From NCBI RefSeq assembly GCF_031458255.1, contig NZ_JAVDYC010000001.1:3729001-3793000 (forward strand): DNA of 64,000 bases. Direction: 5' to 3'. The notes under the pieces were generated by a model. It ran no database searches. It was given only the letters and a program-made list of their open reading frames with translations, and was not told where the DNA came from. This DNA is from Catenuloplanes niger. Its GTDB lineage: Bacteria > Actinomycetota > Actinomycetes > Mycobacteriales > Micromonosporaceae. Made by a program: the position numbers and the translations under genes. This document shows, one piece after another, positions 1 to 64,000 of the stretch; the first letter of the stretch is position 1; every line of letters begins with the position of its first letter.

Positions 1-539
1 GAGCGGAGCAGCTGCCGGCGGGACCGGATCAGCGAACCCCAGAGCAGGTTGATCGACGCCAGGACCGCGGTCCAGGCGATGGTCGCCCAGTAGCCGACCG
101 CCGGGTCGGGCCGCACCGCCGCGTAGATGAGCGTGGGCGCCACGTTGAGCGCGGTCAGCGCGGCCGCGACCGGGAAACGACGGTGTACGGCCAGGTTGAA
201 CAGGATGATCAGCGTGGCGCCGCCGCTGGCCGCCGAGAAGACGCCGAACAGCACGCCGATCAGGGCCAGCGAGACCGGGCGGCGACGACGCCACCAGAGC
301 CCGACGCAGAGAACCAGGCTGAGCGCGAGATCCACCCAGAGCAGCCAGGCCGGGCCGCGGCGGATGCCGTCCGCACCCCAGCCGTAGAACTCCTGCGCGG
401 TCACCAGGACCGCGAACGCGATCGCGAGGACGAAGGTGAGCGAGTCGACCACCCAGTCGCGGGTGGTCCGCGGGCGGACCGGTTCGTCCTCGTCCAGCGA
501 GTCCAGCGCGCCGCCCAGGGCACCCAGGATCGAGGTCAT
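1..539 (-). CDS. Sensor histidine kinase, N-terminal membrane part (partial)
   Basis: The reverse strand is open from an ATG at 539 to the window edge (179 codons), so the C-terminus with the catalytic domains lies outside. The visible part starts with a short acidic segment (DSLDEDEP). It continues with TRDWVVDSLTFVLAIAFAV, about four more hydrophobic helices and an arginine-rich loop (WWRRRRPVSLA), ending SLIRSRRQLLRS. This is the usual layout of the 4-5 TM sensor region of actinobacterial HPK7-type (NarX-like) kinases, in which the DHp and HATPase domains follow. The helices and their order are seen; the kinase function is inferred from this N-terminus. It is divergent from the ABC exporter genes at 665-2385, a common arrangement for kinases that control drug or lipid exporters. 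The response regulator would lie left of the window. Confidence 0.7.
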   Translation of the reverse strand, partial: MTSILGALGGALDSLDEDEPVRPRTTRDWVVDSLTFVLAIAFAVLVTAQEFYGWGADGIRRGPAWLLWVDLALSLVLCVGLWWRRRRPVSLALIGVLFGVFSAASGGATLIILFNLAVHRRFPVAAALTALNVAPTLIYAAVRPDPAVGYWATIAWTAVLASINLLWGSLIRSRRQLLR

Positions 540-664
540 GACGCCCAGGTTACGGACCGTCACGGATCATCGGTACCGACCAAAGTCGACGCGGGAACGC
601 GACTTTGGTGACAGCGACGTCAACCGCGGACCGACGCGGGCGACCGGGTGGCTCGGCCAGGCTG

Positions 665-1585
665 ATGGACATGATTACGGCTGACCACCTGACGAAACGG
701 TACGGCGCGCACACCGCCGTCGACGATGTCTCGTTCACCTGCGAGCCCGGCACGGTCACCGGCTTCCTCGGCCCGAACGGCGCGGGCAAGTCCACCACCA
801 TGCGCATGATCTGCGGGCTCACCGCGCCCTCGGCGGGCAGCGCGACCGTGGCGGGCGTGCCGTTCCGGCGCCTCGACAACCCGGGCCGCCGGATCGGCGT
901 GCTGCTGGACGCGTCCGCGCAGCACGGTGGCCGTACCGGCCGGGAGGTGTTGTCGCTGTCCGCGATGACCATGGGCGTGCCCCGGTCCCGCGTCTCCGCC
1001 GTGCTCGACCTGGTCGGGCTGGACGGCAAGGCCGCGCGCAAGCGGGTACGCCAGTACTCGCTCGGCATGCGGCAGCGGCTCGGCCTGGCCCACGCGCTGC
1101 TCGGCGAGCCCGGCATCCTGATCCTCGACGAGCCGGCGAACGGGCTCGACCCGGAGGGCATCTTCTGGATGCGCGGCCTGCTGCGCGACTTCGCCGACCG
1201 GGGCGGCACCGTGCTGCTCTCCTCGCACCTGCTGCGCGAGGTCGACGCGGTCGCGGACCGGCTCGTGATGATCGGCGGCGGCCGGATCGTGGCGCAGGGC
1301 GACAAGGCCGAACTGCTGGCCGGCGGCGGGACGCTCGTCCGCGCGGTCGACCCGGCCGCGCTGGCCACGGCGCTGGACCGGGCCGGGCTGTCCCACACCC
1401 GCACGCAGGACGGCGCGCTGCTGGTCAGCGCGGAGCCGGGCGCGATCGGGTGGGCCGCGGCCGAGAACAACGTGGTGCTGCTCGAACTCCGGCCCGCCGA
1501 CGGTGGCGGCCTGGAGCAGATGTTCCTGAGCCTGACGGCCGCACCGGCCGCCACGGGCGACGCTGTCAAGGAGGGCGCGCGATGA
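665..1585 (+). CDS. ABC-2 type exporter, ATP-binding subunit
   Basis: A cytoplasmic ATPase of about 306 residues that powers the permease encoded next to it. Near residue 35 there is a Walker A motif, GPNGAGKST. The ABC signature is the variant YSLGMRQRLGLA, the Walker B is ILILDEPANGLDP, and the switch histidine lies in LLSSHLL. The C-terminal 90 residues form the small extra domain typical of DrrA/CcmA-like drug or lipid exporters. I chose the ATG at 665 (a second ATG lies at 671) because conserved ABC sequence begins straight after it; the open frame extends upstream to 605 without homology-like sequence. The gene overlaps the permease by ATGA at 1582-1585, so the two are translationally coupled. 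The substrate cannot be told from sequence. Confidence 0.92.
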   Translation: MDMITADHLTKRYGAHTAVDDVSFTCEPGTVTGFLGPNGAGKSTTMRMICGLTAPSAGSATVAGVPFRRLDNPGRRIGVLLDASAQHGGRTGREVLSLSAMTMGVPRSRVSAVLDLVGLDGKAARKRVRQYSLGMRQRLGLAHALLGEPGILILDEPANGLDPEGIFWMRGLLRDFADRGGTVLLSSHLLREVDAVADRLVMIGGGRIVAQGDKAELLAGGGTLVRAVDPAALATALDRAGLSHTRTQDGALLVSAEPGAIGWAAAENNVVLLELRPADGGGLEQMFLSLTAAPAATGDAVKEGAR

Positions 1586-2385
1586 CCGGGACCGTGGAGC
1601 TGGAGAGGCCGACCACGATGCCGGCCACACACGGGGACCGCGGCCACCGGCGGGTCTCGCTGCTCACGCTGACCGGCGTGGAGCTGCGCAAGCTCGCGGA
1701 CACCCGGGCCGGCCTCTGGCTGCTGATCGTGATCGCGCTCGGCGTGATCCTGACGCACGTGGTCATGTTGGCCACCGAGGAACCGCGAAGCACCGCGAAC
1801 TTCGCCGCGCTGATGGGCTTCGCGCAGATCCCGGTCAGCATCCTGCTGCCGGTGCTGGGCATCCTGGCGATGACCGGCGAATGGTCCCAGCGGACCGCGC
1901 TGACCACGTTCGCGCTGGTCCCGGCGCGCGGCCGGGTGATCGCCGCGAAGCTGCTGGCCGCGGTCGTGATCGCGCTGCTCACCACGGCGGTGACCGCGGG
2001 CACGTCCGCGCTCGCCAACCTGGTGGCGATCGCGGTGGACGGCGACGGCTCCTGGACGATGCAGCCGGAGGCGCTGCTCGGCTTCGTAGCGCTGGAGATC
2101 GCGTACGTGCTGATGGGCTCCGCGTTCGGCGCGCTGCTGCTCAACTCGCCGCTGGCGATCGTGCTCTACTTCGTGGTCCCGACGCTGTGGACCACGCTCG
2201 GCGCGATGGTCTCCTGGCTGCGCGACGCGGCCGCGTGGCTGGACATGAACACGACCTCGTTGCCGATCGGCGAGGCGGACGTGACCTCCGGCGAATGGGC
2301 CCGGTTCGGCGTGTCGGCGCTGTTCTGGGTGGCGGTCCCGCTGATCCTCGGCACGATCCGCATCATGCGCCGCGAGGTGAACTGA
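1582..2385 (+). CDS. ABC-2 type exporter, permease subunit
   Basis: An integral membrane protein of 267 residues. It has a soluble N-terminus of about 35 residues and then a conserved start, LTGVELRKLADTRAG, as in many ABC-2 permeases. About six membrane helices follow, for example GLWLLIVIALGVILTHVVML, IPVSILLPVLGILAM and the last, FWVAVPLILGTIRIM. The start is the ATG at 1582 that overlaps the stop of the ATPase gene. The two subunits should form a dimer of dimers that exports a drug-like or lipid-like compound. The nearby divergent kinase gene suggests two-component control. A strong hairpin follows at 2403-2437. Confidence 0.88.
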   Translation: MTGTVELERPTTMPATHGDRGHRRVSLLTLTGVELRKLADTRAGLWLLIVIALGVILTHVVMLATEEPRSTANFAALMGFAQIPVSILLPVLGILAMTGEWSQRTALTTFALVPARGRVIAAKLLAAVVIALLTTAVTAGTSALANLVAIAVDGDGSWTMQPEALLGFVALEIAYVLMGSAFGALLLNSPLAIVLYFVVPTLWTTLGAMVSWLRDAAAWLDMNTTSLPIGEADVTSGEWARFGVSALFWVAVPLILGTIRIMRREVN

Positions 2386-2402
2386 CGCTCCCGGGGGGTG
2401 CG

Positions 2403-2437
2403 GCGGCTGCCGGGTCCGGTGCGGACCCGGCAGCCGC
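2403..2437 (+). terminator. Strong GC hairpin after the ABC-2 exporter operon
   Basis: A perfect 15-bp stem (left arm GCGGCTGCCGGGTCC, right arm GGACCCGGCAGCCGC) closes a 5-base loop, starting 18 bp after the permease stop codon. There is no U run, as is usual for terminators in this GC range. It lies between convergent genes and could also stop transcripts from the YhgE gene on the other strand. Confidence 0.7.
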
Positions 2438-2525
2438 ATCGTCGCGTCCGGCCCGGCGGCCGCGTTCGTCGCGTCCGGCCCGGCAGCCGCATCGTCGCGT
2501 CCGGCCCGGCGGCCGCTTCGTGCGG
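2433..2525. repeat. Short tandem repeat, about 26-27 bp unit, three copies plus a partial
   Basis: Copies begin at about 2433, 2459 and 2486, each reading GCCGC(A/G)T(T)CGTCGCG followed by TCCGGCCCGGC(A/G), with a partial fourth copy from 2512. The first copy shares its first bases with the right arm of the hairpin at 2403-2437. No reading frame here looks coding. The repeat fills most of the gap between two convergent operons. Confidence 0.75.
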
Positions 2526-2534
2526 ACCGTGGGG

Positions 2535-4706
2535 TCAGAGCACCACCTCGGGTTTGATCCGGGTGACCGTCCAGACCCGGTGCCGCCGCGCGCCGAGCGC
2601 CGTGAGCAGCAGCGCGACCAGCAGGTAGGCCACCAGGATGGAGACCGCGCGGCCGACCGCCATCAGGTCGCCGCCGTACATCAGGTGGCGCAGGCCCTCG
2701 ACCGAGTAACTCATCGGCAGCACGTGGTGCAGGCCGTGCAACGGTGCCGGGATGGTCTGCCACGGGAACGTGCCGCCCGCGCTGACCAGTTGCAGGACCA
2801 TCAGCACCAGCCCGAGGAACTGGCCGACCGCGCCGAGCCAGGCGTTGAGCATGTGGATGATCGCGATGAACGTGGCGGACGCCAGCATCATGAACGCGGC
2901 CATGCCCGCCGGGTGCACCGGGTGGAACCGCAGCGCGAACAGCACGACCGCGAAGAGCAGGCCCATCTGCGCGGCGCCGAGCAGCGCGGGCGCGAGCCAG
3001 CCGCCGAGCGCGACGCGCAGGCCGGACTGGTTGGCCGCCATCGCCCGGGTGGAGAGCGGGCGGACCAGCAGGAACAGCACGTACCCGCCGATCCAGGCGG
3101 CCAGCGAGAGGAAGAACGGGGCGAGGCCGGCGCCGTAGTTCGCCGCCTCGTTCTGGCGCACCGTCTGCACGTCGACCGGGTCGGCGATCGTGCCGGCCGT
3201 GGCGGCGCGCGTGTTGTCGTCCAGCTTCGGGATCTCGGCCAGGCCGCCACGCAGGCCGGCGGCGAGGTCCCGGGCGTTCCCGGCGAGCGTGCCGAGGCCC
3301 TGCTCCAGATCGGCCGAGCCGTCCGCGAGCTTCGCGGCACCGCTGGCGGACGCGGCCAGGCCGTCCCGGAGCGCGATCGCACCCTCGCTGATCGTGTCGC
3401 TGCCGCCCGCGAGCCGGGTCGCGCCGGTGTGCAGCGCGGCCGCGCCGAGCGCCGCGTCGTTGATCCCGGCGGTGAACCCGGGCACGGCGGCGGCCAGCTC
3501 GGTCACGCCCGCGTCGACCTGCTCCGCGCCGAGCGCGAGCGAGTCGAGCCGGGTGGCGAGCGCGGCCATGTTCGCCCGCGAGGTGGCCAGCGCGGCACGG
3601 GTCTCGCCGAGCCGGGCGCCGACCGCGGCGACGTCGGCCTCGGGCACGCCGAGCGCGGCCAGCCGGCCGGTCAGCGCGGCGTCCGCGCCGGCCACGGCCG
3701 CGCCGGAGCCGGTGGACGCGCCAGACCCGCCAGTCGTGGTGGACCCCGCGGTCGTGGTGGACCCGGCGGTCGTGGTGGACCCGCCGGTCGTAGTAAAACC
3801 GTCGGTCGTGGTGGCGGCGAACCCACCGGCCGCCGCGGCGGCCTCGCGCGCGCCGGCCGCGACCGACGCGGCGCCGTCCGCGAGCGTCCGTGCCGATCCG
3901 GGCAGCGCGGCCGACGACGTGCGCAGCGTGCTCAGCCCGCCGGCGAGATCGTCCGCGCCGGTGGCGAGCGTGCGCGCGCCGGCGCCACCGGCCTGGGCCG
4001 CCGCGGCCAGGTCACGTGCGCTGCTGAGCAGGTCGTGGTCGCCGCCGGCCAGCTTGGCGCTGCTGTCCGCGAGCTTCTCCGCGCCGTCGTGTGCCGTGCC
4101 GGCGCCCGCGGCGAGCTTGTCCGCACCGGCCGCGGCCTCGGACGTCCGTTCGTAGATGTGCTGGAAGCCGAGCAGGAACCGCTCGGCCGCGCGCGTGCCG
4201 ACCTCGCGGGACAGCGAGTCCTGGATCTCCGTGGCGACCTGTGCCGCGATCGTGTGCACCACGTAGTTGTTGGCGTCGTTGGTGGTCAGCACGATCGTGC
4301 CGGCGCGTGGCGTACCACCGCCCTCGACCGCCTCGGTGGTGGAGATCAGCGCGGCCGAGAAGTCGGCCGGGATGCGCAGCGCGAAGTCGAACTCGCCGTC
4401 CCGGACGCCGGCCTCCGCGGCCTCCGCGGTGGTGCGCCGCCAGTCGAACGCGCCGTCCTCGACGAGTTCCGCGCCGACCCGCGCACCGGCCTGCATCAGC
4501 GAGCCGTCCCGCTGGGTGGCGCCGACGTCGTCGATGACCAGCGCGGCCGGCACCCGGTCGAGCCGCGCGTACGGGTCGGAGTTCGCGTAGAGATACAGCC
4601 CGCCGTAGAGCAGCGGGACCGCGGCCAGCGCCAGCACCACGAGCTTCGGGGTACGGCCCGCGGTGAGCCTGCGCAGCTCCGAGACGGCCAACCGGACAGC
4701 ACTCAC
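2535..4706 (-). CDS. YhgE/Pip-family membrane protein (ABC-2-like transporter)
   Basis: A 723-residue membrane protein. After about 15 residues there is one TM helix (PKLVVLALAAVPLLYGGLYLY). A large external region follows, made of repeated heptad-like units with the pattern GA..LA.GA..L, such as AGADKLAAGAGTAHDG. Near residue 310 sits a Thr-Ser-Gly repeat (GGSTTTAGSTTTAGS, a tandem repeat in the DNA at about 3720-3800). The last 200 residues hold five TM helices, as in the ABC-2 membrane fold. This matches YhgE/Pip proteins, whose substrates are mostly unknown but are thought to be envelope lipids or proteins. The start is GTG at 4706: GAGGAG lies six bases upstream and the codon overlaps the stop of the upstream gene (GTGA). 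That coupling suggests the two products act together. Confidence 0.88.
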   Translation of the reverse strand: MSAVRLAVSELRRLTAGRTPKLVVLALAAVPLLYGGLYLYANSDPYARLDRVPAALVIDDVGATQRDGSLMQAGARVGAELVEDGAFDWRRTTAEAAEAGVRDGEFDFALRIPADFSAALISTTEAVEGGGTPRAGTIVLTTNDANNYVVHTIAAQVATEIQDSLSREVGTRAAERFLLGFQHIYERTSEAAAGADKLAAGAGTAHDGAEKLADSSAKLAGGDHDLLSSARDLAAAAQAGGAGARTLATGADDLAGGLSTLRTSSAALPGSARTLADGAASVAAGAREAAAAAGGFAATTTDGFTTTGGSTTTAGSTTTAGSTTTGGSGASTGSGAAVAGADAALTGRLAALGVPEADVAAVGARLGETRAALATSRANMAALATRLDSLALGAEQVDAGVTELAAAVPGFTAGINDAALGAAALHTGATRLAGGSDTISEGAIALRDGLAASASGAAKLADGSADLEQGLGTLAGNARDLAAGLRGGLAEIPKLDDNTRAATAGTIADPVDVQTVRQNEAANYGAGLAPFFLSLAAWIGGYVLFLLVRPLSTRAMAANQSGLRVALGGWLAPALLGAAQMGLLFAVVLFALRFHPVHPAGMAAFMMLASATFIAIIHMLNAWLGAVGQFLGLVLMVLQLVSAGGTFPWQTIPAPLHGLHHVLPMSYSVEGLRHLMYGGDLMAVGRAVSILVAYLLVALLLTALGARRHRVWTVTRIKPEVVL
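3715..3805 (-). repeat. In-frame tandem repeat coding for Gly-Ser-Thr-Thr-Thr units
   Basis: Within the YhgE-like gene, a 15-bp unit (GTCGTGGTGGACCC on the + strand) recurs about four times. It codes for TTTAGS/TTTGGS in the extracytoplasmic region. Such Thr/Ser/Gly runs are typical flexible linkers and their copy number can vary between strains. Confidence 0.75.
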
Positions 4707-7135
4707 GAAATCTCCTCGGTGTGTCGGCCTGTCGCTTCGGTGTTCCGGGTGATCGCTTCCGTCGTCGCGGACGCGCCCAGCTGCCGGCGGCGGACCGTGG
4801 CGATGGTGAACCCGGCCGCGGCCGGCGCGTCCGGATCGGCGTTGCCCAGCCGGACCGCGCGCAGCCCGAGCAGTTCCGCCGACGTGTCCGTGCACTGGAC
4901 GATCACGCCGTAGCCGCGTGCCGCGAGCACGCCGGCCAGGTCCCACCAGGCGCCGGGTCCGCCGCCGTGCCGGTCCGGCAGGGTCAGCACGAGCACGCTG
5001 ACGCCGGGCCGGAGCGCGGCCAGCTCGGCGAGCACGCGCGTGCGTACCGGGCCGGGCACGTGCTCGGTGCGGGTCTCCGCGTAGACGAGCGCGCCGTGCC
5101 GGTCGAGCCACTCCCGGACCGCCCGCCGCCCGGCCCTCGCGCGCGCCATCGACAGTTCCTCGCCGACCACGGCCGCGAGCGGTAGCATCTCGTCGGGTTC
5201 GCTGATGCCGGGCACGTCGACCAGCGCGACCGCCTCGCGCAGCCGCTTCCCGGAGTGCTCGCCGTCCAGCGTGACGTCGCCGCCGTCCGGTTCCAGCCGG
5301 CCGCCGAGCGCGAGCGCGAGCGCGGTGTGACCGTGACCGGGCGGCCCCGCGACCGCGACCCGGCGGCCCGCGACCACGCCGACGCTGGTCGGCCGCAGCA
5401 GCAGCCCGTGCGGCCCCCGGGCGGTGACCGCGCGCGCCTCGATCGCCACCGCCTCGACCGGCTCCTCCAGCAGCACCTGCGGCTCGGTCTCGACCGCGTA
5501 GAGGCGCTCGATCTCCGTGGCGAACAGCGCGGTGAGCAGCCGGCGGCGTGGCCGGAGCGTGGGCGTGAGGTGTCCGGCCCGCCGGGACAGGCCGCCGGGG
5601 AGGATCTCGAACCGGCGGATCTGTTCGGCCGCGGACGTCCGTGCGTTGGCCGCGTCGATCGCCACCCGGATCGCCTCGATCACCCGCGGGTCGGTGGCGG
5701 CCGGGGTCGCCGCGTCCGGGAAGGCGCGCTGGACCGCGCTCTCCTCCAGCGCGATCAGCGCCGCGACGTACGGCCGCCGCTCGCCGACCGCCAGGCAGTG
5801 CGCGACGAGCGGGTGCGCGCGGACCACCTCCTCCAGTGCGACGGCCGCGACCCGCCGCCCGGACTGCAGCGTGAGCATGTCCTCGACGTTGCCGGCGATC
5901 CGCAGGTAGCCGTCGTCGTCCAGCGCGCCGAGGTCGCCGGTGTGCAGCCAGCCGGACGCGTCCACCACCGGGTCCCGGTCGATCTCGGACGGGCCGTCGT
6001 AGCCGGGGAAGATGCCCGGGCCGCGCACGAAGACCTCGCCGTCCGGGCTGACCCGCACCTCGACGCCGGGCAGCGGCGTGCCGACCGTGCCGGGCCGGTG
6101 CAGCGCCGGCGTGTTCAGCGTGACCGCGGCGGTGGCCTCGGTCAGCCCGTACCCGGTGAGCAGCGGCACGCCCGCGCCGCGGTAGAGCCGGGCGAGCCGG
6201 TCGCTGACCGGCGCGCCACCGGTGATCAGGTATTCGGCCCGGCCGCCGAGCGCGTCCCGCAGCGCCGCGAACGCGCGTTCGTGCCGGGACCGCCGCAGCC
6301 GGCCGCGCAGCCCGCCCGGACCGGCCAGCGCGGCCCGCTCCGCCGCGTCGTCGCCGCCGAGGTGGCGGCCCCAGAGATGCTCGAAGAAGCGCGGCGGTGC
6401 CGCGAGCACCGACGGCCGCAGGTCCGCGAGGTCGGCCAGGATCCGCTCCGGGCCGGTGTGCGCGATCCGGGCCCCGCCGATCAGGGCCGCGAGGTGCACG
6501 ATCCGGCCGAAGACGTGCGACAGCGGCAGCGCGGACAGCACGGTGCGCGGCTCGCCGCCGAACAGCTGCGGCAGCGCCTCCCGGATCGCGCGCGCGGCCG
6601 CGTCCAGGTTCGCGTGGGTGAGCCGGCAGGCCGCGGGCCGGCCGCCGACCCCGGACGTGTAGACGATGGTGGCGACCGCGCCGGACGGCATGGCGGCCGG
6701 TGGGATCGCGCCGAGCGTCGGCACCTCCAGCGCGGACATCGGCGTCAGCGGCCCGCCCGCACCGGTCTGCCAGGCGTGCGGGAGACCGGCCGCGGCGACC
6801 CGCGCGGTGAGTGCCGGGTCGTCGCCGGTGACCACGCAGGCCGCGGCGCCGCAGCAGCGCAGCATCCAGTCGAGCTGCTCGCCGGGGACCTCCTCCTGCA
6901 GGGCGACCGGGATCGCGCCGATCCACCAGGCCGCCAGGTCCGTGATCGCCCACTCGTACCCGGGTGCGCCCAGGATCGCGATCCGGTCCCCCGCACCGAG
7001 TCCGGCCGCGAGCAACCCGCCCGCCCGCTTGCTGATCCGGGTCTGCAGCTCGGCGGGGGCGAGTTCGTGCCAGCCGGCGGCGGTCCGTTCGCAGAGGAGG
7101 GCGCGCTCCGGCCACCGTTGCGCCGACACCGCCAC
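4703..7135 (-). CDS. Degenerate acyl-CoA synthetase fused to a degenerate ABC ATPase
   Basis: An 810-residue protein in two parts. Residues 1 to about 540 follow the AMP-binding (ANL) fold of long-chain acyl-CoA synthetases: GDRIAILGAPGYEWAI, YGLTEA and GWLHTGDLG are all visible. The key loop, normally YTSGTTGxPKG, reads IVYTSGVGGRPAACRLTH, and the later GRKK/GKN region reads IAGNVEDMLTLQSGRR. The usual catalytic lysine is therefore not seen. Residues of about 560-790 resemble an ABC ATPase, with GPPGHGHTALALA where Walker A should be (Lys replaced by His) and VLVLTLPDRHGG where Walker B should be; no LSGGQ is seen. Both parts therefore look weak or inactive as enzymes. The start is GTG at 7135. 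The stop overlaps the YhgE-like start, which suggests a partner subunit role. Identity of the fold is clear; function is unknown. Confidence 0.8.
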   Translation of the reverse strand: MAVSAQRWPERALLCERTAAGWHELAPAELQTRISKRAGGLLAAGLGAGDRIAILGAPGYEWAITDLAAWWIGAIPVALQEEVPGEQLDWMLRCCGAAACVVTGDDPALTARVAAAGLPHAWQTGAGGPLTPMSALEVPTLGAIPPAAMPSGAVATIVYTSGVGGRPAACRLTHANLDAAARAIREALPQLFGGEPRTVLSALPLSHVFGRIVHLAALIGGARIAHTGPERILADLADLRPSVLAAPPRFFEHLWGRHLGGDDAAERAALAGPGGLRGRLRRSRHERAFAALRDALGGRAEYLITGGAPVSDRLARLYRGAGVPLLTGYGLTEATAAVTLNTPALHRPGTVGTPLPGVEVRVSPDGEVFVRGPGIFPGYDGPSEIDRDPVVDASGWLHTGDLGALDDDGYLRIAGNVEDMLTLQSGRRVAAVALEEVVRAHPLVAHCLAVGERRPYVAALIALEESAVQRAFPDAATPAATDPRVIEAIRVAIDAANARTSAAEQIRRFEILPGGLSRRAGHLTPTLRPRRRLLTALFATEIERLYAVETEPQVLLEEPVEAVAIEARAVTARGPHGLLLRPTSVGVVAGRRVAVAGPPGHGHTALALALGGRLEPDGGDVTLDGEHSGKRLREAVALVDVPGISEPDEMLPLAAVVGEELSMARARAGRRAVREWLDRHGALVYAETRTEHVPGPVRTRVLAELAALRPGVSVLVLTLPDRHGGGPGAWWDLAGVLAARGYGVIVQCTDTSAELLGLRAVRLGNADPDAPAAAGFTIATVRRRQLGASATTEAITRNTEATGRHTEEIS

Positions 7136-7224
7136 ACCGGCAGCGTAAGTCGGAGGTAAGCCTTATATCGCGTGAATCGGTCTTACCGGCCACGGACCGG
7201 CACGCTGTGCTAGGACCGCGCGGG

Positions 7225-10200
7225 TCAGGCCGCGATCTGCTGGCGGATTCCGGTGTTGAGCCAGGCGACCACCGCGTCCGGCCAGGCCGGGGGCGAGAAC
7301 AGGTAGCCCTGGCCGAAGGGGCAGCCCATGTCCAGCAGCATCTGTTTGTGGGCCGGGTCCTCGACGCCCTCCGCGACCACGCCGAGGTTGAGATTGTCGG
7401 CGATGCTGACGATCGCGGCGACCAGCGCGCGCTGCTGCCTGCTGCTGGAGATGTCGTCGATGAACGACTTGTCGATCTTGAGGATGTCGACCGGCATCTG
7501 GCGGAGGTAGCTGAGCGAGGAGTAGCCGGTGCCGAAGTCGTCGATCGCGATCCGCACGCCCATCTCGCGGAGCCGGGCCAGGTCCTGCCACACCGACTCG
7601 TCGTCGCGCAGCAGCAGGCTCTCGGTGATCTCCAGCAGCAGGCGCCACGGTGCCACGCCGCTCTCCGTGATCACCTTGGCGACCTCGTCGACGAACCCGG
7701 GGCTGCGGAACTGCCGCGCGGAGACGTTCACCGAGACATACCGCAGCGGCGCGGCCGGGACGAGTTGCCGCCAGCCCGCGATGGCCAGCAGCGCCTCGCG
7801 CAGCACCCAGGCGCCGATCGGCACGATCGCGCCGTTCTCCTCCGCGACCTCGATGAACTCGCCCGGCCCGATCAGGCCGCGGGTCGGGTGCTGCCAGCGG
7901 ACCAGCGCCTCCAGCCCGACGATGTCCTCGGTGGCCAGGTCCACGATCGGCTGGTACTGCAGCACCAGCTGCTGGTCCTCGACCGCGGTGCTGAGCGCGG
8001 CGCGCATCTCCAGTCGCTCCACCATCGCGGTGTGCAGGTCCGTCCGGTAGCGCTGGAAGCGGCCCTTCCCGTCGCCCTTGGAGACGTAGAGCGCGAGGTC
8101 GGCCTGGCGCTGCATCTCGGCCGCGTCGTGCGCCTCCACGCTGGTGGTGACGCCGATGCTGACCGCGCCGCTGACCATCGCGGAACCGCCGCCGTCGTAG
8201 CGCAGCTCGAACGGTTCGGTGCACGCCTCGACGATCCGGGCGGCCACGTCGTCCGCCTCGGCCGGGGTGTGCAACTGCTCGATCAGCACCGCGAACTCGT
8301 CACCGCCGATCCGGGCCACGGTCTCCTGCGGGCCGACCACGCCGGCGATCCGCACGCCGGCCGCGGCCAGCAGCCGGTCGCCGACGATCAGGCCGAGCGT
8401 GTCGTTGACCACCTTGAAGTCGTCGAGGTCGATGAAGAGCAGACCGACCACGGACCGGTCGCGCCGGGCCAGCGTGAGCGCGTGCTCCAGCCGGTTCTGC
8501 AACAGCAACCGGTTCGCCAGGCCGGTCAGCGTGTCGTGGAAGGCCTGGTGGGCGAGGTCGCTCTCCAGCCGGCGGCGTTCGGTGACGTCGCGCATGGTCA
8601 GCACGGCGCCGCGCACGGTCGGCTCGTCGCGCATGTCCTGGATCGTGCACTCGACCTGCACGGTGCGACCGTCGGCACCCAGCCCGACCAGGTCGAACGC
8701 GGCCGACTGGCCGCGGCCGGCGCGCAGCCGCTGGAGCGCCTCGCGGAGGCGTTCGTGCTGCTCACCCACGATCAGGTCGGTGACCGGCGTGCCGGCCAGG
8801 GTGGGCGCGGGCGTGCCGAAGACGTCGGCGGCGGACGGGCTGGCGTACCCGATCCGGTCGTCGTCGCCGACGATCAGGATCACGTCGGACGTGTTCTGGA
8901 TCAGCGTCCGGAAGTAGGACTCGTGCTTGCGCCGGTTGATCTCCGCGCCCAGCGCGATCCGGTCGATCGCCATCGTGCCCTGCGACACCAGCGCCTCGAA
9001 CACCGGTCGCAGCCGCCACAGCACCGGCTCGCGCGCGGCCAGGCAGATCCAGGTGAAGCGCACCGCGGACGAGCCCTCGTCGGGCAGCAGCGGCCCGGGT
9101 GCGCGCAACGCGACCGTGAAGCCGTCCAGCGGTTCACCGTGCGTCGGCGGCAGTGCCTCGACCGGTTGCAGCGTGACGCCGTCCGCGAAGAACTCCTCCC
9201 GGGTCATGCCGTCGAAGATGCCGGCGCTCTCCAGCACGTACGGCTCGCCCGGCGGCATCAGCTGGGCCACCGCGCCCCGGACCGCGGCCGCGACCTCGGC
9301 CGGCGTGGCCGCGGAGACCAGCCGCGCACCGGCCTCGCGCAGCACCCGCTCGCGGTGACTGATCTGCCGGTGGTCCGCGAGCAGTCCGGCGAGCCGGCCG
9401 ATGACCAGCAGGAACATCAGCGCGGAGAACGCCGCGATGACCGGCGCGTCGGAGACCGTGCCGTCCAGGTTCTCGTAGACCAGCACGGCCGGCGCGACCA
9501 GCGCGGCCGTGACCAGCGTGGCGAGCCGGCGCCACCCGGCCACCCGCGGCAGGAACCCGGCCTGCGTGTGTTCGGTGAGCCGGGTCATCGACGGGTCCAG
9601 CGCCGCGTACCCGATCAGCGCGTAGAAGGCGACCCAGCCCAGGTCGACCGGGCTGCCGGCGCGCCAGTCCTGGCTGAGCCGGTGCAGCCCGTAGATCAGG
9701 TCGGTGCCGAGCAGCGCGGTGACGCCGACCGTGAGCGCGGTGATCGACAGGTGCCGGGTGCCGGGCGCGCCGAGCAGCCGCACCAGCATGGCGAGCGCGA
9801 GCACGTCGCCGACCGGGTAGCCGATCGAGGTGAGCTTCTCGGCCGTGCTCAGGTCCGTGTCGCGCACGAACGGGCCGATCCAGAACACCCACACCAGCAG
9901 CCCGATCGCGGCCGTCGGGACCAGCGCGTCGAGCAGCGCGGCCCGGTCCTCCGCGCCGGACCGGTACCGGATGAAGATCAGCAGCGCACCGGCCAGCAGC
10001 GGGTACGACAGCAGGTAGAACCCGTCCGCGGCGGACGGGAACGGGTCGGCCGCGAGCAGGTTGTAGACCGCGTCGCCGAGCGTGAACGTGACCAGCACGC
10101 CGCACAGCAGGAACCACGGCAGTGCGCGGCCGGGCCGGTTGAGGAGCACCCCGGCCAGCACCGCGATCGAGGCGGAGAAGCCGAGCGCGGCCCACACCGC

Positions 10201-10287
10201 GGTGCCGTACGCCGGGATCGCGTAGTAGGCGCCGGTCAGCGCGACCATCCACACGCCGAAACAGGCCCGCGCGACTCGGGTGGACAT
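7225..10287 (-). CDS. Membrane GGDEF-EAL protein (cyclic-di-GMP turnover) with PAS domain
   Basis: A 1020-residue protein. The first 310 residues hold about ten hydrophobic helices. Next comes a GAF-like segment, a PAS domain of about 120 residues (SYFRTLIQNTSDVILIVGDD ... TMRDVTERRRLESD), a GGDEF domain (HDTLTGLANR; RIGGDEFAVL) and an EAL domain (GLEALVRWQHP; VNVSARQF; LEITES; IDDFGTGYSSL; LKIDKSF; VVAEGVE). The GGDEF motif and the EAL metal- and substrate-binding residues are all intact, so it may both make and break c-di-GMP. The product-inhibition site (RxxD five residues before GGDEF) reads GPQE, so feedback control through the I-site looks absent. The ATG at 10287 has GGAGGG just upstream; the open frame extends 24 codons further without support. 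It is transcribed alone. Confidence 0.93.
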   Translation of the reverse strand: MSTRVARACFGVWMVALTGAYYAIPAYGTAVWAALGFSASIAVLAGVLLNRPGRALPWFLLCGVLVTFTLGDAVYNLLAADPFPSAADGFYLLSYPLLAGALLIFIRYRSGAEDRAALLDALVPTAAIGLLVWVFWIGPFVRDTDLSTAEKLTSIGYPVGDVLALAMLVRLLGAPGTRHLSITALTVGVTALLGTDLIYGLHRLSQDWRAGSPVDLGWVAFYALIGYAALDPSMTRLTEHTQAGFLPRVAGWRRLATLVTAALVAPAVLVYENLDGTVSDAPVIAAFSALMFLLVIGRLAGLLADHRQISHRERVLREAGARLVSAATPAEVAAAVRGAVAQLMPPGEPYVLESAGIFDGMTREEFFADGVTLQPVEALPPTHGEPLDGFTVALRAPGPLLPDEGSSAVRFTWICLAAREPVLWRLRPVFEALVSQGTMAIDRIALGAEINRRKHESYFRTLIQNTSDVILIVGDDDRIGYASPSAADVFGTPAPTLAGTPVTDLIVGEQHERLREALQRLRAGRGQSAAFDLVGLGADGRTVQVECTIQDMRDEPTVRGAVLTMRDVTERRRLESDLAHQAFHDTLTGLANRLLLQNRLEHALTLARRDRSVVGLLFIDLDDFKVVNDTLGLIVGDRLLAAAGVRIAGVVGPQETVARIGGDEFAVLIEQLHTPAEADDVAARIVEACTEPFELRYDGGGSAMVSGAVSIGVTTSVEAHDAAEMQRQADLALYVSKGDGKGRFQRYRTDLHTAMVERLEMRAALSTAVEDQQLVLQYQPIVDLATEDIVGLEALVRWQHPTRGLIGPGEFIEVAEENGAIVPIGAWVLREALLAIAGWRQLVPAAPLRYVSVNVSARQFRSPGFVDEVAKVITESGVAPWRLLLEITESLLLRDDESVWQDLARLREMGVRIAIDDFGTGYSSLSYLRQMPVDILKIDKSFIDDISSSRQQRALVAAIVSIADNLNLGVVAEGVEDPAHKQMLLDMGCPFGQGYLFSPPAWPDAVVAWLNTGIRQQIAA

Positions 10288-10401
10288 CAGCCCTCCGTTC
10301 CGGTGTTTGCTCCCGAGGTGCATTTCGGTAGCAAACCGGCGGGTCTGACTAATATCCACCCGATTGGATTCCGCCGTCCCCGGCCGGGGCGTGGCGCTAC
10401 G

Positions 10402-10749
10402 CTACTGCTGCTGCGTCCAGACCTGCTCGTCCAGCCACTTCGCGTGCGTCTCCCACGCGGACTGTTTGGTGCAGCCGAGGGATTGTCCGATCTGGGCCCA
10501 GGAGGCACCGGCCTTGCGGGCGGTGCGCACGTCGAGCTGCCGGCCGTACGTCGCCTTGCGGGCGATCAGCTCGCCGAGCGCCAGCAACTCCAGCGCCTCC
10601 TCCTTGGACAGCGGCGCCAGACCGGGGTCGAGCGGGGTCTCGTCCGGGGACGACGCCGAGGCCAGGGCGTCGCGGGTGCGCAGAATGTCGTAGCGGGCCA
10701 CGGCAGTCAACAGGGTGTACTCGTACTCGAGATCATCCGGCGCAGGCAT
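10402..10749 (-). CDS. Small HTH-like DNA-binding protein
   Basis: A 115-residue soluble protein. The C-terminal half contains a helix-turn-helix-like segment (VRTARKAGASWAQIGQSLGCTKQSAWETH), which is the pattern of small actinobacterial regulators that bind as dimers. The N-terminus is acidic (MPAPDDLEYEYTLL). I chose the ATG at 10749 because GGAG lies just upstream; a TTG start at 10785 would place the coding region across a 20-bp palindrome. That palindrome, at 10763-10782, ends 14 bp before the start codon and could be the protein's own operator. No family name can be given with confidence. Confidence 0.75.
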   Translation of the reverse strand: MPAPDDLEYEYTLLTAVARYDILRTRDALASASSPDETPLDPGLAPLSKEEALELLALGELIARKATYGRQLDVRTARKAGASWAQIGQSLGCTKQSAWETHAKWLDEQVWTQQQ

Positions 10750-10762
10750 GTCTCCAGCGTGC

Positions 10763-10782
10763 CCGTCAAGACGTCTTGACGG
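10763..10782. promoter_or_regulatory. Perfect 20-bp palindrome at the HTH gene promoter
   Basis: The bases CCGTCAAGACGTCTTGACGG read the same on both strands. They lie 14 bp before the start codon of the small HTH gene at 10402-10749. Position and symmetry fit a dimeric repressor site, possibly autoregulatory. As RNA the same bases could also form a stem, but with almost no loop. Confidence 0.55.
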
Positions 10783-10930
10783 CAACCGATTCTCACGTCA
10801 GAAAACAGACCAAAGCCCATAAAACCTCGGCCACCGTACGCGGAGAGTCCGCGACCGGAAACGATCAGCTCGCCCCGCCGGTCAGTATGCCCCGGATCGC
10901 CGGTTGAGTGCGCCCGCTGCCGGATTCATG

Positions 10931-12061
10931 TCAGATGATGCCCGCCAGCATCGCGACCGCTTCGTCCGGGCCGGGCAGCGACTCCCATCCCGCGCGCAGG
11001 TCGCGCACCCGCTGCCGGTAGCCGTCGTCGGCCAGCACCGCGGCGGCCTCGGCCGCGGCCAGCTCCGGCGTCACCGTCTCGGCGTGCAGCACCCGGCCGA
11101 GGCCGAGCGCCGCCACCCGGACGCCGTTGTCCGGCTGGTCCGCGCCGAGCGGCGTCAGCAACATCGGCAGGCCGTGCGCGATCGCACCGAGCACGCTGCC
11201 CGAGCCGCCGTGCGTGACCACCAGGTCGCAGCGGTGCAGCAACTCGTCCTGCGGGACGAACCGCTCGATCCGCACGTGCGGCGGCTGCGGGCCGAACACG
11301 GCCGGGTCGATGTGCCGGCCCACGGTCATCACCAGGTCGGCGGGGAGCTCGCGCAGGCCCGCGAGCATGCGCTCGAACAGGTCGCCGGACTCGGCGTTGA
11401 ACGCGGTGCCGAGCGTGAAGTAGACCAGCGGGCGGCGGTTGCGCTCCGCGGGCGGGGGCAGCGCCTCGGACGGCCGGATCGCGCGGGCGGTGGCCGGCAG
11501 CGGGAACGCCGGGTCGCGGAAGCCCGGCGGCACCGGCTCCAGCATCAGGTGCCGCCCGAGCATCGCCAGCCCGCGGTCCGGCGGCAGCCCGTGCTCCGCG
11601 CGCACCTCGTCGATCGCGGCCGCCGCGTAACCGGCCTGCAGGAACGAGCCGGCCGCCAACACCACCACGGTCGCGTACGGCAGCCCCAGCTTCTCCGCCG
11701 CGATCATCGCGCCCAGGTTCACCTCGTCGCAGACGAGCAGATCGGGCCGCCACCGGGGCGCCAGGTCCAGGACCTCGGCCGCGCGCTCCCGCCCCGACCC
11801 GCGGATGAACTGCTCGGTGACCTCCCGCCGCTCGCGCTCCAGGTCCAGCGGCGCCAGCGGCCCGCGCTCGGGTCGCGGTGCCTGCGCCGGCGGCCGGTCA
11901 CCGCCGGACAGCGCCTCGAACCCGGCGTCCCGGATCACGTCGGCCATCCGCGGACCGCCCAGCACCGCGACGCGGTGCCCGGCCCGCTCGGCCGCGCGGG
12001 CGATCGGGATGAGCGGCAGGAAGTGCCCGAACCCACCGATGAACGAGAAGAGAATACGCAT
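10931..12061 (-). CDS. GT1-family glycosyltransferase (UGT/MGT type)
   Basis: A 376-residue GT-B fold enzyme that transfers a sugar from a nucleotide sugar to a small acceptor. The N-terminal acceptor domain begins MRILFSFIGGFGHFLPLIPI. In the C-terminal donor domain the nucleotide-binding signature is clear: FVPQDELLHRCDLVVTHGGS and then GSVLGAIAHGLPMLLTPLGADQ. Length and motifs fit the EryCIII/macrolide glycosyltransferase branch, which acts on antibiotics or polyketides. The acceptor cannot be predicted. A TATAAT box on the minus strand (12073-12078) stands only 12 bp before the ATG, so the mRNA is probably leaderless or nearly so. It is divergent from a methyltransferase gene, 64 bp apart. 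Confidence 0.9.
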   Translation of the reverse strand: MRILFSFIGGFGHFLPLIPIARAAERAGHRVAVLGGPRMADVIRDAGFEALSGGDRPPAQAPRPERGPLAPLDLERERREVTEQFIRGSGRERAAEVLDLAPRWRPDLLVCDEVNLGAMIAAEKLGLPYATVVVLAAGSFLQAGYAAAAIDEVRAEHGLPPDRGLAMLGRHLMLEPVPPGFRDPAFPLPATARAIRPSEALPPPAERNRRPLVYFTLGTAFNAESGDLFERMLAGLRELPADLVMTVGRHIDPAVFGPQPPHVRIERFVPQDELLHRCDLVVTHGGSGSVLGAIAHGLPMLLTPLGADQPDNGVRVAALGLGRVLHAETVTPELAAAEAAAVLADDGYRQRVRDLRAGWESLPGPDEAVAMLAGII

Positions 12062-12072
12062 GCGTGGATCTT

Positions 12073-12078
12073 ATTATA
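12073..12078 (-). promoter_or_regulatory. Perfect -10 box for the GT1 gene; shared divergent promoter region
   Basis: Read on the minus strand the sequence is TATAAT, in an AT-rich island that stands out from its GC-rich surroundings. The start codon of the glycosyltransferase is 12 bp downstream, which leaves room for a leader of only about five bases. No good -35 box is visible. The same island offers TATTAT on the plus strand for the methyltransferase gene. Confidence 0.55.
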
Positions 12079-12125
12079 TGGGAGTTCTATCCTGCTGTAC
12101 GGGATGCGCGGTCTACCGTTCGGCC

Positions 12126-12917
12126 ATGTACACACACGGCCATCACGAGTCGGTACTGCGCTCGCACCGCTGGCGCACCGCGGCGAACTCGGCCGCCCAT
12201 CTGCTGCCGCACCTGCGACCCGGCCAGGTGCTGCTGGACGTCGGCGCCGGCCCCGGAACGATCACCATGGATCTCGCCGCGCTGGTCGCGCCGGGCCGCG
12301 TCACCGCCACTGAGATCAACGAGGACGCGCTCGCGCTCTCCCGGGCCGAGGCCGCCGAGCGAGGCGTCACCACCGTCGATTTCGCCGTGGCCGACGTGCA
12401 CGCGCTGCCGTTCCCGGACGACACGTTCGACGTGGTCCACGCCCACCAGGTCCTCCAGCACGTCACGGACCCGGTCCGCGCGCTCGCCGAGATGCGCCGC
12501 GTCTGCCGGCCCGGCGGTGTGGTCGCGGCCCGGGACAGCGACTACGACCGCTTCGCCTGGCACCCCGCCGTCCCCGAACTGGACGAGTGGCTCGCACTCT
12601 ACCGGGCCACGGCACGGGCCAACGGCGGCGAGCCGGACGCCGGCCGCCGCCTGCTCTCCTGGGCGCTGGCCGCCGGCTTCACCGACGTCACCCCCGGCGC
12701 GGCCGTCTGGTGCTACGCCACCCCCGACGACAGGCACTGGTGGGGCGGCCTCTGGGCCGACCGCATCACCCAGTCCGCCATGGCGAGCCAGATCCTGGCC
12801 GCCGGCACCGCCACCGCGGCGGACCTCCAGCGCCTGTCGGCCGGCTGGCGCCACTGGTCCCAGGCCCCCGACGGCTGGTTCGCCATCCTGCACGGCGAGA
12901 TCCTCTGCCGGGCCTGA
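12126..12917 (+). CDS. SAM-dependent methyltransferase (class I, UbiE-like)
   Basis: A 263-residue soluble enzyme. SAM-binding motif I is VLLDVGAGPGTITMDLA, followed by the acidic residue in TATEIN. Motif II is DVVHAHQVLQHVTDP and motif III is RRVCRPGGVVAARDSD. The C-terminal 100 residues, rich in Trp, should form the acceptor pocket. Homologs act on small molecules and cannot be assigned from sequence alone. The start is the ATG at 12126, where homology begins; the reading frame stays open far upstream through the glycosyltransferase gene, which is a shadow. Together with that divergent gene it may form a pair that modifies a natural product or a xenobiotic. Confidence 0.9.
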   Translation: MYTHGHHESVLRSHRWRTAANSAAHLLPHLRPGQVLLDVGAGPGTITMDLAALVAPGRVTATEINEDALALSRAEAAERGVTTVDFAVADVHALPFPDDTFDVVHAHQVLQHVTDPVRALAEMRRVCRPGGVVAARDSDYDRFAWHPAVPELDEWLALYRATARANGGEPDAGRRLLSWALAAGFTDVTPGAAVWCYATPDDRHWWGGLWADRITQSAMASQILAAGTATAADLQRLSAGWRHWSQAPDGWFAILHGEILCRA

Positions 12918-13071
12918 CGGTGCGGGCCGCGCGGCCACGGGTCCCGGAACCTCGCCGCTCCCGGCGGTTCTCCGGCACCCGTGCGACCCGAGTGACGATG
13001 CGGGGCGGTCCGAGGGGTTCACGCCCACGGGCGCGACGGTGCGGCCGGGTTGCGTCACCGGCGACGGGACC

Positions 13072-13135
13072 GGCAGGGAGGCCGGCCAACGGCCGACCGG
13101 TGCCCGCGGGAGCACCGGGACGTGAGCACCGGGAA
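13072..13135. repeat. Dispersed intergenic repeat, copy 1
   Basis: The shared parts, in order, are GGCAGGGAGG (13072), a 22-base identical block that begins CGACCGGTGCCCGCGG (13094-13115), GGGA, and GGGAAGCGGG (near 13131). The same order and nearly the same spacing occur at 39763-39840. Both copies lie in gene-free gaps just outside a terminator hairpin. Confidence 0.65.
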
Positions 13136-13169
13136 GCGGGCAGATCTGCGTTTTCGGTCCTGGGTGTGG

Positions 13170-13205
13170 CGAAGCCCGCCGCCGGCGGACCGGAGGCGGG
13201 CTTCG
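13170..13205 (-). terminator. Terminator hairpin of glyA
   Basis: An 11-bp perfect stem (CGAAGCCCGCC with GGCGGGCTTCG) and a 14-base loop, ending ten bases after the glyA stop codon. There is no U run. Confidence 0.75.
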
Positions 13206-13214
13206 CGGAGAACG

Positions 13215-14660
13215 TCAGAGCGTGACGGAACCGTAGAGCGGGAACGGGGCGAGCAGCTCGGTGGCCTGCTTCGACACGCGGTCGGAGACGGCCGGGTCGA
13301 GGTGGAACTTGGCCTTGGAGCCGGCGTCCGAGGTGGTCTGGGAGAGGACCGTGTGCATCAGGTCGGCGATCTGGTCCATCTCCGCGGTGCCGAGGCCGCG
13401 CGTGGTCAGGGCCGGGGTGCCGACGCGGATGCCGGAGGTGTACCAGGCGCCGTTCGGGTCGTTCGGGATGCTGTTGCGGTTCGTGACCACGCCGGAGTCG
13501 AGCAGCGCCTGCTCGGCCTGGCGGCCGGTGATGCCGTACTTGTCGACGTCGATCAGCACCAGGTGGTTGTCGGTGCCGCCGGAGACGACGGTGGCGCCGC
13601 GCTTGATCAGGCCCTCGGCGAGCGCCTGGCTGTTGGCCACGATGCGCTGCGCGTAGTCGGCGAACTCGGGCCGGCGGGCCTCGGCGAGCGCGACCGCCTT
13701 GGCGCCCATCACGTGCGCGAGCGGGCCACCGAGGACCATCGGGCAGCCGCGGTCCACCTGCTCGGCCAGCTCCGGCTGGCAGAGCACCATGCCGCCGCGC
13801 GGGCCGCGCAGCGACTTGTGCGTGGTGGTGGTGACGATGTGCGCGTGCGGGATCGGGTCGAAGTCGCCGGTGAAGACCTTGCCCGCGACCAGACCGGCGA
13901 AGTGCGCCATGTCGACCATGAACGTGGCGCCGACCTCGTCGGCGATCTCCCGCATGATGCGGAAGTTCACCTTCCGGGGGTACGCCGAGTAGCCGCCGAC
14001 GATGACGGCCGGCTTGAACTCCTTGGCGCTCTCCCGCAGGCCGTCGTAGTCGATCTGGCCGGTGGCCGGGTCGACGCCGTACGAGCGCTGGTCGAACATC
14101 TTGCCGGAGATGTTCGGCCGGAAGCCGTGGGTGAGGTGGCCGCCGGCGTCCAGCGACATGCCCATCAGGCGCTGGTTGCCGAACGCGGCGCGCATCTCGG
14201 CCCACTCGGCGTCGGTCAGGTCGTTGATCTGCCGCTTCTCGAACTTCTTCAGCATCGGCTTCTCGACCCGGTCACCGAGGATCGCCCAGTAGGCGACGAG
14301 GTTCGCGTCGATGCCGGAGTGCGGCTGGACATAGGCGTGCGGCGCGCCGAACAGCGCCTTCGCGTGCTCGGCCGCGACCGACTCGACGGTGTCGACGTTC
14401 TGGCAGCCGGCGTAGAAGCGGCGGCCGATCGTGCCCTCGGCGTACTTGTCGGAGAACCAGTTGCCCATGGCCAGCAGCACGGCCGGCGAAGCGTAGTTCT
14501 CACTCGCGATCAGCTTCAGCGACTCACGCTGGTCGGTCAGCTCGGACGCGATCGCGTCGGCCACGCGGGGCTCAACGGAACGGATGACGTCGAGCGCGGC
14601 GCGGAAAGCGGTCGACTCCGTGCTCAGCTCGGCGGGCATGTCAGGGTTCAACTCGGGCAT
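13215..14660 (-). CDS. glyA: Serine hydroxymethyltransferase (long actinobacterial form)
   Basis: This PLP enzyme converts serine and tetrahydrofolate to glycine and methylene-THF, the main source of one-carbon units for purines, thymidylate and methionine. Motifs are complete: LIASENYAS, the substrate loop around [13 protein letters not shown], the PLP region [11 protein letters not shown], the lysine motif [14 protein letters not shown], and [14 protein letters not shown]. At 481 residues it is about 60 longer than the E. coli enzyme. Much of the extra length is an insertion at residues of about 121-165 ([20 protein letters not shown] and following) before DAGGHLTHG. The ATG at 14660 has GGGAGG six bases upstream. 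Upstream lies a ZTP riboswitch (14686-14772), and a hairpin follows at 13170-13205. Confidence 0.97.
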
Positions 14661-14685
14661 TGGACCTCCCTATCACAGGTGGAAG

Positions 14686-14772
14686 AGGCCCAGGCGCGCG
14701 GCAGACACCCGGTGCGGGCGGGACCGCTCCCCGATGGTTGATCCATCTGACAGCGCCAGTCACGGTCCGGTT
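14686..14772 (-). ncRNA. ZTP/ZMP riboswitch (pfl motif) in the glyA leader
   Basis: On the minus strand the conserved pieces of the pfl motif appear in order: GACCGTGACTGGCG, then after about ten bases TGGATCAACCATCGGGGAGCG, then after a variable arm GCCGCGCGCCTGGGC. The TGG/CCA stem with the GGGGAGCG segment and the final CCTGGGC form the known pseudoknotted core. The glyA start codon is about 26 bases past the motif. The class is known to bind ZTP/ZMP, which signals low 10-formyl-THF, and to switch on one-carbon and purine genes. Here ligand binding would raise glyA expression. The assignment rests on sequence pattern; I have not computed a covariance score. Confidence 0.9.
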
Positions 14773-14823
14773 GGCAGCATACCCGCTTGGCCGGGGTTCT
14801 CGGCGACGCTGAATGATGAATTC

Positions 14824-15033
14824 ATGCGTGAGGTAACCATCAGCGACGACATGATCCGGCTCGGGCAGTTCCTCAAGCTCGCGGACGTGATCGAGGCCGG
14901 CTCGGACGTGAAGTATCTGCTCAACACCGAGGACGTCACGGTCAACGGCGAGCCGGAGGACCGCCGCGGCCGCCAGCTCTTCAAGGGCGACGTGGTCACG
15001 GTCGGTGACGACGTCACGCTAGTGGTGGCCTAG
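14824..15033 (+). CDS. S4-domain RNA-binding protein
   Basis: A 69-residue protein that is essentially one S4 domain: IRLGQFLKLADVIEAGSDVK, TVNGEPEDRRGRQLFKGDVV. The pattern of a G-x-x-L-K start, a central V.VNG.....R..KL..GD motif and a short end matches the YbcJ/YaaA family of small RNA-binding proteins. Their target is thought to be rRNA or tRNA. The start is the ATG at 14824; there is no clear ribosome-binding site. The stop lies inside the 3' end of the gene on the other strand: the two coding regions overlap tail to tail by 15 bases. It starts 52 bp from the upstream edge of the glyA riboswitch and may share that promoter region divergently. Confidence 0.88.
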   Translation: MREVTISDDMIRLGQFLKLADVIEAGSDVKYLLNTEDVTVNGEPEDRRGRQLFKGDVVTVGDDVTLVVA

Positions 15034-15948
15034 CCGCGCGACCGCCGCGGCCAGCGACTCCCGGTGGCTCGCGTCCCCGGTGACGTTCCAGGCCCGGATC
15101 TCGTCCGGTGTCGGTACCCGCCGGCCGGGCAGCATGCTCCGCAGCCGCCGGGACAGCCGGAGGTCGGCCGGCTCGGCCAGCAGCGCGGCGTCGTAGAGAT
15201 CCTTGCCCGCGGACACGCCGAGCGTCGCCTGGTCGGTGACCAGCCATGTGAGCTTCCAGGCCAGCGACAGCGCGCGGGACGCGGTCCAGATCACGGTCGG
15301 CCGGCGGCGGGCGGCGGGGCGCGGGATCAGCACCGGCACCGGCGGCTCCGGCAGCGGCTCGTCGTAGGCGAAATCCAGCTGCACCGTGCCGGCGGGCAGA
15401 CCGGGCGCGTGCCACGGCACCACGATGCGGAGGCCGGCGATCCCGGCGTACCGGTACTCGTCGCCGTCCCCGAGGTGCGAGTAGGCCGCCTCCGCCGGGT
15501 CGAGCCGGACGTCGCCGCCGGCCGAGGGCGACCGCTCGATCAGGTGCAGAACCTCGTCATGCAGCACGTCCCAGTCGCCCATCCGGACCTCGTCGCCGGA
15601 GACCCAGCTCAGCCCTTCCGGCGGGACGTGGGCCCGGAGCCCGCCGGTCGTCAGGTCCTCGAACTCCCACATCGTCGGCCGTCCGGCGCCGTGCGCGACC
15701 TCCGGCCACAGCCGCACCGGATCGAGGTCGTCCAGATAGGGGTACGGGTCGCGCTCGTCCCGCGGCACGCCGTCCACCGGACGCACCACCCAGTCCAGGT
15801 CACCCGGCTCGCGTGCCCGGTCACCGGCCCACACGCACATCGCCGCGCTGCCGCGCAGCACCAGCCGGTTCGCGCACGGCGCCTCGCTGATCAGGTGCAG
15901 CACGTGGTCGAGCGCGAGCCGGTGCGCGGTCGTCCTCGCGTCCGCCAT
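15019..15948 (-). CDS. AbiEii/AbiGii-like nucleotidyltransferase, no partner gene seen
   Basis: A 309-residue protein. Near the N-terminus lies the pattern of the MNT/AbiEii nucleotidyltransferase fold: ANRLVLRGSAAMCVWAGD and, 12 residues on, PGDLDWVV, where the two Asp would bind metal. The rest (SWVSGDEVRMGDWDVLHDEVL, KLTWLVTDQATLGVSAGKDLYDA) also fits the family, where the KDLYD motif is conserved. AbiEii proteins are the toxin halves of type IV toxin-antitoxin and phage-defence pairs, but no AbiEi-like antitoxin gene adjoins it. It may be a solitary nucleotidyltransferase. The start is the ATG at 15948; the longer open frame to 16260 runs across the divergent gene and is unlikely. Confidence 0.65.
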   Translation of the reverse strand: MADARTTAHRLALDHVLHLISEAPCANRLVLRGSAAMCVWAGDRAREPGDLDWVVRPVDGVPRDERDPYPYLDDLDPVRLWPEVAHGAGRPTMWEFEDLTTGGLRAHVPPEGLSWVSGDEVRMGDWDVLHDEVLHLIERSPSAGGDVRLDPAEAAYSHLGDGDEYRYAGIAGLRIVVPWHAPGLPAGTVQLDFAYDEPLPEPPVPVLIPRPAARRRPTVIWTASRALSLAWKLTWLVTDQATLGVSAGKDLYDAALLAEPADLRLSRRLRSMLPGRRVPTPDEIRAWNVTGDASHRESLAAAVARLGHH

Positions 15949-15975
15949 CGCCGCACAGGCTAGTAGGTTCGGGCC

Positions 15976-16236
15976 ATGGGCACCTACATCGGCAACGCCA
16001 CGCTGTTCGCCGCGGACGGCACCGCACAGACCGTGAAGCACACCAGCATCCGGACCCGGCGGGACGCGGACACCGGCACGGTCACCTGGACCGGCACGGT
16101 CGACCTGAGCGACGGTGAGATCGCGGATCTGCTGCTGCCGTCCGGCGAGGGCACGCTGCGGTTGCCGGACGGTGCGGAGGCGGCCGTGCGGTTCACGCCC
16201 GGCGGCGCGTTCACCGGCACGGCCGCGTCCGCGTAG
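15976..16236 (+). CDS. Small conserved hypothetical protein, beta-rich
   Basis: An 86-residue protein with no signal peptide or membrane helix. Its sequence alternates hydrophobic and polar residues (GTVTWTGTVDLSDGEIADLLLP, GTLRLPDGAEAAVRF), as expected for a small beta-sandwich. I do not recognise the family. Codon use is normal for the window, and the ATG at 15976 lies 27 bp from the divergent AbiEii-like start, so the two genes share a promoter region. A terminator hairpin follows six bases after the stop. Confidence 0.65.
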   Translation: MGTYIGNATLFAADGTAQTVKHTSIRTRRDADTGTVTWTGTVDLSDGEIADLLLPSGEGTLRLPDGAEAAVRFTPGGAFTGTAASA

Positions 16237-16241
16237 CCGAA

Positions 16242-16275
16242 GGGGCGCGCCGACCGTCACCGGTCGACGCGCCCC
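16242..16275. terminator. Bidirectional terminator hairpin
   Basis: GGGGCGCG then CGACCG pairs with CGGTCG then CGCGCCCC, with one mismatch and a four-base loop. It lies between the convergent genes 15976-16236 and 16288-17601 and can serve both. Confidence 0.8.
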
Positions 16276-16287
16276 TCGTCAGTGCTG

Positions 16288-17601
16288 TCAGGCCGTGAAG
16301 TTCAGCTTCCGGCGGCGGGCCATGAGGAACAGGCCGCCACCGAGACCGACCAGCAGGACCGCGACACCGGCGATGGTGCCGACGGCCGCACCGGTCAGCG
16401 GCAGCTCCGGCTCGTCACCCGGGGTGTACGCGACCGGCGTGGTCGACGGCTCCGGGGTGCCCGGCGTGCCGGGCGTCGCCGGCGTGGTCACGCTCGGGCT
16501 CGGGCTCGGCGTGCCACCGGCCGGCGGCGTCGGCTCACCGGCGCAGTTCTCCGGCGCGGTCCAGACGACCTCGCCGTTCAGCACCGCCAGGTCACCCTCG
16601 ACCTTGACCGTGAGGCCCTCGGAACCGGGGAACGACACCGGCGTGTTCTGGCCCGCCTTGACGGTGACGGTCTGCGCCGTACCCGTGTTCGGGGTGAAGG
16701 TCGCGGTCAGGTCCTTGCCGTTGGCCGGGTTCTTGATCGTGAAGGTCAGCCCCTCGCAGGTCTGCGCGACGGACGCGTCCGGCGTGCCGACCTCGGGAAC
16801 CTGGCAGTCCTCCGGCTTGGTCCAGCCGCCGCGGTAGATCTCCTTGCCGCGGGACGTGACCACGATGTTCTTGGCGTTCGCGGGCACCAGGTTCACCGTG
16901 ACCGGCTCCTGGCGGGCCTTGAGCGTCTCGGTCTTGGAGAAGCCGCCGTCCGCCGTGATGGTGAACGTCTCGCTGTGCGTGCTGCGGTTGATCAGCTTGA
17001 CCGCGACGTTGCCGTCACAGTCCGGCAGCGCCTCGACGGCCGGCTCGGCCTTGCAGGTGCCCTGACCGCCGTTGTAGAACGCGGTCTTCGGCTGGCCCTT
17101 GGCCGGCGTGGACCGGTTGCCCGGAGCGGCGTTCTCGCCGACCTTGCGGCTGTTGTAACGGTCGCTGGTGTCGGTCAGCGGGTTGATGATCTGCTCACCG
17201 AAGACGAAGTCGACCTGGGTGAAGCACTCCGGAACCTCGACCTTGAAGTCCAGCTTGTTCACCGTGAGCTCGCCGCGCTTGGCCGGGACGAACTTCTGCA
17301 CCGAGCTGTCCAGCACGTGCTGCGGGGTGGCGAACGTGGCCGACGGCGCGGTGTAGGACACCAGCGCGAACGGCTGCTCCGCGCAGAGCGGCTTGTTGCC
17401 CAGCAGCTTGATGCTGGCGGTACCGGCCGGGCCGTTGAACCAGTGCTGGTACTTCGCGTCCTTCGGCTGGACGCACTGCGGGCCACCGTGGTTGCCGGTG
17501 CCGGCGCTCGCCGGGGAGGCGAGCCCGGCCAGTCCGGTCAGTCCGAGGAGGACGCCGGCCGCGAGAGCGACGACACGGCGAATGCGGGGGACGGATCTCA
17601 T
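16288..17601 (-). CDS. LPxTG-anchored cell-wall surface protein
   Basis: A 437-residue secreted protein. It has a signal peptide (MRSVPRIRRVVALAAGVLLG, cut after ASA near residue 33) and a mature part of beta-type repeats with several cysteines (HGGPQCVQPKD, LPDCDG, PEDCQVPE, TCEGLTFT, PENCAGE). A Pro/Thr/Ser linker follows, and then a complete sorting signal: LPLTG, a hydrophobic helix (TIAGVAVLLVGLGGGLFLM) and ARRRKLNFTA. A sortase should therefore attach it to peptidoglycan. The early HWFNGPAGTASIKLL region and the repeats resemble other actinobacterial LPxTG proteins of unknown ligand. The ATG at 17601 has GGAG about ten bases upstream. A hairpin lies in the leader at 17636-17661. No sortase gene is in the window. 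Confidence 0.9.
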   Translation of the reverse strand: MRSVPRIRRVVALAAGVLLGLTGLAGLASPASAGTGNHGGPQCVQPKDAKYQHWFNGPAGTASIKLLGNKPLCAEQPFALVSYTAPSATFATPQHVLDSSVQKFVPAKRGELTVNKLDFKVEVPECFTQVDFVFGEQIINPLTDTSDRYNSRKVGENAAPGNRSTPAKGQPKTAFYNGGQGTCKAEPAVEALPDCDGNVAVKLINRSTHSETFTITADGGFSKTETLKARQEPVTVNLVPANAKNIVVTSRGKEIYRGGWTKPEDCQVPEVGTPDASVAQTCEGLTFTIKNPANGKDLTATFTPNTGTAQTVTVKAGQNTPVSFPGSEGLTVKVEGDLAVLNGEVVWTAPENCAGEPTPPAGGTPSPSPSVTTPATPGTPGTPEPSTTPVAYTPGDEPELPLTGAAVGTIAGVAVLLVGLGGGLFLMARRRKLNFTA

Positions 17602-18052
17602 GGGTGCGACGCTCCAAAAGAGGGGAACGAACGGAACACGCCGATTCGCGGATCGGCGTGTCCCGGGTAATGCCGTTTTTCAGTGGTGCTTCAGGGATTC
17701 AGCGGCGGACGTCACTCTCCGAAAGCACTTAAGTACTAAGAGGACATTCACGACGCAGAGTCACGCGTTCTCCTACAAAGGAAATCCGAGGGGGTGGGGA
17801 ATCATCCGGCTGCCTCCGCGACAGCGGCTCCCGCAACGCGGCCTGACGATATCCATTTCCCGGACATCAAAGAAATCTTTTAGGATGTACTTAATCTCTT
17901 GATATCAGTCCGTGATCTTCGATAGACCCACCGAAGCGGCATGATCGCCCACGGTGCCGGCTTCGGACGCGATATGCCCGCAACATCACTTCACGGCGGC
18001 ACCCCGCCGGCCGGCACCACACGCCGCCGAGTCGGGTAACATGACCATCCGC
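17602..18052. other. Long, relatively AT-rich leader region of the LPxTG gene
   Basis: There is no supported gene in these 450 bases. It contains an inverted repeat (ACACGCCGAT with ATCGGCGTGT, 17636-17661) in the presumed leader of the surface-protein gene. It also has AT-rich patches (CACTTAAGTACTAAGAGG near 17727; AAAGAAATCTTTTAGGATGT near 17870), which are likely promoter or regulator sites. The AT content is clearly above the surrounding genes. Confidence 0.5.
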
Positions 18053-18125
18053 GCCCTCGTAGCTCAGGGGATAGAGCAACGGTTTCCTAAACCGTGTGTC
18101 GCAGGTTCGAATCCTGCCGGGGGCA
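18053..18125 (+). tRNA. tRNA-Arg (anticodon CCU)
   Basis: All arms can be drawn: acceptor GCCCTCG with CGGGGGC (one T-G pair), D-arm AGCTCAGGGGATAGAGC, anticodon arm ACGGT-TTCCTAA-ACCGT and T-arm GCAGG-TTCGAAT-CCTGC. The loop places CCT at positions 34-36, which reads AGG codons. CCA is not encoded. A possible bulged GC hairpin follows at about 18149-18176. No integrase or repeat marks it as an insertion site. Confidence 0.96.
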
Positions 18126-18196
18126 CCTGCCTTCTCAGGAACGGCGCCGGCCCGAGGGGAGCGCCTCGCCCGGGCCGCGGAACGGGCGCTCTTCGT

Positions 18197-18242
18197 CCGG
18201 GGTCTGGACAGGCGCTACTTTGCCCGGGGTCTGGACGGGCGC
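18197..18242. promoter_or_regulatory. Direct repeat ahead of the regulator/exporter operon
   Basis: The 19-base sequence CCGGGGTCTGGACRGGCGC occurs at 18197-18215 and again at 18224-18242, a 27-base period, ending 16 bp before the regulator's start codon. The position suits an operator for the regulator itself, but the half-sites are direct rather than inverted. Confidence 0.45.
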
Positions 18243-18257
18243 GGTAGAACTGAGCGC

Positions 18258-19304
18258 GTGATCCGGATTCACCTCGACGAGCCGACGCTGGAGCGGACGC
18301 GGCTGGCGATCAGCCCGCTCCGTGAGGTGGTCAGCGGCGTCGAGCTGGTGCACCGGACCCGGCAGGGGCGCGACGCCGCCTGGCCGTACGCGGAGTGGAC
18401 CGTCCGCGCCGCCGAGGTGCTGCGCACGACGCCGGAGACCGCGCCGCTGCGGCTCTACGCCCTGCTCTACGGCACCGACCACGGCCGGCCCACGCCCGAC
18501 GCGTTCGAGCCGGCGCCGCCGAGCGCGCGGCCGAGCCTCGCGGAGGAGCTGGCGGGTCTTCGCCGGACGCGGTCCGAGGTGCTCGCGGCGCAGTGCGCGA
18601 AGCACTATCCGGAGGGTGTGCCGGAGTTTCTGACGCCGTACCTGAGGGACGGCGACGCGGCGTTCGGGCGGCTCGCGGACGCGATGACCGCGTTCTGGGA
18701 GCTGGCGATCGCGCCGCGCTGGCCGGCGATGCGGGCGGTGCTGGAGGACGAGATCCTGTCCCACGCCCGGGTGCTGGCCGAGCGGGGTCCGGCGGCGGTG
18801 CTCGGCGGGCTGAGCGGCGCGGTCGGCTGGACCGCGCCGGTGCTGTCGCTGCCGAAGCGCCGGGAGTCCGCGCTGCACGGCGACGACGGCCGGCTGCTGC
18901 TGATCCCGGTGCTGCTGGCCCAGGGGCGGCCCACGGTCAGCACGGACGACCCGGGCACCCTCCTGGTCACCTTCCAGGCGCGCGGCGCGGCCGTACTGTC
19001 CACACCGGAGCGACCGCCGGCCGGCGAGCCGCTGGACGTGCTGATCGGTGCGGGCCGGGCCACGGTGCTGCGGGCGCTGGCCGTGCCGGCCACCACCAGC
19101 GGGCTGGCCGCGGTGCTCGGCCGCGCGCCCAGCACGATCTCCGAGCACCTCACCGGGCTGCAGGAGGCGGGGCTGGTGTCCCGGTCCCGCGCGAACCGTC
19201 AGGTGCTCTACGCGCTGACGCCCCGGGGTGTGGCGCTGCTTGCGCTCTTCGACCACGATTCGGTTCCGGCCGAAGCGATGGAGACACGGCCCCGCCCGGT
19301 CTAG
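18258..19304 (+). CDS. Winged-helix transcriptional regulator (DUF5937/ArsR-like)
   Basis: A 348-residue protein. The first 270 residues (ERTRLAISPLREVVSGVELV and following) match the DUF5937-type domain that precedes ArsR-like winged helices in actinobacteria. The C-terminal 80 residues contain the HTH: TTSGLAAVLGRAPSTISEHL, TGLQEAGLVSRSR and a wing (NRQVLYALTPRG). Family members control neighbouring transporter genes in response to unknown ligands. The start is taken as GTG at 18258, where homology begins; the open frame extends into the tRNA, which is not plausible. The two ABC exporter genes follow after 11 bp, so it is probably their regulator and the first gene of the operon. Confidence 0.85.
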   Translation: MIRIHLDEPTLERTRLAISPLREVVSGVELVHRTRQGRDAAWPYAEWTVRAAEVLRTTPETAPLRLYALLYGTDHGRPTPDAFEPAPPSARPSLAEELAGLRRTRSEVLAAQCAKHYPEGVPEFLTPYLRDGDAAFGRLADAMTAFWELAIAPRWPAMRAVLEDEILSHARVLAERGPAAVLGGLSGAVGWTAPVLSLPKRRESALHGDDGRLLLIPVLLAQGRPTVSTDDPGTLLVTFQARGAAVLSTPERPPAGEPLDVLIGAGRATVLRALAVPATTSGLAAVLGRAPSTISEHLTGLQEAGLVSRSRANRQVLYALTPRGVALLALFDHDSVPAEAMETRPRPV

Positions 19305-19315
19305 CGTCCGCTTCC

Positions 19316-21019
19316 ATGTTGCGTGACATGGTCCGCCGCCACACCCGTACCGTGGCGGTCTGCTGCACCGGATCCGGCGTTCACCAGATCTGTGAGGCGC
19401 TGGTGCCGCTGGTGATCGGGCTGACCGTCGACCACGCGGTCGACGGTGGCCCGCCGGAGGCGATCCTGCTGGCTGTGGCCGCGGTGCTGGTCCTCTTCGT
19501 GGTGCTCGGCACGGCCGCCGGTCTGGCGGTCTGGTGGCTCAACGGCGCGGTGCTGACCGAGGCGCACCGCCTGCGGGTCCGCACGACCGCGGCGCTGCTG
19601 GCCGACCCGGTGCTCGGCGCGGACCGGCGGCCCGGCGACCTGGTCAGCGTGCTCACCGTGGACGCGACCGCGACCGCCGAGTTCCTGCGTGGTCTGGTCG
19701 GCATCGTCTCCGGCGTCGCCGGCCTCGCCGTCACGGTCGCGGTCCTGCTGTTCGTCGATCCGCTGCTGTGCCTCGGCATCCTGCTGCTCGTGCCGGCGAT
19801 GACCTGGGGCGTACGGCTGCTCGGCCCGTGGCTGGAACGCCGGGTCACGGCGCGGCAGCGATCCGTCGGGCGGGCCGCCGCGCTCGCGGCCGAGTTCGTG
19901 ACCGCGCTGCGCCCGCTGCGGGGTTTCGGCGGCGTGCCGGAGGCGCTTCGCCGGTACCGGCACACGGTCGGCGAGTCCCGGGACGCGGCGCTGCGCAGTG
20001 CCACCGCGGTGTCGCTGGTCGACGGCGTGGGCCTGCTCGCGTCCGCGGTCGCTCTGCTGGGCACGGTCGCGGCGGCCGCGGCGATGGTCTCGGCCGGGCG
20101 GATCACCGTCGGCGGTTTCGTCACCGCGGTCACCATGGTGTCCTTCGCCGGCGACCCGGTGCAGCGGGTGACCACCGGCATCCAGCGCGTCTACGCGGCC
20201 CGCGCCGGTGCGGCCCGGCTCGCCCGGCTCGGCGCGGCCGCGGCACCACCCGGGTCCACGGCGACGGGCCACCGCACGGCGCAAGCCGGGTCCACGGCGA
20301 CGGGCCACCGCACGGCGCAGGCCGGACCGCAGGCCCACGCCGGTCCGTCCGCGCGGGAGGTCGCCGGGCCGCCGCGCCTCCGGGCGGCCGCGATCGGCGC
20401 GGTCACCGGCATCGAGCTGGCGCTGGGGCGCGGTGAGATGCTGGGTGTCGTCGCCGCCGACCGGGCGGTCGCGGACGCCGCCGCCGACGTCTTCGGCGGG
20501 CGCCGCGGCCCGGACCGTGGCGAGATCATGTTCGGGGAGTTACCGCCCGGGCATCCCGGACTGCGCCGGTACGTGCTGGCCGAGCCGCACGCGGTCACGC
20601 TGCTCGGTCGCACGCTCACCGAGGCGCTGGACACCGGCCGGGGCGGCGACCCGGGCGCGGCGCTGGTCGCGGCGCGGGCCACCGGCCTCGCGGAGGAGCT
20701 GCTCGACGCGAGCGCGAACCTCTCCGGCGGGCAACGGCAGCGCGTGGCCCTCGCCCGCGCGCTCGCGGCCGTACCCCCGGTGCTGGTTCTTCGTGATCCG
20801 CTGACCGCGGTCGACTCGGTCACCGAGCACGACGCCGCGGCCGGGCTGGCCGCGTACCGGCGGGAGAGCGGCGGTGCCACCGTGGTCGTGACCACGTCGC
20901 CGGTGCTGCTGGCGCGCTGCGACCGGGTGCTGTTCCTGCCGCGCACCGGCCCGGCCGTGCTGTCCACGGCCGCGCGGCTCGGCACGAACGCGGACTACGC
21001 CGCGGCGGTGCTGCGATGA
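19316..21019 (+). CDS. ABC exporter half, degenerate ATP site (TMD-NBD)
   Basis: A 567-residue half-transporter with six TM helices in residues 1 to about 290 and a nucleotide-binding domain. Its Walker A region reads LGVVAADRAVADAAADVFGG and lacks GxxGxGK. The signature LSGGQRQRVALARAL is intact, and the Walker B is VLVLRDPLTAVDS with no catalytic Glu. It should pair with the next gene product: in the heterodimer its LSGGQ completes the good site, while the other site is degenerate. Between the TMD and NBD lies a 12-residue tandem repeat (GSTATGHRTAQA twice). The start is the ATG at 19316, 11 bp after the regulator. The stop overlaps the next start (ATGA). Substrate unknown; drugs, peptides or lipids are possible. 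Confidence 0.9.
   Translation: MLRDMVRRHTRTVAVCCTGSGVHQICEALVPLVIGLTVDHAVDGGPPEAILLAVAAVLVLFVVLGTAAGLAVWWLNGAVLTEAHRLRVRTTAALLADPVLGADRRPGDLVSVLTVDATATAEFLRGLVGIVSGVAGLAVTVAVLLFVDPLLCLGILLLVPAMTWGVRLLGPWLERRVTARQRSVGRAAALAAEFVTALRPLRGFGGVPEALRRYRHTVGESRDAALRSATAVSLVDGVGLLASAVALLGTVAAAAAMVSAGRITVGGFVTAVTMVSFAGDPVQRVTTGIQRVYAARAGAARLARLGAAAAPPGSTATGHRTAQAGSTATGHRTAQAGPQAHAGPSAREVAGPPRLRAAAIGAVTGIELALGRGEMLGVVAADRAVADAAADVFGGRRGPDRGEIMFGELPPGHPGLRRYVLAEPHAVTLLGRTLTEALDTGRGGDPGAALVAARATGLAEELLDASANLSGGQRQRVALARALAAVPPVLVLRDPLTAVDSVTEHDAAAGLAAYRRESGGATVVVTTSPVLLARCDRVLFLPRTGPAVLSTAARLGTNADYAAAVLR
20252..20323 (+). repeat. In-frame 36-bp tandem repeat, two copies
   Basis: The unit begins GGGTCCACGGCGACGGGCC, starts at 20252 and again at 20288, and is almost identical between copies. 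It codes for GSTATGHRTAQA twice in the TMD-NBD linker of the ABC half-transporter. Such linker repeats are usually tolerated and may vary. Confidence 0.8.
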
Positions 21020-22707
21020 CCGCGCCGGTCACCGGGGCCCTGCCGATCGCGACCGCGCGGCAGACCCTCGCCGGGCTCGCCCGGGTGGTCCGCGCCGAAC
21101 CGGTGGCCGCGTGGGCCGCGCTCGGCGCCACGCTGGTCGGCGCGGCCGGGACCGTGGCCACGCCGCTGCTGCTCGGCCGCCTGATCGACCTGTTCCGGCC
21201 GGCACTGTTCGGGCTGGTGGTGGCGGCGGCGCTGGTCGCGGCCGTGGGCACCGCGCTGGCCCGGCGCGCCACCGAGCGGCTCGGCGCGCGGGTCGCCGCC
21301 CGCCTGCGCGAGTCCGTGCTCGGCGCGGCGCTCGGGCTTCCCGCGCCGGTGCTGGAGCGCGCCGGCAGCGGTGACGTGTCGTCCCGGGTCACCGAGGACG
21401 TGGAGAACGTCGCCACCGCCGTACCGCTGGTCACCCAGGTCTTCATCGCGATCGTCACGGTGCTGGTCGCGGCGCCCGGCTTCGTCACCCTCGACTGGCG
21501 GCTGGCGCTCGCGTTCACCACGGTCTTCCCGGTGTACGCCGTGAGCCTGCGCCGCTACCTGCCGCGCGCGGCCCGCCTCTACGGCCGGGAACGGGTGCTC
21601 GCCGCGGAGCGCGGCCGGGTGCTGCTCGAGTCGCTGCGCGGCCGGGACACCGTGTCCGCGTACGACATGCCGGACCTGCAGACCGGCCGGGTCGATGCCG
21701 CGTCCGGTGCCGCGCTCGGCGTCGGGCTGCGGGCGCTGCGCCTCTACGTGTGGTTCAGCAAGTCGATGAACGCGGCCGAGGCGATCGGCCTGTCCGCGAT
21801 CCTGTTCACCGGGTGGTGGCTGGTGCGGGCCGACCTGGTCACGGTCGGTGCCGCGACCGCAGCCGCGCTGCTGTTCCATCGCCTGTTCACACCGCTCGGC
21901 ACGCTGCTGCTGTCCTTCGACGAGGTGCAGCGCGCCGGCGCCGCGCTCGCCCGCACCGTCGGCGTCCTGTTGGTGCCGCCCGCGCCGGCCGGCACCAACA
22001 GGACGCCCCACGGGCCGGTACGGGTGGTCGTGGCCGGGGTTCGCCACACGTACGACCGCGAGGTTCTGAAAGCTGTTGATCTCATCATCGAGGCGGGGAC
22101 GTCGCTCGCGCTGGTCGGTGCCAGCGGGGCCGGCAAGTCCACGCTCGCCGGCATCGTGGCCGCGGTCATCACGCCCACGGCCGGCCGGGTGACGCTGACC
22201 GACGCGGACGGCCCCGTGGCCGTCACCGCACTGGACGCCGCCGTGCTGCGCGACTGGGTGTGCCTGGTGTCCCAGGAGACCCACGCGTTCGCCGGCACGA
22301 TCCGCGACGACCTCGCGCTCGCCGCCCCGGACGCCGATGCCGCACGCATGCGCGCCGCGCTGGACGCGGTCGGCTGCGCCCGGGACCTGGACACGGCCGG
22401 CGCGCTCCCGCCCGGCGAGTACCAGCGGCTCGCGCTGGCCCGCCTGCTGCTGCGCGACCCGCCGGTGGTCATCCTGGACGAGGCGACCGCCGAGGCCGGC
22501 AGCGCGGGCGCGCGCGACCTCGACCGCGCCGCCGAGGCCGTCGTCCGGGGACGGACCGCGATCGTGGTCGCGCACCGGCTGAGCCAGGCCCGCGTGTGCG
22601 ACCGGATCGCCGTCCTGGACGACGGCCGCGTCGTCGAGCACGGCAGCCACGACGAGCTGGTCGCGGCCGGTGGGGCCTACGCCCGGCTCTGGCGGGCGTG
22701 GAACTGA
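21016..22707 (+). CDS. ABC exporter half, consensus Walker sites (TMD-NBD)
   Basis: A 563-residue half-transporter with six TM helices (for example VGAAGTVATPLLLGRLIDLF and GLVVAAALVAAVGTALA). Its NBD has an intact Walker A (GASGAGKSTLAG), Walker B (VVILDEATAEAG) and switch His (IVVAHRLSQ). Its signature is altered to LPPGEYQRLALARLLL, so it cannot complete its partner's site well. Together with the upstream subunit this gives one working and one non-working ATP site, as in known asymmetric heterodimers (TM287/288, BmrCD). An 18-bp perfect inverted repeat lies in its linker region (21961-22007). The start ATG overlaps the previous stop (ATGA). The pair is in one operon with the regulator. Confidence 0.92.
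   Translation: MTAPVTGALPIATARQTLAGLARVVRAEPVAAWAALGATLVGAAGTVATPLLLGRLIDLFRPALFGLVVAAALVAAVGTALARRATERLGARVAARLRESVLGAALGLPAPVLERAGSGDVSSRVTEDVENVATAVPLVTQVFIAIVTVLVAAPGFVTLDWRLALAFTTVFPVYAVSLRRYLPRAARLYGRERVLAAERGRVLLESLRGRDTVSAYDMPDLQTGRVDAASGAALGVGLRALRLYVWFSKSMNAAEAIGLSAILFTGWWLVRADLVTVGAATAAALLFHRLFTPLGTLLLSFDEVQRAGAALARTVGVLLVPPAPAGTNRTPHGPVRVVVAGVRHTYDREVLKAVDLIIEAGTSLALVGASGAGKSTLAGIVAAVITPTAGRVTLTDADGPVAVTALDAAVLRDWVCLVSQETHAFAGTIRDDLALAAPDADAARMRAALDAVGCARDLDTAGALPPGEYQRLALARLLLRDPPVVILDEATAEAGSAGARDLDRAAEAVVRGRTAIVVAHRLSQARVCDRIAVLDDGRVVEHGSHDELVAAGGAYARLWRAWN
21961..22008. repeat. Perfect 17-18-bp inverted repeat inside the ABC exporter gene
   Basis: GGCGTCCTGTTGGTGCC (21961-21977) pairs without mismatch with GGCACCAACAGGACGCC (21991-22007), with 13 bases between. 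The region codes for VGVLLVPPAPAGTNRTPH, the linker just before the NBD. The stem would be very stable in mRNA or single-stranded DNA. Confidence 0.85.
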
Positions 22708-22830
22708 GGGCCTTTGTCCGGTGCCGCGCCCGGTGTCCGGGACCGTCGTCCAGAATTGCCGGGTCGGCCGGTGCAAGACGGGCTGAAATGCCTGCTCAAA
22801 GCCCATTAACGCGTCGGTACGCTCCGCGGA

Positions 22831-23880
22831 ATGGAACGTTCGGGGGGCTTCGTGGGCGAGGACGCGACCCAGGTCATCGACGCGGTCCGGCCGGCTCGCA
22901 AGCGCGGGCGGTGGGCCCGGGTGTTGATCTTCGCGGTGGTGACCGGGCTGGTGATCGCGGGCGGTGCGACCGCGGCGACCGCGCTCTACATCAGCTCGGT
23001 CGAGCGCGGCATCGAGAAGGTGGACGCGTTCACCGAGGTCCCGGAGGAGTCGCGGCCGGTCAAGGAGGAGGTCGCGGCGGACGCGCTCAACCTGCTGCTG
23101 CTCGGCAGCGACTCGCGCGACCCGGAGAACACCAGCGGTTCGCGCAGCGACACCATCATCGTGGTGCACCTGCCGGCCGACCGGTCCGGCGCACAGCTGA
23201 TCTCGATCCCGCGCGACACCTGGGTGCACGTGCCCCGCTCACCGGACGGCCGCAACGGCGACACGGACGCGAAGATCAATTCGGCGTACGCGTGGGGCGG
23301 CGTCCCGCTGATGGTGCAGACCGTGGAGGACTTCACCAAGGTTCGGATGGATCACGTGGTGCTGGTCGACTTCGGCGGCTTCCAGCAGATCGTGGACGCG
23401 CTCGGCGGCATCGACATCGAGGTCGAACAGGACTTCACGTCGATCCACGACCCGTTCCGCGAGTTCACCGAGGGCACCATGCACATGGACGGCGCCACCG
23501 CGCTGGACTACGCCCGGCAGCGCTACCAGTTCCCGGACGGCGACTTCGCCCGCATCCGGCACCAGCAGCAGGTGATCAAGGCGATCCTGGACCGGGCCGC
23601 GTCCGGCGGCATGCTCTCCAGCCCCGCCGCCGTCAACGACTTCGTCAAGGCCACGGCGGACGCGGTCTCGGTCGACCGGACCATGTCGATCCTCGACCTG
23701 GCCACCCAGATGCGCAACGTCCGCGGCGGCAACCTGACGTTCCTGACCACCCCGACCACCGGCACCGGCCGGGTCGGCGACGAGAGCGTCGTCTTCGCCG
23801 ACCCGGAGGCCGCGACCGCGCTCTACGACGCCGTCCGCACCGACTCGGTCCCCGACATCCTGGCCGCGGCCCAGAAGTAA
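22831..23880 (+). CDS. LCP-family wall polymer ligase (LytR-CpsA-Psr)
   Basis: A 349-residue membrane-anchored protein: a cytoplasmic N-terminus of about 30 residues, one TM helix (VLIFAVVTGLVIAGGATAATALY) and an external LCP domain. Family landmarks are NLLLLGSDSRDP, RSDTIIVVHLP, ISIPRDTWVHVP, KINSAYAWGG, GGIDIEV and ALDYARQRYQFPDGDFARIRHQQQ, with the conserved Arg and Asp residues that hold the polyprenyl pyrophosphate. LCP enzymes move wall glycopolymers or capsule from undecaprenyl phosphate carriers to peptidoglycan. It lies next to an O-antigen-ligase-like gene on the other strand, consistent with surface polysaccharide assembly. The ATG at 22831 is the only sensible start. Length is within the usual range. 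Confidence 0.96.
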   Translation: MERSGGFVGEDATQVIDAVRPARKRGRWARVLIFAVVTGLVIAGGATAATALYISSVERGIEKVDAFTEVPEESRPVKEEVAADALNLLLLGSDSRDPENTSGSRSDTIIVVHLPADRSGAQLISIPRDTWVHVPRSPDGRNGDTDAKINSAYAWGGVPLMVQTVEDFTKVRMDHVVLVDFGGFQQIVDALGGIDIEVEQDFTSIHDPFREFTEGTMHMDGATALDYARQRYQFPDGDFARIRHQQQVIKAILDRAASGGMLSSPAAVNDFVKATADAVSVDRTMSILDLATQMRNVRGGNLTFLTTPTTGTGRVGDESVVFADPEAATALYDAVRTDSVPDILAAAQK

Positions 23881-23926
23881 GCACGCGACGGCACCGGCGC
23901 TGTGCCACGCTTCAGCGACGGCCCAC

Positions 23927-24006
23927 CCGCGGTTCAGCCTGCCGCGGTTCAGCCCGCCGCGGTTCAGCGGCGAGCCTGTAGCGGGTCAGCCAGTCCGCGG
24001 TTCAGC
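23927..24006. repeat. 15-bp tandem repeat between convergent genes
   Basis: CCGCGGTTCAGC(C/G) occurs at 23927, 23942 and 23957 in a 15-bp period and once more at 23995, overlapping the stop codon of the gene at 24002. This gap separates two convergent genes, and no other clear terminator hairpin is seen in it. Confidence 0.75.
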
Positions 24007-26572
24007 GGCGGCGGCGGTTTCCCGGACGCCGTCCGGTTCGCGGCTTCGCGCGCGGTGGGCGGCCGCTCCCGGCCCCCGCCTGACCGCCGTCCACGCCGGC
24101 CACCGGCTCGGCCCCCGCCGCGGATGCGGTCTCCGCCGCGGATGCGGTCTCCGCCCCGGTCTCGATGTCCGTCGCGGTCCCGGCGGGCGCCGCCACCTCA
24201 GCCCTCGCCGCCGGACCGGCCTCCACCGCCTCAATCTCCGCCGTCGTCTCGACCTCTGCGGCCTCCGCAGCCGCGGTCTGCGCAGCTTGTGCCGCCGGAT
24301 CGTTCTCCGTCGCCGCGCCCTCCGCCGCTGCCTCCGCCTCCAGGTCGGTCTCCGCCACCAGGTCGGTCTCCGCAGCCGGATCGGTTTCCGTAACCGGATC
24401 GGTCTCCGCAGCCGGATCGGTCTCCGCAGCCGGATCGGTCTCCGCAGCCGGATCGGTCTCCGCGGCCGCCTCGATTTCCGTACTCGGATCGGTTTCCGTG
24501 GCCCCCTCGGTCTCCGCAGCCGCCTCGATTTCGGGCTTCGGTTCGTCAGCGGCGGCGTCCGGGACTGTCGGCCGGCGCGGCCCGTGCGGCTCATCGGGGA
24601 TCTCGACCGCGGCGGAAGCGTCGCTCCTCGTCTCCTGACCGGCTGTGCCGATCGGCTCCACGAGTGCTGTCACGTCGGGATCGGCCGCGGGCTGCTCACC
24701 GGGATCGGCCACCGGGTTCGAATCCGCGGGTTCCGCGCCGTCCGCCGCGGCTCCGGTGTCCGACGCGGAGGCGGACTCGGCATCCGTGCGCGCGTCGGGG
24801 CCGGTGGCGACGTCGTCCCCACCGTTGGACGCGGTGACATCACTCCAAGGATCGGGAGCAGCACGGTCCTGGCCCGCGGAAGCAGAACTGGAACCAGCGA
24901 AGTCGTCGCCGGCGGGCCCTTCCACCGCAGCATCAGGAACTCCGGCGGCTTCCCCTACCGAGCCACCGGCCGCCTCGTCAGGAACGGCGATGTCATCCGC
25001 ACGGAGTCCGCCGGCGGCAGGATCGGCGACAGCCACGTCACCCCCGCCGGAAGCGACGGGCGCAAGGTCGGCGACAGCCAGGTCGGCCCCGCCGGAAGCG
25101 CTCACCGCAGGATCAGCGAAGGCCACGCCGGTGCCGGCGGAGCGGCCGGGAACGGGATCGGCGGCATCGTCCTGTACGGAACCGCCTGGTGCAGGATCGA
25201 CTGCCGCGGCAGCGTCTCCGGCAATACCGCTGGGCACGTGATGGGCGACATCATCCCCAGCAGAACCGGCGGGCGCAGGATCGGCAACCGCGACGGCACC
25301 TCCGGCAGAACCGCTCACCCCGGGCCCCTCCCCGGCCGGATCGCGTGGCACAGGATCGGCCGCTGCGACAGCGTCTCCGGCGGAACCGCTCGCCGCAGGA
25401 TGCTGCCCGGCCGGGTCGCGTGGCGCGGGATCGGCCGCTGCGACGGTGTCTCCGGTGGGACCGACCGGTGTGGGATCGGCGGCGGAGGGGACCGCCGGGA
25501 GTGGGGTGGCGGCGCGCGGGATGGCGGTGAAGGGGTTGGGGGCGGCGATGTCGATCTGGGCACCGAAGTAGCCGACGAGCAGCGTGAGGGCCAGCGGATA
25601 CGGGTCCCAGCCGGTCACTCCGGCGAGCGGCAGGCCCGGCGCGACGCTGATCAGGAGCCGGGACGGCACGTCGGCGCCGCGGGTCACCCAGGTGCGGCGC
25701 GCGGCGGCGGCCAGTACCAGCAGGACCGGCGCCCAGAGCAGCAGCGCGCCGAGCAGGCCCAGTTCCGTCGCGCCGCGCAGCACGACGTTGTGCACGTCGC
25801 CGGTGCCGGCGAGCTCGCCGGCGCCGACGCCGACGATCGGGTGGGTGCCGGTCACGGCGGCGGCCGGGTCCGTGGCCGGACGGGTGATCAGCCACGGCAG
25901 CGCGGCCGCGGTCAGCACGCCGGCCAGCGTCAGGATCGCCGCGTTTCCGCGCCGTCGCCGGCCGGACAACCGCTCCAGCAGCAGGAACAGCGTGACCATG
26001 GCGAGCGTGGCGGCCAGCAGCGCCCAGCTGCGGACCAGCCAGACACCGAGGAACGCGGCGGCGAGCGTGGCCCAGCTCCACCACCGGCGGCGCGGTAGCG
26101 TGAGCGCGCAGAGCCCGGACAGCAGGAACAGTCCGCCGGGCGCGCCGGTGAGCGCGACGACCGGCAGCTGCACCCAGGCGAGCAGCGCGACGCCCCGGGC
26201 GAGCACCGGTGGCCGGTGCTCGCCGTCGCTGTGCAGCAGGCGGACCTGCGCGGCGGCCCAGCCGACCGCGAAGCCGAGGCCGGCCAGACCGGCGTACAGC
26301 ACGCCGGTGACCGCGAAGCGGCCGTGCACGAGCAGACCGACGGCGAGCCAGGCGACGAGCGGGAGCCAGGGCAGCAGGCCGCCGACCAGGCGGCGCGGCA
26401 TGCGTACGGCCATCACCGCGGCCGCGGCGAGCAGCGCGGCGGCGTGCGGGTAGACCGCGCCCGGCATCGACGGCGGGACGAGGCCGAGCGCGAGGACGAC
26501 CGCGCCGAGCACGACCGTGGAGGGGCGGTCGACCACGCGGCCGGTCAGCGCGCCCAGACGTACCGTGGCCAT
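24002..26572 (-). CDS. O-antigen-ligase-like membrane protein with a very long acidic tail
   Basis: An 856-residue protein in two unlike parts. Residues 1 to about 355 are hydrophobic, with about ten helices, and contain the Wzy_C/O-antigen-ligase pattern: GTHPIVGVGAGE and then VHNVVLRGATELGLLGALLLW. That family joins or polymerises surface glycans outside the membrane. Residues of about 356-856 are a low-complexity tail rich in Ala, Asp, Glu and Pro, with repeats such as GSAGDAVAAADPVPRDPAG and AAETDP (18-bp DNA repeat, about 24350-24470). It ends in a basic stretch (RPPRAKPRTGRRPGNRRRR). The tail is unusual for the family. It could span the wall or bind partners; that is inference. The ATG at 26572 begins right before the first helix. 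It is convergent with the LCP gene. Confidence 0.75.
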   Translation of the reverse strand: MATVRLGALTGRVVDRPSTVVLGAVVLALGLVPPSMPGAVYPHAAALLAAAAVMAVRMPRRLVGGLLPWLPLVAWLAVGLLVHGRFAVTGVLYAGLAGLGFAVGWAAAQVRLLHSDGEHRPPVLARGVALLAWVQLPVVALTGAPGGLFLLSGLCALTLPRRRWWSWATLAAAFLGVWLVRSWALLAATLAMVTLFLLLERLSGRRRRGNAAILTLAGVLTAAALPWLITRPATDPAAAVTGTHPIVGVGAGELAGTGDVHNVVLRGATELGLLGALLLWAPVLLVLAAAARRTWVTRGADVPSRLLISVAPGLPLAGVTGWDPYPLALTLLVGYFGAQIDIAAPNPFTAIPRAATPLPAVPSAADPTPVGPTGDTVAAADPAPRDPAGQHPAASGSAGDAVAAADPVPRDPAGEGPGVSGSAGGAVAVADPAPAGSAGDDVAHHVPSGIAGDAAAAVDPAPGGSVQDDAADPVPGRSAGTGVAFADPAVSASGGADLAVADLAPVASGGGDVAVADPAAGGLRADDIAVPDEAAGGSVGEAAGVPDAAVEGPAGDDFAGSSSASAGQDRAAPDPWSDVTASNGGDDVATGPDARTDAESASASDTGAAADGAEPADSNPVADPGEQPAADPDVTALVEPIGTAGQETRSDASAAVEIPDEPHGPRRPTVPDAAADEPKPEIEAAAETEGATETDPSTEIEAAAETDPAAETDPAAETDPAAETDPVTETDPAAETDLVAETDLEAEAAAEGAATENDPAAQAAQTAAAEAAEVETTAEIEAVEAGPAARAEVAAPAGTATDIETGAETASAAETASAAGAEPVAGVDGGQAGAGSGRPPRAKPRTGRRPGNRRRR
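24350..24470 (-). repeat. 18-bp tandem repeat coding for AETDPA units
   Basis: Successive units of TCGGTCTCCGCAGCCGGA (+ strand) recur about six times with small changes. They code for AETDPA/VTETDP in the acidic tail of the O-antigen-ligase-like protein. Some adjacent units are identical, a sign of recent slippage. Confidence 0.85.
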
Positions 26573-26637
26573 GTCTGTGTCGTTGTTCCGTTCTTCCGTT
26601 CATCGAAGACGCCGGCAACGGCCACAGTATCCGCCCG

Positions 26638-27915
26638 TCAGATGCCGGTGGTGTCTCGGATGCCGGCGGCGATCCGCCGGAACTCGTTGTTCCAGTTGAT
26701 GTCGGCGGTCATCCGCATCACGACCTGGCGGTCGACCGAACCGCTGCGGTAGTAGCCGATCATCACGATGCCGTACCCGGAGCTGCCGTCGAGCTTCTCG
26801 GTCTCGGCGATCGTGATGTCGTCGCCGGCGAACCGCCAGTGTGCGCCGAACGCGTCCTCGGTGGCGCGCAGCGCGGTGCGGCGGGCCTCGTCGCAGGGTG
26901 AGCCGCAGTCCCGGGCGATGATCTCGCCGCCGGCGATCAGCACACCGTTCTCGATGTAGCCGCAGACGTGCCCGGCACCGCTCTGCTTGCACTTCCAGTT
27001 CGACGGCATCCGTACGCCGAAGCCGAGACCGGGCAGGGTGTAGACCTTCGTGGGGTCGCCGCTGCCGTACTCCGGCCAGCCGGCCGGCCAGGTGCCGGTG
27101 TACGGCGGCTCGATGCCGGGGCGGACCGAACGGGCCGGCACGCGGAAGTCGGCGTTGCCGCCCGCGGGCGGTGCCGGTGCGTTCCCGGCCGGTGCGGGGG
27201 CGGCGTCCTCCGCGGCGGGTGCGGCGGGCGCGGCGGAGGTGGCGCCGGCGGACGGGGTGACCGAGCCGGACGACGCGGTCGCGTTCATCGAGCCGGGCGA
27301 CGGGGACGCGGGTCCGGCCGGCACGCTCGCCGGGGCCGGGGCGGCCGCTTCGGCCGTCTCCGTGGTGGGGTCCGCGCCGCCGCCGGAGCGGGCGACGCCG
27401 ACGGCCACGCCGACGCCGACCAGCAGGGCCGTGACGCCGGCGGCGATGCCGATCCAGAGCCGGTTGCCGGGCTTGCGGGCGGTGGGTGTGCCACCGAACG
27501 GGTCCTCGGCGCCCGCGCCGAAGTAGGGACGCCGGGGTGCGGCGCCGCCGCCGAGCCCGAACGGATCGTCGCCCATCTCCATGCCGGTCTCGGAGACCGA
27601 GCCGGAGACCGGCGTGCCGAACGCGGGGACCGGCGTGTACGTCCGGCCGAGCGAGGCGAAGACGCGCTCGGCGCCGGGTTCCTCGGTGCCGTCGAACGCG
27701 ACCCAGGGCACCGCGGCGGTGAAATCGGCCCCGGCGTGCCCGGTGCCGGCGTGGGCCGCGAACGCGTCCCGCCAGCGCTGGTCGACCGCGGCCTGTGCGC
27801 TCAGCACGGCCACGGTCACCGGGAGTCCTCGCTGCTCGTCGACGGCCGACCACACCGTGCCGACGTCGCACGATCCGAGCTCACCGACCACCCGGTACGG
27901 AATCTCCGGCGCCAT
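26638..27915 (-). CDS. Membrane protein with kinase N-lobe remnant and secreted domain
   Basis: A 425-residue protein. It opens with APEIPYRVVGELGSCDVGTV and WSAVDEQRGLPVTVAVL, which follow the first strands and Gly-rich loop of bacterial Ser/Thr kinases. The Lys of VAxK is missing and no HRD, DFG or APE motif follows. A proline/glycine-rich cytoplasmic stretch leads to one TM helix (LWIGIAAGVTALLVGVGVAVG), a Pro/Ala/Ser linker, and an external C-terminal domain of about 155 residues. That domain has four Cys (KCKQSGAGHVCG, RDCGSPCDEARR) that may form two disulfides. I do not recognise the external domain. The ATG at 27915 is chosen because the kinase-like homology starts there. The gene follows a true kinase gene on the same strand by 81 bp, so it may be a non-catalytic partner. 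Confidence 0.7.
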   Translation of the reverse strand: MAPEIPYRVVGELGSCDVGTVWSAVDEQRGLPVTVAVLSAQAAVDQRWRDAFAAHAGTGHAGADFTAAVPWVAFDGTEEPGAERVFASLGRTYTPVPAFGTPVSGSVSETGMEMGDDPFGLGGGAAPRRPYFGAGAEDPFGGTPTARKPGNRLWIGIAAGVTALLVGVGVAVGVARSGGGADPTTETAEAAAPAPASVPAGPASPSPGSMNATASSGSVTPSAGATSAAPAAPAAEDAAPAPAGNAPAPPAGGNADFRVPARSVRPGIEPPYTGTWPAGWPEYGSGDPTKVYTLPGLGFGVRMPSNWKCKQSGAGHVCGYIENGVLIAGGEIIARDCGSPCDEARRTALRATEDAFGAHWRFAGDDITIAETEKLDGSSGYGIVMIGYYRSGSVDRQVVMRMTADINWNNEFRRIAAGIRDTTGI

Positions 27916-27996
27916 CGACTGCCTCCCCGCTACGAACGACCTGCGGAGTCTAGCGGTCGACGGCAACCCCCTCAGCCGCTCCGAGCTGCGGTGATC

Positions 27997-30129
27997 TCAG
28001 CCGGCGTACCACTTCTGGTGCTGGCCGCCGTTGCACTGCCAGATCTGGAGCAGCGCGCCGTTGCCGGTGTTGCCGTCCACCACGTCCACGCACCGGTCGA
28101 CCCGGATGTTTACCAGGTCACCGGCCGCGTTGAGCGTGAAGACCTGCTCCCAGCCGCCGTCGCAGCCGGCCGTGCGCAGCCGGCTGCCGTCGTTCTCGCC
28201 GGTCACCTCCAGGCAGCGGCCGAGCGTATGCAGCCGGCCGTCCGCCCCCAGCTCGAACGTCTGGCCGGCCGTGCCGTTGCAGTCCCATATCTGGATGGCC
28301 CGGTCGCCGGCCGCGTCGCCACCCGGCACGTCGACGCACTTGCCGCTGCCGGCGTTGACGATCGCGCGGCCGGTGAAGACCGGCGGTGGCCCGGCCGCCT
28401 CGCTCTCATCGGTAGCCGGGGCGCTGGCCGCGGGCGCCGCGACGTCCGGCGTCTCCGGCCGGGGAACGCCCGCGCCGGTGCCCTTGTCCGCCGGGGTCGG
28501 TGACGGGGACGAGATCGCGGTGCCGGTTCGGGTGGCGGTCGGCGTCGGCGTGAACTCACCGGGACGTGCCCCGGCCGGGGCGCCGATCGCCGGGTCCTCG
28601 GCGCGGCCGTCGTCGCCGGTGTCGCCCTCGGCCAGCGACGGCCAGACCAGCAGGCAGCCGATCAGCACCACCAGCAGCGGGATCAGGATCAGGACGGCCA
28701 GCCGGCCGCGGTCCGGGTCCGGGCCCAGCAGCCGGTCGACGAGGCCACGACCGCCGGCCGGTGCCGCCGGCGGCTGCTCGAAGCGGGACCGGGCGGTGCG
28801 CCCGCCACCCCCGGACGATCCGGCACCCCCGGACGATCCGGCGTGACCCATGACCGTCGAGCCGGTGCCGCCGCCGGTGGACGAGCCGACCCCGCCGACG
28901 GGAGAACCGGCGCCACCGGCGGACGAGCCGACACCGCCGACGGAAGGACCGATGCCGCCGGCGGAAGGACCGATGCCGCCGGCGGATGAGCCGGTGCCGC
29001 CGGTGGACGGGCCGCCGTTGACGGAGCCGGAGTCCAGGCCGCGGAAGCCGAAACTGCCCTCGACGCCGGGGATGGCCGAGGCCGGTGCCGCCGTCGCGGG
29101 TGCGGACGCGCTCGCCTCCGCGCCGCGGTAACCGAACCGGGTGTCCACCGTGCCCGCGGCGGCGGCCGGGACCGCGTCGGTGGCCTCGCTGCGCTCGTCA
29201 CGGGGCCGGACCGGGACGGCCGGACCAGCCGTCGGGAGGGCCGGCACGCCCGTCGGAACGGTCAGCTCCTCCCCCGCCGCCGCGGCGGCGGTGAGCAGCG
29301 CCTCCGTCTCGGCCGCGTTGATCCGCCGGGCCGGGTCCTTGCGCAGCAAGCCTTCCAGCACCGGGAACAGCGCACCGGCGCGTTGCGGTGGCGCGGGCAG
29401 CTCGGTGGCGAGCGCGGCGAGCGTGGCGATGGAGGACGACCGCGCGAACGGCGAGCGTCCCTCGACGGCCGCGTAGAGCGTGGCGCCGAGCGACCACAGG
29501 TCGGACGCGGGCGCGGCCGGCTCGCCGATCGCCCGCTCCGGTGCGAGATAGGCCGGGGAGCCGAGCACGATGCCGGTGCGGGTCATGCCCGGGTCGTCCT
29601 CGACCGTGGCCAGCCCGAAGTCGGTGAGCATGATCCGGCCGTCCGTGCCGAGCAGCACGTTCGCCGGTTTGACGTCGCGGTGCAGCACGCCGACGCGGTG
29701 GGCGGCACGGAGCGCGGCGAGCACGGCGAGGCCGATGCGGGCGGCACGTGCCGGCGCCATCGGCCCCTCGGCGCGCAGCACGCTGTGCAGCGGCTGGGAC
29801 GGGATGAACTCCATGACGATCCACGGGTCGCCACCGTCGATCAGGACGTCGAAGATCCGGACCGCGTTGGAGTGGCTGAGCTGTGCGATCGCGCGGGCCT
29901 CGCGGAGTGAGCGCTCGCGGAGCTGGGCCGTCTCCTCCTCGCTGAGGCCGGGCGGCGGCACGAGCTCCTTGACGGCGACGTCACGCCGGAGCATCTCGTC
30001 ACGGGCGAGCCAGACCCGCCCCATGGCGCCCTGCCCGAGCGCGCGAACGAGGGTGTAACGACCGGCGAGCGACCGTTCCGAGATTTCGGGCACCACCGAA
30101 CCGTACCGGTTTGAATATTGCGGGATCAT
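27997..30129 (-). CDS. Ser/Thr protein kinase with external ricin-type lectin domain
   Basis: A 710-residue transmembrane kinase. The kinase domain (residues of about 25-285) is complete: GQGAMGRVWLARD, VAVKEL, VLHRDVKPANVLL, LTDFGLA and SPAYLAPERA. A Gly/Ser-rich linker with eight-residue repeats (GGIGPSAG, GGVGSSAG) follows, then one TM helix (LAVLILIPLLVVLIGCLLVWP). A Pro/Thr linker leads to a C-terminal beta-trefoil of about 125 residues with the QxW-type lectin pattern (GKCVDVPGGD, AIQIWDCNG, RCLEVTGEN, ALLQIWQCNGGQHQKWY). Outside sugar binding could control inside phosphorylation. The start is ATG 30129 or one of the GTGs at 30096/30093; neither has a clear ribosome-binding site. The neighbour at 26638 may be co-expressed. 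Confidence 0.92.
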   Translation of the reverse strand: MIPQYSNRYGSVVPEISERSLAGRYTLVRALGQGAMGRVWLARDEMLRRDVAVKELVPPPGLSEEETAQLRERSLREARAIAQLSHSNAVRIFDVLIDGGDPWIVMEFIPSQPLHSVLRAEGPMAPARAARIGLAVLAALRAAHRVGVLHRDVKPANVLLGTDGRIMLTDFGLATVEDDPGMTRTGIVLGSPAYLAPERAIGEPAAPASDLWSLGATLYAAVEGRSPFARSSSIATLAALATELPAPPQRAGALFPVLEGLLRKDPARRINAAETEALLTAAAAAGEELTVPTGVPALPTAGPAVPVRPRDERSEATDAVPAAAAGTVDTRFGYRGAEASASAPATAAPASAIPGVEGSFGFRGLDSGSVNGGPSTGGTGSSAGGIGPSAGGIGPSVGGVGSSAGGAGSPVGGVGSSTGGGTGSTVMGHAGSSGGAGSSGGGGRTARSRFEQPPAAPAGGRGLVDRLLGPDPDRGRLAVLILIPLLVVLIGCLLVWPSLAEGDTGDDGRAEDPAIGAPAGARPGEFTPTPTATRTGTAISSPSPTPADKGTGAGVPRPETPDVAAPAASAPATDESEAAGPPPVFTGRAIVNAGSGKCVDVPGGDAAGDRAIQIWDCNGTAGQTFELGADGRLHTLGRCLEVTGENDGSRLRTAGCDGGWEQVFTLNAAGDLVNIRVDRCVDVVDGNTGNGALLQIWQCNGGQHQKWYAG
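28850..29020 (-). repeat. In-frame repeat of about 24 bp coding for Gly-Ser linker units
   Basis: Units such as GCCGGCGGAAGGACCGATGC (+ strand) recur, giving GGIGPSAG, GGIGPSVG, GGVGSSAG and GGAGSPVG in the linker of the lectin-kinase gene. Two adjacent units are identical. Confidence 0.8.
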
Positions 30130-30448
30130 ATCGGCGCGGTCGGCAATCGGCCACAGTCGGCAAAGTCACAATGGATGACGCCGCAGGTACCTGGCGATGA
30201 CAAACATCCGTTGACCTGCAACGGGTTTGTTTTCTTCCGAAGCTACTTACAGGTAATCCACTTCCCTATTTGGATGCCTTGCCGAATTGATTTCACGGAC
30301 CGTGGCGAAATCGCGGGCGAGAGCGCGTTCTCGGCCGCCATTTGTGACCGTTAGTAAAACTTTAGGGTTCGAGGCTTGATCTCCCGGACCGCCCACGGCC
30401 GTAGGAACCGGTGCCGCAACGACGCAGGGCGAACGGACGGAGAAGATC
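30130..30448. other. Gap between divergent genes, AT-rich, promoter region
   Basis: No gene is supported in these 320 bases. It separates the kinase gene (minus) from the secreted RlpA-like gene (plus). Its AT content is clearly higher than in the flanking genes. TTGACC near 30210 and TTGTGA near 30342 could be -35 boxes, but no convincing pair of boxes can be fixed. Confidence 0.5.
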
Positions 30449-31123
30449 ATGAACTGGCGCCAGCTCCTCATCGGCCGCAACCGGAAGATCGTCATCGGAG
30501 TGACCGCGGTCGCGCTCGCCGGTGGGGCCTTCGCGGTCGGCACCGGCATCAGCGGCGCGGCCGAGGGGCCGTGCGCGGGCATCGAGGCGGCCCGTCAGCG
30601 GAACCTCGACTTCATCGCGGAGCAGCGGGCCAACCCGGACGCGCTCTCCGACGCCCGGATCAAGAACCGGCAGGACGTGATCGCCGTGATCGACCAGCAG
30701 CTCGCGGCGGCCGGCTGTGCCCCGGCCCAGGGCGGCGGCGGTGCCGACGTGATCGCGGAGCCGCCGGTCGCGGACGCGCCCCCGGCCGAGGAGGACGACG
30801 CGCCCCCGGCTGAGGAGGACGCGGAGGACGCGCCGCCCGCCGGGGACACCGGCGGTGACCAGGGCGGCGAGGCCGGAGACGTGGTCTGCGACGGCTCGAC
30901 GGTTACCCTCTCCGGAGAGGCCGGCGCGCCGGGCGCGTCGAGCAACGAGTTCCCGGTCGGCACCCGGCTGCGGGTGACGAACCTGGACAACGACAAGAGC
31001 ATCACGGTCGAGGTGACCGGTGTCTCGGGCAGCTGCATCCTGCTGAACGACGCCGCCTTCGAGCAGGTCCGCGAGCCCGGCAAATTCCTGATCCGGCGCG
31101 CGGTCATCGAACTGGTCGGCTGA
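30449..31123 (+). CDS. Secreted protein with RlpA-like double-psi beta-barrel
   Basis: A 224-residue secreted protein. Signal or anchor helix: IVIGVTAVALAGGAFAVGTG. A helical segment with two cysteines follows (EGPCAGIEAARQRNLDFI ... AAAGCAPAQ), then an acidic Ala-Pro-Glu linker (DAPPAEEDDAPPAEED). The C-terminal domain of about 85 residues reads DGSTVTLSGEAG, FPVGTRLRVTNLDNDKSITV and SCILLNDAAFEQV. This matches the RlpA/expansin-type barrel (VGTxLRVTNxxNxxSxxV ... LxxxAFxxL), although the catalytic Asp of lytic members is not obvious. It may bind wall glycans rather than cut them. The ATG at 30449 has GGAG about nine bases upstream. The sulfatase gene follows 40 bp downstream. Confidence 0.8.
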   Translation: MNWRQLLIGRNRKIVIGVTAVALAGGAFAVGTGISGAAEGPCAGIEAARQRNLDFIAEQRANPDALSDARIKNRQDVIAVIDQQLAAAGCAPAQGGGGADVIAEPPVADAPPAEEDDAPPAEEDAEDAPPAGDTGGDQGGEAGDVVCDGSTVTLSGEAGAPGASSNEFPVGTRLRVTNLDNDKSITVEVTGVSGSCILLNDAAFEQVREPGKFLIRRAVIELVG

Positions 31124-31162
31124 TCCGCTCGTAGCTGACTGCGTCACTCCGGTGCGGGGTGG

Positions 31163-32893
31163 GTGGTCGGGGCGGCGGCCGGGACCAGACCTGATGCGCG
31201 AGCGATGGGGTTCGGTGTGCCAGAGGAACAGCCGGGAGAACGGCCGGGAGAACGGCCGGAAGAGCGAGCGGAGCGGGCAGAACAGCCGGCGGAAGGAGCG
31301 GAACCGCCGGTAACGGAACGAACGGCGGGGCGGTCCGCCGTCACCGTGCTGGCCGGCCTGCTGGTCCTGGTGGCATTGCTGCTGCCGAACCAGCTGACCG
31401 GCCTCACCGTCGCCACGTTCCTGCGCGTCCCGGTCGAGGCGCTGGCCGGCACGGTGCTCCTGCTGCTCCTGCCCGGCCGCGCACGGATCGCCGGCGCGAT
31501 CGCCGCGGGCCTGGTCCTCGGCCTGCTGACGCTGGTCAAGCTGGCCGACATGGGCTTCTTCACGGTCTACGCCCGCCAGTTCGACCTGGTGCTGGACTGG
31601 AGCCTCGCGGACGACGGCATCACGTTCCTCACCGGCTCGATCGGCCGGGCCGGCGCGATCGCCGCGGTGGTCCTCGCGGTGGCGCTGCTGCTGGCCGTAC
31701 CGGCGCTGATGTCCCTGGTGCTGATCCGGCTGGGCCGGGTCTTCGCGCGGCACCGCACCGCGACGACCCGCGCGGTCGCGCTGCTGACCACCGCGTGGCT
31801 GGTGCTGGCGTTGGCCGGCAGCCCGGTCGCGGACCGCGGCGCGACCGCGTTCCTCACCCAGCGCGCCGGGCTGGTGAACGCCGCGCTGCACGATCAGGAG
31901 ACGTTCGCTGCCGCGGCCGCGGTGGACGCGTTCCGGGACGTGCCGCCGGACCGGTTGCTGACCGGCCTGCGCGGCAAGGACGTGCTGCTCACGTTCGTGG
32001 AGAGCTACGGCCGGAGCGCGGTCGAGGACGAGTCGATGGCCGCACCGGTCGACGCGGTGCTGGCGGACGGCGCGCGGCGGCTGACCGCGTCCGGGTTCGC
32101 GGCGCGCAGCGGCTGGCTGACGTCGTCGACGTTCGGCGGCTACAGCTGGCTCGCCCATTCCACGTTCCAGTCCGGGCTGCGTGTCGACAACCAGCAGCGG
32201 TACCGCACGATCGTGGCCAGCGACCGGCTCACGCTCTCCGAGTCGTTCCGCCGGGCCGGCTGGTCCACGGTCTGCGTCGCGCCCGCGAACACGTACGCCT
32301 GGCCGGAGGGCGACTGGTACGGCTTCGACACCGTCTACGACTCCCGCAACCTGGGGTACGCCGGGCCCAAGTTCGGCTGGACCACCATGCCGGACCAGTA
32401 CACGCTGACCGCGTTCGAGCGGCTGGAGCGCGGGCGCGCGGACCGCGGGCCGATCATGGCCGAGCTGGACCTGCTGTCCAGCCACTTCCCGTGGGACTCG
32501 ATCCCCGAGATGATCGACTGGGACGCGGTCGGGGACGGCTCGGCCTTCGCGGGCATGCCCGAGCGGGTCAGCGTGCCCGCGGAGCCGCGGGACGCCTACC
32601 GGATGTCCATCGAGTACTCGCTGACCGCGCTGTTCACCTATCTGGAGCGGCACGGCACCGACGACACCGTCGTGATCTACCTGGGCGACCACCAGCCGGC
32701 CACCACCGTCACCGGCCCGAACGCCAGCCACGACGTGCCGGTCACGATCGTCGCCAAGGATCCCGCGGTCCTCGACCGGATCGACTCGTGGGAGTGGACC
32801 GCCGGCCTGAAGCCCGCGCCGGACGCGCCGGTCTGGCCGATGGAGTCGTTCCGGGACCGTTTCCTCACCGCGTACGGCCCGAACGGATCTTGA
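31163..32893 (+). CDS. Membrane sulfatase-superfamily protein (LTA synthase-like)
   Basis: A protein of up to 576 residues: a charged N-terminus, about five TM helices (residues of about 60-230), then a large external alkaline-phosphatase/sulfatase-type domain. Features include DVLLTFVESYGRSA (metal-binding Glu region), WLTSSTFGGYSWLAHSTF (likely nucleophile Thr/Ser), LLSSHFPWDSIP and VVIYLGDHQP (metal-binding Asp-His). This layout is shared by lipoteichoic acid synthases and phosphoglycerol transferases, which add glycerol-phosphate to envelope polymers. Related actinobacterial genes lack an assigned substrate. The start is GTG 31163 or ATG 31205; neither has a strong ribosome-binding site. 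It lies 40 bp after the RlpA-like gene and may be co-transcribed. Confidence 0.85.
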   Translation: MVGAAAGTRPDARAMGFGVPEEQPGERPGERPEERAERAEQPAEGAEPPVTERTAGRSAVTVLAGLLVLVALLLPNQLTGLTVATFLRVPVEALAGTVLLLLLPGRARIAGAIAAGLVLGLLTLVKLADMGFFTVYARQFDLVLDWSLADDGITFLTGSIGRAGAIAAVVLAVALLLAVPALMSLVLIRLGRVFARHRTATTRAVALLTTAWLVLALAGSPVADRGATAFLTQRAGLVNAALHDQETFAAAAAVDAFRDVPPDRLLTGLRGKDVLLTFVESYGRSAVEDESMAAPVDAVLADGARRLTASGFAARSGWLTSSTFGGYSWLAHSTFQSGLRVDNQQRYRTIVASDRLTLSESFRRAGWSTVCVAPANTYAWPEGDWYGFDTVYDSRNLGYAGPKFGWTTMPDQYTLTAFERLERGRADRGPIMAELDLLSSHFPWDSIPEMIDWDAVGDGSAFAGMPERVSVPAEPRDAYRMSIEYSLTALFTYLERHGTDDTVVIYLGDHQPATTVTGPNASHDVPVTIVAKDPAVLDRIDSWEWTAGLKPAPDAPVWPMESFRDRFLTAYGPNGS

Positions 32894-32998
32894 TCTTGAG
32901 AAGTGGTGAGGATTTCGACACGGAACCGCAACAATGAATCGCTAGATCCAGATACATGAGATTTTAAGCTGTCCATCCAGCTCATCTGGAGGACATCA

Positions 32999-34804
32999 AT
33001 GAGAAGGCAAGTCAGCGTGGTCGCGGCCGGCACCCTGGTCGCGGCCCTGATGGCCGCTCCGGCGCACGCCGCGCCGAGCGCACTCGGGTCGGACGTGGAA
33101 CCCACGGCCGTGCTGGGCGAGGACAACCTGCCGCACCCGCTCGCGGACGAGCGCGAGGCCGAGCGCACCGAAGCGCTGGACCGGCTGATCGCCGGCACGA
33201 CGACCACGGAGAAGCGGAACGGCTCGGAGGTCATCCGGCTGGGCGGCAACCGGTTCGTCGAGTACAAGAAGCGGGAGACCAAGACCGACCCGGTCCTGAC
33301 CTTCCTGGTCGAGTTCGGTGACCAGATCTACCCGCGGGCCGGGGGTACGCCGGGGCCGCTGCACAACGCGATCCCGGAGCCGGACCGGGTGTGGGACGGC
33401 GGCGCCACCGACGACAACACCACGATCTGGGAGCCGGACTTCAGCCCGGAGCACTACGAGGAGCTGCTGTTCGCCAAGAACAAGGAGTCGATGGCGAACT
33501 TCTACGCCAAGCAGTCCGGTGGGCGCTACACGGTCGGCGGCGAGGTCTCCGACTGGGTGCAGGTGCCGTACAACGAGGCGCGCTACGGCAGCAACTCCGT
33601 CCCGCAGAGCGACGGCTACTGGAACTTCATCAAGGACAGTGCGACCGCCTGGTACGAGGCGCAGCTCGCCGCCGGGCAGACGCCGGAGCAGATCAAGGCC
33701 GGTCTGAAGACGTTCGACATCTGGGACCGGGACGACTTCGACAACGACGGCGACTTCAACGAGCCGGACGGCTACGTCGACCACTTCCAGGCGGTGCACG
33801 CCGGTGCGGGCGAGGAGGCCGGCGGCGGCGCCGAGGGCACGGACGCGATCTGGGCGCACCGCTGGTTCGCGTTCTCCAACCTGCGCGGCACCGCGGGCCC
33901 GGCCGGCAACCTGGCCGGCGGCGTGCAGATCGGCGACACCGGCATCTGGATCGGCGACTACACCACCGAGCCGGAGAACGGCGGGCTGGGCGTCTTCGTC
34001 CACGAGTACGGCCACGACCTGGGCCTGCCCGACCTCTACGACACGGCCGGCGGCGAGAACGGCACCGGCTTCTGGTCCGTGATGTCCTCGGGTTCGTGGC
34101 TGGGCCGGGGCAACCCGACGATCGGCTCGACGCCCGGCTACATGGGCGCCTGGGAGAAGATCTGGCTCGGCTGGTCGGACTTCGTGACGATCAACCCGGG
34201 GCGGTCGAAGTACGTGACGCTGGGCAGCGCGGCCTACGGTGACGGCATCCTGCCGGAGGCGGTGGTGATCCCCCTCGGCGACGGCTCCTACTACGCGGCC
34301 GAGTACCGGACCTACACCGGATACGACGAGACGCTGAAGCTCGGCCCGTACAACTGGGGCTGGGCCAACTCCAAGCCGGACTGGGCCGAGCGCTTCCCCT
34401 ACCAGGACGGCCTGCTGGTCTGGTACGTCAACCCGGCCGTGGCCAACAACAACACCAGCGTCCACCCGGGCACCGGCCTGACGCTCCCGGTCGACGCGCG
34501 CCCCGCTCCGGTCACGTTCGCGGACGGCGTGCTGCTCGGCAACCGGCGCCAGCCGTTCGACGCCACGTTCGGCCTGCAGGCGACGGACCCGGTGACGTTC
34601 CACCGCAACGGCGCGCCGGTCTCGGTGCCGCGGCAGCCGGCGATCCCGGTCTTCGACGACTCCGACCCGCTGCGCTACTGGAGTGCGGCGAACCCGCAGA
34701 GCTCGGTCAAGGTGGCCGGCGCGGGCGTCAAGATCGAGGTCAAGACGCAGATCGGCGGTCTGATCCCGCTGATGACGCTGAAGGTGACGCCACCCACCTC
34801 GTGA
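32999..34804 (+). CDS. Secreted M6 metalloprotease (immune inhibitor A-like)
   Basis: A 601-residue zinc protease for export. The signal peptide is MRRQVSVVAAGTLVAALMAA, cut after AHA near residue 25. A pro-region to about residue 95 precedes the catalytic domain. The zinc site is FVHEYGHDLGLPDLYD (HExxHxxGxxD), followed by the Met-turn-like WSVMSSGSW. Acidic loops (RDDFDNDGDFNEPDG) look like calcium sites. M6 enzymes such as InhA degrade host or environmental proteins. The ATG at 32999 is preceded by CTGGAGGACATCA, a good ribosome-binding site. A clear terminator follows. It is transcribed alone. Confidence 0.95.
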   Translation: MRRQVSVVAAGTLVAALMAAPAHAAPSALGSDVEPTAVLGEDNLPHPLADEREAERTEALDRLIAGTTTTEKRNGSEVIRLGGNRFVEYKKRETKTDPVLTFLVEFGDQIYPRAGGTPGPLHNAIPEPDRVWDGGATDDNTTIWEPDFSPEHYEELLFAKNKESMANFYAKQSGGRYTVGGEVSDWVQVPYNEARYGSNSVPQSDGYWNFIKDSATAWYEAQLAAGQTPEQIKAGLKTFDIWDRDDFDNDGDFNEPDGYVDHFQAVHAGAGEEAGGGAEGTDAIWAHRWFAFSNLRGTAGPAGNLAGGVQIGDTGIWIGDYTTEPENGGLGVFVHEYGHDLGLPDLYDTAGGENGTGFWSVMSSGSWLGRGNPTIGSTPGYMGAWEKIWLGWSDFVTINPGRSKYVTLGSAAYGDGILPEAVVIPLGDGSYYAAEYRTYTGYDETLKLGPYNWGWANSKPDWAERFPYQDGLLVWYVNPAVANNNTSVHPGTGLTLPVDARPAPVTFADGVLLGNRRQPFDATFGLQATDPVTFHRNGAPVSVPRQPAIPVFDDSDPLRYWSAANPQSSVKVAGAGVKIEVKTQIGGLIPLMTLKVTPPTS

Positions 34805-34815
34805 CGCCATGACGA

Positions 34816-34845
34816 ACGGGCCCGGCGCTCCCCCGCCGGGCCCGT
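34816..34845. terminator. Bidirectional terminator hairpin after the M6 protease
   Basis: A perfect 12-bp stem (ACGGGCCCGGCG with CGCCGGGCCCGT) and a six-base loop, 12 bases after the protease stop codon and 22 bp from the stop of the convergent SDR gene. Confidence 0.85.
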
Positions 34846-34866
34846 CCGTGTCACCGGGTGTCGACG

Positions 34867-35646
34867 TCAGCGACCGAGCAGGGCGCCGCCGTTGACCTGC
34901 ACGATCTGCGCGGTCACGTGGCCCGCACCGGGCGAGGCCAGCCAGTGCACGGTCTCCGCGACGTCGATCACCGTGCCGGCGCGGCCGTTGTGCGCCTGCG
35001 CGAGCAGCCGCTCGCGCCGCTCCTCCGTCATCGTGTCACCGAAGAACTCCGTCTCCTCGACGTATCCGGGCGCGACCACGTTCACCGTGATGCCGCGCGC
35101 ACCGAGGGCGGCGGACAGGTCGAACGCGTACGGGTGCAACGCCGCCTTGGCCGCGCCGTACGATCCGTTGCCCGAGCCCCGGTACGCCGCGATCGAGCTG
35201 ACCAGCACGACGCGGCCGTTGTCCGTGAGCACGTCCGCCAGCGCCTCGACCAGCAGGACCGCGGTGAGCACGTTGGACTCGAAGTTGCCCTGCCAGTGCT
35301 CGCGCACGGTGAGCAGCCGGTCCAGCTCGGGCCGGTCCGCGCCGGTCTCGCTCGGCGGGCCCTGCCGGGTGACGTTCCCACCCGCGTTCGCGACCACCAC
35401 GTCGACCCGGCCGTGCCGTTCGACCACCTCGTCGCGTACCCGCAGCGCCTGGTCCGCGTCCGTGAGGTCGGCCGCGACCGCGTGCACCGAGCCCGCGCCC
35501 TGCGCCTCGATCCCCTCCGCGGCGCGGGCCAGCACGTCCGCCCGCCGGCCGACGATCACCACGTCGGCACCGTCCCGCGCGAACCGGGCGGCCGTCGCCT
35601 GCCCCACGCCGGTCCCGCCACCGCTGACCACCACGACCCGTGCCAT
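34867..35646 (-). CDS. SDR-family NAD(P)-dependent oxidoreductase
   Basis: A 259-residue classical short-chain dehydrogenase. It has the cofactor loop [15 protein letters not shown], the NAGG motif (VVANAGGN), the catalytic Ser in VLVSSIAAY, and the Tyr/Lys pair in [10 protein letters not shown]. The end, [12 protein letters not shown], is also typical. The residue after the second strand (GRRADVL) points to NADP(H) preference. Substrate unknown; many such genes reduce 3-keto acids or sugars. The ATG at 35646 is divergent from the bL36 gene, with 67 bp between them. It ends at the shared terminator 34816-34845. Confidence 0.93.
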
Positions 35647-35673
35647 TGCGCCTCCCGAGGAATACCGATCAGC

Positions 35674-35688
35674 CGAAAACCGTTGTCA
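35674..35688. promoter_or_regulatory. Candidate Zur box ahead of the zinc-free bL36 gene
   Basis: The 15 bases CGAAAACCGTTGTCA match the actinobacterial Zur consensus (about TGAAAATGATTTTCA) at ten of 15 positions, including the outer GAAAA and TCA. They end 26 bp before the bL36 start codon. A looser inverted repeat, CCGAA ... TTCGG, spans 35673-35695. Confidence 0.5.
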
Positions 35689-35713
35689 GGTTCGGAAAGA
35701 AAGGGGTACGACC

Positions 35714-35836
35714 ATGAAGGTTCGCAGCTCACTCCGGTCCCTGGTCCGCAAGCCCGGCTCGCAGGTGGTCCGCCGCCGTGGCCGCGTCACGGTCGTCAAC
35801 CGCGCCAACCCGCGCTGGAACGGCCGCCAGGGCTGA
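35714..35836 (+). CDS. rpmJ2: 50S ribosomal protein bL36, zinc-free paralog
   Basis: A 40-residue protein, [20 protein letters not shown], continuing [20 protein letters not shown]. It is full length for bL36 type B (YkgO). The Cys and His residues that hold zinc in ordinary bL36 are absent, so it is the zinc-independent form. Such paralogs replace the zinc form when zinc is scarce and are usually repressed by Zur; a candidate Zur box lies just upstream. Here it stands alone, not with the other zinc-free ribosomal protein genes. The ATG at 35714 has a weak GGGG nearby. Confidence 0.93.
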
Positions 35837-35922
35837 TCCCCGTTTCCGGCACCGCTCAATCCCACCGGCCGAGGCGCCCCCGGTTCTCCACGGGGACGCC
35901 TCGGCCGTTCCCGCCGGTGCCG

Positions 35923-38844
35923 CTAGACCCGGGCCTCGCCGTACGGGATCAGCGTCACCGGCCCGGTCAGCCCGTAGGCCTGGCGCGCCGCCACGCCGTA
36001 GACCGCCGGGTCGGCCACCCGCAGCCGGTTGTTCAGCGTGGTCGTCACCTCCACCTCGATCGTGTTGCGGCCCCGGCGCAGGCAGCGCCCCACGTCCACC
36101 ACCGGGTGCAGCGGGCTGACCGCGACCGCGCGGCCGTTCACGGTCACCCGCGCGGTGTCGAAGACCTCGCCCAGGCTCAGGTACGCCCCGGCGCACGCCG
36201 GCACGTCGACCGTGGCCGTGTAGCGCCCGACCCCGGACACGTCCGCCAGCTCCGGGATCTCCGTCCACGGCCGCAGTCCGTCCAGCTCCAGCGCGTGCGT
36301 CACGGTCAGCGTCTCGGTCGCGCTCGACCCGGGCTGCCAGTCCGCGACCCGCAGCGACCACCGGGTGAGCGGGATCGGCGCCGGCACGTCCGCGATCCGC
36401 CGGGACACGGTCCGCCCACCGTCCAGCGTCGCGGTGTACGAACCCGCGGCGCCGGCCCGCAGCACCAGCTCCCGGTCCCGCACCAGCACCCGGTCCGCGG
36501 TCGTCGCGGTCACGTGCCGGTGCCCCGGGCCGGCGCCGGCGTCCAGCACCACGATCGACGACTCACCCGGCTGCAGCGCGACCCGGATCGTCACCCGGTC
36601 GCCGTCCGCGGTGTAGACCGCGATCGGCTCCCGCTCGCCGGTCCACGGATCGATCCGGTACGGCACCGCCCGCCGGTTCGCCCGGTGCAGCGTCACCTCG
36701 TGGTCGATCGCGGCCACCGGCGGCTTGACCGTCTCCGCGTGCTTGCCGTTGACCAGGTAGTAGTAGTCCGTGCCGCGATCCACCCGGTGCCCGTGCAGCA
36801 GCGTCGAGGTCCGCGCGTAGGAGACGGCCGGCCGCAGGCCCAGGCTCGCCAGCGCGGCGCCCACCTCGGTCCGCACCGCCACGGTCCGCACCCGCGGCAG
36901 CGCGGTCAGCTCGGCCAGCAGCGCGCGCAGCGTCGCGTCCTCGTCGCCGGCCGCCCGGCCCGGCACGGTCGCGGCGGACCAGTCGCCGAGCAGCACCACC
37001 GGCAGCCCGTTCCGGGCCAGCGTCAGGATGCGGCGGGCGGACGGCAGGTCCAGCGTGGCGACGCCGCCCGCGAAGACGTCCGTCTCCACCAGCAGCACCC
37101 GGTAGGCCGGGCCGTCCGGGGCGAGCCGCCCGTCGCGGACCGTCGCGCTCGGCAGCGCCAGCAGCGGCGCGCTGATCATCTGGTGCGTCCAGCCGGACGG
37201 CACGCCGTCCGAGGTGAACCAGGACGCGCCGATGCCGGTCTTGGTGTAGCCCTTCTGCCGGAACACGGCCGCGTCGATCCGGTTCACGCCGATCCGCCCG
37301 GCCAGGTGCACGCGGCCCAGGTAGGCGGCGACGTCCGGCGCGTGCCGCCAGCTCGGCTGCCGCGGGCCCCACGACTCCGCGTACCCGATGCCACCGGAGT
37401 ACGGCGTGAACGCGGCGAACCCGGGCCAGCCCGCGCCGGGCGCGGTCGCGTAGGAGAAGCCGTGGAACACGGTCTGGTTCAGCCCGGCCGCGTACGCCCC
37501 GCCCATCGTCCGCAGCAGCCGCTTCCACGTGGTGTTGTAGGCGCCGCCCTGGTACGCGCCCGCCTCGCAGGAGAGCAGCTCGCGCCCGCCCATGTCGCGC
37601 CCGCCGGCCAGGCAGCGGTAGTCGTCCAGGTTCTTGAACCCGAGCGACTCGCCCTCCGGCACGTCGATCACGGCGGCGACCGAGATCGCGTCCGTCTCCA
37701 GCCCGTACGGCTGGGCCCGGAACGTCAGCCCGAGCGAGTGCGCCCAGCGGGTCAGCGGCACGAAGTGATGCGCGGTGAACAGGTCGGAGAGCGTCTGCCA
37801 GTAGTCGGCGCGCACCCGCCGGCTCAGTGCCGCGTCGAACGCGTAGACCGTCGACTCCTTCACCCGCACCACCGCGGCGAGGTACGGGCGCAGGTCGTAC
37901 CCGCGGCGGTTCCGGAACTCGGTCAGCACCGCGGGCGTCCAGTTGAGCGCGGCCGTCTCCAGCTCGATCGAGTCCTCGAAGAGCGAGCCGCCGGCGCGGC
38001 GCAGCAGCGCCCGGACGCGCGGGGTGAGCAGCCGCGCCTCCCAGAAGTCGATCACGGCCTGGGTGCCGGCCGCGCTGAAGTGGTCCACCACGAACGAGTC
38101 CGGGCTGGTGTGCGGACCGGACTCCGGCTCCTGGCCGGAACCGCGCTGCCAGTACGCGAACAGCCGGTACTCGCCGTCGGGCGGGGCGGTCCAGGTCAGC
38201 CGGCCGTCCGTGACGCCGCTGGTCAGGTCGGCGACGGAGTCCGCGGCCAGCCCGGTCTCCTTGCGCGTGGTGTTCGCCGGGTCGACCCGCACGGCATGCA
38301 CCGCGATCAGCGTCTGCCGGGTGACGCCCGCGGCCGGCGCGGCGACCGGGGCCGGGACCGGGCCGTCGAACACCGCGCCGGCCGCCACCGTGGCCACGCC
38401 GTGCGCCAGCTCGTGCACCGCGGCCGGGTGGTCCGGCGTGATCGTCGGGACCGCGGCCGGCCAGGACGGGCCGATCGTCAGGTCGATGGTGATGCCGCGC
38501 CTCGCGGCCTGGTCGAGCGCGGCCTCGACGCCGCGGGTCCAGGCCGCGGTGCCCCAGCCGTGGCCGGCCGGGTCCAGCGCGGCCTTGTCGCGCACGCTGT
38601 GGTGCACGGCCGCGATCTCCGCGCCACCGAACCCGGCCGCCGCGATCTGGTCCACCTCGCGGCGGACCTCCGCCGGGTCGATCAGTCCGTCCGGCCACCA
38701 CCAGCGGAAGTACGGCCGCAGGGCGGTGCCGGGATTGCGGAAGTCCGTCGTCGCCGGGCCGGCCGCGGCCGGAACCGCACCCCAGCCGGCCGCCAGCGTG
38801 CCCGCTCCCAGAGCCAGCACGGTACGGCGTCTCAGTCCACTCAT
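35923..38844 (-). CDS. Secreted GH106-like alpha-L-rhamnosidase
   Basis: A 973-residue exported enzyme. The N-terminus MSGLRRRTVLALGAGTLAAG looks like a Tat signal with cut near PAAAG. The N-terminal part follows the GH106 barrel (RPYFRWWWPDGLIDPAEV, EVDQIAAAGFGGAEIAA), and the middle has the long segment around SLFEDSIELE, NWTPAVLTEFRNRRGYDL and LLSCEAGAYQGG. The C-terminal 150 residues are a beta-sandwich of galactose-binding type (RYTATVDVPACAGAYLSLG). GH106 enzymes remove terminal rhamnose from plant or bacterial glycans. I chose the ATG at 38844 because the upstream 16-codon extension would read through a LacI-type operator. It is transcribed alone. Confidence 0.85.
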   Translation of the reverse strand: MSGLRRRTVLALGAGTLAAGWGAVPAAAGPATTDFRNPGTALRPYFRWWWPDGLIDPAEVRREVDQIAAAGFGGAEIAAVHHSVRDKAALDPAGHGWGTAAWTRGVEAALDQAARRGITIDLTIGPSWPAAVPTITPDHPAAVHELAHGVATVAAGAVFDGPVPAPVAAPAAGVTRQTLIAVHAVRVDPANTTRKETGLAADSVADLTSGVTDGRLTWTAPPDGEYRLFAYWQRGSGQEPESGPHTSPDSFVVDHFSAAGTQAVIDFWEARLLTPRVRALLRRAGGSLFEDSIELETAALNWTPAVLTEFRNRRGYDLRPYLAAVVRVKESTVYAFDAALSRRVRADYWQTLSDLFTAHHFVPLTRWAHSLGLTFRAQPYGLETDAISVAAVIDVPEGESLGFKNLDDYRCLAGGRDMGGRELLSCEAGAYQGGAYNTTWKRLLRTMGGAYAAGLNQTVFHGFSYATAPGAGWPGFAAFTPYSGGIGYAESWGPRQPSWRHAPDVAAYLGRVHLAGRIGVNRIDAAVFRQKGYTKTGIGASWFTSDGVPSGWTHQMISAPLLALPSATVRDGRLAPDGPAYRVLLVETDVFAGGVATLDLPSARRILTLARNGLPVVLLGDWSAATVPGRAAGDEDATLRALLAELTALPRVRTVAVRTEVGAALASLGLRPAVSYARTSTLLHGHRVDRGTDYYYLVNGKHAETVKPPVAAIDHEVTLHRANRRAVPYRIDPWTGEREPIAVYTADGDRVTIRVALQPGESSIVVLDAGAGPGHRHVTATTADRVLVRDRELVLRAGAAGSYTATLDGGRTVSRRIADVPAPIPLTRWSLRVADWQPGSSATETLTVTHALELDGLRPWTEIPELADVSGVGRYTATVDVPACAGAYLSLGEVFDTARVTVNGRAVAVSPLHPVVDVGRCLRRGRNTIEVEVTTTLNNRLRVADPAVYGVAARQAYGLTGPVTLIPYGEARV

Positions 38845-38879
38845 GTCCGACCTTTCCCCGGGGTGCCCACCGGGTTCCG

Positions 38880-38891
38880 TGAAACGTTTCA
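38880..38891. promoter_or_regulatory. LacI-type operator ahead of the rhamnosidase gene
   Basis: The perfect palindrome TGAAACGTTTCA, 36 bp before the rhamnosidase start codon, is a typical site for LacI-family sugar repressors. No LacI-family regulator gene is found in the window, so the regulator would be elsewhere. Confidence 0.7.
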
Positions 38892-38984
38892 TAATTGTCG
38901 GTCGACATCGACGATAGGAACGGACCGGGCTGTGGTCAATACCTCTGGAAACTCGCGCGACACGGCGGCCGGGTGCGTGATCGC

Positions 38985-39668
38985 ATGGTGGGCATGCTGG
39001 TCTTTGACGCGGACGACACGCTCTGGGAGAACAACGTCCTGTTCATCCGCGTGGTCGACGACTTCCTCGCCTGGCTCGCCCACCCGACGCTGGACCACAC
39101 CGCGATCCGCGCCGTGCTCAACGACGTCGAGCGCGCCAACGCCGCCACCTACGGCTACGGCAGCCGCGTCTTCCTGCGCAACCTGCACGAGGTCTTCGAG
39201 AAGCTGAGCGAGCGCCCGGCCACCGAGGCGGAGCGCCGCGAGATCGAGGAACTGGCCGCCGCGCTCGTCTTCGACCGGGTCGAACTGATGCCGGAGGTGG
39301 CGGACACGCTCGCCGACCTCGGCACCCGGCACGAGCTGGCACTGCTCACCAAGGGCGACGACGCCGAGCAGCGCCGCAAGCTGGCCGCGTCCGGGCTGGC
39401 CGAGCACTTCGCCAGCGTGCACGTGGTGCGCGAGAAGGACCTCCCGACGTACCTGGCGCTGACCGAGTCGATGTCACTCGACCCGGCCACCACCTGGATG
39501 ATCGGCAACTCCCCGAAGTCGGACATCATCCCGGCGCGCCGGGCCGGCTGGAACGCGGTCTTCATCCCACACCCGCACACCTGGGAGCTCGAGCACGCCG
39601 CCCTCGACCCGGCCGACACCGGCGTGCTCGAACTGCCGTCCTTCACGGCGCTGCGCAAGCACTTCTGA
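38985..39668 (+). CDS. HAD-family hydrolase
   Basis: A 227-residue (or 224) soluble phosphatase-like enzyme. Motif I is VFDADDTLWENN with the nucleophile Asp, motif II is ALLTKGDD, the motif III Lys lies near EQRRKLAASGLAEHF, and motif IV is WMIGNSPKSDIIPARRAG. The cap is helical (C1 type), as in YjjG-like nucleotidases and phosphoglycolate phosphatases. Substrate unknown. Starts at ATG 38985 or 38994 are both possible, without a clear ribosome-binding site. It is divergent from the rhamnosidase gene, and its promoter region may overlap the LacI-type operator. Confidence 0.9.
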   Translation: MVGMLVFDADDTLWENNVLFIRVVDDFLAWLAHPTLDHTAIRAVLNDVERANAATYGYGSRVFLRNLHEVFEKLSERPATEAERREIEELAAALVFDRVELMPEVADTLADLGTRHELALLTKGDDAEQRRKLAASGLAEHFASVHVVREKDLPTYLALTESMSLDPATTWMIGNSPKSDIIPARRAGWNAVFIPHPHTWELEHAALDPADTGVLELPSFTALRKHF

Positions 39669-39762
39669 TCGCCCTCAGCGGGCGCGCACCCACGGCCGTC
39701 GCGCCGACGGGCTCGGCGTGCGCGGCGCGGCCGCGTGGTGTTCAGGTGACCACCCACCGTCC

Positions 39763-39840
39763 GGCAGGGAGGAGCCCCTGGGCGACGACCGGTGCCCGCG
39801 GGAGCACTGGGATCCCAGCCACGCCGGAAGCGGGAAACAG
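39763..39840. repeat. Dispersed intergenic repeat, copy 2
   Basis: It contains GGCAGGGAGG (39763), the 22-base identical block beginning CGACCGGTGCCCGCGG (39786-39807), GGGA, AGCC and GGAAGCGGG, in the same order as copy 1 at 13072-13135. The block-to-block distance differs by one base. Confidence 0.65.
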
Positions 39841-39923
39841 CTTCTGTGGTTCCGCTTCTCGCGCCGGAAGCACCGGCCGGGAAGCGGCGCCCCGGCGGCA
39901 TCGCCCCGGAAGCGGGTGAGACG

Positions 39924-39955
39924 AAGGAGCCCGCGGCGACGGCCGCGGGCTCCTT
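39924..39955 (-). terminator. Terminator of the coiled-coil wall protein gene
   Basis: A perfect 14-bp stem (AAGGAGCCCGCGGC with GCCGCGGGCTCCTT) and a four-base loop, four bases after the stop codon at 39960. Confidence 0.85.
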
Positions 39956-39959
39956 GACG

Positions 39960-40958
39960 TCAGATGATCGACAAATGCACGTGGTTCGTATGGTCACCGG
40001 AGGGTGTGCCACCGCCCGCGTACGATTGCCAGCCGCTCGACGGCAGCCAGATCCGGCTGTACCAGATCACGTAGAGCACGCCGAGCCGGTCCGCGTTCTT
40101 GATGTAGAAGTTGGCCAGGTTGTCGCCGTAGACCTTGTCCGCGCCGAACGCGACGCCGCCGAAGCCGCTCGCCTGGGCGGACCAGTCGCAGGCCCGGCCG
40201 CGCGGATGCTCGCCACCGTCCTCGGCGCTGCGGTAACAGGACACGAAGTGGTTGAAGCCCGCCGACTTGGTCTGCTTGTAGGCGTGCAGCGTGCGGGGCG
40301 TGATGCAGCCGCCGGTCGTCGGGTCGTCCGCGGTGCAGCTCTCCGACGGGAAGGACCCGTCGACGGCCCGCTCGACCGCGACCGCGACCGCCGCGGAGCC
40401 GCTGCCGGACTCGACGTTCGCCGCGGCGCCACCGCCCGCGGCCTTCAGCGCGTTCTCCGCCTGCTTCTTCCGCTTGTCCATGGTCTCGACCTGCTTCTTC
40501 TGCTCACCGATCTCGTTGTCGATGGCAGTCTTCGCACGCGAGGCCTCGTCCTTGGCCACGACCAGGTCGCGGACCTGCTTCTCCTGGTTGATCGCCATGG
40601 TCTCGAGCAGCGTGGCCCGGTCCATGAAGCCCTGGCCCTCGGAGGCGTTCAGGATCGCCACCATGGGGGCGAGGCGGCCGTTGCGGTAGGTCCGGCCGGC
40701 GAGCTCGCCCACCGTCGCCTCGCGCGTCTTGAGGTCGGCCTCGATCTTCTTGAGCTCCTCGGTCAGCTCCTTCTGGCGCTTCTCCGAGGCAGCGAGCTTG
40801 TTCTTCGCCTCGACGAAACCCTTGCTGGCCGCGTCGAGCTGTTCCCTGAGCTGTTCCGTACCGCCCTCGTCGATCGCGTAGGCGGGCGTTGCGAGCGCGG
40901 CCGTGGCCACAGTCGCCAGCAGCACCGAAAGCGCCGCTATTCGCCGTAGGCGCATCAT
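39960..40958 (-). CDS. Secreted coiled-coil protein, peptidoglycan-related
   Basis: A 332-residue exported protein. The signal peptide MMRLRRIAALSVLLATVATA ends near AYA. A long coiled coil follows (residues of about 30-165, for example ASEKRQKELTEELKKIEADL), as in RipA/EnvC-type wall hydrolase regulators. The C-terminal domain of about 120 residues (GGCITPRTLHAYKQTKSAG, FVSCYRSAEDGGEHPRGRA, CDWSAQASGFGG, DHTNHVHLSI) resembles an uncharacterised D,D-peptidase-like fold (ARB_07466 type) with paired cysteines and a final HVH. It may bind or cut peptidoglycan. The start is the first ATG at 40958, since GAGAGG lies five bases upstream. A c-di-AMP riboswitch precedes it; that class commonly controls wall hydrolases in actinobacteria. 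Confidence 0.85.
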   Translation of the reverse strand: MMRLRRIAALSVLLATVATAALATPAYAIDEGGTEQLREQLDAASKGFVEAKNKLAASEKRQKELTEELKKIEADLKTREATVGELAGRTYRNGRLAPMVAILNASEGQGFMDRATLLETMAINQEKQVRDLVVAKDEASRAKTAIDNEIGEQKKQVETMDKRKKQAENALKAAGGGAAANVESGSGSAAVAVAVERAVDGSFPSESCTADDPTTGGCITPRTLHAYKQTKSAGFNHFVSCYRSAEDGGEHPRGRACDWSAQASGFGGVAFGADKVYGDNLANFYIKNADRLGVLYVIWYSRIWLPSSGWQSYAGGGTPSGDHTNHVHLSII

Positions 40959-40969
40959 GTTCCTCTCTC

Positions 40970-41125
40970 GGACCGCCGGCCGGGTTAGCTGACGGGTTCG
41001 GGATGGGAACGACACCCCTACCGCTGACGCGGATTCACCCCACAAACGTGGTTCCCCGACTCGCTGAGCGATTTGGCGGTGGTCGCCACGGGCACCGTGC
41101 GCGCCCGCCAATGACGACCGGCGGC
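40970..41125 (-). ncRNA. c-di-AMP riboswitch (ydaO-yuaA type)
   Basis: On the minus strand the leader shows the class landmarks in order: CCGCCAAATCGCTCAGC, GAGTCGGGGAACCACG, TTTGTGGGGTGAATCCGCG, AGCGGTAGGGGTGTCG, TTCCCATCCCGAACCCG and TCAGCTAACCCGG. The GGGGAACC and GGGTGAATCC segments form the two pseudo-symmetric binding pockets for c-di-AMP. It ends about ten bases before the start codon of the coiled-coil wall protein gene. In this class ligand usually turns expression off. The end points are approximate. Confidence 0.92.
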
Positions 41126-41246
41126 AAGACTACCCAGTCGTGCCAAGGACGACCGCTCAAGATCCTAAAACTTAAGAATTCCCTATAGTCACGTAAAGTA
41201 CCCGCTCAATGACCGGAAAACATAGAGAAACATCGACACGGTACGC

Positions 41247-41281
41247 ACAAAGGCCGCCCCGGCAATCGGAGCGGCCTTTGT
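41247..41281. terminator. Terminator hairpin downstream of the GH65 gene
   Basis: ACAAAGGCCGC pairs perfectly with GCGGCCTTTGT (11 bp, 13-base loop). It lies 24 bp after the stop codon of the GH65 gene on the minus strand and upstream of the riboswitch promoter, where it would insulate the next gene. Confidence 0.85.
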
Positions 41282-41304
41282 TATACGAATTGTCTAACGG
41301 TCAA

Positions 41305-43671
41305 TTACAGAGAGCTCGCACGACGGGCCGGTGCGCGGCCCGCGGGCTGGTGCGGCTCCGGTCCCACGTCCGTGCGCTCCGGGATTCCCATCGTCACCGG
41401 CTTGTCCGCCGACACCGTCACCAGCTCACCGTGGTGCATGAGTGTGATGCTCTTCTCACCGGTGCCGTTCCGCAGCGAGTAGGTCACCTCGTCGCTGCGC
41501 ACGTCCACCCGCAGCCGCAGCCCGCGCCAGAGCAGCGCGAACTCCATCCGGGTGATCCGCTCGGGCAGGCGCGGGTTGAACGTGAGCTGCCCGCCGTGGT
41601 CCCGCATGCCGCCGAGACCCATCACCAGCGAGATCCACGAGCCGCCCAGCGACGCCACGTGCAGGCCCTCGCGCGCGTTGTTGTGCAGGTCGTGCAGGTC
41701 CATCAGCGCGGCCTCGCCCAGGTAGTCGTGGGCGAGCTCCAGGTGGCCGGTCTCCGCCGCCAGCACCGCCTGGGTGCAGGCGGACAGCGACGAGTCACGG
41801 ACCGTACGGGCCTCGTAGTAGGCGAAGTTGCGCTGCTTCTCCTCGTCGCTGAACGCGTCGCCGCGCCACAGCATCGCGAGCACCAGGTCGGCCTGCTTCA
41901 CGACCTGCTTGCGGTACAGGTCGAAGTACGGGTAGTTGAGCAGCAGCGGGTAGTTCTCCTGCGGCGTGCCCTCGAAGTCCCATTCCTGCAGGCGGGTGAA
42001 GCCCTCGGACTGCTGGTGCACGCCGAGCTCGTGGTCGTACGGCAGGTGCACGGCCGCGCCCGCGTCCCGCCAGCCGGCGATCTCCTCGTCGTCGACCCCG
42101 GCCGCGCGCGCCTTGTCCGGGTACTTCAGCGCCACGTCCGCCGCGGCGTAGAGGTTCAGCTGCGCCATCAGGTTCGTGTAGATGTTGTCGTCGACCACGG
42201 CGGTGTACTCGTCCGGGCCGGTCACGCCGTCGATGTGGAAGCGGCCGTGCCGGTCGTGGTGGCCGAGCGAGCGCCACAGCCGGGCCGTCTCGATCAGCAG
42301 GTCGAAGCCGTAGTCACGCTCGAAGTCCTCGTCGCCGGTGGCCACCACGTAGCGGCGGGCCGCGTCCGCGATGTCCGCCGCGATGTGGAACGCCGCGGTG
42401 CCGGCCGGCCAGTACGCGGAGCACTCGTGCCCGCGGATGGTCCGCCACGGGAACGCCGCACCGTGCAGGCCGAGCGTCTCGGCCCGTTCCTTGGCCAGGT
42501 CGAGCGTGGCGTGCCGCCAGCGCAGCACGTCCTTGGCCGCGTCCGGCTGGGTGTAGGTCAGCACCGGCAGCACGAACGTCTCGGAGTCCCAGAACGTGTG
42601 ACCGTCGTACCCGGGACCGGTGAGCCCCTTCGACGCGATCGGCCGCATCTCCGCACGGGCGCCGGCCTGGAGGACGTGGAAGAGCGCGAAGCGAACCGCC
42701 TGCTGCACCTCCGGGTCGCCCTCGACCCGCACGTCCGAGTGGTCCCAGAACGCGTCCATGTACTCCCGCTGCGCCTTGACCAGCCCGTCCCAGCCGGTCA
42801 GCCGGGCGCTGGCGAGCGCGGCGCCGACCTGGTCGCGCAGCGCGGGCACGGAACGACGGGAGGACCAGCCGTACGCGACGAACTTGATGATCCGCAGCTT
42901 CTGGCCGGGCTCGAGCATGCACGCGACCGTGGTCCGCAGCCAGTCCGGGTTGCCCTCGGTCTTGACCATGTGCCGGCCCTCGGTCTCCACCACGTGTTCC
43001 ATCGCGGCGGCCATCCGGAGCTTGCTGGTCTTGGTGCTGTGGATCAGCAGCCCGCCCAGGTCCTGGGTGAGGTGTTCCTCGCTCACCAGCGGGGACTCCA
43101 GCAGTGCCGCGACGCGGGGGTCACGCTTGGTCGGCGGCAACTGCTCGTTCGCCACCAGCTCGGACTGCAGGATCACCCGGGCCGGGCCGTTGACCGGCTC
43201 GACCTCGTAGGAGATGGCGGCGATGGCCCGCTGGGTGAACGACACCAGACGGGTCGAGCGCACCCGCACCGACCGGCCGGCCGGCGAGCACCACTCCACC
43301 TCGCGCTCCAGCGTGCCGGACTGCATGTCCAGCACCCGCTCGTGCGAGACCAGGTCGCCGTAGCGCACGTCGAACGGCTCGTCGTCGACCAGCAGCCGGA
43401 TCGGCTTGCCGTTCGTCACGTTCACGATGGTCTGCCCCGACTCCGGGAAGCCGTAACCGGCCTCCGCGTAGGGCAGCGGCCGCAGCTCGTAGAAGGAGTT
43501 CAGATACGTGCCCGGCAAACCGTGCGGCTCGCCCTCGTCCAGGTTGGCCCGGAGGCCGATGTGCCCGTTGGAGAGCGCGAACACCGACTCCGACTGTGCC
43601 AGGACGTCCAGGTCGAGCCGCGTCTCGCGGACATGCCAGGGCTCGACCGGATAAGCCCGCTCTCGGATCAC
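41305..43671 (-). CDS. GH65 glycosyl hydrolase/disaccharide phosphorylase
   Basis: A 788-residue cytoplasmic enzyme. The central (alpha/alpha)6 barrel has the family signatures: GYDGHTFWDSETFVLP, FPWRTIRGHECS, HIAADIADA and, with the catalytic Glu, DGVTGPDEYTAVVDDNIYTN. The phosphate-binding region follows (KQADLVLAMLW, SLSACTQAVLAAETGH). GH65 phosphorylases split maltose, trehalose or kojibiose with phosphate to glucose and beta-glucose-1-phosphate. The last 20 residues are a basic tail. GTG 43671 has AAAGGGA seven bases upstream. The beta-phosphoglucomutase gene directly upstream (60 bp) is the expected partner, as it turns beta-G1P into G6P. Exact disaccharide unknown. Confidence 0.93.
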   Translation of the reverse strand: MIRERAYPVEPWHVRETRLDLDVLAQSESVFALSNGHIGLRANLDEGEPHGLPGTYLNSFYELRPLPYAEAGYGFPESGQTIVNVTNGKPIRLLVDDEPFDVRYGDLVSHERVLDMQSGTLEREVEWCSPAGRSVRVRSTRLVSFTQRAIAAISYEVEPVNGPARVILQSELVANEQLPPTKRDPRVAALLESPLVSEEHLTQDLGGLLIHSTKTSKLRMAAAMEHVVETEGRHMVKTEGNPDWLRTTVACMLEPGQKLRIIKFVAYGWSSRRSVPALRDQVGAALASARLTGWDGLVKAQREYMDAFWDHSDVRVEGDPEVQQAVRFALFHVLQAGARAEMRPIASKGLTGPGYDGHTFWDSETFVLPVLTYTQPDAAKDVLRWRHATLDLAKERAETLGLHGAAFPWRTIRGHECSAYWPAGTAAFHIAADIADAARRYVVATGDEDFERDYGFDLLIETARLWRSLGHHDRHGRFHIDGVTGPDEYTAVVDDNIYTNLMAQLNLYAAADVALKYPDKARAAGVDDEEIAGWRDAGAAVHLPYDHELGVHQQSEGFTRLQEWDFEGTPQENYPLLLNYPYFDLYRKQVVKQADLVLAMLWRGDAFSDEEKQRNFAYYEARTVRDSSLSACTQAVLAAETGHLELAHDYLGEAALMDLHDLHNNAREGLHVASLGGSWISLVMGLGGMRDHGGQLTFNPRLPERITRMEFALLWRGLRLRVDVRSDEVTYSLRNGTGEKSITLMHHGELVTVSADKPVTMGIPERTDVGPEPHQPAGRAPARRASSL

Positions 43672-43731
43672 AGCGATCCCTTTCAGTGTTGATCTGAGCC
43701 CGTCGGTGAACCACCGGCGGGTTGCCGTCCC

Positions 43732-44484
43732 TTATCGGGGCTCGCCGCCGTCCAGGAGTTCGGCGAGATCCGATACGACGATGTCGGCGCCGTGTGCGCG
43801 CAGCGCGTCCGCGTGCCCCACCCGGTCCACTCCGACCACAAACCCGAAGCCGCCGGCCCTGCCGGCCTCGACGCCCGCCAGCGCGTCCTCGAACACCGCC
43901 GCGTTGGCCGGGTCGACACCGAGCCTCTTCGCGGCGGCCAGGAACGTGTCCGGCGCGGGCTTGCCGGGCAGTCCCTCGGCCCGGGCGACCACACCGTCGA
44001 CCCGTTCCTCCAGTAGATCCTCGATGCCGGCCGCGCGCAGCACGTCCTGGCAGTTGGCGCTCGCGGAGACGACGGCGGTCCGCATGCCCGCGTCGCGCAC
44101 CGCGTGCAGGTAGGTGACCGAGCCCGGGTACACCTGCACCTTGCCCTCGGCGATGTACTGCAGCACCAGCACGTTCTTCCGGTTGCCGATGCCGTTGACG
44201 GTCTCGGCGTCAACATCGTCGTCCGGTGTGCCCTCGGGGAGCAGGATGCCCCGGGATGCCAGGAAGGTACGTACGCCGTCGGCCCGCTGACGGCCGTCCA
44301 CGTACTTCAGATAGTCGGAGCCGGAGTCGAACGGGACGAAGGGCGTGCCCTCCGCTGCGGCGCGCCTGCTCAGGTACGCGTCGAAGGTCTCCTTCCAGGC
44401 CGCGTTGTGAACAAGCGCGGTCTGGGTGAGGACACCGTCCAGATCGAACAGGCAGGTAGTCACGTGAGGTGGAAGACCAAGCAC
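43732..44484 (-). CDS. pgmB: Beta-phosphoglucomutase family HAD enzyme
   Basis: A 250-residue HAD enzyme. Motif I is CLFDLDGVLTQTA with the Asp that is phosphorylated, then VHNAAWKETFDAYL of the cap. Motif II is AVVSASANCQD, motif III lies in LPGKPAPDTFL and motif IV in AVFEDALAGVEAGRAG. The pairing with a GH65 phosphorylase gene 60 bp downstream supports action on beta-glucose-1-phosphate. The DYLKYVDGRQRADGVRTFL segment is shared by the GH65-associated branch. Starts at GTG 44484 or GTG 44463 are possible; neither has a strong ribosome-binding site, so the first eight residues are uncertain. Confidence 0.9.
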   Translation of the reverse strand: MLGLPPHVTTCLFDLDGVLTQTALVHNAAWKETFDAYLSRRAAAEGTPFVPFDSGSDYLKYVDGRQRADGVRTFLASRGILLPEGTPDDDVDAETVNGIGNRKNVLVLQYIAEGKVQVYPGSVTYLHAVRDAGMRTAVVSASANCQDVLRAAGIEDLLEERVDGVVARAEGLPGKPAPDTFLAAAKRLGVDPANAAVFEDALAGVEAGRAGGFGFVVGVDRVGHADALRAHGADIVVSDLAELLDGGEPR

Positions 44485-44696
44485 CCGCTCAATTTAACCG
44501 TGAAACGGAAAGTTAACCGGATTTCGGCGGTGTCAAACCCCGGGCGCGGCGCCTCGTATGGTGCGCCGATTCTGAGGTTATCGCCGGTCAGCCCGCTTCC
44601 GTGGGAAAACGTTGAACCTTTCGGGTCGCCCGGACGGCACAAGAGATCGCACAAAGGGTCCGTCGGCCCCGGCCATTCGACCCAGTATGTTGATCT

Positions 44697-46004
44697 TTAT
44701 CGCCACCCGACGTCGATCCGGTCGCCGCGCTCGTCGAAGAAGTGCAGCGCGTCCATCCGCACGCCGATCGCCAGCGCGCTGCCGGCCCGGATCGCCGGGT
44801 AGGGCGCCAGGCGGACCGCCAGCTCGGCCGGGCGCCGGTGGTGCCGCCCCGGGTCGCTGAGCACGCTGGTCCGGCCGGCCCCGGCCGCCGGCTCGCCCTC
44901 GGACCGGTCGTTGAACCGCCCGGCGAACCGCTGCACCGCCTGCCCCAGCCGGTGGAACGGCGAGACCGGCTCCTCCTCCGCCTCGACCGCGGCGCCGCCC
45001 AGCTCGTCGACGAGCACCGCGGTGGCGCCCACGTCGACGAAGGCCAGCGACTCGTGCCCGTGGTGCTCCAGGTATCGGATCCGGCCCTGCAGCACGTCGC
45101 CGGGCGCGTCCGGTGCCACCGGGGTGAGCGCCTCCGCGCGCATGCCGATCACGATGCGCTCGCCGTGGTAGTGCGAGATCACCCGCGCCCGGATGTCGTC
45201 CCACGGCAGGTAGAGCGCCTGCTCGCCGAGGTTGAGCGCGACGTACCGATCCAGGTGCACGTAGACCGAGGCCTCGATCAGGTTCATCCGCGGGCTGCCC
45301 AGGAACGCGGCCACGTAGAGCGTGGCCGGGCGGCCGTAGACCTCGGTGGGCGTGCCGACGTCCTGCAGCACGCCCTTGCGCATGATCGCCACGCGGTCCG
45401 CCATGGTCAGCGCCTCGGCCTGGTCGTGCGTGACGTACATGCAGCTGACGCCGAGCTCGCGGACCAGGCCGGAGATCTCCGCGCGCAGCTCGGCCCGGAG
45501 CCCGCTGTCGAGGTTCGACAGCGGCTCGTCCATCAGGAACAGGCCGGGGCGGCGCACGATCGCGCGGCCCATCGCCACCCGCTGCCGCTGCCCGCCGGAG
45601 AGCTGGCCCGGTCGCCGGCCGAGCAGCTCGCCGATGCCGAGCGCGCCGGCCACGTCCGCCACCCGCTCCGCGCGCGGTGCCGGCTCGACGCCGGAGAGCC
45701 GGAGCGGGAACGAGATGTTCTCGTTCACCGTCATGTGCGGGTAGAGCGCGAAATCCTGGAAGACCATTGCTATGCGCCGATCGCGTGGCGGAATCTCGTT
45801 GGCCACCTCGCCGTCGAGCAGCACGACTCCGCTGCTCGGATCCTCCAGGCCCGCGACCATTCGCAGCACCGTGGACTTGCCGCAGCCGGACGGGCCCAGC
45901 AAGACCAGGAATTCACCGTCCTCCACGTCGAGGTTGACCCTGTCCACCGCCACGGTTCCATCGGGGAACACCTTTGTGACGTCCTTGAGCGCGACGGTAG
46001 TCAC
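44697..46004 (-). CDS. Sugar ABC importer ATPase (MsmK/UgpC-like)
   Basis: A 435-residue ATPase of carbohydrate importers. It has Walker A (GPSGCGKSTVL), Q-loop (MVFQDFALYPHM), signature (LSGGQRQRVAMGRA), Walker B (LFLMDEPLSNLD) and switch His (YVTHDQAEALT). The C-terminal regulatory domain (residues of about 235-435, TOBE type) has an insertion (VEAEEEPVSPFHRLGQAVQR) that makes the protein 60-70 residues longer than usual. No permease or binding-protein genes adjoin it, so it probably serves several importers, as MsmK/MsiK does. The start is GTG 46004, with GGGGAGG spaced six bases. It lies upstream of pgmB/GH65 by 212 bp, which suggests a link to disaccharide uptake. Confidence 0.93.
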   Translation of the reverse strand: MTTVALKDVTKVFPDGTVAVDRVNLDVEDGEFLVLLGPSGCGKSTVLRMVAGLEDPSSGVVLLDGEVANEIPPRDRRIAMVFQDFALYPHMTVNENISFPLRLSGVEPAPRAERVADVAGALGIGELLGRRPGQLSGGQRQRVAMGRAIVRRPGLFLMDEPLSNLDSGLRAELRAEISGLVRELGVSCMYVTHDQAEALTMADRVAIMRKGVLQDVGTPTEVYGRPATLYVAAFLGSPRMNLIEASVYVHLDRYVALNLGEQALYLPWDDIRARVISHYHGERIVIGMRAEALTPVAPDAPGDVLQGRIRYLEHHGHESLAFVDVGATAVLVDELGGAAVEAEEEPVSPFHRLGQAVQRFAGRFNDRSEGEPAAGAGRTSVLSDPGRHHRRPAELAVRLAPYPAIRAGSALAIGVRMDALHFFDERGDRIDVGWR

Positions 46005-46164
46005 CGCCACCTCCCCGCACCTTCGTCGACCGGCCCCCAAAATCTCTGTCCACTGTGACGGCCGTCATCGCAATTACCCTATCGGGTAAACGTGCCATGT
46101 TCGGGCAGTAACCATCCCGTTACAGAAATCGCCCTCCAGGCGCTTTGACCCTTTAATGGGCAAT

Positions 46165-47307
46165 TTATCGGTACGAATCTCGAAACTTGATCTTGCGATT
46201 GATCGCGATGAACGCGCGGTGCAGACGGGATGGCCCGACCCGGTACAGCCGGCGCGGCAGATAGGGCAGCCCGGCGTCCAGATAGGGCAGCTCCCGATAG
46301 CGCCACAACCCGCGCCGGACCACCGGCACCCCGCCGTCCCGGCTGGCCCGGATCACCTCCAGCAGCTCCGGCACGCGCCGCTGTCGCACCAGGTGCCACT
46401 GCAGCCGGGTCGCGACCGGCAGCCCGTCCAGCACCCGCTGCGGCACCCGGTCCAGGAACTCGTTGCACCGGTCCAGGAACAGCTGGACGTAGTCGTCCGG
46501 GGCCTCGGGCAGCACCCGCAGGTAGAAGGCCAGGTCGGAGCGGACCACGGAGGCGTCGTACCAGTGGCGCAGGTCCGTCCAGCCGCCCTCGCCGAGGAAG
46601 CGGCTGACGCCGTCGACGCCGGTGAACCGGTCCACGAAGTTCCGCGTCTCCTCCCGGCGCTGGGTGATCGACCGGTCGCCGCCCTCCCGCCGCCGCCAGT
46701 GATAGACCGGCACGTGCACCACGTCCACCGACCGCGCCAGCACGTGCGCCGGCACCATCACCGGCGTGTCCTCGTAGAGCACCCCCTCGGGGAACGCGAA
46801 CCGGTGCCGGTCCCAGAACTCCCGGCGGAAGACCTTGTTCCAGGCGGTACGGTCGCCGAGCAGCTCCGGGTCGCGGGTGACGTGCGTGCGCAGCCGGGTG
46901 TGCGTGAAGATCCGCGCGTGCATCCGCGACGGCCGCAGCCCACGCGAGTCCAGCCGCAGCGTGTTGCCGGTGGCGAAGTCGGACCCGGTGCGCGCGACCG
47001 CGGCGGCCAGCACCTCGGCCGCGTCCGGCGGGAGCACGTCGTCGCTGTCCACGAACTGCAGCAGGTCGCCGCGCGCCGCCCGGACCCCGGTGTTGCGGGC
47101 CGCGCCGAGGCCCGCGTTCGCCTGACCGACCAGCCGGAACCGCGCGTCGCGCCGAACGAACTCGGCCGCGATCCGGGCGCTGTCGTCCGTGGAACCGTCG
47201 TCGACCAGCACGACGTCGAGATCGTGGTAGGTCTGCGCCGCGATCGACGCCAGGCACTCCGCGAGGTAGGGCGCCACGTTGTAGACCGGCACGACGACGC
47301 TGAGCAT
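46165..47307 (-). CDS. GT2-family glycosyltransferase
   Basis: A 380-residue inverting glycosyltransferase. The GT-A fold begins MLSVVVPVYNVAPYLAECL, then VVLVDDGSTDDSARIA, NAGLGAARNTGVRAARGDLL and the metal-binding DxD in LQFVDSDDVLPP. The later EDTPVMVPAHVLARS holds the likely base. The C-terminal 170 residues are helical and basic, as in teichoic-acid and capsule enzymes (TagF- or EpsH-like partners). The ATG at 47307 overlaps the stop of the upstream gene (TGATG), so the two are coupled and probably act on the same envelope polymer. Confidence 0.9.
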   Translation of the reverse strand: MLSVVVPVYNVAPYLAECLASIAAQTYHDLDVVLVDDGSTDDSARIAAEFVRRDARFRLVGQANAGLGAARNTGVRAARGDLLQFVDSDDVLPPDAAEVLAAAVARTGSDFATGNTLRLDSRGLRPSRMHARIFTHTRLRTHVTRDPELLGDRTAWNKVFRREFWDRHRFAFPEGVLYEDTPVMVPAHVLARSVDVVHVPVYHWRRREGGDRSITQRREETRNFVDRFTGVDGVSRFLGEGGWTDLRHWYDASVVRSDLAFYLRVLPEAPDDYVQLFLDRCNEFLDRVPQRVLDGLPVATRLQWHLVRQRRVPELLEVIRASRDGGVPVVRRGLWRYRELPYLDAGLPYLPRRLYRVGPSRLHRAFIAINRKIKFRDSYR

Positions 47308-49118
47308 CAGCGGGCCGTCCTCTCCGGCGCGCCCGGACCGGCCGCGCGCGGACGGGCGGTCACCACCCGGGCCGCCAGCATGCACAGCGTGTAGACCGCG
47401 ATCACCGGGAACGCCACGGCGCCACCGGCCACGACCGCGATCGACCGGCCGTCCCAGCCCGGCTCCCAGCGTCGCCGGTACCCCGCACCGCTCCGCGCGA
47501 TCAGGTCGTAGTGATGCATCGACAGCGCGAAGAGCAGCACGAACGTCAGCCACGGCGGCACACCGCGGAACACGGCGACACCGGTCACGACCGCGAACTC
47601 GATCAGCCGCAGCCCGGCCGGGACGAGCCAGTCCAGCGAGCCGGTGACCGCCGGCAGCCGGCGCGCACACCACCCGTCGTCGCGCAGCGTCACCGCGTCC
47701 ACGGTGTCGAGCACGCTCACCCGCATCGCGTGTGAGCGCAGCCCGCGCAGCGCCACCGTGTAGCCCATCGCGGCGCCGCCCCAGGCCAGCAGCGCCAGCA
47801 ACGCGGTGCGGCCGTCCGCGCACGCGGCCAGCAGGCCGATCAGCGCCCACCGCTCACCGATCGGCAGCACCACGATGCGTTTCAGCCAGTAGACCGGGGA
47901 ACGGCCGTCCGCGATCACCCGGTCGGAGAGCCGCCCGAGCGCGCCGCCGGGTCCGCCCGGGCCCGGACGGGCCGCGGCGACGTCGTGCAGCGTGCCGTAC
48001 CAGGAGTCGGTGGCGTGCCGCACGGTCTGCAGCGCCATCGCCGCGACCGCGAGCCACCAGGCCTCGCCGTGCCCGAGCCGCGCCGCGCCGGCCGCGAGCC
48101 CGGCGTAGACGGCGTACTCCTTGGCGCGGTCCGCCATCGTGTCCAGCCAGCCGCCGAGTGGCGTGAACCGCCGGGTGAACCGGGCCAGCTGGCCGTCCAC
48201 GCAGTCCAGCACGAAGCCCAGGTGGAGCAGCACCGCACCGGCGATCATGGCGGGCCGGCCGGCCTGCGCGAAGCCGAGCGCGGCCGCGACCGCGCAGACC
48301 ACGGAGAGCCCGGTCACGAACGACGGCGTCATGCCGAGCCGGGCACACGCCCGGGTGACCACCGGCGACCACGAGCTCACGAAGACCGTGGTGAAGAAGT
48401 CGTCGCGCTCCTTGACCGCGAGACGCAGCCGCGCCCGTTCCTCGTCGATCCCGGCGATCTCCGCCTCCGCCGCGGCCGCCGCGGCGCCGTTCCGGCAGCG
48501 CCGAGCCACCAGGAGCCGCAGCGGGTACGCGACGGGCCGCACCCCGCTCGCCAGCAGCCCGGCCAGTACCGCGTCCGGATCCGTTCCCGGCACCGCAGGC
48601 CCGCCGTCCGGCATCGGGCGCGCCGCGACCGGGGCGGCGTGCCCAGCGACCGGGGGCGCGTGCCCCGCGACCGACATCGCGTGTTGCGCGGCCGGTGTCG
48701 CAGGCTCCCGGCCCGACGCCGCGCGCTCCGCGGCCGAGGCCGCGTGGGGCCGGTCGGGGCCGGCCACTCGGAGCGCGCCGAGGAAGGTGATGCCGTCGTC
48801 CGCCTCGGTCACGCCGGTGATCAGGCCGCGCGTGGTCCGGAGCCGGAGCCCGTCCTGCCCCGGACGCCGCGGGCCGGTCAGCGCCACGCTGCGGGCCCCC
48901 GGTTCGGTGATCAGGTGCCGGAGCACCGCGTCGTGGGTGACCAGGTCGGCCGCGACCAGCAGCACCGGGCCGGTGCCGTCGCGCAGCAGCCGGGCCAGGT
49001 CGTGCGGCGTGTCCGGCTCCGCGACCGCGGTGGCACCGGCCCGGCGTAGTTGATCTCTCCACCGGTCGCGCCGGTCGGTTCCGACCGGGGAACCGGCCAG
49101 CAGCACTGCGAGCGTCAC
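47307..49118 (-). CDS. Nucleotidyltransferase-like/CDP-alcohol phosphotransferase fusion
   Basis: A 603-residue membrane enzyme. The N-terminal 240 residues (VTLAVLLAGSPVGTDRRDRW, VLLVAADLVTHDAVLRHLI) resemble a sugar- or inositol-phosphate nucleotidyltransferase with a degenerate P-loop, and carry a Pro/Ala/His-rich insertion (VAGHAPPVAGHAAPVA). The C-terminal part is a CDP-alcohol phosphotransferase with the full motif DCVDGQLARFTRRF ... GGWLDTMADRAKEY and about six helices. The order recalls the inositol-phosphate cytidylyltransferase/phospholipid synthase fusions and the actinobacterial DUF5941 group. The start is uncertain; GTG 49118 is preferred since homology begins there. It is coupled to the GT2 gene and divergent from pspC. 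Confidence 0.85.
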   Translation of the reverse strand: MTLAVLLAGSPVGTDRRDRWRDQLRRAGATAVAEPDTPHDLARLLRDGTGPVLLVAADLVTHDAVLRHLITEPGARSVALTGPRRPGQDGLRLRTTRGLITGVTEADDGITFLGALRVAGPDRPHAASAAERAASGREPATPAAQHAMSVAGHAPPVAGHAAPVAARPMPDGGPAVPGTDPDAVLAGLLASGVRPVAYPLRLLVARRCRNGAAAAAAEAEIAGIDEERARLRLAVKERDDFFTTVFVSSWSPVVTRACARLGMTPSFVTGLSVVCAVAAALGFAQAGRPAMIAGAVLLHLGFVLDCVDGQLARFTRRFTPLGGWLDTMADRAKEYAVYAGLAAGAARLGHGEAWWLAVAAMALQTVRHATDSWYGTLHDVAAARPGPGGPGGALGRLSDRVIADGRSPVYWLKRIVVLPIGERWALIGLLAACADGRTALLALLAWGGAAMGYTVALRGLRSHAMRVSVLDTVDAVTLRDDGWCARRLPAVTGSLDWLVPAGLRLIEFAVVTGVAVFRGVPPWLTFVLLFALSMHHYDLIARSGAGYRRRWEPGWDGRSIAVVAGGAVAFPVIAVYTLCMLAARVVTARPRAAGPGAPERTAR

Positions 49119-49274
49119 GCTCCGATAAACCCGGAATCGGCCGCTTAGTGGCGACTCCCTACGGGAATCACAGAGAAGATCCCCTTCAAGACGGAGGGCG
49201 GAGTTGGCACTCACTTCCTACCGTTGAGTCATCGGCACCCCACACAGTGCCACGAACTGAGGAGTTGAAGCACC

Positions 49275-49487
49275 ATGGCCTCGTCGCCTCGCCGCCTCTC
49301 CCGGCCGCGCGACAACCGTTGGATCGCCGGCGTCTGCTCCGGCCTGGGCCGTCGTTTCGGGCTCGGTGCCGGCATGGTCCGGCTTCTCTTCGTGTTGTCC
49401 TGCCTGCTGCCCGGTCCGCAGGTGCTGCTCTACATCGTCCTGTGGATCCTGCTGCCGAACGAGGAGCGGTACTCCACCGCCTACTGA
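49275..49487 (+). CDS. pspC: PspC-domain small membrane protein
   Basis: A 70-residue protein that is one PspC domain: DNRWIAGVCSGLGRRFGLGAGMVRLLFVLSCLLPGPQVLLYIVLWILLPNEE, shown here in pieces as RWIAGVCSGLG, MVRLLFVLSCLL and LLYIVLWILLPNE. It has two hydrophobic segments and a conserved Gly-rich start. PspC proteins sense or tune envelope stress; stand-alone short forms are common in actinobacteria. The ATG at 49275 is preceded by GAGGAG at a long spacing. It ends at a strong hairpin (49504-49532). Confidence 0.93.
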   Translation: MASSPRRLSRPRDNRWIAGVCSGLGRRFGLGAGMVRLLFVLSCLLPGPQVLLYIVLWILLPNEERYSTAY

Positions 49488-49503
49488 CGTTCCACCCGCA
49501 CCG

Positions 49504-49532
49504 GAAGGCCGCCGGGATTCCCGGCGGCCTTC
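49504..49532. terminator. Bidirectional terminator hairpin
   Basis: A perfect 13-bp stem (GAAGGCCGCCGGG with CCCGGCGGCCTTC) and a three-base loop between the convergent genes pspC and the DUF4230 gene. Confidence 0.88.
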
Positions 49533-49560
49533 GCCGTGCTCAGGTGTTGCGGCTGCCGGC

Positions 49561-50289
49561 TCAGGGCGCGGTGTAGGTGACCGTCACCTGCTCGTAGCCC
49601 AGCGACTTGAGCAGGCCCTGCAGCATCTTCGTGGTGTTCTCCTGGGCGCGCTGCGGCAGCTCGCTCTCCCGCGCGGCCGCCTCGATGCGCTCCTCGGACA
49701 GCACGTAGATCGCCTGCTGCTTGTTCGGATCCTGGCCGAACATGTCACCGATCCGGTTGAGCAGCCCCTTCTCCTCGGAGAAGACGTAGCTCTTCTCCTG
49801 GTCCAGGTTGGCCTCGCCGAGCTGCGGCGCGGGCAGCGTGATGGTGGCGCTCCTACCGTCCTCCGAGACCACGATCGCGTCCTCGGAGATCGTGCTGAAG
49901 TCGACGTAGGACTCCACCGAGCCGGCCGCGACGAACAGCGTGCGCTCGTTGAGCAGGAAGTCGGGCACGTTCTCCCGGTTGCGCTGGGTGTCCACCACCA
50001 CCTGGAAGTTGCCCTCGGCCGCGACGTACCGACTCAGGTCCTTGATCGACTCCAGCAGCGGGGGCTGGCTGCGATCGGTCTGCTGCTCCGCGAACGGGTT
50101 GGTCAGGCGGTCCAGCAGGCCGGTCGTGGTGCGCACCACGACCAGGCCGGCCAGCAGCGCCACGAGCAGGATCGCCACCAGCCAGAACAGGCCGCGCCGG
50201 CTGCGCGCGGGCTCCGGCTCGGGGGTCTCGGCGACACCCGGCGCCGGCATCTCCGTGGTCGGCTGGTCAATTCCCTTGTTGCCGCCCAT
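49561..50289 (-). CDS. DUF4230 membrane-anchored protein
   Basis: A 242-residue protein: a cytoplasmic Pro/Glu-rich N-terminus, one TM helix (GLFWLVAILLVALLAGLVVV) and an external domain (LLESIKDLSRYVAAEGNFQV, DFSTISEDAIVVSEDGRSAT, ESELPQRAQENTTKMLQGLLKS). This matches DUF4230, whose role is unknown. The middle part has an SPFH-like, beta-rich feel, and the end is a long amphipathic helix region. The ATG at 50289 has a GGCGGGT-like ribosome-binding site. It is divergent from the second CDP-alcohol phosphotransferase gene, about 150 bp away. Confidence 0.85.
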   Translation of the reverse strand: MGGNKGIDQPTTEMPAPGVAETPEPEPARSRRGLFWLVAILLVALLAGLVVVRTTTGLLDRLTNPFAEQQTDRSQPPLLESIKDLSRYVAAEGNFQVVVDTQRNRENVPDFLLNERTLFVAAGSVESYVDFSTISEDAIVVSEDGRSATITLPAPQLGEANLDQEKSYVFSEEKGLLNRIGDMFGQDPNKQQAIYVLSEERIEAAARESELPQRAQENTTKMLQGLLKSLGYEQVTVTYTAP

Positions 50290-50440
50290 CGCGGCTCACC
50301 CGCCCTTTGCTCTCTGGGTGCTGTTGCCACCTACCCCAAACGGTACGGGTGGGGTACGACAGTCGCGAATCGAGCGCGAAGCGTACCCTTATGGTCGGTT
50401 TTGTGTCTTCTGGTGTTAACCGTCCCGAAGGATCACGATC

Positions 50441-51319
50441 TTGTACAGCTTCACGACCGGGCAGGTCCGCGCCACGCTCAAGGACCGCGACGCCTGGTGG
50501 ACGGTGCTCCTGGTCGACCCGGTCGCGACGCCGGTCGTGCGACGGGTGGCGCGCTACCGCTGGGTCACGCCGAACCGGATCACGTTCGCCGCGTTCCTCC
50601 TCGGCCTCGCCGCCGCGGCCGCGTTCTGGCAGGCCACCTGGGGTGCGCTGGCGATCGGCGCGCTGCTGTTCCACCTGAGCTTCGTGCTCGACTGCATGGA
50701 CGGCAAGGTCGCCCGGCTGCGCGGCAACGGCTCCGCGTTCGGCGCCTGGCTCGACTTCATCGGCGACCGGATCAAGGATCTGACCTGCACGGCGGGCCTG
50801 TTCGGCGGGCAGTGGGCGGCGACCGGCGACGACCGCTGGCTGGCCCTCGGCGGGCTGGTGCTGTTCGTCAACATGTTCCGCTACCTCAACGGCGCACAGA
50901 TGACCAAGGTGCGCGCGGACATGCGGGAGAAGATGGCGGCGGCGCGGCGCGCGGCCGGCCTGGCGCAGGACGGCGAGCTGCGCTGGGTCGAGGAGACGAT
51001 GGACGCGGTCCCGGCCGGCGCGGTGCCCGGCGAGGTCGCGGACATCAACGGTGACTTCCGGGCCCGGCACGGCCGGTTCATCGGGCTGCGGAACGCGCTG
51101 CGCCGTTACCGGATCCGGCCGCACCTGGTCAGCGGCATCGAGTTCCAGATGTTCGTCTTCATCGTGGGCCCGCTGACGAACCAGGTCGCGATCGTCACGC
51201 TGGTCACCGGCGCGCTGCTGCTGATCTTCGAGGCCGGCCTGATCTACAAGCTGTGGCTGTCCACCCGGTCGTTCGAACGGCAGATGGCGACGCTGCGGGA
51301 GTCCGTCACCGTGGGGTGA
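50441..51319 (+). CDS. CDP-alcohol phosphatidyltransferase
   Basis: A 292-residue membrane enzyme with the full family motif (LDCMDGKVARLRGNGS and AFGAWLDFIGDRIKDL) and about six TM helices. These enzymes transfer a phosphoalcohol from a CDP carrier to an acceptor alcohol, giving phospholipids. A long soluble insert between helices (MREKMAAARRAAGLAQDGEL) is typical of an actinobacterial subgroup without assigned product. The start is a TTG at 50441 (then TACAGCTTCACG); AAGGATC lies nine bases upstream and no ATG or GTG fits the conserved start. It is the second such gene within 3 kb. Confidence 0.9.
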   Translation: MYSFTTGQVRATLKDRDAWWTVLLVDPVATPVVRRVARYRWVTPNRITFAAFLLGLAAAAAFWQATWGALAIGALLFHLSFVLDCMDGKVARLRGNGSAFGAWLDFIGDRIKDLTCTAGLFGGQWAATGDDRWLALGGLVLFVNMFRYLNGAQMTKVRADMREKMAAARRAAGLAQDGELRWVEETMDAVPAGAVPGEVADINGDFRARHGRFIGLRNALRRYRIRPHLVSGIEFQMFVFIVGPLTNQVAIVTLVTGALLLIFEAGLIYKLWLSTRSFERQMATLRESVTVG

Positions 51320-51330
51320 CGGACTCCGGC

Positions 51331-51660
51331 TCAGCCCTCCGGCAGTTCGCTGAACAGGAACACCCGGGCGTGGATCTGGTTGCGCTGCTGGAGCGCCGCA
51401 CGCAGCGCCCGGTGCAGGCCGTCCTCCAGGTACATGCCGCCGTTCCACTGCACGACGTGCGGGAACAGGTCGCCGTAGAACGTCGAGTCCTCCGCCAGCA
51501 GCTTGTCCAGCGCCAGCTCACGCTTGGTAGTGATCAGCTGATTCAGCTGAATGGGTCTCGGCGGGATCTCCGCCCACTGCTTCAGCGTGAGCCCGTGCTC
51601 CGGGTAGGGCCGACCGTCCCGAACCCCCTTGAAGATCACGACGGCACGCTCCCCTCCCAT
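51331..51660 (-). CDS. Conserved small protein with ParB-like motif
   Basis: A 109-residue soluble protein, conserved in actinobacteria as I recall it. The core LNQLITTKRELALDKLL and WNGGMYLEDGLHRALRAALQQ resembles the ParB/sulfiredoxin fold, in which a (D/E)GxHR motif contacts nucleotide or DNA. Role unknown. The ATG at 51660 has GGGAGG directly upstream (rather close, three to four bases). It is convergent with the CDP-alcohol enzyme gene; the stop codons are 11 bp apart and no separate terminator is seen. Confidence 0.7.
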   Translation of the reverse strand: MGGERAVVIFKGVRDGRPYPEHGLTLKQWAEIPPRPIQLNQLITTKRELALDKLLAEDSTFYGDLFPHVVQWNGGMYLEDGLHRALRAALQQRNQIHARVFLFSELPEG

Positions 51661-51736
51661 GTCGCCGTTCCGTGCGCGGCCGTAGTCAGCCTAGCGACCC
51701 CGGCCGGCGGTTGATTCGTCCCCGTTCGTCGCGTGC

Positions 51737-52348
51737 TCACCCGGACCAGCGACCACGATGAATGACTTCGGTCTGCGGTCGGCGGCCCCGTTTCAGCGAC
51801 GGCGAGCGACGATCTGGTGCACGGTATCCGATCGTCAGCGCGCCCACGGGGACGAACTCCCCAGGCACGCCGAACTCTTCCCGGTACGTCGCGGTGCGCT
51901 CCGGCGGGATGCCGAAGAAGCACGCGCCGAGCCCCTCGTCCACCGCGGTCAGCAGCATCATCAGCGCGGCCATGCCGGCGTCGACGTCCCAGTACGGCAC
52001 CGGCCAGCGCGCGGCGTCCCGGTCGGTCCAGCCCTTGTCCGGTTCCGCGTACCGGTCCAGGTAGGCGGACCGGTTCGAGTGCGGCACCACGATCAGCGGT
52101 GCCCGGCTCATCCCGGTCAGCCAGGTGCTCATGCCCTGCTCCGGGTCCTTCGGGCTGGTGGCCGACCAGAACCGCGCGCGATCGGCCGCGTCCTCCAGCA
52201 CCAGGAAGCCCCAGCCCTGGGAGAACCCCGCCGAGGGGGCACGCACCGCGTGCTCCAGCAGCCGGTCCACCACCTCGGGCGGCACCGGCCGGTCCGGGTC
52301 GTAGTTGCGGACCATCCGGCGCCTGCGCACCACCTCGGCGAACTCCAT
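51737..52348 (-). CDS. Nitroreductase-family FMN enzyme
   Basis: A 203-residue flavoprotein with the family start MEFAEVVRRRRMVRNYDPDR, the FMN-binding Arg cluster, AVRAPSAGFSQGWGFLVLED and the late Gly region DEGLGACFFGIP. Members reduce nitro compounds, F420-linked substrates or quinones; the substrate is open. The ATG at 52348 is chosen because the family always starts near the R-R-x-x-R-x-F/Y motif; the longer frame starts inside the upstream gene. It follows the aldose epimerase gene by 11 bp, so they are co-transcribed. Confidence 0.92.
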   Translation of the reverse strand: MEFAEVVRRRRMVRNYDPDRPVPPEVVDRLLEHAVRAPSAGFSQGWGFLVLEDAADRARFWSATSPKDPEQGMSTWLTGMSRAPLIVVPHSNRSAYLDRYAEPDKGWTDRDAARWPVPYWDVDAGMAALMMLLTAVDEGLGACFFGIPPERTATYREEFGVPGEFVPVGALTIGYRAPDRRSPSLKRGRRPQTEVIHRGRWSG

Positions 52349-52359
52349 GTCCGGCCGCC

Positions 52360-53304
52360 TCAGGCCGGGACCGGCGTGATGCCCCAGGTGCCACGCCACG
52401 CGTCACCCGGGTCGATCACGATCAGGCCGCGGCCGGACCGGAACGCGTCCGGCGGGCAGGTCATCGGCTCGACCGCGACCGCGCTCCGGTACCGGTCACC
52501 GCTCAGCGTGTCCGAGGTGAACACCTGCCACCACCCGAACGAGTCGTCGCCCCAGATCCGCACCTCGGCGCCGCCGCCGGCCAGCACGACCGTGGACGTG
52601 CCGTCCGCCGCGTGCTCCACGTCACCGAACGCGGTGTCCAGCACCGCGGAGCCGATCCGGCGACCCTCCGTGTAGTCGAACTCGGTGCCGGCCACCTTGG
52701 CCGCGCCGATCGGCAGCAGCCGCGCGTCGACCAGCAGCCGGTTCCGCGCGGGCAGGGTCAGCGTCAGCTCGTCCACCGGCACACCGGGAATCCGCAGGTA
52801 CGGGTGCACGCTGAAGCCGAACGGGACCGGCTGCGCGGCCAGGTTCGTCACCTCGTGCGTCGCGGTCAGCCCGGCCGCGCTCACCTGCCAGACGGTGCGC
52901 AGCCGCAGCGGCCACGGGTAACCGGGCTGCGCCGGCATCAGGTACTCCAGCGTCACCGCGTCGGCGGACTGCTCCACCGCGTGCCAGCGGGAGTAGTTGA
53001 CCAGGCCGTGCAGCGCGTTGTGACTGGCCGGCTCGGTGAGGAAGAGCTGGTGCTGGGTGCCCTGGAAGGTGTACTGCCCGTCGCGGATCCGGTTCGGCCA
53101 GGGCGCGAGGATCTGGCCCGCGCAGCCGGCCGCGAGCTCGTCGTCGGCGTAGCCCGCCACGTAGTCCACGCCGTTCACCCGGTAGGACCGCAGGCCGCCG
53201 CCCACCTCGACGACGACGGCCTCGTGGCCGTCCGCGGCGATGGTCCACTGTGTCCCGGAGAGCGGCTCGGCAGCGGCCCCCGGCTGGTGCGCGACAGATG
53301 TCAT
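52360..53304 (-). CDS. Aldose 1-epimerase family protein
   Basis: A 314-residue beta-sandwich enzyme that swaps alpha and beta forms of sugars such as glucose or galactose. It shows the three active-site elements: HNALHGLVNYSRWH (His), FGFSVHPYLRIPG (His) and AVEPMTCPPDAF (Glu). Length and pattern fit the bacterial GalM-like group. The ATG at 53304 opens the gene just downstream of pdxH on the same strand (37 bp apart). The nitroreductase gene follows 11 bp downstream. The three may be one operon. Confidence 0.92.
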   Translation of the reverse strand: MTSVAHQPGAAAEPLSGTQWTIAADGHEAVVVEVGGGLRSYRVNGVDYVAGYADDELAAGCAGQILAPWPNRIRDGQYTFQGTQHQLFLTEPASHNALHGLVNYSRWHAVEQSADAVTLEYLMPAQPGYPWPLRLRTVWQVSAAGLTATHEVTNLAAQPVPFGFSVHPYLRIPGVPVDELTLTLPARNRLLVDARLLPIGAAKVAGTEFDYTEGRRIGSAVLDTAFGDVEHAADGTSTVVLAGGGAEVRIWGDDSFGWWQVFTSDTLSGDRYRSAVAVEPMTCPPDAFRSGRGLIVIDPGDAWRGTWGITPVPA

Positions 53305-53340
53305 GGACGAACTTTAGCCAGGTGAGGGGTTAACGGGGGC

Positions 53341-53985
53341 TCAGGGAGCCAGCCGTTCGAGCACCCACTCGCGCTCTACGCGCCGGTAACGCAACCGGTC
53401 GTGCAGCCGGCTCGGCCGGCCCTGCCAGAACTCCACGCTCTCCGGCACCACGCGCAGCCCGCCCCAGTGCGGCGGAGGTGGCACCGCGACGTCCGGGCCG
53501 AACCGCGCGGCGGTCTCCTCGAACGCGGCCTCCAGCTCGTCACGGCCGGTCAGCACGCGCGACTGCGGGCTGGCCCACGCGCCGAGCTGGGAGCCGCGCG
53601 GCCGGGTGGCGAAGTAGGCCTCGGTCTCCGCGCGGTCGACCCGCTCGATCTCGCCGCGGACCAGCACCTGACGGTGCATCGGGTGCCACGGGAAGAGCAG
53701 CGCGGCGTACGGGTTCGCGGCCGCCTCCGTACCCTTGCGGCTCTCGTAGTTGGTGAACAGCGTGAAGCCGCGCGCGTCCACGTCCTTGAGCAGCACGGTG
53801 CGGCTGCTCGGCCGGCCGTCCGCGTCCGCCGTGGAGAAAACCATCGCGTTCGGCTCCGGCAGCGGGAACGCCTGGGCCTCCGCGAACCAGCGGGCGAACT
53901 GCGTGTGCCAGTCCGCGGCCAGGTCGGCGCGGCGCAGGCCACGATCGGGTTGATATTCGCGGCGCATGCCGGCGAGCTCGGACAT
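53341..53985 (-). CDS. pdxH: Pyridoxamine 5'-phosphate oxidase
   Basis: A 214-residue FMN enzyme that makes pyridoxal phosphate from PNP or PMP. It has the substrate- and FMN-binding elements RREYQPDRGLRRADL, PNAMVFSTADADGRPSSRTVLLK, GFTLFTNYESRKG, ALLFPWHPMHRQV, ASPQSRVL and the C-terminal WQGRPSRLHDRLRYRR. Full length for the family. The ATG at 53985 fits; a GTG nine bases upstream is possible. It is divergent from serC, whose product needs PLP, with 99 bp between them. Confidence 0.96.
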   Translation of the reverse strand: MSELAGMRREYQPDRGLRRADLAADWHTQFARWFAEAQAFPLPEPNAMVFSTADADGRPSSRTVLLKDVDARGFTLFTNYESRKGTEAAANPYAALLFPWHPMHRQVLVRGEIERVDRAETEAYFATRPRGSQLGAWASPQSRVLTGRDELEAAFEETAARFGPDVAVPPPPHWGGLRVVPESVEFWQGRPSRLHDRLRYRRVEREWVLERLAP

Positions 53986-54084
53986 GTCGTGCACGGTAGT
54001 CGGCGGATTTCGACTTTTGGTCGCCGACGGCGATGTGGGATCGTCATGGTCTCGGTAAGACCCCCGGAAGGAAACTCGATCACC

Positions 54085-55212
54085 GTGGCTGACCCGTCGA
54101 CGATCCGCATCCCCGACGCGCTGCTGCCCGAGGACGGCCGCTTCGGCTGCGGCCCGTCCAAGGTCCGGCCGGAGGCGGTGGAGGCGCTGTCCCGCGTGTC
54201 CCGCAGCTACCTCGGCACGTCCCACCGGCAGAAGACGGTCAAGGACGAGGTCGCGCGGCTGCGCCGGAGCCTGGCCGAGTTCTTCTCGCTGCCGGATGGC
54301 TACGAGGTGATCCTGTCCAACGGCGGCACCACCGCGTTCTGGGAGAGCGCGGTGTTCGGCCTGATCCGCAACCGCGCGCAGCTCGCCACGCACGGCGAGT
54401 TCGGCGCGAAGTTCGCCACCGCGGTGACGGCCGCGCCGTTCCTGAGCGACCCGTCGGTGATCTCCGCGTCGCCCGGCGGCGCGGCCGCGCTGACCGCGGA
54501 GGCGGGCGTCGACGTCTACGGCATCCCGCAGAACGAGACGTCGACCGGCGTCTCGGTGCCGGTCCGCCGGGTGGCCGGCGCCGACCCGGACGCGCTGCTG
54601 CTGGTCGACGCGACCTCCGGCGCGGGCGGCCTGGACGTGGACGTGACCGAGACGGACGTCTACTACTTCGCGCCGCAGAAGTGCTTCGGCTCGGACGGCG
54701 GCATCTGGATCGGGCTGTTCTCCCCGGCCGCGATCGCCCGCGCGCAGGAGATCAAGGCGTCCGGGCGGTACATCCCGGCGTTCCTGGACGTGGTCACCGC
54801 GATCGAGCAGTCCCGACTGGAGCAGACGTACAACACGCCGGCGCTCTCCACGATCTTCCTGGCCGCGGAGCAGACCGACTGGATGCTGTCGCAGGGCGGA
54901 CTGGGCTGGGCCGCCAAGCGTACGGCGGAGAGCGCGTCGATCATCTACGGCTGGGCCGCGCGGTCGTCGTTCGCGACCCCGTTCGTGACCGACCCGGCGA
55001 TCCGGTCGAACGTGGTGGCCACGATCGACCTGGACGGCTCGGTGTCCGCGGACACGGTCTCGGCGGTGCTCCGGGCGAACGGGATCGTGGACACCGACTC
55101 GTACCGCAAGCTGGGCCGCAACCAGCTGCGGGTGGCCCTGTTCCCGGCGGTGGAGCCGTCGGACGTGGAGCGGCTGACGCAGTCGATCGATTACGTGATC
55201 GAGCGGCTTTAG
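54085..55212 (+). CDS. serC: Phosphoserine transaminase
   Basis: A 375-residue PLP aminotransferase, second step of serine synthesis: it converts 3-phosphohydroxypyruvate and glutamate to phosphoserine. It carries GRFGCGPSKVRPEAV, LGTSHRQKTVK, LSNGGTTAFWESAVFG, the PLP Asp in LLLVDATSGAGG and the PLP Lys in YYFAPQKCFGSDGG. The branch is that of the actinobacterial SerC. Start: GTG 54085, with GGAAGGA about 11 bases upstream; an ATG at 54046 in frame would contain that site. SepH follows 190 bp downstream, the same order as in mycobacteria. Confidence 0.95.
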   Translation: MADPSTIRIPDALLPEDGRFGCGPSKVRPEAVEALSRVSRSYLGTSHRQKTVKDEVARLRRSLAEFFSLPDGYEVILSNGGTTAFWESAVFGLIRNRAQLATHGEFGAKFATAVTAAPFLSDPSVISASPGGAAALTAEAGVDVYGIPQNETSTGVSVPVRRVAGADPDALLLVDATSGAGGLDVDVTETDVYYFAPQKCFGSDGGIWIGLFSPAAIARAQEIKASGRYIPAFLDVVTAIEQSRLEQTYNTPALSTIFLAAEQTDWMLSQGGLGWAAKRTAESASIIYGWAARSSFATPFVTDPAIRSNVVATIDLDGSVSADTVSAVLRANGIVDTDSYRKLGRNQLRVALFPAVEPSDVERLTQSIDYVIERL

Positions 55213-55401
55213 TGCGTTTTTGTCCGCTTTAAGCTTAATCGGGCGCTTAGCGAGATCAATTCGGGCTGGTCAGCGACACGCGGTGTGGCTTACTCCCATC
55301 GTGGGAAGATTGCGCGTACCGTGTCCGGGAAGGCCCCGAGTGAATCATGTGGTAGGTGGGGTCAGGCCAGCCCAGCGACACCGACGGGACGGAGGCAACG
55401 T

Positions 55402-56490
55402 ATGCGGCCGGTTCGCTTCGTCGCCCTTTCCGAAGACGGCCAGGCCCTGGTGCTCGCCGACGAGGTCGGGCGACTCCTGGCACTCCCCATCGACGAGCGC
55501 ATCGCCGGTGCGCTGCACAACGAGCCCGGTGGCGGCGGCGTCGCCCTCGCCGTGGCCGGCACCGCCACCGAGATCAAGGCCACGCTGGCCCCGCGGGACA
55601 TCCAGGCCCGCATCCGGGCCGGCGAGTCCGCCGACGACGTGGCGCGCGTCGCCGGCGTCCCGGTCGACCGCGTGCTCCGCTACGCGGGCCCGGTGCTGCA
55701 GGAGCGGGCCATGCTCGCCCAGCACGCCCGGCGCACGCGACTGAAGACGTCCGAGCGCGGTGCGCCGCTCGCCGAGGTGGTCGACGGCCGGCTGGCCCAG
55801 CACGGCATCGACACCGAGAAGATCTCCTGGGATGCGTACCGGCGGGACGACGGCACCTGGCGGATCATCGCCACCTGGCCGTCCGGCAAAGCCACCGCGC
55901 AGGCCTCCTGGGACCTCGACAAGTCCCGTCAGGTGGTCTCACCGCACGACGACATGGCGCAGTACCTGTGCGCCGAGCGGCCCACCCCGATCCTCGGCCA
56001 GGAGCCCGCGCCGGAGCGCAGCGGCCACGGACTGCCGACGCCGTCCCGCACCGAGCCCGGTCGCGGCGGTCACGGCCTGCCCGGCGCCGCGCCGGAGAAG
56101 CCACGGTCCGGCCGCGACCTCGGTCGTGACCCGATCCGCGCGGGCCGGGACGCGCTGCTCGCCTCGCTCGACCGTCCGCTCGGCCAGAGCTCCGGCCGGT
56201 CGCTCGACCCGGCCGCGCTGACCGAGTCGGTCCGGCCTCGCTCCGCACCCACGGTGGGCGGCGCTGCCGCGCTGCTCGGCGGCGGCGCCGGTTCCGCGTT
56301 CGACGACGACGCCGACCTCCCCAAGGAGGTTCCGGCCGTCCCGTCGCTGGCCGTGCTCCGCCCCCGGCGGACCACGACGGGCCAGGGCACCGGTGAGTCG
56401 ACGGACGCCTCCGGCAAGCCGCGCAAGCGCCTGCCCAGCTGGGACGACGTCCTCTTCGGCGGCGGCCCCGCGGCCCGCGAGACCAGCTGA
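55402..56490 (+). CDS. sepH: Cell division protein SepH
   Basis: A 362-residue cytoplasmic protein of the DUF3071/SepH family. The conserved N-terminal half reads MRPVRFVALSEDGQALVLAD, ARIRAGESADDVARVAGVPVDRVLRYAGPVL (an HTH-like element) and WRIIATWPSGKATAQASWDLD. The C-terminal half is disordered and rich in Pro, Gly, Arg and Ser, ending in the conserved KRLPSWDDVLFG. SepH binds FtsZ, promotes filament assembly and helps place division septa in Streptomyces and mycobacteria. The ATG at 55402 has GGAGG eight bases upstream. A strong terminator follows at 56510-56542. Confidence 0.96.
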   Translation: MRPVRFVALSEDGQALVLADEVGRLLALPIDERIAGALHNEPGGGGVALAVAGTATEIKATLAPRDIQARIRAGESADDVARVAGVPVDRVLRYAGPVLQERAMLAQHARRTRLKTSERGAPLAEVVDGRLAQHGIDTEKISWDAYRRDDGTWRIIATWPSGKATAQASWDLDKSRQVVSPHDDMAQYLCAERPTPILGQEPAPERSGHGLPTPSRTEPGRGGHGLPGAAPEKPRSGRDLGRDPIRAGRDALLASLDRPLGQSSGRSLDPAALTESVRPRSAPTVGGAAALLGGGAGSAFDDDADLPKEVPAVPSLAVLRPRRTTTGQGTGESTDASGKPRKRLPSWDDVLFGGGPAARETS

Positions 56491-56509
56491 CGACCGAACG
56501 TCTCATCGC

Positions 56510-56542
56510 AACGGCGACGCGGAACCCTTCCGCGTCGCCGTT
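56510..56542 (+). terminator. Terminator of sepH with short T run
   Basis: A perfect 15-bp stem (AACGGCGACGCGGAA with TTCCGCGTCGCCGTT), a three-base loop and a following T, 19 bases after the sepH stop codon. It is the most classical terminator in the window. Confidence 0.9.
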
Positions 56543-56693
56543 TCCGTCCCACCCGCCCTCATGACGCGCGCCGGCCGAGGACGGATCGGGACCGAGCGCG
56601 GCGTGCAGGAGCACGATGAGGACGGTCAGCGGCCCCGACCGGTCGCCGTCGAGGTTCGTGACGGCGAGCCGGCCGGCGTCGGGACGACGCGGG

Positions 56694-57281
56694 TCAGCGC
56701 GACGGATCCGGGGTGGGCAGGTTGAAGTGGGCGATCACCCGGTCGGCGACGTCGGACGGTTCCAGGTGGGTGTTGTCGATGCGCAGGTAGTCGGCCCGGC
56801 CGTCGAAGCGGCCGTCGGAGTTCAGCCGGTAGCGCTCGTCCAGCTCCACCAGCTGGCGCCGTGCGGTGTCCAGGTCGCGGCGGGACGGCTTCTCGGCCAG
56901 GCGGGACTCGCCGGCACTGCGCCGCAGCCGCTCCTCCTGGCTCGCCTGCAGCTCGACGTAGTGGACGCGCCCGCCGCGCCGGTGGAACGGCTCCGCGAAG
57001 TCGCGCACGGACTGCTCGTCCTCGGGCAGGTCGTATGCCCAGACGAAGGTGAAGATGAGGCCCGGGAGGTCGCTCGCGGCGACCTCCTCGATCAGGTCGC
57101 GCCGGAAACGGCCGACCAGCCGCCCGAACGGTGCGCTGCCGAACGGGAAGAAGCGCAGCACCGGCTCGATCGCGAGGTGGTTGTGGAACAACCGCAGACC
57201 GGTGCGGGCGGCGATCTCCGCCCCGACGGTCATCTTGCCGACCGCGGGCGGGCCCAGGATGAACAGCAGCGTTCCGCTCAC
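56694..57281 (-). CDS. P-loop kinase-like protein (AAA/shikimate-kinase type)
   Basis: A 195-residue soluble protein. The Walker A is ILGPPAVGKMTVG (GxxxxGKMT), close to the start as in small-molecule kinases. A likely Walker B is LIFTFVWAYD, and a lid-like basic segment is ERLRRSAGESRLAEKPSRRD. Such proteins are annotated as AAA-family or gluconate/shikimate-kinase-like, with unknown substrates. The start is GTG 57281, one residue before SGTLLFIL. It is convergent with sepH. Its downstream 150 bases hold the sepH terminator and no other gene. Confidence 0.85.
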   Translation of the reverse strand: MSGTLLFILGPPAVGKMTVGAEIAARTGLRLFHNHLAIEPVLRFFPFGSAPFGRLVGRFRRDLIEEVAASDLPGLIFTFVWAYDLPEDEQSVRDFAEPFHRRGGRVHYVELQASQEERLRRSAGESRLAEKPSRRDLDTARRQLVELDERYRLNSDGRFDGRADYLRIDNTHLEPSDVADRVIAHFNLPTPDPSR

Positions 57282-57384
57282 CCGGCGACGCTAACCAATC
57301 CGCGGCGACGACGGCGACCCCGTTTTCACCGGCGTCCGTCCCGATCGAACCACCCGTGACCAGCCATCCACTTGGATACCGGGC

Positions 57385-57945
57385 CTAGATCTCGTAGCGG
57401 CCCATCTCGGTGTGGGCCGGCGACGGACCGAGCCGGCTGCGCATCAGGCGCAGTGTGGTGGCGGGCCAGTCCGGGCCCCGGTAGGCGTCCAGTGCCGCGT
57501 GGTCGGCCTCGATCAGCGAGCGGTCGATCCGGTCGCCGGGGCGGGCCAGCGTCAGGTGCGGCCGGAACGGCTTGTCGTCGTACGGCAGCCGGGCGTGCTT
57601 CAGCGCGTGCCGCACGTCCCGGGCCAGCGTCGTCAGGCGGTCCACGTCCCCGGACAGGCCGGCCCAGAGGATGGTGAACCGGCCGCGGCCGAACCGCCCG
57701 CCGCCGGCGACGCGGAGGTGGGCGGTCGGCGTGCCGCTGGGCGGGGTCGCCTCCCGGAGCGCGGCGTCGACGTCGGGCAGGCGCTCGTCCGGGACCTCGC
57801 CGAGGAAGACGAGCGTGACGTGCCACTGTGCGCACGGCGCGAGGCGCGTGTTCACCGCCGCGGTGCTCACGTGCAGCGTCCGGACGTGCGCCGCCAGGTG
57901 GGCGCACGCCTCCTCGGGCGGGTGGATGCCGGCGAACAGGCGCAC
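57385..57945 (-). CDS. thpR: RNA 2',3'-cyclic phosphodiesterase (2H family)
   Basis: A 186-residue 2H phosphoesterase. It starts MRLFAGIHPPEEACAHLAAH and has both catalytic HxTx motifs, WHVTLVFLG and FRPHLTLAR. The family opens 2',3'-cyclic phosphate ends on RNA in vitro; its cell role is not settled. Start: GTG 57945. The upstream neighbour on the same strand ends nine bases before this start, so they are likely in one operon. Confidence 0.93.
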   Translation of the reverse strand: MRLFAGIHPPEEACAHLAAHVRTLHVSTAAVNTRLAPCAQWHVTLVFLGEVPDERLPDVDAALREATPPSGTPTAHLRVAGGGRFGRGRFTILWAGLSGDVDRLTTLARDVRHALKHARLPYDDKPFRPHLTLARPGDRIDRSLIEADHAALDAYRGPDWPATTLRLMRSRLGPSPAHTEMGRYEI

Positions 57946-57954
57946 CCGCCGACG

Positions 57955-58389
57955 TTAACTCGGTGCGCGCAGCACCAGGCCGGCGGCCTCCAGCTCCGAC
58001 TCGATGCGCACGCGCTCGATCTCCAGGTCCATGCCGGAGACCGTGTCCAGGTGTTCGGGGACCCCGAGGCAGCGGCTTGCCAGGCGCAGACGTGCGTCGT
58101 ACGCCCGGAGGACCGCGATGTGCCAGACCAGCGACTGGGTGGCGATGCCCAGCCGATGACGGTACAGCCGGCGGAGGTCGGCCGCGAGGAACTCGATCGC
58201 GGGCGTCGGCGGGGCCGGGTCGGCCGGGGTGCCGTCCCAGCGCCGGTCGAGGCGCCGCAACAACAAACGGTTACGCATTGTCATGCGCCCATCACTCCGG
58301 AGACCTGCCTCTCCGGAGCCGCGCGCGCATCTGACCGTGATGACGGGCAGGCACAACATCGCCAGGAGCAGGAGTGCCAGCACCACCAT
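57955..58389 (-). CDS. Small hypothetical membrane-anchored protein
   Basis: A 144-residue protein (158 if it starts at 58431). One N-terminal hydrophobic helix (MVVLALLLLAMLCLPVITV) is followed by a soluble, Arg-rich, helical part (LAADLRRLYRHRLGIA, LRAYDARLRLASRCLG, ERVRIESELEAAGL). I do not recognise the family. It sits just upstream of thpR, with nine bases between stop and start, which suggests co-expression. Confidence 0.65.
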   Translation of the reverse strand: MVVLALLLLAMLCLPVITVRCARGSGEAGLRSDGRMTMRNRLLLRRLDRRWDGTPADPAPPTPAIEFLAADLRRLYRHRLGIATQSLVWHIAVLRAYDARLRLASRCLGVPEHLDTVSGMDLEIERVRIESELEAAGLVLRAPS

Positions 58390-58540
58390 GTGCTTCTCGC
58401 CCACGCACCGACGGTATGCGCAGAGTGTCAATGATCACTACGGATATACGGATCCCCGACAAGAATTAGCCACCTGGCTGACTGCGATTCTGCCGATCGG
58501 GTGATGGATGACCGCGAGGGTGCATTCGTGGAACCGGCAG

Positions 58541-59839
58541 CTATGCAACTGGCACCTTCGCCTCGGCCGGTGCGACCACCGAGAACCGGGGCAGCGGCCG
58601 CAGCGTGATCCGCAGGCGCTCACCGGACCGGCGCAGTTGCCAGACCAGCGCGGCCAGCGCCGCGACCAGCGAGATGACGCCACTGAGCGCGATGCTCACG
58701 GCCGGGCCGAACAGCTCCGACCACCAGCCCGCGATCGGCGCGCCGATCGGCGTGGTGCCGAGGAAGACCAGCACGTAGAGCGCCATCACCCGGCCGCGGT
58801 AGGCGGCGTCCGTGCCGAGCTGCACGCGCTGGTTCGCCGCCTGCGCGAAGAAGATCATGAAGAACCCGGTGGGTACGAGCAGCAGCGCGGCGGCCCAGAA
58901 CGCCGGTGCGAAGCCGACCAGCACCTCCAGCGCCGCGAACGCCACGCCGGGCAGCAGCACGGTGTAGATCGACGGCCGCTCGGTGCGCCCGCTGCCGGCC
59001 AGCGCCCCACCCAGCGCGCCCAGCGCGAGCGCGGTGGTGAGCAGGCCGAACGAGGCCGGTCCGGCGTCGAACGAGACCTTGGCCAGCACGGCCAGCGTCA
59101 CCGGGAAGTTGAAGCCGATCATGGCGACCACGGACATCACCACGATCACCAGCAGCAGGTCGCCGCGGGCCCGGACGTAGCGCAGGCCGTCCAGCACGCC
59201 GGAGCTCTTCCGGGAGGCCTTCGACACCGCGGCGCGGATCAGGTCGGGCACGTGCATGCGCAGGTACGCGAAGACCGGCGCGATCGCCAGCACGGTGCTG
59301 ATCAGGAAGACCGGCCCGATGCCGAGCGTCGCGATCGCCACACCGGCCAGCGCGGGACCGCTGACCCGGGCCACGTTGAACGTGGCGGCGGAGAGCGAGA
59401 GCGCGTTCGGCAGCAGCGTCATGCCGACCAGCTCGGAGACGAACGACTGGCGCACCGGTGTCTCGACCGCGTTCGCGACGCCGAGCAGGCCGGCGAAGAC
59501 GAAGACGTGCCAGAGCTCGACCACGCCGGCCGCGACCAGGATCGCGAACGCGACGGCGAGCACCGCGTAGGCGACGTTCGCGGCGATCAGGATGTGCCGC
59601 TTGTCGTACCGGTCGGCGAGCGTCCCGGCATAGAGCGTGAGCAGCAGCACCGGGAGGAACTGCAGCGCGGTGACGATGCCGAGCGCGGAGCCGGAGTTGC
59701 CGGACAGGTCCAGTACCAGCCAGTCCTGGGCCGTGAACATCATCCAGACGCCGACCAGCTTCACCAGCTGACCGGTGGCGAACAGCCGGTAGTTACGTAC
59801 GGTCAGGGATCGGAACGTGGTGCTCAGCGTGCCTCGCAC
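58541..59839 (-). CDS. MFS transporter (EntS/DHA3-like)
   Basis: A 432-residue membrane protein with 12 predicted helices. The start NYRLFATGQLVKLVGVWM and the loop GTLADRYDKRHILIAANV (the MFS A motif) fit the DHA3/EntS group, which exports siderophores and drugs. The central cytoplasmic loop (DLIRAAVSKASRKSSGVLDG) and DAAYRGRVMALYVLVF are also typical. Start: GTG 59839. The MarR gene upstream (50 bp apart, same strand) is likely its regulator and in one operon. Confidence 0.93.
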   Translation of the reverse strand: MRGTLSTTFRSLTVRNYRLFATGQLVKLVGVWMMFTAQDWLVLDLSGNSGSALGIVTALQFLPVLLLTLYAGTLADRYDKRHILIAANVAYAVLAVAFAILVAAGVVELWHVFVFAGLLGVANAVETPVRQSFVSELVGMTLLPNALSLSAATFNVARVSGPALAGVAIATLGIGPVFLISTVLAIAPVFAYLRMHVPDLIRAAVSKASRKSSGVLDGLRYVRARGDLLLVIVVMSVVAMIGFNFPVTLAVLAKVSFDAGPASFGLLTTALALGALGGALAGSGRTERPSIYTVLLPGVAFAALEVLVGFAPAFWAAALLLVPTGFFMIFFAQAANQRVQLGTDAAYRGRVMALYVLVFLGTTPIGAPIAGWWSELFGPAVSIALSGVISLVAALAALVWQLRRSGERLRITLRPLPRFSVVAPAEAKVPVA

Positions 59840-59888
59840 GGGATCGTGCGCCTCCTCGTCTCGGCGTGTCGTGCTGCCGTGTGACGAC

Positions 59889-60326
59889 TCAGGCGGCCCG
59901 GGCGACCCTCCGCATGATCTCGGCGGCCCGCCGGAGGATCTCCAGATCCTCCGCGGACAGCTCGGCGAGATGGTCGGCGAGCCACTCGTTGTGCGCGCGC
60001 TGCACCTGCTCGTACGCCTGGCGCCCCTGCGCGGTGGTGCGCAGGATGACCTGCCGGCCGTCGGTCGGATGCGGCTCGCGGAGCACCATGCCCCGCTCCT
60101 CCAGCTTCGCGATGATCTTGGTCATCGTGGGTGGCTGCACCCGCTCGACGTCCGCGAGTTCACGCGGGCTGAGCGAACCGGCCAGCTCCAGGCTGGTCAG
60201 CGCGGACAGCTGCGCCATGGTCAGGTCACCGACCGGCCGCGCCTGTCGCAGCCGCCGGTTGAGCCGGGTGATCGCTTCGCGCAGCCCCAGGGCGAGCTGC
60301 AGCGCGGTCGTGCGCTCCGCCATCAC
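59889..60326 (-). CDS. MarR-family transcriptional regulator
   Basis: A 145-residue regulator. The winged helix is clear: MAQLSALTSLELAGSLSPRELADVERVQPPTMTKIIAKLEERGMV, seen in pieces as LSPRELADVERV (HTH) and PPTMTKIIAKLEERGMV (recognition helix), then the wing REPHPTDGRQVILRTT. N- and C-terminal helices form the dimer. Start: GTG 60326 (GGAG seven bases upstream) or ATG 60323. Two 13-bp palindrome-like sites lie at 60348-60373 in the promoter. It should repress itself and the MFS gene that follows. Confidence 0.95.
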   Translation of the reverse strand: MMAERTTALQLALGLREAITRLNRRLRQARPVGDLTMAQLSALTSLELAGSLSPRELADVERVQPPTMTKIIAKLEERGMVLREPHPTDGRQVILRTTAQGRQAYEQVQRAHNEWLADHLAELSAEDLEILRRAAEIMRRVARAA

Positions 60327-60347
60327 CGTCCCGCTCCGTCACGTTCC

Positions 60348-60373
60348 TTAGCCTAGCTAATAAGCCTGGCTAA
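60348..60373. promoter_or_regulatory. Two adjacent MarR-type operator sites
   Basis: TTAGCCTAGCTAA (60348-60360) is a perfect inverted repeat of TTAGC; TAAGCCTGGCTAA (60361-60373) follows at once with one mismatch. They lie 22 bp upstream of the marR start codon, in a conspicuously AT-rich patch. Confidence 0.75.
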
Positions 60374-60448
60374 CTACCACCGATATGACCGCTCTCACCA
60401 GCGTGCGCCGGGAGGTTCGGCACACCGTACCCCCCGGCGCCGCGAGTT

Positions 60449-61894
60449 CTACAGAAGCGCGGCCTCGATCGGCCCGCGCAGGAAGTAGAGGACGAAGAAG
60501 AACGCCACGCCGTACAGCAGCGGGTGCACCTGACGCGCCTTGCCGGACACCGCCTTGAGCACCACGTAGGTGATCACGCCGGCGCCGATGCCGTTCGAGA
60601 TCGAGTAGGTGAACGGCATCAGCACGATCGTCAGGAACGCCGGGATCGCGATCTCCCAGTCGCTCCAGTCGATCGTGCGGACCGCGGTCATCATCAGGAA
60701 GCCGACCACGACCAGCGCGGCGGACGCGGCCTCGAACGGCACGATCTGCACCAGCGGCGACACCAGCACCGCCACCAGGAACAGCGCGCCGGTCACCAGG
60801 TTCGCCACGCCGGTCCGGGCGCCCTCGCCGACACCGGCCGCGCTCTCGATGTAGGACGTGTTGCTGGAGGTGCTCGCCACACCACCGGCCGCGGCCGCGA
60901 TCGAGTCGACGAGCAGGATCTCCCGGGTACGCGGCGGGGTGCCGCTCTCGTCGAGCAGGCCACCCTCCTGGCCGACCGCGACCATGGTGCCCATCGTGTC
61001 GAAGAAGTCCGTCAGCAGCAGCGTGAAGACGAACATCAGGCAGACCAGCACGCCCGCGCGGCTCCACGAGTCGAACAGGTTGAAGTTGCCGATCAGCGAC
61101 AGGTCCGGCGTGACCGACCAGTCCTTGTCCAGGCTCGGCACGTTCAGCGACCAGCCGTGCGGGTTGCCGGCCGGGCCGCCCGCCGGGCCGACCTTCGCGA
61201 CCGCCTCCACGATCAGCGCCAGCACGGTGGAGGCGAGGATGCCGATCAGGATCGCGCCCTTGACCTTGCGCACCATCAGGATCAGCGTGAGCAGCAGCCC
61301 GAGCACGAAGACCAGCACCGGCCAGGTGACGAGCTGGCCGCCGATGCCGAGCAGCAGCGGCGGCGAGCCGGCCGAGCCGCGGGCGAAGCCGGCGTCCACG
61401 AAACCGATCAGCGCCAGGAACAGGCCGATGCCGACACCGATCGCGGTCTTCAACTCCGTGGGCACGGCGTGGAACACCGCCTGCCGGAAGCCGGTCAGCA
61501 CCAGCAGCGCGATGATCACGCCCTCGATGACGACCAGGCCCATCGCGTCGGCCCAGGTCATCTGCGGCGCGATCTCGTACGCGACGAGCGCGTTGACGCC
61601 CAGACCGGCGGCCAGCGCGAGGGGGAAACGCGCCACCACGCCCATCAGGATCGTCATCAGGCCGGCGACCAGCGCGGTCGCGGCCGCGATCGCCGGGATC
61701 GCCAGCGACGCGCCGTCACCGTCGACGGCGGCGCCGAGGATCAGCGGGTTGAGCACCACGATGTAGGCCATCGTGAAGAAGGTGGCGAAACCACCGCGCA
61801 CCTCGCGGCTCAGCGTCGAGCCGCGCGCGGAGATCTCGAAGAATCGGTCGAAGGCGTTGCGGGGCGTCGTTGCCTCTGCCGGTGAACCGGCCAT
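60449..61894 (-). CDS. NCS2-family purine permease (AzgA-like)
   Basis: A 481-residue permease with 13-14 helices for adenine, guanine or hypoxanthine uptake by proton symport. Landmarks: REVRGGFATFFTMAYIVVLNP, GLGVNALVAYEI, AVPTELKTAIGVGIGLFLALIGF, TDFFDTMGTMVAVGQEGGL and STSSNTSYIESAAGVGEGART, all typical of AzgA/PbuG-type proteins. The ATG at 61894 has GAGG six bases upstream; the longer frame to 62002 has no support. It is divergent from the DUF2530 gene. Confidence 0.95.
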   Translation of the reverse strand: MAGSPAEATTPRNAFDRFFEISARGSTLSREVRGGFATFFTMAYIVVLNPLILGAAVDGDGASLAIPAIAAATALVAGLMTILMGVVARFPLALAAGLGVNALVAYEIAPQMTWADAMGLVVIEGVIIALLVLTGFRQAVFHAVPTELKTAIGVGIGLFLALIGFVDAGFARGSAGSPPLLLGIGGQLVTWPVLVFVLGLLLTLILMVRKVKGAILIGILASTVLALIVEAVAKVGPAGGPAGNPHGWSLNVPSLDKDWSVTPDLSLIGNFNLFDSWSRAGVLVCLMFVFTLLLTDFFDTMGTMVAVGQEGGLLDESGTPPRTREILLVDSIAAAAGGVASTSSNTSYIESAAGVGEGARTGVANLVTGALFLVAVLVSPLVQIVPFEAASAALVVVGFLMMTAVRTIDWSDWEIAIPAFLTIVLMPFTYSISNGIGAGVITYVVLKAVSGKARQVHPLLYGVAFFFVLYFLRGPIEAALL

Positions 61895-62029
61895 GGGCAC
61901 CTCACTGGGATGATCGAGACGTACGGAAGGCGTCATAGTCCCAAACACACTGCGTCCGCAAAAGCTCACAAATGTTTCGGATACGTACCGCTGACCTGGC
62001 ACGGACGGCCGTGGCCGTACCCTTGGGTA

Positions 62030-62347
62030 GTGGCCCGATCCTCAGTTCCGCTGCCGACGTCCGACATGACGCCGGACGATCGGCCCTCCGATACGGCGGC
62101 GACGCGTCCCCGACCGCGACCGCTCGACCCGCCGATGGTCCCGTTCGCGGTCGGCGGCACCATCGCCTGGGCCGTCGCCGGGCTGGTCCTGTTCGTCTTC
62201 TTCCGCGACTGGCTGGAGTCCACCGGCCGGGCCGACTGGCTGTGGATCTGCCTGACCGGCTTCCTGCTCGGCTTCCCGGGCACGGCCACGATGATGCGTC
62301 ACGACGCACGCCGGCGCCGGCGGCGCACCGACCCCGATCAGCCGTGA
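62030..62347 (+). CDS. DUF2530 small membrane protein
   Basis: A 105-residue protein (93 from ATG 62066) with two TM helices (VPFAVGGTIAWAVAGLVLFVFF and WLWICLTGFLLGFPGTA). A proline-rich start and an Arg-rich end (RRRRRRTDPDQP) frame them. This fits DUF2530, an actinobacterial family of unknown role that often stands beside DUF3027. GTG 62030 may be leaderless, since TACCCT stands six bases before it. The 3' end overlaps the DUF3027 gene tail to tail by ten bases. Confidence 0.85.
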   Translation: MARSSVPLPTSDMTPDDRPSDTAATRPRPRPLDPPMVPFAVGGTIAWAVAGLVLFVFFRDWLESTGRADWLWICLTGFLLGFPGTATMMRHDARRRRRRTDPDQP

Positions 62348-63153
62348 CCGTACGGCTCGGCGGGCTCGTCGCCCTCGACCGAGCCGGACGCGCGGCTGAC
62401 CGCCACGGCCTCGACCTCGCTGTCGTCGTAGATCGTCGGCAGCTCCTCGACGTGCGTCTCCGGCTCCTGCAACGTCTCGGAGTGCGCGCCGCAGCCGTGA
62501 TCGATGCTGACCGCGCGGCCGTCGTCCGGCGCGTAGAGGTTGCCGCAGACGCCGAACGCCTGCCGCAGCGCGCCGGCCAGCGGCAGGTAGAACCCGCACG
62601 AGCCGCACCGGGCCGCGCGCGGGGCGGCGACCGAGATCGGGGCCTCCGGGCCGGCGTCGCCGTCGTACCACCGCTGGGCCGTGTCCTGCCGGCCGAACCG
62701 GGACATCACCCGCGCCCGGCCCAGGCCCAGCTCCCAGCTGGTCTCCTCGACCGCCGGGTCGTCGGACTCCAGGTAGCCGGGCGCCAGCCGCTCGTCGTCC
62801 GGCGCGGTCGGCAGCAGGTCGCCCACGCCGAGGTCGCCGGGCTGCAACCGCTCGTTCCACGGGAGCCAGCCGGGCGCCAGCAGCGCGTCCGGGCCGGGCA
62901 GGAGCACGGTCTCGCAGACCGTCACGTGCTTGCTGCGTGAGACACGCGTCACCGTGACCGCCCACCGCCAGCCGCGGTAGCCGGCGAGGTGACACTCGAA
63001 GAGGTGTGTGACCAGCCGATCCCCTTCGGCGATCACCTCAAGATGCTCGCCCACCTCCGACACGTCCACATCCGTGATGGCGTCCCGCGCGATGTCGACG
63101 GCATCGGCGCAGACCTGGTCGAGTTTTGCGGGCCGGGCGGCGATCCTGCTCAC
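62338..63153 (-). CDS. DUF3027 protein
   Basis: A 271-residue soluble actinobacterial protein. It starts SRIAARPAKLDQVCADAVDI and has the family blocks HLFECHLAGYRGWRWAVTVTR, PGPDALLAPGWLPWNERLQPGDLGVGDLLP and the Cys cluster ARCGSCGFYLPLAGALRQAFGVCGN, which may bind a metal. The C-terminus is acidic. Role unknown. I chose GTG 63153; the open frame to 63492 lies across the divergent gene's start region and lacks homology. The overlap with DUF2530 and their shared conservation suggest a functional link. Confidence 0.9.
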   Translation of the reverse strand: MSRIAARPAKLDQVCADAVDIARDAITDVDVSEVGEHLEVIAEGDRLVTHLFECHLAGYRGWRWAVTVTRVSRSKHVTVCETVLLPGPDALLAPGWLPWNERLQPGDLGVGDLLPTAPDDERLAPGYLESDDPAVEETSWELGLGRARVMSRFGRQDTAQRWYDGDAGPEAPISVAAPRAARCGSCGFYLPLAGALRQAFGVCGNLYAPDDGRAVSIDHGCGAHSETLQEPETHVEELPTIYDDSEVEAVAVSRASGSVEGDEPAEPYGHG

Positions 63154-63253
63154 CCGTCCATTCTTCCCTACGCATCGGTCGCTCTCCCACTTGACCCCGA
63201 TCGGGCCCGGCCGCGTGGGGCGAATGTGGCCCGGATGGGCGAGGATGGACGGC

Positions 63254-64000
63254 ATGGATTTCCTGGCGCTGTTGATCCGGGGCGTCCGGCTCCTCCTCCG
63301 CGGCGCGGTCTCCGGCACCAGGTGGGCCGGGCGGCATGCCGGAGTGGTTCGCGCCAAGGGCGCCGGCGGCGAGACCGGCATGATCCGCCTGATGGACCTG
63401 CACGCCGCGTCCGTCGCCGGCGACACGCTCATCACGCTGGGCCTGGCCGGCACGATCTTCTTCGCGGTCCCGCTCGGTGAGGCGCGCGGCAAGGTGGCGC
63501 TCTACCTGCTGATCACCATGGTGCCGTTCGCGCTGCTCGCCCCGGTCGTCGGCCCGCTGCTCGACCACTTCCGGCACGGCCGGCGGTACGCGCTGGCCAC
63601 CACCATGCTCGGCCGCGCGTTCCTGGCCTGGCTCATCTCCGACAACCTCGACGGGTTCGCGCTCTACCCGGCCGCGTTCGGCGTGCTGGCGCTGTCCCGG
63701 GCGTACGGCGTGGCCCGCGCCGCCGCGGTTCCCCGCCTGCTGCCGGCCGGGCTCAGCCTCTCCCAGGCCGGCGCGCGCGGCAGCGTCTACGGCACCATCG
63801 CCGGCACCGTCGTGCTGCCGCTCGGCCTCGCCGCGGTCTGGGTCGGCCCGCAGTGGCCGCTGCGCGTCGCCGCGATCATCTTCCTGGCCGGCATGGTGAT
63901 CGCGCTGCGGTTGCCGCCCAAGGCCGACTCGGAGCCGCCGGAGGCGGTACCGCGCCCGATCACCGCGATCTTCGGGATGCGGCGCGGCGGCCCGCGCGCG
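63254..64000 (+). CDS. MFS-type membrane protein (partial, C-terminus outside)
   Basis: The first 249 codons of a membrane protein cut by the window edge. After 40 residues with a basic amphipathic start (RGVRLLLRGAVSGTRWAGRH) come the helices, including LMDLHAASVAGDTLITLGLAGTIFFAV, VPFALLAPVVGPLLDHFRHGRR (MFS A-motif-like) and IAGTVVLPLGLAAVWVG. This fits the actinobacterial group of Rv0876c-like transporters, and its place beside DUF3027 supports that. Substrate unknown. Start: ATG 63254, or ATG 63245 in frame. Confidence 0.85.
   Translation, partial: MDFLALLIRGVRLLLRGAVSGTRWAGRHAGVVRAKGAGGETGMIRLMDLHAASVAGDTLITLGLAGTIFFAVPLGEARGKVALYLLITMVPFALLAPVVGPLLDHFRHGRRYALATTMLGRAFLAWLISDNLDGFALYPAAFGVLALSRAYGVARAAAVPRLLPAGLSLSQAGARGSVYGTIAGTVVLPLGLAAVWVGPQWPLRVAAIIFLAGMVIALRLPPKADSEPPEAVPRPITAIFGMRRGGPRA

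Follow-up and report, generated by a model that had tools for sequence, protein, structure and literature searches.

A YhgE-type permease of Catenuloplanes is encoded behind a fusion of two degenerate enzyme domains that may form a lipid export complex with it

YhgE/Pip membrane proteins are widespread and known as phage-infection factors; to our knowledge, no cargo is known for any of them. In the 64,000-nucleotide stretch of the Catenuloplanes niger genome analysed here (the window; all unlabelled positions refer to it), a gene of this type stands directly behind a gene that joins two apparent pseudoenzymes, a pair that an earlier note, made by reading the letters alone, had observed and that is real. 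What could such a fusion do for a YhgE protein? The membrane protein (2535-4706, minus strand, 723 aa) is a YhgE/Pip ABC-2-type permease: its N-terminal domain (4179-4682) scores 135 bits against TIGR03061 (cut-off 96), its C-terminal membrane domain (2577-3194) scores 215 bits against TIGR03062 (cut-off 102), and it matches ABC2_membrane_3 with an E value of 9.5e-19. The middle part is the fastest evolving region of the protein (dN/dS 0.3-0.7) and carries short TTT(A/G)GS repeats (about 3725-3800, minus strand). Members of the ABC-2 superfamily are found among YhgE/Pip homologues (PMC3924187).

The preceding gene (4703-7135, minus strand) has a GTG start codon and 810 codons. It encodes, in order, an AMP-binding core of the FadD11/FadD15 type (residues 4-379, positions 5999-7126; PF00501, E 8.2e-54), an AMP-binding C-terminal domain (AMP-binding_C_3, residues 419-547, positions 5495-5881; PF23562, E 2.4e-14), both above the Pfam cut-offs and together amounting to an ANL fold at profile level, and a degenerate ABC-ATPase-like domain (residues ~564-775, positions 4811-5446). 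The 810-residue fusion described by the earlier note is thus borne out by the Pfam matches and by its being in frame in all five Catenuloplanes genomes. So is the translational coupling that it had read from the overlap between the fusion stop and the YhgE start (GTGA, four nucleotides, 4703-4706, minus strand, with GAGGAG upstream), which is present in the five genomes alike. At the other end of the gene, a -10-like hexamer, TACGCT (7142-7147, minus strand), lies 6 nt before the GTG; it is identical in the five genomes, at six or seven bases from the start codon, and none of the five starts has a Shine-Dalgarno sequence. Since the hexamer sits just before the start codon and the Shine-Dalgarno is absent, the mRNA is possibly leaderless and made from a promoter of its own, to which TACGCT would belong. 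An internal start yielding a separate ABC protein was considered, as a GTG occurs where the stand-alone homologues begin; it was rejected because two of the five genomes have GTC or CTC there instead. A PAS-GGDEF-EAL gene (7225-10359, minus strand) lies upstream of the fusion on the same strand and in the same place in all five Catenuloplanes; an operon of the two is unlikely because the gap varies from 55 to about 1900 nt and holds a transposase-like ORF in one genome.

The C-terminal part of the fusion was only narrowly missed by the Pfam ABC_tran model (residues 581-630, 21.6 bits, just under the 25-bit cut-off). A profile of homologues devoid of the Walker A lysine matched EcfA1 (4hlu) over the full length (E 1.6e-8, residues 7-191 of 201), which provides the homology expected of an ABC nucleotide-binding domain, and a broader profile had ABCG1 as its best PDB match (E 3e-11). 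At profile level, residues ~560-790, where an ABC-like fold had been proposed, are a relative of the ABC ATPases. AlphaFold models of the fusion and of its ABC-like part, built on a shallow alignment with one homologue (L031), reached pLDDT values of 31 and 36 and were left out of any fold search. The catalytic motifs are gone, as the earlier note had stated for Walker A, LSGGQ and Walker B. In place of GxxGxGK(S/T) the window has GPPGHGHT (within GPPGHGHTA, 5321-5347, minus strand), with His for Lys, as in all five fusions and several stand-alone homologues. The Walker B position aligns with LVLTLPDRHGG (4961-4993, minus strand), which has no Asp-Glu and contains a motif of this clade, PDRHGG. 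The switch histidine is also missing (VQCTDT).

A search of 296 phylum genomes with the ABC-like part alone returned stand-alone homologues of about 220 aa, each of which, where read, directly precedes a YhgE gene. Because a search seeded from the ABC-like domain selects for such pairing, we ran an unbiased survey from the other side, with TIGR03061 over the 296 phylum genomes. At every one of the 23 above-cut-off YhgE loci of the class Actinomycetes, found by YhgE alone, the gene is directly preceded by an ABC-like domain whose end lies no more than about 40 nt from the YhgE domain; most of these partners are stand-alone proteins of about 220 aa. Outside the class, a partner with GKT was present at two loci and none at 11 sampled loci. 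Stand-alone proteins with an intact GRNGSGKT precede YhgE at L116 and L122, both outside the class; no ABC-like neighbour accompanies the remaining YhgE loci sampled in that part of the phylum. The premise that YhgE normally goes without an ATPase-like partner is therefore wrong for Actinomycetes, and the view of the fusion as an unexpected partner survives for the FadD-like part only: since all 23 loci have an ABC-like domain, that part is the expected one. A search of a collection of open-access papers found none describing the ABC-like partner or its fusions, and a plasmid search with a stand-alone homologue gave no match. Within Micromonosporaceae, the pooled profile (A1) also matched ordinary ABC ATPases; genome counts were therefore not used, and loci were counted only where YhgE adjoins.

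The two partners also co-evolve. Distances between ABC-like domains and between YhgE proteins correlate over 76 loci with a Mantel r of 0.89, part of which is shared species history, and none of 2000 permutations reached this value. YhgE occurs at three places in the source genome: the locus in the window, L134 with a stand-alone ABC-like protein, and L140 with an MMPL fusion. Compared with pairs from other families, the window pair reaches up to 58% for YhgE and up to 50% for the ABC-like part; against L134, from its own genome, the values are 42% and 29%. The window pair is thus nearer to pairs of other families than to L134, and such paralogues inside a single genome show that the two partners are inherited as a unit. 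At L140 (about 3.06 Mb), the YhgE protein scores below the model cut-off and is directly preceded by a 970-aa MMPL transporter whose C-terminal ABC-like tail is strongly degenerate. Several of the stand-alone pairs are flanked by TetR-type regulators, with a TetR_C_24-type regulator after YhgE at L134:8479-9099, L150:963-1556 and L051:5846-6619; the fused Catenuloplanes locus has none.

Could the partners nevertheless work as ATPases? Such a reading would take the ABC-like domains as enzymes in which Arg or His does the work of the P-loop Lys and Asp that of the catalytic Glu, making the fusion and YhgE an ordinary ABC-2 exporter with an added regulatory domain. The whole-length profile matches to ABC ATPases fit this, and among 82 aligned domains nine keep the Walker A lysine, in a GxxGxGKT accompanied by a VVDD-like Walker B: seven belong to MMPL fusions, and the other two are stand-alone proteins encoded outside the class. 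Many stand-alone members, moreover, retain GxxGSGRTSLLLAL and VVDD, the lysine being replaced by Arg in most stand-alone domains of Micromonosporaceae and of family f18. However, LSGGQ is absent from all 82 domains, that of the window fusion included; the window clade, which mostly has His at the lysine position, has also lost the two acidic Walker B residues and the switch histidine; and family f22 has lost the P-loop (AETEQRP) with its YhgE link unaffected. We thus consider active ATPases unlikely here. ATP binding may persist in some of these proteins, because most MMPL fusions keep the Walker A lysine and an Asp-rich Walker B, and P-loops with Arg or His may bind nucleotides weakly. For the partner in the window, which has lost residues for hydrolysis yet kept its place before YhgE and its co-evolution with it, docking or gating is the simplest reading.

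The FadD-like half is degenerate in its own way. Its best NCBIfam model is FadD11, at 230 bits, far under the 950-bit cut-off. We aligned it with 25 FadD15-like homologues from relatives and with the five Catenuloplanes fusions together. The A3 loop (6626-6661, minus strand) reads YTSGVGGRPAAC where the family has YTSGTTGRPKGC: the expected TSGTTGxPKG is TSGVGGRPAA in the window, within the YTSGVGGRPAA quoted by the earlier note, and TTGRPKG has become V(G/S)GRPAA in all five fusions. The alignment adds two further changes. The A8 region (5846-5893, minus strand) is GNVEDMLTLQSGRRVA instead of GRKKEIIVTAGGKNVA, the family's GRKKEIIVTAGGK being GNVEDMLTLQSGR in the window fusion, and the change from GRKKEIIVTAGGK to GNVEDMITLQSGR is common to the five Catenuloplanes. 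At A10 (5546-5569, minus strand), LTPTLRPR replaces LTPSLKVK, so that the adenylation lysine is Arg in each of the five. The YGLTE and TGD motifs, on the adenine and ribose sides, are retained, and purifying selection acts on the domain (see below), as might be expected if this half still catalysed some unusual reaction, perhaps as an acyl-AMP ligase whose catalytic residues have shifted, acylating a product during export. Against this stand the changes of the A3 Thr/Lys, the A8 hinge and the A10 lysine in all five fusions, when A3 and A8 are intact in the sampled FadD15 homologues and the A10 lysine is present in nearly all of them; an active enzyme is improbable, somewhat more so than an active ATPase.

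What the complex might export is suggested by the other fusions of the same module. At 11 loci, one of them in the source genome, the ABC-like domain sits at the C-terminus of an MMPL transporter encoded directly upstream of YhgE, and seven of the 11 keep the Walker A lysine; these are L131 and L187-L192, which have GxxGxGKT and VVDD and no LSGGQ. In Saccharopolyspora hirsuta, F1721_04135 (YhgE/Pip) and F1721_04140 (MMPL, which may or may not carry the ABC-like domain) are induced by cholesterol 3.8- and 3.3-fold (PMC9782250, Table 2); they are neighbouring locus tags, which the portion of that article used here does not treat as a pair. Export of mycobacterial PDIM is served by both MmpL7 and the ABC-type DrrABC (PMC11539658). 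Because this module occurs at other loci as a fusion with MMPL lipid exporters adjoining YhgE, the cargo would most likely be a lipid or an acylated metabolite, and lipid or acyl export is further favoured since both fusion partners, MMPL and FadD-type, handle lipids, and by the S. hirsuta co-induction, the MmpL7/DrrABC precedent and the TetR flanks. A different view would hold that the system signals or assembles rather than exports, with YhgE and its partner building or gating a structure at the cell surface, in the manner of EsaA in type VII secretion. The window YhgE does resemble the EsaA N-terminus weakly, and the PIP proteins of Firmicutes are phage-infection factors (PMC4999554). The T7_esaA_Nterm match, however, is only 32 bits, far under the 122-bit cut-off, and the fusions to MMPL and FadD-type proteins, like the TetR neighbours, suggest small-molecule or lipid traffic; we regard this view as more doubtful still.

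The FadD-ABC fusion itself is a feature of Catenuloplanes. It is in frame in five separately assembled genomes (nearest named genome, C. japonicus NRRL B-16061), with the GTGA overlap and the degenerate motifs kept; a whole-protein search of 40 relatives found it in no genome beyond the genus, and searches with the ABC-like part (300 family members, 296 phylum genomes and 395 class genomes) gave no further FadD fusion in the neighbourhoods that were read, those of some weak matches being left out. As to whether the two-domain fusion always adjoins YhgE, a check proposed by the earlier note, it does, though it is confined to Catenuloplanes within the sampled genomes. Pairwise dN/dS is about 0.2 in both halves (ranging over about 0.14-0.40 for the AMP part and 0.07-0.38 for the ABC-like part) and lowest in the YhgE C-terminal domain (0.08-0.22); both fusion domains are under purifying selection. 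The loss of catalytic residues from both enzymatic domains might have pointed to a fusion artefact or a decaying gene, which is refuted, and is left with hardly any probability, by the in-frame fusion in five separate assemblies, the dN/dS of about 0.2 and the conservation of the overlap and of the sequence around the start. In the tree, all FadD fusions, five in number, group as a single clade inside the degenerate stand-alone proteins (support 100/99); their closest neighbours are f21 proteins, a placement that is not firm (93/76), and the MMPL fusions lie elsewhere. As no other match in the Micromonosporaceae search scored near the window clade, Catenuloplanes likely gained the pair horizontally, followed by one fusion event.

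All together, our best reading is that YhgE has a standing ABC-derived partner, mostly non-catalytic, a module that has been joined to an MMPL pump and, in Catenuloplanes alone, to a pseudo-acyl-CoA synthetase. ABC-2 permeases work together with a nucleotide-binding protein that docks onto them from the cytosol. In Catenuloplanes, the fusion and YhgE would form a two-subunit export complex with YhgE as its ABC-2-type membrane part; the C-terminal half of the fusion, as the ABC-ATPase-derived partner of the actinomycete YhgE, would most likely be a non-hydrolysing docking or gating subunit, given its degeneracy. The N-terminal half, a FadD-type acyl-CoA synthetase fold from which adenylation residues have been lost, would most likely hold or sense an acyl chain or acyl-AMP, or recruit a cargo-making enzyme, and present the cargo to YhgE. 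This explanation, lipid cargo included, may well be right as a whole, though we stop short of calling it probable. The overall interpretation of the earlier note is partly supported, the acyl-AMP sensing and nucleotide-independent export that it suggested being possible. More tentatively, actinobacterial YhgE proteins could represent a transporter class in which a descendant of the ABC ATPases serves as a non-hydrolysing adaptor linking an ABC-2 permease to lipid-handling modules, the Catenuloplanes form being a double-pseudoenzyme, acyl-sensing lipid export complex. The conserved partner and its MMPL and FadD-type fusions provide a testable handle on YhgE, namely a lipid or acylated cargo and a motor without catalytic residues, and the locus is a new case of two unrelated enzyme folds paired as pseudoenzymes under selection.

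How does this locus compare with known systems? The membrane protein belongs with the YhgE/Pip family (TIGR03061/TIGR03062; TCDB 9.B.74, PIP), being above both curated cut-offs; no ATPase partner is described for the known PIP proteins of Firmicutes, whereas the window has a degenerate ABC-like partner gene directly upstream. Homology to the ATPases of ABCG/ABC-2 exporters spans the nucleotide-binding domain, but unlike them the window protein has no Walker A lysine, LSGGQ, Walker B or switch histidine. FadD11/FadD15 long-chain acyl-CoA synthetases share the fold, the domain order and 35-42% identity with the AMP part; the five fusions differ from them at A3, A8 and A10 and by the added C-terminal ABC-like domain. 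DrrABC and MmpL7 are similar in that ABC-type and MMPL transporters serve one lipid (PMC11539658), but there they are separate proteins with functional ABC motifs and no YhgE. In the MMPL (RND) lipid exporters with a C-terminal ABC-like domain, the same module occupies the same place before YhgE, its partner there being a membrane lipid pump and in the window a FadD domain.

Follow-up and report, generated by a model that had tools for sequence, protein, structure and literature searches.

Within the window that we analyzed (a 64,000-nucleotide stretch of Catenuloplanes niger contig NZ_JAVDYC010000001.1, positions 3,729,001 to 3,793,000), a gene on the minus strand encodes a 425-residue membrane protein, which we call a half-kinase receptor. 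Its coding part occupies 26641-27915, with the ATG at 27915 and the stop codon at 26638-26640. This ATG has an upstream ribosome-binding site and is common to the homologs, and we dropped a longer, TTG-started open reading frame (27966) in its favor. The gene lies between a Ser/Thr kinase gene and a gene for a Wzy-like membrane protein (Table 1). As the original prediction described, 81 bp separate it from the kinase gene, which is complete according to Pfam (Pkinase, E 2.7e-43; Ricin_B_lectin, E 9.9e-24).

Table 1. Features of the half-kinase receptor locus (window positions)
Feature	Position	Strand	Basis or detail
LytR-CpsA-Psr (LCP) glycopolymer transferase	22831..23880	+	PF03816, E 8.8e-47
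Wzy-like (O-antigen-ligase/polymerase-like) membrane protein, long disordered tail	24002..26572	-	65 bp downstream, same strand
Half-kinase receptor gene, 425 aa, ATG start	26638..27915 (stop included)	-	ORF reading, homolog alignment
Mog1/PsbP-like outer domain (predicted), residues 265-425, four invariant Cys	26641..27123	-	AlphaFold2, VIA-align
External Ala/Pro/Ser-rich stalk, residues 178-264	27124..27384	-	Sequence; dN/dS 0.40-0.58
Transmembrane helix, residues about 152-177	27385..27462	-	Hydropathy maximum 2.3 at residues 157-175
Cytoplasmic Pro/Ser/Gly-rich linker, residues 98-151	27463..27624	-	Sequence, homolog alignment
Stand-alone kinase N-lobe, residues 1-97	27625..27915	-	AlphaFold2, VIA-align, profile matches
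N-lobe elements: β1 8-15, β2 19-26, β3 31-38, αC 46-56, β4 62-64, β5 71-75, helix 83-88 (residues)			
Ala36 replacing the catalytic β3 Lys	27808..27810	-	Alignment column 42
Cys16 replacing the second Gly of the GxGxxG loop	27868..27870	-	Alignment column 21
Ribosome-binding site GGGGAGG	27922..27928	-	6 bases 5' of the ATG
Complete Ser/Thr kinase, transmembrane helix, ricin-B lectin outer domain	27997..30129	-	81 bp upstream, same strand

The receptor has a single hydrophobic helix by hydropathy, and the basic residues flanking that helix on its N-terminal side suggest that the N-terminus is inside. The protein has zero Pfam matches, an NCBIfam search returned nothing above a cut-off, and a kinase-family Pfam match is absent from 10 of 10 full-length relatives; half-kinases would therefore escape kinome surveys that rely on Pfam. 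The linker (27463-27624) carries short P-V-S-G / S-x-P-P repeats, which also occur in the linkers of five other loci (L005, L015, L006, L065, and L066) and are much expanded in other genera; the linker is possibly a multivalent docking or phosphorylation segment.

Kinase ancestry and catalytic residues

Sequence comparison in both directions and fold both show that the cytoplasmic domain shares ancestry with the N-lobe of actinobacterial Ser/Thr kinases. The original prediction expected the N-terminus to model as a kinase lobe, and it does: residues 1-97 gave an AlphaFold2 pLDDT of 84.8 from a 10-sequence alignment, with the order β1-β2-β3-αC-β4-β5 followed by the first post-hinge helix. The kinase resemblance noticed at the outset was thus correct in kind and too short in extent, because it had been limited to the first 60 residues. 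VIA-align comparison of Foldseek candidates gave Z scores of 9.6 to PknA (6b2q) and 9.5 to PknB (1o6y), and among the matches listed, 50 of 50 were kinases or pseudokinases; Foldseek alone returned nothing at E ≤ 0.001 for this lobe, its best match being PknA (E 2.1e-3, probability 1.00). A profile of 24 N-lobe sequences, searched against 177,635 distinct PDB sequences, also found PknA as its best match (E 2.9e-6), and protein kinases made up 28 of the 29 matches at E ≤ 10. Searched against its own genome, the profile matched 14 further places beyond the query, the best at E 2.5e-11 and covering nearly the full lobe; a simple motif scan read a kinase with VAxK and HRD in 10 of them and gave no reading in 4. 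In the reverse direction, the matches of a profile built from 11 kinases (10 from this genome and 1 from C. japonicus) to family members span at the most its positions 2-99 of 268 and never reach the C-lobe. These three sets of profile matches rule out a chance resemblance to kinases.

An HRD/DFG-bearing C-lobe is absent from every family member examined. A frameshift concealing a C-lobe was rejected: the next downstream gene in the window is the Wzy-like gene, and an all-frame search of the fetched regions with the kinase profile found C-lobes only in complete kinases.

The catalytic residues of the N-lobe itself are also lost. None of the 24 aligned N-lobes has the β3 Lys (Ala, Val, or Leu instead) or the αC Glu (Ala, Thr, His, or Ser instead), each of which is present in 11 of 11 control kinases; this alignment excludes the N-terminal part of the G034 protein, which lies in another frame, and the close copies L009, L010, L014, and L006. 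Here the original prediction held in full: the Lys is Ala36, and none of the later kinase motifs is present. With the Lys, the αC Glu, and the whole C-lobe gone, a protein of this sequence is incapable of phosphate transfer, and ATP binding is very improbable. At the second Gly of the loop, 19 of 24 N-lobes have Cys and 11 of 11 kinases have Gly, a pattern that would fit a working Cys through which the lobe could sense oxidation or undergo modification, such as acylation. We regard such a switch as highly improbable, given that four of the remaining members have Gly, Ser, or Ala at this position and one has a gap.

The family is under purifying selection and is not decaying. N-lobe dN/dS is 0.26-0.51 across six pairs within the genus, the lobe keeps invariant and nearly invariant positions of its own (Trp22, Arg49, and Trp71 are among its conserved residues), and in a tree the 24 N-lobes fall on one side of the branch that separates them from 11 kinase N-lobes (support 100/99). 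The original prediction had called the domain a remnant; it belongs instead to an old, selected family with its own place in the tree. Nor is it left over from a duplication of the adjacent kinase, since that kinase ranks only 11th of 15 own-genome places (query included) and the N-lobes cluster together, separate from the 11 kinases. A conserved family consisting of the N-lobe only suggests that half a kinase can stand, and be selected, alone, and offers a minimal system for studying the role of a kinase N-lobe independent of ATP and catalysis. Among the titles found in a non-exhaustive open-access literature search, none described an N-lobe-only receptor.

Distribution and outer domains

All five Catenuloplanes genomes searched encode a half-kinase receptor, and two of them carry a second, diverged copy. 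The original prediction proposed looking for this architecture in Micromonosporaceae, where we found the family in 21 of 61 sampled genomes, representing 15 genera, and read the regions to confirm it; absences in this survey are soft, as at most 27 candidates were scored per genome, and one genome (G061) gave a weak match (E 2.5e-11). In a survey of the class, 3 of 148 genomes encoded the outer domain: the one studied here, another of the same family, and one of another family (G093), whose protein has no N-lobe. The counts of loci given below refer to 25 family genes in 22 genomes and leave out L072 (G038) and the named contigs L006-L008; L005 and G003 are the same contig.

The outer domain (residues 265-425) was modeled with a pLDDT of 89.8, and its predicted fold is Mog1/PsbP-like: VIA-align gave Z scores of 8-10.8 over 109-133 residues, with PsbP, Mog1, LpqN, and MTC28 in the top rows, and the best Foldseek E was 7.3e-4. 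The domain had 0 sequence matches in the PDB at E ≤ 10. The transmembrane helix and Cys-containing external domain of the original prediction were both borne out; Cys 309, 318, 337, and 341 occur in every one of the 21 aligned outer domains, and we infer that they form the pairs it had assumed. The Mog1/PsbP-like fold is shared with LpqN, MTC28, Apa, and the PknH outer domain (Z 7.1-9.2; PknH 7.1), from which this domain differs in its lack of a PDB sequence match, its four invariant cysteines, and its placement on a half-kinase receptor.

The C-terminal part of the family varies. Most members have the Mog1-like domain, two (L068 and L070) have a trypsin-like domain, L069 has another Cys-containing domain, and L071 has almost no C-terminal part. 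The trypsin-like domain, joined to the N-lobe via the transmembrane helix (L068:7618-9771; L070:7300-9597), is 32-36% identical to a separate protein encoded beside the gene in L006, L007, and L054; fusion in one set of loci and adjacency in the other suggest that the half-kinase and the trypsin-like protein act together. In G034 (L060:8212-9827), the N-lobe and outer parts of the protein are encoded in different reading frames, separated by about 36 bp, owing to a frameshift, a sequencing error, or a split gene.

This variation bears on whether the N-lobe has a role at all. The outer domain might do the work, by binding a ligand or polymer, with the N-lobe a stable cytoplasmic plug derived from a receptor kinase. 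Consistent with such a passive anchor, the outer domain has higher HMM scores than the N-lobe and a dN/dS of 0.14-0.54, and a locus from another family of the order (L075) encodes a membrane protein with a Mog1-like outer domain and no N-lobe, possibly a form that predates the joining of the N-lobe. We nevertheless find a passive anchor quite unlikely, because the N-lobe retains invariant and nearly invariant residues of its own and is kept with at least three other C-terminal arrangements (L068/L070, L069, and L071).

Gene neighborhood and proposed function

A kinase gene lies directly upstream of the receptor gene, on the same strand, in all five Catenuloplanes genomes (gaps of 76-202 bp). 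Beyond the genus the pairing fails: among the 18 other counted loci, a kinase is one gene away in one and 3.4 kb away in another, and it is absent from the fetched region in the remaining 16, as well as at both paralogs within the genus. The conserved gene pair on which the original prediction had relied is therefore real for Catenuloplanes, and we rejected it as a rule for the family. Within the genus, the receptor is possibly a decoy, inhibitor, or co-receptor of the lectin kinase, as was first suggested. A partnership with a kinase cannot be the general function of the family, because the pairing is confined to the genus, whereas polysaccharide genes recur across genera. We mapped the PknB back-to-back interface residues R10, L33, and D76 onto the alignment; in the column that we take to correspond to D76, Asp is present in 11 of 11 kinases but in only 1 of 24 N-lobes. 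That value, the kinase-free loci, and the low rank of the adjacent kinase among own-genome matches all argue against pairing of the receptor N-lobe with that of the lectin kinase, whether the result were allosteric activation or inhibition by a decoy. Such pairing has precedents in addition to the gene order in the genus: bacterial kinases can dimerize back to back, with an allosteric role proposed in PMC6333020, and HipS, a separate piece matching HipA N-subdomain 1, is described in PMC10627512 as inhibiting HipT. On balance, we consider a kinase partner unlikely as the main explanation.

Genes for surface polysaccharides, of the Wzx, Wzy, LCP, and glycosyltransferase kinds, are a more widespread feature of these neighborhoods. 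The window's own Wzy-like protein has zero Pfam matches; it is 47% identical over 464 amino acids to its C. japonicus ortholog, which passes the Wzy_C cut-off. At 24002-25500 the protein has a disordered tail, several hundred residues long, that contains (AETDP)n-like repeats; its orthologs range from 550 to 856 amino acids in total length. Of the 25 family genes, 10 have a Wzy_C match within 10 kb and at least 7 have an LCP gene within 5 kb, where random placement would give 0.19 and 0.26, respectively, by Poisson expectations that treat the 22 genomes as independent although related genomes are not. Because gene calling was crude, with some genes assigned to the wrong strand (L022 and L056), we took Wzy_C positions from the Wzy_C search. 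In four further loci of the genus (the orthologs in G000, G001, G002, and G004), a Wzy-like relative missed by Pfam directly follows the receptor gene. Trypsin-like variants (G005 and G039) also have a Wzy_C gene 2-3 kb away; the link thus goes with the N-lobe and not with a particular outer domain. Other loci contain MurJ-type flippases, GT4 and GT2 glycosyltransferases, AftA, and PMT_2.

Of the 25 loci, 11 (G035, G007, G034, G040, G026, G015, G052, G043 [twice], G048, and G027) lack both a Wzy_C match within 10 kb and the Wzy-like gene of the genus, although several of them hold other glycan genes (PMT_2, GT2, GT4, and GH26). Two family members have neighbors of other kinds: one (L062:5195-10016) is in a type VII secretion locus, next to genes for EccE and an AAA protein, and the one in L071 adjoins an isocitrate dehydrogenase gene. 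The neighborhood by itself does not show contact with polysaccharide machinery.

Since the half-kinase receptor often adjoins surface-polysaccharide genes and is unable to act as an enzyme, it is probably a noncatalytic switch or scaffold for polysaccharide machinery. Our specific and tentative proposal, to which we assign a probability of about 0.4, is that it is a nucleotide-dead receptor acting as a scaffold or gate for Wzy-type glycopolymer assembly in the manner of the MviN pseudokinase. The domain layout, kinase homology, selective constraint, and gene neighborhood are shown by computation; the partner and the direction of control are what we infer here. The half-kinase would be a protein-docking module. 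The outer domain may sense the condition of the envelope or of the glycopolymer as it grows, and the N-lobe, together with the Ser/Pro-rich linker, would recruit cytoplasmic partners or hold them off, so that the neighboring Wzy-type polymerase/ligase system would be gated without catalysis. In Catenuloplanes, the co-operonic lectin kinase might add control by phosphorylating the linker or contacting the N-lobe. It is conceivable, though doubtful on present evidence, that half-kinase receptors form a Micromonosporaceae class in which a reusable nucleotide-dead N-lobe, joined to different outer domains, gates Wzx/Wzy-type glycopolymer assembly purely through contact between proteins. The family may represent an undescribed regulatory layer for surface polysaccharides in spore- and sporangium-forming actinomycetes. 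According to PMC12691653, a putative Wzx/Wzy polysaccharide is important in the development of sporangia; we mention the Actinoplanes sporangium matrix cluster imp as context only.

Comparison with known kinases and pseudokinases

PknA, PknB, and the kinases of the same genome resemble the half-kinase receptor in the fold and sequence of the N-lobe, its N-terminal cytoplasmic position, the single transmembrane helix, and the presence of an outer domain. The receptor differs from them in having no C-lobe, no Lys, no αC Glu, and a Cys in the Gly loop; it cannot be a kinase. The separately encoded HipS of HipBST is likewise a piece that corresponds to the N-terminal part of a kinase, but it matches HipA N-subdomain 1 and is an antitoxin within a toxin-antitoxin complex. 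Presumably, HipS also lacks both a transmembrane segment and an outer domain.

The closest functional model is MviN (Rv3910, ActPs3), which shares with the half-kinase a dead kinase module beside a transmembrane segment, a tie to glycan or lipid-carrier export, and a scaffold role, in our case a proposed one. MviN differs in that it has both lobes and is fused to a flippase, whereas the half-kinase is an N-lobe only, on a separate single-pass protein with a predicted Mog1/PsbP-like outer domain. PMC12599244 and PMC11898655 describe the MviN pseudokinase as recruiting FhaA and inhibiting peptidoglycan synthesis; PMC11898655 argues for FhaA promoting synthesis. A transmembrane segment C-terminal to the kinase-like domain, given as a feature of ActPs3 in PMC12599244, is present in the half-kinase receptor by hydropathy. 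The pseudokinases reviewed in PMC12599244 (ActPs1-3, GLW, CP1, DYD, and DLHK) have a bilobal kinase domain with degenerate motifs; the half-kinase shares the loss of motifs but has no C-lobe at all. EssB/YukC of type VII secretion (in Firmicutes, the setting of EssB) is described in a review as a membrane pseudokinase with a degraded loop, and is similar in those respects. It belongs to another system and its kinase-like domain has a remnant of the activation loop; in the half-kinase family, only the L062 member lies by type VII genes.

Divergently transcribed upstream of the lectin kinase gene (30449-32890) are genes for a 224-amino-acid protein without a Pfam match and a sulfatase-family membrane protein (PF00884). 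Both are found upstream of the kinase in all five Catenuloplanes genomes, and their products may share an envelope locus with the half-kinase receptor.
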